Assembly: GCA_001412365.1 (NCBI GenBank)
Contig: LKUE01000103.1
Location: forward strand, 1-6,465
Reading direction: 5' to 3'
Origin: Desulfuromonas sp. SDB
GTDB taxonomy: Bacteria > SDB-A
Length of the DNA: 6,465 nt
The notes under the pieces were generated by a model. That model was given only the letters and a program-made list of their open reading frames with translations, was not told the origin of the DNA and did not search any database. The translations under genes and the position numbers were made by a program. Below, one piece after another: positions 1-6,465 of this stretch (positions are counted from its first letter, which is position 1; each line of letters opens with the position of its first letter).

Positions 1-1237
1 TATAAACCAGAGAATTTAAAAAATTATCTAGCTGCTCTCCCAGAAAAACGGAAATTATAGCAGGAGGAGCTTCGGTAACTCCAAATCTCAATTGGTTTCC
101 TTCACTGGCAATGGAAGCCATCAACAAATGACCGTATTTATCTACACCTATTAAAAAGGCAGTCAGCAAAATCATAAAAATTAAATCCTGTTTATCTGAA
201 ACTCCCGGTTCCAAAAGGTTTTTTCCCTGTTTTGTGCCGATAGACCAGTTTACATGCTTTCCGCTGCCGTTAACTCCTTTAAATGGCTTCTCATGAAAGA
301 TTGCCACCAATCCATTTCTCGCTGCCACTTTTCTGGTCATTTCCATCAGCAGTTGATTATGATCTACGGCTAAATTTGCGTTTTCATAAAAAGGAGTCAT
401 TTCAAACTGGTTGGGTGCTACTTCATTGTGCCGGGTCTTTATGGGGATTCCCATTCGGTAGAGATCTATCTCCAATTCCTGCATGAAACTTAAGACTTTT
501 GGATTAATCGAACCAAAATAGTGGGAGCCAATTAAATGTTCACAGGGTGAATCAGCCCCAATTAATGTTCTTCCGGTAAACAGCAAATCATAACGCTGTT
601 CCAGCTTTTCCCGGTCCAGAAGGAAAAATTCCTGTTCCGCCCCCACATTGATCTGCACTTCTTCCTTTATTTTAAATATTTTCAACAATCTATTTACCTG
701 GTCAGTGAGTACTTTTATTGATTTTAACAACGGAGTTTTGCAGTCCAATGGAACTCCGTTATAAGAAAGGAATACCGAAGGTATGGCCAGGATATTATTG
801 TACTTTCCCTTCATCAAAAAAGCGGGGCTGGAAGGATCCCAAATAGTATAGCCTCTTGCCTCAAAAGTAGATCTTCTTCCTCCTGAGGGAAAAGAGGAAG
901 CATCCGGCTCTCCTTTAATTAATTGATTGGCGGTAAATTTTTCAATTACGGTTGAATTGGATAATTCTATAAAGGATTGATGCTTTTCTGCAGTTGAGCC
1001 AGTGTAGGGTTGAAACCAATGGGCAAAATGGGTAGCTCCTTTGGAAATTGCCCAATCTCTCATCACCTCAGCAACTAAGGGAGCAATGGAAGGATCCAGA
1101 GGAGTTCCCTGGGAAATTGAGTCGGTCAGTATCTTGAACTTATCCGGAGCGATTAATTTTTGGATTTTATCCATTCCAAAAACCAGTTCACCAAAATATT
1201 CTGAAACTGGCTTTCTTATGTAATCTTGTTTATTCAA
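1..1237 (-). CDS. glnN: Glutamine synthetase type III (GlnN), N-terminal part, cut by left window edge
   Basis: Cytoplasmic ATP-dependent ligation of ammonia to glutamate, the main ammonia-assimilation step. The reverse strand reads open for 412 codons with no stop or frameshift. Hallmarks of the large GSIII class are visible: HWFQPYTGSTAEKH at residues 73-86, a FPSGG...FEARGY..WDP block at 116-135, metal-site glutamates in GAEQE (199-203), TRHNEVAPNQFEM, HEKPFKGVNGSGKH starting at H315, and an EAPPAIISVFLG segment after R384. GSIII proteins are usually about 650-730 residues, so roughly the last 250-300 are outside the window. The start is taken as TTG at 1237: an in-frame TAA lies at 1246-1244, no ATG falls between them, and homology-like sequence begins at once. 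No clear Shine-Dalgarno precedes it, so the exact start is uncertain. The usual GNDHRLGANEAPP-like segment reads GNQLRFGVTEAPP here, suggesting a divergent member. It is transcribed divergently from the phosphoglucomutase gene. Confidence 0.93.
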   Translation of the reverse strand, partial: MNKQDYIRKPVSEYFGELVFGMDKIQKLIAPDKFKILTDSISQGTPLDPSIAPLVAEVMRDWAISKGATHFAHWFQPYTGSTAEKHQSFIELSNSTVIEKFTANQLIKGEPDASSFPSGGRRSTFEARGYTIWDPSSPAFLMKGKYNNILAIPSVFLSYNGVPLDCKTPLLKSIKVLTDQVNRLLKIFKIKEEVQINVGAEQEFFLLDREKLEQRYDLLFTGRTLIGADSPCEHLIGSHYFGSINPKVLSFMQELEIDLYRMGIPIKTRHNEVAPNQFEMTPFYENANLAVDHNQLLMEMTRKVAARNGLVAIFHEKPFKGVNGSGKHVNWSIGTKQGKNLLEPGVSDKQDLIFMILLTAFLIGVDKYGHLLMASIASEGNQLRFGVTEAPPAIISVFLGEQLDNFLNSLVY

Positions 1238-1254
1238 TTTAAATTATTGTTTAT

Positions 1255-1281
1255 TTGACTAGCTCTGTTAAAGGTTATAAT
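1255..1281 (+). promoter_or_regulatory. Candidate sigma-70-type promoter for the phosphoglucomutase operon
   Basis: TTGACT (1255-1260) and a perfect TATAAT (1276-1281) are separated by 15 bp. This is shorter than the ideal 17, but both hexamers are strong. The start codon lies 31 bp beyond the -10 element, giving a short leader that contains the ribosome site. No regulatory operator is evident. Confidence 0.55.
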
Positions 1282-1288
1282 CTGGAAC

Positions 1289-1317
1289 ATTATATAACAA
1301 GGAGGATAAAATATGAA
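1289..1317 (-). promoter_or_regulatory. Weak candidate promoter for glnN (minus strand)
   Basis: Read on the minus strand, TATAAT (1294-1289) lies 17 bp downstream of TTCATA (1317-1312), a 4/6 match to the -35 consensus. It would give a leader of roughly 45 nt before the TTG start. The region is AT-rich, so a chance match is possible. It would overlap the ribosome site and start of the divergent gene. Confidence 0.3.
1299..1305 (+). promoter_or_regulatory. Ribosome binding site of the phosphoglucomutase gene
   Basis: A full AAGGAGG lies 7 nt before the ATG at 1313. It fixes that start and points to a canonical anti-Shine-Dalgarno of the Firmicutes kind. Confidence 0.85.
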
Positions 1318-3079
1318 CGATGATTTCATGTCTAGGGCAAAAAGTTGGTTGTCCTCAGATATTGATGATGATACACGTGATGAAATTCAGGATTTAATAG
1401 ATAATGAAAATATTTCTGAACTTGAAGATAGATTTTACACTGATTTAAAATTCGGAACCGGGGGGATGCGGGGAAAGATGGGGGCAGGAACTAACCGTAT
1501 GAATATCTATACCGTGGGTATTGCCACTCAGGGATTTGCCAGCTATCTACTGGAAAAAAGTTCATCCACTATGAACCAGGGCATAGTGATCGCCCATGAT
1601 TCCAGGAATAATTCACCATTGTTTGCCAAGCGTACTGCTGAGGTTATGGCTGCAAATAAAATTAAAACCTATATTTTCAATAATATCACCCCTACTCCAC
1701 TACTCAGTTTTTCCATCCGGGAATTAGACACAGCAGGAGGGATAGTAATCACTGCCAGTCATAATCCTCCTGAATACAACGGGTATAAAGCCTACCTGGA
1801 TGACGGTGGTCAATTGGTATATCCTGAAGATGAAAAAGTACTGGAGAAGGTCGCCCGAACAACCTTTGAAGATGTAAAAGTTCTTGATTACGAAAAAGCC
1901 AGAGAAGAAAAACTTATAGAAGAGGTGGATGAAAAAATAACAGAAAATTATTTAAAAGCTATATTAAATGCTTTATTGGATTCAGAACTGTGTAAGAAAA
2001 CCGGATCCCAGGTTAAAGTTGTATATTCGCCTCTACACGGAGCAGGCTACCATCTTACTCCTCTTGCGTTGAAAGAAGCTGGTTTTACCAATTTAACCGT
2101 AGTTCCGCAACAAGCTCAGCCTGACGGTAATTTTCCCACTGTTTCCTATCCCAATCCTGAAGATCCCAAAGCATGGGAGCTATCCATTCAGCAAGCCCGG
2201 AAAACAGAAGCTGATCTGGCTATTGCCAACGATCCTGATGCTGACCGGATCGGATTGATGATAAAATTTCCCAATGGTGAATACAAGCTGCTAAATGGAA
2301 ACCAGACCGGAGCATTAATTGTAAATCACGTTCTTTCAAATTTAGCTAAAAAAAATAACTTGCCTGAAAATCCCTATATTATTAAAACTATCGTCACTTC
2401 AGAGTTGTGGAAGAAAATCGCAGATCATTATCAGGTTGATGTAATTGATGTATTAACCGGTTTTAAATACATCGGTGAAATAATAACCAAATATCAGAAA
2501 GAAAAAGAACAAGGAAAATCCAACCGTAATTACATATGCGGAGGAGAAGAAAGCTTCGGATACATGATTGGAGACCATGTCAGAGATAAAGATGGAATCA
2601 ATGCCGCCTTGATCATCGCAGAGATAGCTGCTTTTGCAAAGCAAGAAGGTATAACTCTGTACGATAAACTTCAGAAGATTTATGAAACTTACGGTTTTCA
2701 TACAGAAAAACTGATTTCGTTTGGATTTGAAGGAATTGAAGGCAAACAAAAAATTAATTCAATAATGTCGAAACTCCGTTCTGATCCCCCCCTGCAAATT
2801 CACCAATCACCATTAAAAGAAAAACAGGACTATCTGGAAAAGAAAATTACCGACCAACAGGGAAAACAAACAGGAGAAACAACTCTTCCCCAATCCAATG
2901 TCATTGCCTTATTATTCCAGGATGGAACTAAAATTACAGCAAGACCTTCCGGTACTGAACCAAAAATTAAATTTTACTTTTTTGTCAGCAATCCTCCTGG
3001 ATTAGGTTCTCAGCAACAACTTGAACATAAATTAAAAATAATTGAACAGGAGTACTTAAATCACCTTAACCTAAAATGA
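1313..3079 (+). CDS. pgcA: Phosphoglucomutase / phosphomannomutase, alpha-D-phosphohexomutase family (PgcA-like)
   Basis: Cytoplasmic enzyme interconverting glucose-1-phosphate and glucose-6-phosphate (possibly the mannose phosphates too), linking glycolysis to UDP-glucose, glycogen and envelope sugar synthesis. All four family motifs are present: FGTGGMRG at 47-54, the phosphoserine loop TASHNP at 147-152 with catalytic Ser149, the Mg-binding DPDADR at 307-312, the sugar-recognition loop GEESFG at 411-416, and the phosphate-binding RPSGTEPKIKFY at 544-555. The 588-residue length matches the PgcA branch (about 580) rather than the shorter ~450-residue PMM/PGM branch. The start has a perfect ribosome site and its own promoter candidate. 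The stop overlaps the next start by 4 nt (ATGA), implying translational coupling with the sigma-54 activator. Substrate preference between glucose and mannose cannot be settled from sequence. No key residue is missing. Confidence 0.95.
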   Translation: MNDDFMSRAKSWLSSDIDDDTRDEIQDLIDNENISELEDRFYTDLKFGTGGMRGKMGAGTNRMNIYTVGIATQGFASYLLEKSSSTMNQGIVIAHDSRNNSPLFAKRTAEVMAANKIKTYIFNNITPTPLLSFSIRELDTAGGIVITASHNPPEYNGYKAYLDDGGQLVYPEDEKVLEKVARTTFEDVKVLDYEKAREEKLIEEVDEKITENYLKAILNALLDSELCKKTGSQVKVVYSPLHGAGYHLTPLALKEAGFTNLTVVPQQAQPDGNFPTVSYPNPEDPKAWELSIQQARKTEADLAIANDPDADRIGLMIKFPNGEYKLLNGNQTGALIVNHVLSNLAKKNNLPENPYIIKTIVTSELWKKIADHYQVDVIDVLTGFKYIGEIITKYQKEKEQGKSNRNYICGGEESFGYMIGDHVRDKDGINAALIIAEIAAFAKQEGITLYDKLQKIYETYGFHTEKLISFGFEGIEGKQKINSIMSKLRSDPPLQIHQSPLKEKQDYLEKKITDQQGKQTGETTLPQSNVIALLFQDGTKITARPSGTEPKIKFYFFVSNPPGLGSQQQLEHKLKIIEQEYLNHLNLK

Positions 3080-4371
3080 ATCTCTATTCATCCATACTTG
3101 ATTCATTAACTGAAGGAGTATTTGCAGTAGATTTAGACTGGAAAATTATATACTTCAATTCAGCTGCAGAGAAAATTACCAGGGTCAGTAAAAAACAGGC
3201 ATTGGGCAGTAACTGCCAGGAAGTACTAAAAGCGGATATTTGTGATTCCGGCTGTCTGTTAAAAAAGACATTGGATACCGGAAAAGTCATTGCTGGTAAA
3301 ATAATTCAAATCATTGATGCAGAAGGCAATCTCAAGAACATAAGCATTTCTACTAACCTTTTAAAAGATAATCAGGGTAAGGTGAACGGAGGGGTAGAAA
3401 GCTTTTTTGAAGTTAGTGGACCTAACCTTCTCAAACCTTCAATTCCAATAATTGGTAAATCTAAAAAAATCAGCGAATTACGATCAGTGCTTCCTGAAAT
3501 AGCTTCCAGCAATGCCAATGTATTGATTACCGGAGGAACCGGCACCGGAAAGGAAGTATTTGCCCGTTACATCCATAACCATAGCAGGCAAGCTGATAAA
3601 AAATTTATAGTGGTAAATTGTGCAGCTATTCCCCACCATCTCCTGGAAGCTGAACTATTTGGATATAAGAAAGGAGCATTTACCGGAGCTGAAAAAAATA
3701 AGCCCGGAAAAGTAAAATTAGCAGACAAAGGAACGTTATTCCTGGATGAAATCGGAGAAATACCCTTACTGCTGCAGTCAAAACTGCTTCGCTTTCTGGA
3801 GGATAAAACTTTTGAACCTTTGGGATCTACCGAACCGGAATACAGCAGAACCCGAATTATTTCAGCGACTAACCGGAACCTTGATAAAATGACTGAAAAT
3901 AACGAATTCAGAGATGACCTTTTTTTCAGGTTAAAGGTAATTCATATTGATATCCCCCCGCTAAGAGAGAGGAAAGAAGATATTCCTCTGTTAATTGACT
4001 ATTTTATTTACAAGTTTAACCGTGAATACCAAAAAGAAATTACCGGAATTTCAGATCAGGGGTTATTATGGTTGATGAAATATGATTTTCCAGGTAATAT
4101 TCGAGAATTGGAAAATATGGTTGAAAGATCTTTTGTGTTTAAAAAAGAAGGTCTTTTGGAAATCCAGGATTTACCTGAAGAAATTAATAAAACTGTGAAA
4201 TTTAATACTAATTTAGATTATCAAAATTTAAGTTTGGAGCAGGTAGAAAAAATCGTAATAGAAAATGCTCTAATTCGAAACAACTACAACCAAACTGCTA
4301 CTGCCCAACAGCTGGGTATTCACCGAACCACTCTGATAAGAAAAATGAAAAAATTCAACCTGGGAATTTGA
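3076..4371 (+). CDS. Sigma-54-dependent transcriptional activator (PAS - AAA+ - Fis-type HTH)
   Basis: Bacterial enhancer-binding protein that hydrolyses ATP to remodel sigma-54 RNA polymerase at -24/-12 promoters. An N-terminal PAS domain (about 5-114) carries a cysteine cluster at C47, C56 and C60. The AAA+ core (about 124-352) shows a Walker A GGTGTGKE at 153-160 (GESGTGKE is more usual), the sigma-54 contact loop GAFTGA at 200-205, Walker B LFLDE at 221-225, ATNRNL sensor I, the FRDDLFFRL arginine-finger segment at 278-286, PPLRER, and FPGNIRELENMVER at 338-351. The C-terminus (about 388-428) is a Fis-type helix-turn-helix. There is no receiver domain, so control is probably by ligand or redox sensing in PAS rather than phosphorylation. 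The start overlaps the phosphoglucomutase stop by 4 nt and has no good ribosome site of its own. A sigma-54 promoter and paired upstream sites about 1 kb downstream are its likely targets (inferred). Confidence 0.95.
   Translation: MNLYSSILDSLTEGVFAVDLDWKIIYFNSAAEKITRVSKKQALGSNCQEVLKADICDSGCLLKKTLDTGKVIAGKIIQIIDAEGNLKNISISTNLLKDNQGKVNGGVESFFEVSGPNLLKPSIPIIGKSKKISELRSVLPEIASSNANVLITGGTGTGKEVFARYIHNHSRQADKKFIVVNCAAIPHHLLEAELFGYKKGAFTGAEKNKPGKVKLADKGTLFLDEIGEIPLLLQSKLLRFLEDKTFEPLGSTEPEYSRTRIISATNRNLDKMTENNEFRDDLFFRLKVIHIDIPPLRERKEDIPLLIDYFIYKFNREYQKEITGISDQGLLWLMKYDFPGNIRELENMVERSFVFKKEGLLEIQDLPEEINKTVKFNTNLDYQNLSLEQVEKIVIENALIRNNYNQTATAQQLGIHRTTLIRKMKKFNLGI
3214..3255 (+). other. Cysteine cluster in the PAS sensor domain (C47, C56, C60)
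   Basis: Residues 47-60 contain three cysteines in the pattern C-x8-C-x3-C (NCQEV...DICDSGC). They sit within the PAS fold where a sensor ligand would be expected. Cysteines grouped this way can bind a metal or Fe-S cluster or form disulfides. Which, if any, applies here is inference. Confidence 0.6.
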
Positions 4372-4814
4372 TGTACTACTTCGCTTACGGATCAAACATG
4401 AATTTATTAAGATTGCAAAATAGGTTGGGATATACCCCTAAATACCAAAAAGGGGTACTGGATGATTATGAGTTAATTTTTAACTTGACCAATAAAAGAA
4501 TCCCTGGATCTGCTTATGCTAATATCAGAAAGAAAGCTCAATCAAAAGTAGAAGGAATTCTGTATTCTATTTCTGAGGAAGACTTTAAAAAACTGGATCT
4601 TTATGAAGCTTTTCCCAAACACTATATTAAAATTCAAGTGCTGGTGAAGAACAGCCACGCTGTAGTCAATGCAACTACTTATATCGGCAACAAAGATTTA
4701 CTTGAAAATAATCTAAAACCTACCAGGGAATATATAAATTACTTATTGAATCCTGCAGTAGAATTATCTCCTGAATATTATAAAAAATTATCTGGTTATA
4801 AAACTTTAGATTAA
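4371..4814 (+). CDS. Gamma-glutamylcyclotransferase-like (AIG2/GGCT fold) protein
   Basis: Small cytoplasmic protein of the GGCT/AIG2 family, whose members release 5-oxoproline from gamma-glutamyl amines or peptides. The signature YFAYGSNM sits at the N-terminus (the YGSNM substrate loop), and LDLYEAFPKHY supplies the expected catalytic acid, Glu79 when counting from the ATG. The 147-residue length fits the family. I prefer ATG at 4371, which shares its A with the activator's TGA stop. A TTG at 4368 would add one residue. There is no strong ribosome site, so translation probably depends on coupling to the gene before it. Substrate is unknown: bacterial members range over glutathione-type, gamma-glutamylamine and uncharacterised reactions. 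Its place in an operon with a phosphoglucomutase and a regulator gives no clear pathway. Confidence 0.88.
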   Translation: MYYFAYGSNMNLLRLQNRLGYTPKYQKGVLDDYELIFNLTNKRIPGSAYANIRKKAQSKVEGILYSISEEDFKKLDLYEAFPKHYIKIQVLVKNSHAVVNATTYIGNKDLLENNLKPTREYINYLLNPAVELSPEYYKKLSGYKTLD

Positions 4815-4825
4815 AATATGATTTC

Positions 4826-4831
4826 AAGGAG
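4826..4831 (+). promoter_or_regulatory. Ribosome binding site of the pseudopilin-like gene
   Basis: AAGGAG lies 6 nt before the ATG at 4838. It supports a start that puts a short charged tail ahead of the membrane segment. Confidence 0.75.
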
Positions 4832-4837
4832 TAAAAT

Positions 4838-5266
4838 ATGGAACAAGAGAAAAAATCTTCTATTCCCGTAGCAGTTATAGTTATTATTGCAATCATTATC
4901 ATGATCCCGATATGCGGAATTATTGCTGCAATTGCCATACCCAGTTTTATTAAATATCGAAATAAATCTATAGAGAAACTGGTAATTACAAATGCTGAAA
5001 TTTTAAGAGATTCAGTTGAAGTTTACCGGGCTAAATCCGATCAGGATGTATACCCATCCAATGTAGATGATCCTGAGTTCATCTTATTGGAAAATCCGAT
5101 AAATGAATACGAACAAGCCATTATAGCAGGAGATCAGCAGCCTCCATCAATTGATAAAAGCCTGGAAGGTTGTGTGTACTACTATCTTTATCCGGATAAA
5201 AGGGATTATACAATTGTTGGTTATGGTTTAGGCGGAGAACCAATTATTACAATTAAACCAAATTGA
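4838..5266 (+). CDS. Small membrane-anchored pseudopilin-like protein lacking a canonical prepilin peptidase site
   Basis: A 142-residue protein with a short polar N-terminus (MEQEKKSS), one long hydrophobic helix (about 9-35), then GIIAAIAIPSFIKYRNKS. That last stretch closely resembles the second half of a type IV pilin or type II secretion pseudopilin helix (GILAAIAIPxFxxYR). The following region, with a Y-P-S motif near 72-74 and a tyrosine-rich beta-like C-terminus (GCVYYYLYP), also fits a pseudopilin head. The usual GFTLIE prepilin cleavage motif is absent: an Ile/Val-rich stretch replaces it, without the conserved Glu at mature position 5. It may therefore stay as a simple membrane-anchored protein with an outward domain. 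No other pilus gene is nearby. It starts 23 bp after the cyclotransferase-like gene with a good ribosome site and is probably the last gene of that operon. Function unknown. Confidence 0.75.
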   Translation: MEQEKKSSIPVAVIVIIAIIIMIPICGIIAAIAIPSFIKYRNKSIEKLVITNAEILRDSVEVYRAKSDQDVYPSNVDDPEFILLENPINEYEQAIIAGDQQPPSIDKSLEGCVYYYLYPDKRDYTIVGYGLGGEPIITIKPN

Positions 5267-5267
5267 T

Positions 5268-5310
5268 GCAATATGCTACATTATATATTATAATTAATGC
5301 TGCATATTGC
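5268..5310. repeat. Exact 9-bp inverted repeat; two candidate activator binding sites
   Basis: GCAATATGC (5268-5276) and its exact reverse complement GCATATTGC (5302-5310) flank a 25-nt AT-rich spacer. Each arm is itself a near-palindrome (GCA-N3-TGC) and both are preceded by T, so both read TGCA-N3-TGC on the plus strand. Centres are 34 bp apart and lie about 152 and 118 bp upstream of the predicted start. That position fits upstream activator sites of a sigma-54 enhancer-binding protein. A terminator is less likely because the loop is long and no T-tract follows directly. Confidence 0.6.
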
Positions 5311-5397
5311 GACTATTTGTTTAATATTTTCATTTAAACTAAAACTTACACACTCTTATACTTCTTAATTCCATTACTTATAAATATATGTTATTTA

Positions 5398-5413
5398 TGG
5401 CATGAATATTGCA
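5398..5413 (+). promoter_or_regulatory. Sigma-54 (-24/-12) promoter of the NifX-like operon
   Basis: TGGCAT (5398-5403), 5 bp, then TTGCA (5409-5413) matches the TGGCAC-N5-TTGCA consensus at all but one base. The invariant GG (5399-5400) and GC (5411-5412) are separated by exactly 10 bp. The predicted start is about 5424, 20 nt before the ATG at 5444. No competing good sigma-70 promoter is seen at this distance. Confidence 0.85.
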
Positions 5414-5431
5414 TAATAATAATGAAACAAT

Positions 5432-5437
5432 AAGGAG
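5432..5437 (+). promoter_or_regulatory. Ribosome binding site of the NifX-like gene
   Basis: AAGGAG lies 6 nt before the ATG at 5444, just inside the short leader predicted for the sigma-54 transcript. Confidence 0.75.
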
Positions 5438-5443
5438 ATTTAA

Positions 5444-5833
5444 ATGATAGTTGCAGTTTCAAATTGGAAAGATGAAATAGCAGTAACCTTTGATTTTTCC
5501 AATTCATTAGTAATATATCAATTTATTGAAAATAAGTGGAATAAAATCGAAGAAGTAAAAATTAATTCCAGAGATTCTGAAACTGCAGTGGAAATTTTAA
5601 AAAGAAACAAAGTTGAAATATTATTATGCGGGGCAATTTCAAAAAAGATGTTAGATAATTTAGAACTAAGTAACATCAAGGTAATACCCTTCCTTCGAGG
5701 TAAAATCGAAGATGTATTATCACTATTCCAGCAAGGGAATATATCCAGTAGCCGCTGCTTCCTTCCAGGATTCCGGAGAGGACGCGGTTTGGGCAGAAAA
5801 AGAAGATTTAGAGGTAATAAAAATAACTTATAA
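5444..5833 (+). CDS. NifX/NifB-type dinitrogenase iron-molybdenum cofactor domain protein with Arg-rich tail
   Basis: A 129-residue cytoplasmic protein whose first ~105 residues follow the NifX/NafY/NifB C-terminal domain pattern: MIVAVSNWKDEIAVTFDFSN at the start (beta strand and F-D segment), an A-x2-I-L helix, ILLCGAIS (59-66) with Cys62, then IKVIPFLRGKIEDVLSLFQQG. Family members bind iron-sulfur or molybdenum clusters. The stand-alone anaerobe versions include the orange protein family. A second cysteine, C105, lies in RCFLPGF, where relatives often have a Cys-containing PGC-like end. The tail (111-123) is unusually basic, RRGRGLGRKRRFRG. This is the first gene of the sigma-54 operon, and the next gene begins 12 nt after its stop. 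No nitrogenase gene is present, so a role in nitrogen fixation is not supported; cluster carriage or storage is the inference. Confidence 0.85.
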   Translation: MIVAVSNWKDEIAVTFDFSNSLVIYQFIENKWNKIEEVKINSRDSETAVEILKRNKVEILLCGAISKKMLDNLELSNIKVIPFLRGKIEDVLSLFQQGNISSSRCFLPGFRRGRGLGRKRRFRGNKNNL

Positions 5834-5840
5834 TAGGAGG
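5834..5840 (+). promoter_or_regulatory. Ribosome binding site of the first MPGGDRTGP gene
   Basis: TAGGAGG starts right after the stop of the NifX-like gene and lies 5 nt before the ATG at 5846. It supports efficient translation of this very short gene. Confidence 0.75.
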
Positions 5841-5845
5841 TAATT

Positions 5846-6049
5846 ATGCCAGGAGGAGACAGAACCGGACCCATTGGACAGGGACCCCGAACCGGAAGAG
5901 GTTTAGGAGACTGCCAGGGAACTGGTGGAAATGTTAGTCAATGGTTTGGAAACTTAACCAGGAATTTCCTGGGCAGAGGTCTTGGCTTAGGTAGAGGGGG
6001 AGGCAGAGGAAGAGGTAGAGGTCAGGGAATTGGAAGAGGAAGAAGATAA
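5846..6049 (+). CDS. Short Gly/Arg-rich MPGGDRTGP protein (DUF5320-like), no coiled coil
   Basis: A 67-residue protein opening with MPGGDRTGPIGQGPRTGRG, the N-terminal signature of small proteins found beside NifX-like genes in anaerobes (DUF5320 type). Cys23 (in GDCQG) matches the single cysteine of the next gene's product. The middle (NVSQWFGNLTRNF) is the only non-repetitive part. The last 25 residues are almost entirely Gly and Arg with a few Leu (GRGLGLGRGGGRGRGRGQ, then GIGRGRR), giving a strongly basic tail. No transmembrane segment or enzyme motif is present. It is a paralogue of the downstream protein but ends before any coiled-coil region. The strong ribosome site and shared N-terminus argue that it is a real gene. 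Function is unknown; binding to the NifX-like protein, nucleic acid or a metal cluster are possibilities only. Confidence 0.8.
   Translation: MPGGDRTGPIGQGPRTGRGLGDCQGTGGNVSQWFGNLTRNFLGRGLGLGRGGGRGRGRGQGIGRGRR
5972..6046 (+). repeat. Gly/Arg-rich, purine-dominated low-complexity tract
   Basis: This encodes the GRG-rich tail (residues 43-67) of the short protein. The plus strand is nearly all purines with several G-runs, including GAGGGGGAGG near 5993-6002. The simple repeat makes it prone to slippage. Confidence 0.7.
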
Positions 6050-6065
6050 AAAACAATAAGAAAAT

Positions 6066-6072
6066 AAGGAGG
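6066..6072 (+). promoter_or_regulatory. Ribosome binding site of the second MPGGDRTGP gene
   Basis: A perfect AAGGAGG lies 4 nt before the ATG at 6077, in the 27-nt gap after the previous stop. Confidence 0.8.
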
Positions 6073-6076
6073 AAAA

Positions 6077-6409
6077 ATGCCAGGAGGCGATAGAACAGGA
6101 CCAATGGGCTATGGCCCCATGACCGGACGAGGTGCCGGCTTTTGCGCTGGTTACAACCGTCCCGGATATACTAATCCAGGCTATGGAAGAGGAATGGGAA
6201 GAGGATTTGGAAGGGGATTTGGCCGGGGAATGGGAAGAGGAATGGGCTGGGGTTACGGAAGATTCATGGGTTGGGGACCGGTAAATTACTTGCCTGCAAA
6301 TCAGCCCTATGATAATGAAGCCGATTATCTAAAAGCTCATGCAGAAATGCTGGAACAGGAATTAAACCAGATTAAACAGCGAATGAGTGAATTGGAAAAC
6401 AAAGAGTAA
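6077..6409 (+). CDS. DUF5320-type protein: MPGGDRTGP head, GRGM/GRGF repeats, C-terminal coiled coil
   Basis: A 110-residue protein with the family head MPGGDRTGPMGYGPMTGRG, then AGFCAGY with Cys23 and an aromatic NRPGYTNPGYG segment. Five tetrapeptide repeats GRG(M/F) follow at 37-56, then a Trp/Met-rich stretch (GWGYGRFMGWGP). The end (about 77-110) is a charged amphipathic helix with Leu at heptad-like spacing (ADYLKAHAEMLEQELNQIK, QRMSELE), likely a coiled coil for self-association or partner binding. It has no membrane segment or catalytic motif. Such proteins recur next to NifX-like and MinD-type ATPase genes in anaerobes, but their function is not established to my knowledge. It is the last gene of the sigma-54 operon, with a terminator right behind it, so no MinD-type ATPase belongs to this transcript. 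Confidence 0.87.
   Translation: MPGGDRTGPMGYGPMTGRGAGFCAGYNRPGYTNPGYGRGMGRGFGRGFGRGMGRGMGWGYGRFMGWGPVNYLPANQPYDNEADYLKAHAEMLEQELNQIKQRMSELENKE
6185..6244 (+). repeat. 12-bp coding repeat (five GRGM/GRGF units)
   Basis: Five consecutive 12-bp units encode GRGM, GRGF, GRGF, GRGM, GRGM. An exact 15-bp copy, GGAATGGGAAGAGGA, occurs at 6191-6205 and 6227-6241 (offset 36 bp), and GGATTTGG recurs at 6203 and 6215 (offset 12 bp). The pattern suggests expansion by in-frame slippage or unequal exchange. Confidence 0.85.
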
Positions 6410-6416
6410 CCAAATC

Positions 6417-6440
6417 GGGGAGAGCAGTATTCTCCCCTTT
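6417..6440 (+). terminator. Rho-independent terminator of the NifX-like operon
   Basis: GGGGAGA (6417-6423) pairs perfectly with TCTCCCC (6431-6437) around a 7-nt loop and is followed by TTT, with a further T6 run at 6447-6452. It begins 7 nt after the last stop codon. The immediate T-tract is short, but stem strength and placement are convincing. Confidence 0.85.
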
Positions 6441-6465
6441 AATCCCTTTTTTATAAATTTTTCCC

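Follow-up and report, generated by a model that had tools for sequence, protein, structure and literature searches.

Paired near-palindromes at enhancer distance from a sigma-54 promoter, probable binding sites of a PAS-type activator beside a nifX-DUF5320 operon of Desulfuromonas sp. SDB

Two near-palindromes lie upstream of a sigma-54 promoter in the 6,465-nucleotide stretch of Desulfuromonas sp. SDB DNA analyzed here in full (contig LKUE01000103.1; hereafter, the window). Both sites are real, and comparison with relatives indicates that they are very probably landing pads of the neighbouring activator; about two dozen other bacterial loci have the same pair, placed likewise before genes of this metal-cofactor type. 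We consider it likely that they are tandem dimer sites, an upstream activating sequence through which the activator encoded at 3076-4371 would drive a nifX-DUF5320-DUF5320 operon (Table 1). The sites, the promoter, the protein domains, the rpoN gene (sigma-54) encoded in the same genome, and their arrangement, conserved across many lineages, form a classical sigma-54 enhancer anatomy.

Table 1. Features of the window, with the evidence for each
Feature	Position	Strand	Evidence
Activator with PAS domain, AAA+ domain with GAFTGA, and Fis-type helix-turn-helix; presumed binder	3076-4371	+	Pfam PAS, Sigma54_activat, HTH_8; family alignment
Type IV pilin-like gene directly upstream of the operators	4838-5266	+	NCBIfam weak PilA/GspG matches
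Distal operator, palindrome GATGCA-ATA-TGCTAC	5265-5279	.	Sequence; top profile match in the window, 13.9 bits
Proximal operator, palindrome GCTGCA-TAT-TGCGAC	5299-5313	.	Sequence; second-best profile match in the window, 11.8 bits
Sigma-54 promoter TGGCATGAATATTGCA, -24/-12, GG-N10-GC, estimated start 5424	5398-5413	+	Sequence; consensus score 28.0 of 28.5
NifX-like protein (Nitro_FeMo-Co, PF02579), gene 1 of the target operon	5444-5833	+	Pfam
DUF5320 protein, gene 2 of the target operon	5846-6049	+	Pfam PF17253
DUF5320 protein, gene 3 of the target operon	6077-6409	+	Pfam PF17253
Probable intrinsic terminator of the target operon, GGGGAGA..TCTCCCC, few bases, then T-rich	6417-6452	+	Sequence

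Upstream activating sequences consist of one or more sites of dyad symmetry, some 80-200 bp before a -24/-12 promoter. The two sites, with cores TGCAATATGC (5267-5276, TGCA-ATA-TGC) and TGCATATTGC (5301-5310, TGCA-TAT-TGC), are centred on 5272 and 5306, 34 bp apart, at -152 and -118 relative to the estimated start; the sequence thus confirmed the geometry given in the original prediction, although the symmetric units are slightly longer than the coordinates it gave. The distal operator overlaps the TGA stop codon (5264-5266) of the pilin-like gene. The four half-sites read GATGCA, GTAGCA, GCTGCA, and GTCGCA, and the operator unit may be written as about RTYGCA-N3/4-TGCRAY, a 4-bp spacer being usual in relatives.

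The exact 9-bp inverted repeat on which the prediction had also dwelt exists as described, GCAATATGC (5268-5276) being the reverse complement of GCATATTGC (5302-5310). However, the window holds three exact 9-mer inverted repeats whose arms are no more than 60 bp apart (the pair at 5267-5310 and two others), so that the repeat by itself is weak evidence. The spacer bases ATA/TAT, from which it gains its length, are not conserved in relatives, and the 9-bp repeat is therefore incidental. The proposed genome-wide frequency check gave a divided answer: TGCA-N3-TGC occurs 207 times in the 3.14-Mb genome (both strands counted), so single sites are common, whereas pairs of GCA-N3-TGC 10-40 bp apart occur at two places, 5267-5310 and one on contig C158.

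Relatives of the activator were present in 60 of the 386 genomes searched (E <= 1e-130; the 60 include the window's own genome), and the window protein was at most 47% identical to them. In many genomes, members of the family lie beside sigma-54 promoters and NifX/DUF5320 genes; in many relatives about 100-250 bp separate the activator from a NifX-like gene that has a strong sigma-54 promoter. In most relatives the activator gene borders directly on the nifX promoter region, unlike in the window, where a GGACT-family gene (4371-4814) and the pilin-like gene separate it from its presumed target. These genes form a rightward operon made up of a phosphohexomutase-like gene, the activator, the GGACT-family gene, and the pilin-like gene ending at 5266. 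A TTGACT-N15-TATAAT element at 1255-1281, upstream of the gene at 1313, resembles by eye a short-spacer housekeeping promoter and possibly serves the operon that includes the activator. In trees, the window protein fell on a long or deep branch (support 0.51-0.95) near other activators, beside truncated outgroups that consist of the AAA+ and helix-turn-helix parts only, which partly accounts for its weak placement. Given this branch and the low identity, its orthology to the relatives is not certain.

The phylogenetic footprint drew on 33 sigma-54 promoters, each at a locus where NifX-like/DUF5320 genes have a related PAS-AAA+-Fis activator nearby, and covered 40-230 bp upstream of each promoter; the window was left out. 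In an unbiased count of exact dyads, GCA-N4-TGC ranked first, with 17 of the 33 loci against a mean of 1.87 in random stretches from these loci, and no dyad of whatever kind exceeded 11 loci in 100 control draws. TTGCA-N4-TGCAA and TCGCA-N4-TGCGA came next (five loci each). The half-site profile built from these loci reads G-T-Y-G-C-A (Y, T or C). Profile pairs 28-36 bp apart with a score of at least 18 were found at 25 of the 33 loci, compared with 0.3% of dinucleotide shuffles, which bears out the expectation that the motif would be conserved; eight loci had no clear pair. The sites of a pair were 29-34 bp apart, in most cases 32; measured from the -24 element, they lay near -93/-125 or -107/-139 (-91.5/-125.5 in the window). 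In most loci, a base-blind scan for symmetry and for likeness of the four arms arrived at these sites and positions as well.

The profile, trained without the window, had its two best window matches at the 5267-5310 sites, and in 4000 dinucleotide shuffles of the region upstream no pair equalled this one. Nor was there a comparable pair at 28 other sigma-54-like sites of the same genome (best 13.6 vs 25.7). A chance repeat in A+T-rich intergenic DNA is an explanation that the number of 9-bp repeats in the window and the many single TGCA-N3-TGC sites would allow, but an independently trained profile that matches at the conserved position and spacing, together with the shuffles, makes it extremely improbable. 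Four other genomes (G047, G081, G117, and G254) have a sole GCA-N4-TGC pair genome-wide, and it adjoins the activator gene. Two further members of the activator family (L032 and L034) have clear pairs that begin at or near the activator stop codon, and a third (L033) has similar sites, weaker by eye. The spacer is 3 bp in both window sites and 4 bp in most relatives; the shorter one was also found in L233 and L250 and at one site each of L038 and L236.

An inverted repeat just past a stop codon could also act in RNA, as a hairpin that terminates or stabilises the pilin-like transcript at its 3' end, and not as a protein site. The predicted RNA fold of the region is strong (-22.7 kcal/mol, z -4.8), begins at the pilin-like stop codon, and is followed by a somewhat T-rich stretch. 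However, the 5267-5310 hairpin was absent from the list of a consensus terminator scan, and the pair is kept where no gene ends, for example at L035 and L226, which have divergent activator genes. In the relatives, moreover, each site is symmetric by itself, the half-sites are conserved while spacer and loop vary, and the distance from the pair to the sigma-54 promoter is kept. We therefore rejected the hairpin in spite of the strong fold and hold it to be quite improbable. The same scan gave the stem at 6417-6452 on the minus strand only, so the use of that terminator on the plus strand was read by eye.

The sites might instead be bound by another sigma-54 activator, such as a pili-type regulator. 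The genome encodes others that could bind, the gene upstream of the operators is pilin-like, and a single N3 palindrome stands at each of two other sigma-54-like promoters of the genome, TTTGCAATATGCAAT (contig C14) and TTTGCAAAATGCGAA (contig C257). These palindromes are single, however, with TTTGCA flanks that are not GTYGCA-like, and in relatives the paired sites go with the PAS-Cys activator and with NifX/DUF5320 genes; we judge this alternative unlikely. The C14 promoter (L087, sites near 4029-4039) belongs to a secreted-protein gene and has TTTGCA-ATA-TGCAAT at -94.5 and a further palindrome at -185. At C257 (L106, promoter at 1350), TTTGCA-AAA-TGCGAA lies at -81.5 from the sigma-54-like promoter of a pilin gene.

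The comparison with relatives thus favours the original proposal of paired dimeric sites for an enhancer-binding protein, probably the 3076-4371 product. This protein has the AAA+ GAFTGA loop and the Fis-type helix-turn-helix expected of a sigma-54 activator, and no NCBIfam equivalog reached its cut-off for it. We infer the identity of the binding protein, the looping, and the signal. Two activator dimers would bind operators about three helical turns apart, and their pairing may help the activator to assemble as a ring. A DNA loop over about 90 bp would then bring the activator to the sigma-54 RNA polymerase at 5398-5413, and hydrolysis of ATP would open the nifX-DUF5320-DUF5320 promoter there. 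The PAS domain of the window protein has cysteines at 47, 56, and 60 (C-x8-C-x3-C), a triad found in 83 of the 86 family members aligned; it suggests that the input may be metal, iron-sulphur, or redox in nature.

The closest known system is that of DVU2106 of Desulfovibrio vulgaris Hildenborough, a sigma-54 activator of two divergent orp operons that acts via palindromic sites (PMC3897727; listed in PMC4641369). These are centred at -131 and -88 in orp1/orp2, one per promoter as reported (PMC3897727), whereas the window has two in tandem. DVU2106 is a relative by function, and the window activator can be called OrpR-like: it is likewise a PAS-type single-component sigma-54 activator with upstream palindromes, and its presumed target likewise encodes a protein with the dinitrogenase iron-molybdenum-cofactor domain (the NifX-like protein, for which NCBIfam also gives a weak match, to the MrpORP C-terminal part). 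The activator at orp-like Desulfovibrionaceae loci is related and also has the cysteine triad, and in the palindromes there, GGCGC-N5-GCGCC, the core takes a GC-rich form; this operator was deduced from those loci. It amounts to the same core, in the 3-bp-spacer register. GGCG-N7-CGCC was found in 12 of 20 orp-like divergent loci against a control value of 0.0, and in three Desulfovibrionaceae-like loci (L273, L275, and L219) the activator stands between divergent sigma-54 promoters and the palindromes read GGCGC-N5-GCGCC.

The window works like the DVU2106/orp system but is not a member of it by gene order, cargo, or half-site. Its half-sites are GTYGCA-like and do not fit GGCGC-N5-GCGCC, whereas those of the orp-like loci are GGCGCA-like. 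The window activator has GAFTGA and the recognition helix GIHRTTL, the orp-like ones GAFTDA and GISKDTL. A single co-directional operon, with a NifX-like and two DUF5320 genes, stands in the window; in the orp system the activator lies between divergent operons that encode the ORP complex and MrpORP, and IHF sites between activator sites and promoter belong to that system as well.

NifA and NtrC systems, like the window, have paired dyads upstream of a -24/-12 promoter, and a nif-related gene lies downstream here. The upstream activating sequence of NifA is TGT-N10-ACA. Neither this motif nor an NtrC-like TGCAC-N6-GTGCA (up to two mismatches) was found in the window, and the activator scored far under the NCBIfam cut-offs (294.7 vs 528.85 for NifA; 283.9 vs 558.6 for NtrC). 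Both identities were rejected.

The suggestion that the operator might be undescribed holds in part. DVU2106, with its own palindromes at the orp promoters (PMC3897727), is a functional relative; a description of a GTYGCA-pair operator was not found in the literature searched, the coverage of which was incomplete. The pair and its presumed binder supply a concrete operator and regulator candidate for NifX-like/DUF5320 operons and link these to the better-studied Desulfovibrio orp system. Such operons are common in anaerobes, and we know of no role assigned to them. The conserved pair offers a ready search signature for the regulon. A search of 24 genomes with the core alone returned mostly background matches, so the core pair by itself is not usable as a regulon finder; such a search is specific only with the full positional context.

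On a broader reading, about which we are evenly divided, the window would be a divergent branch, with 3-bp spacers, of a widespread unnamed system. In it, activators with three PAS cysteines would pass a metal, iron-sulphur, or redox signal to NifX/DUF5320 operons via a fixed GTYGCA-N4-TGCRAC enhancer pair, and the half-site would change with the recognition helix (IHKTTL, ISRTTL, and ISKDTL types). Matched changes of this kind might allow the DNA code of the activator family to be read; the covariation of half-site and helix, seen in few loci, is only suggestive of a recognition code. Three loci (L040, L259, and L253) have the recognition helices ISRTTL, VSRTTL, and IGRKTL, and their half-sites are GTTTCA or GTATCA, not GTYGCA.
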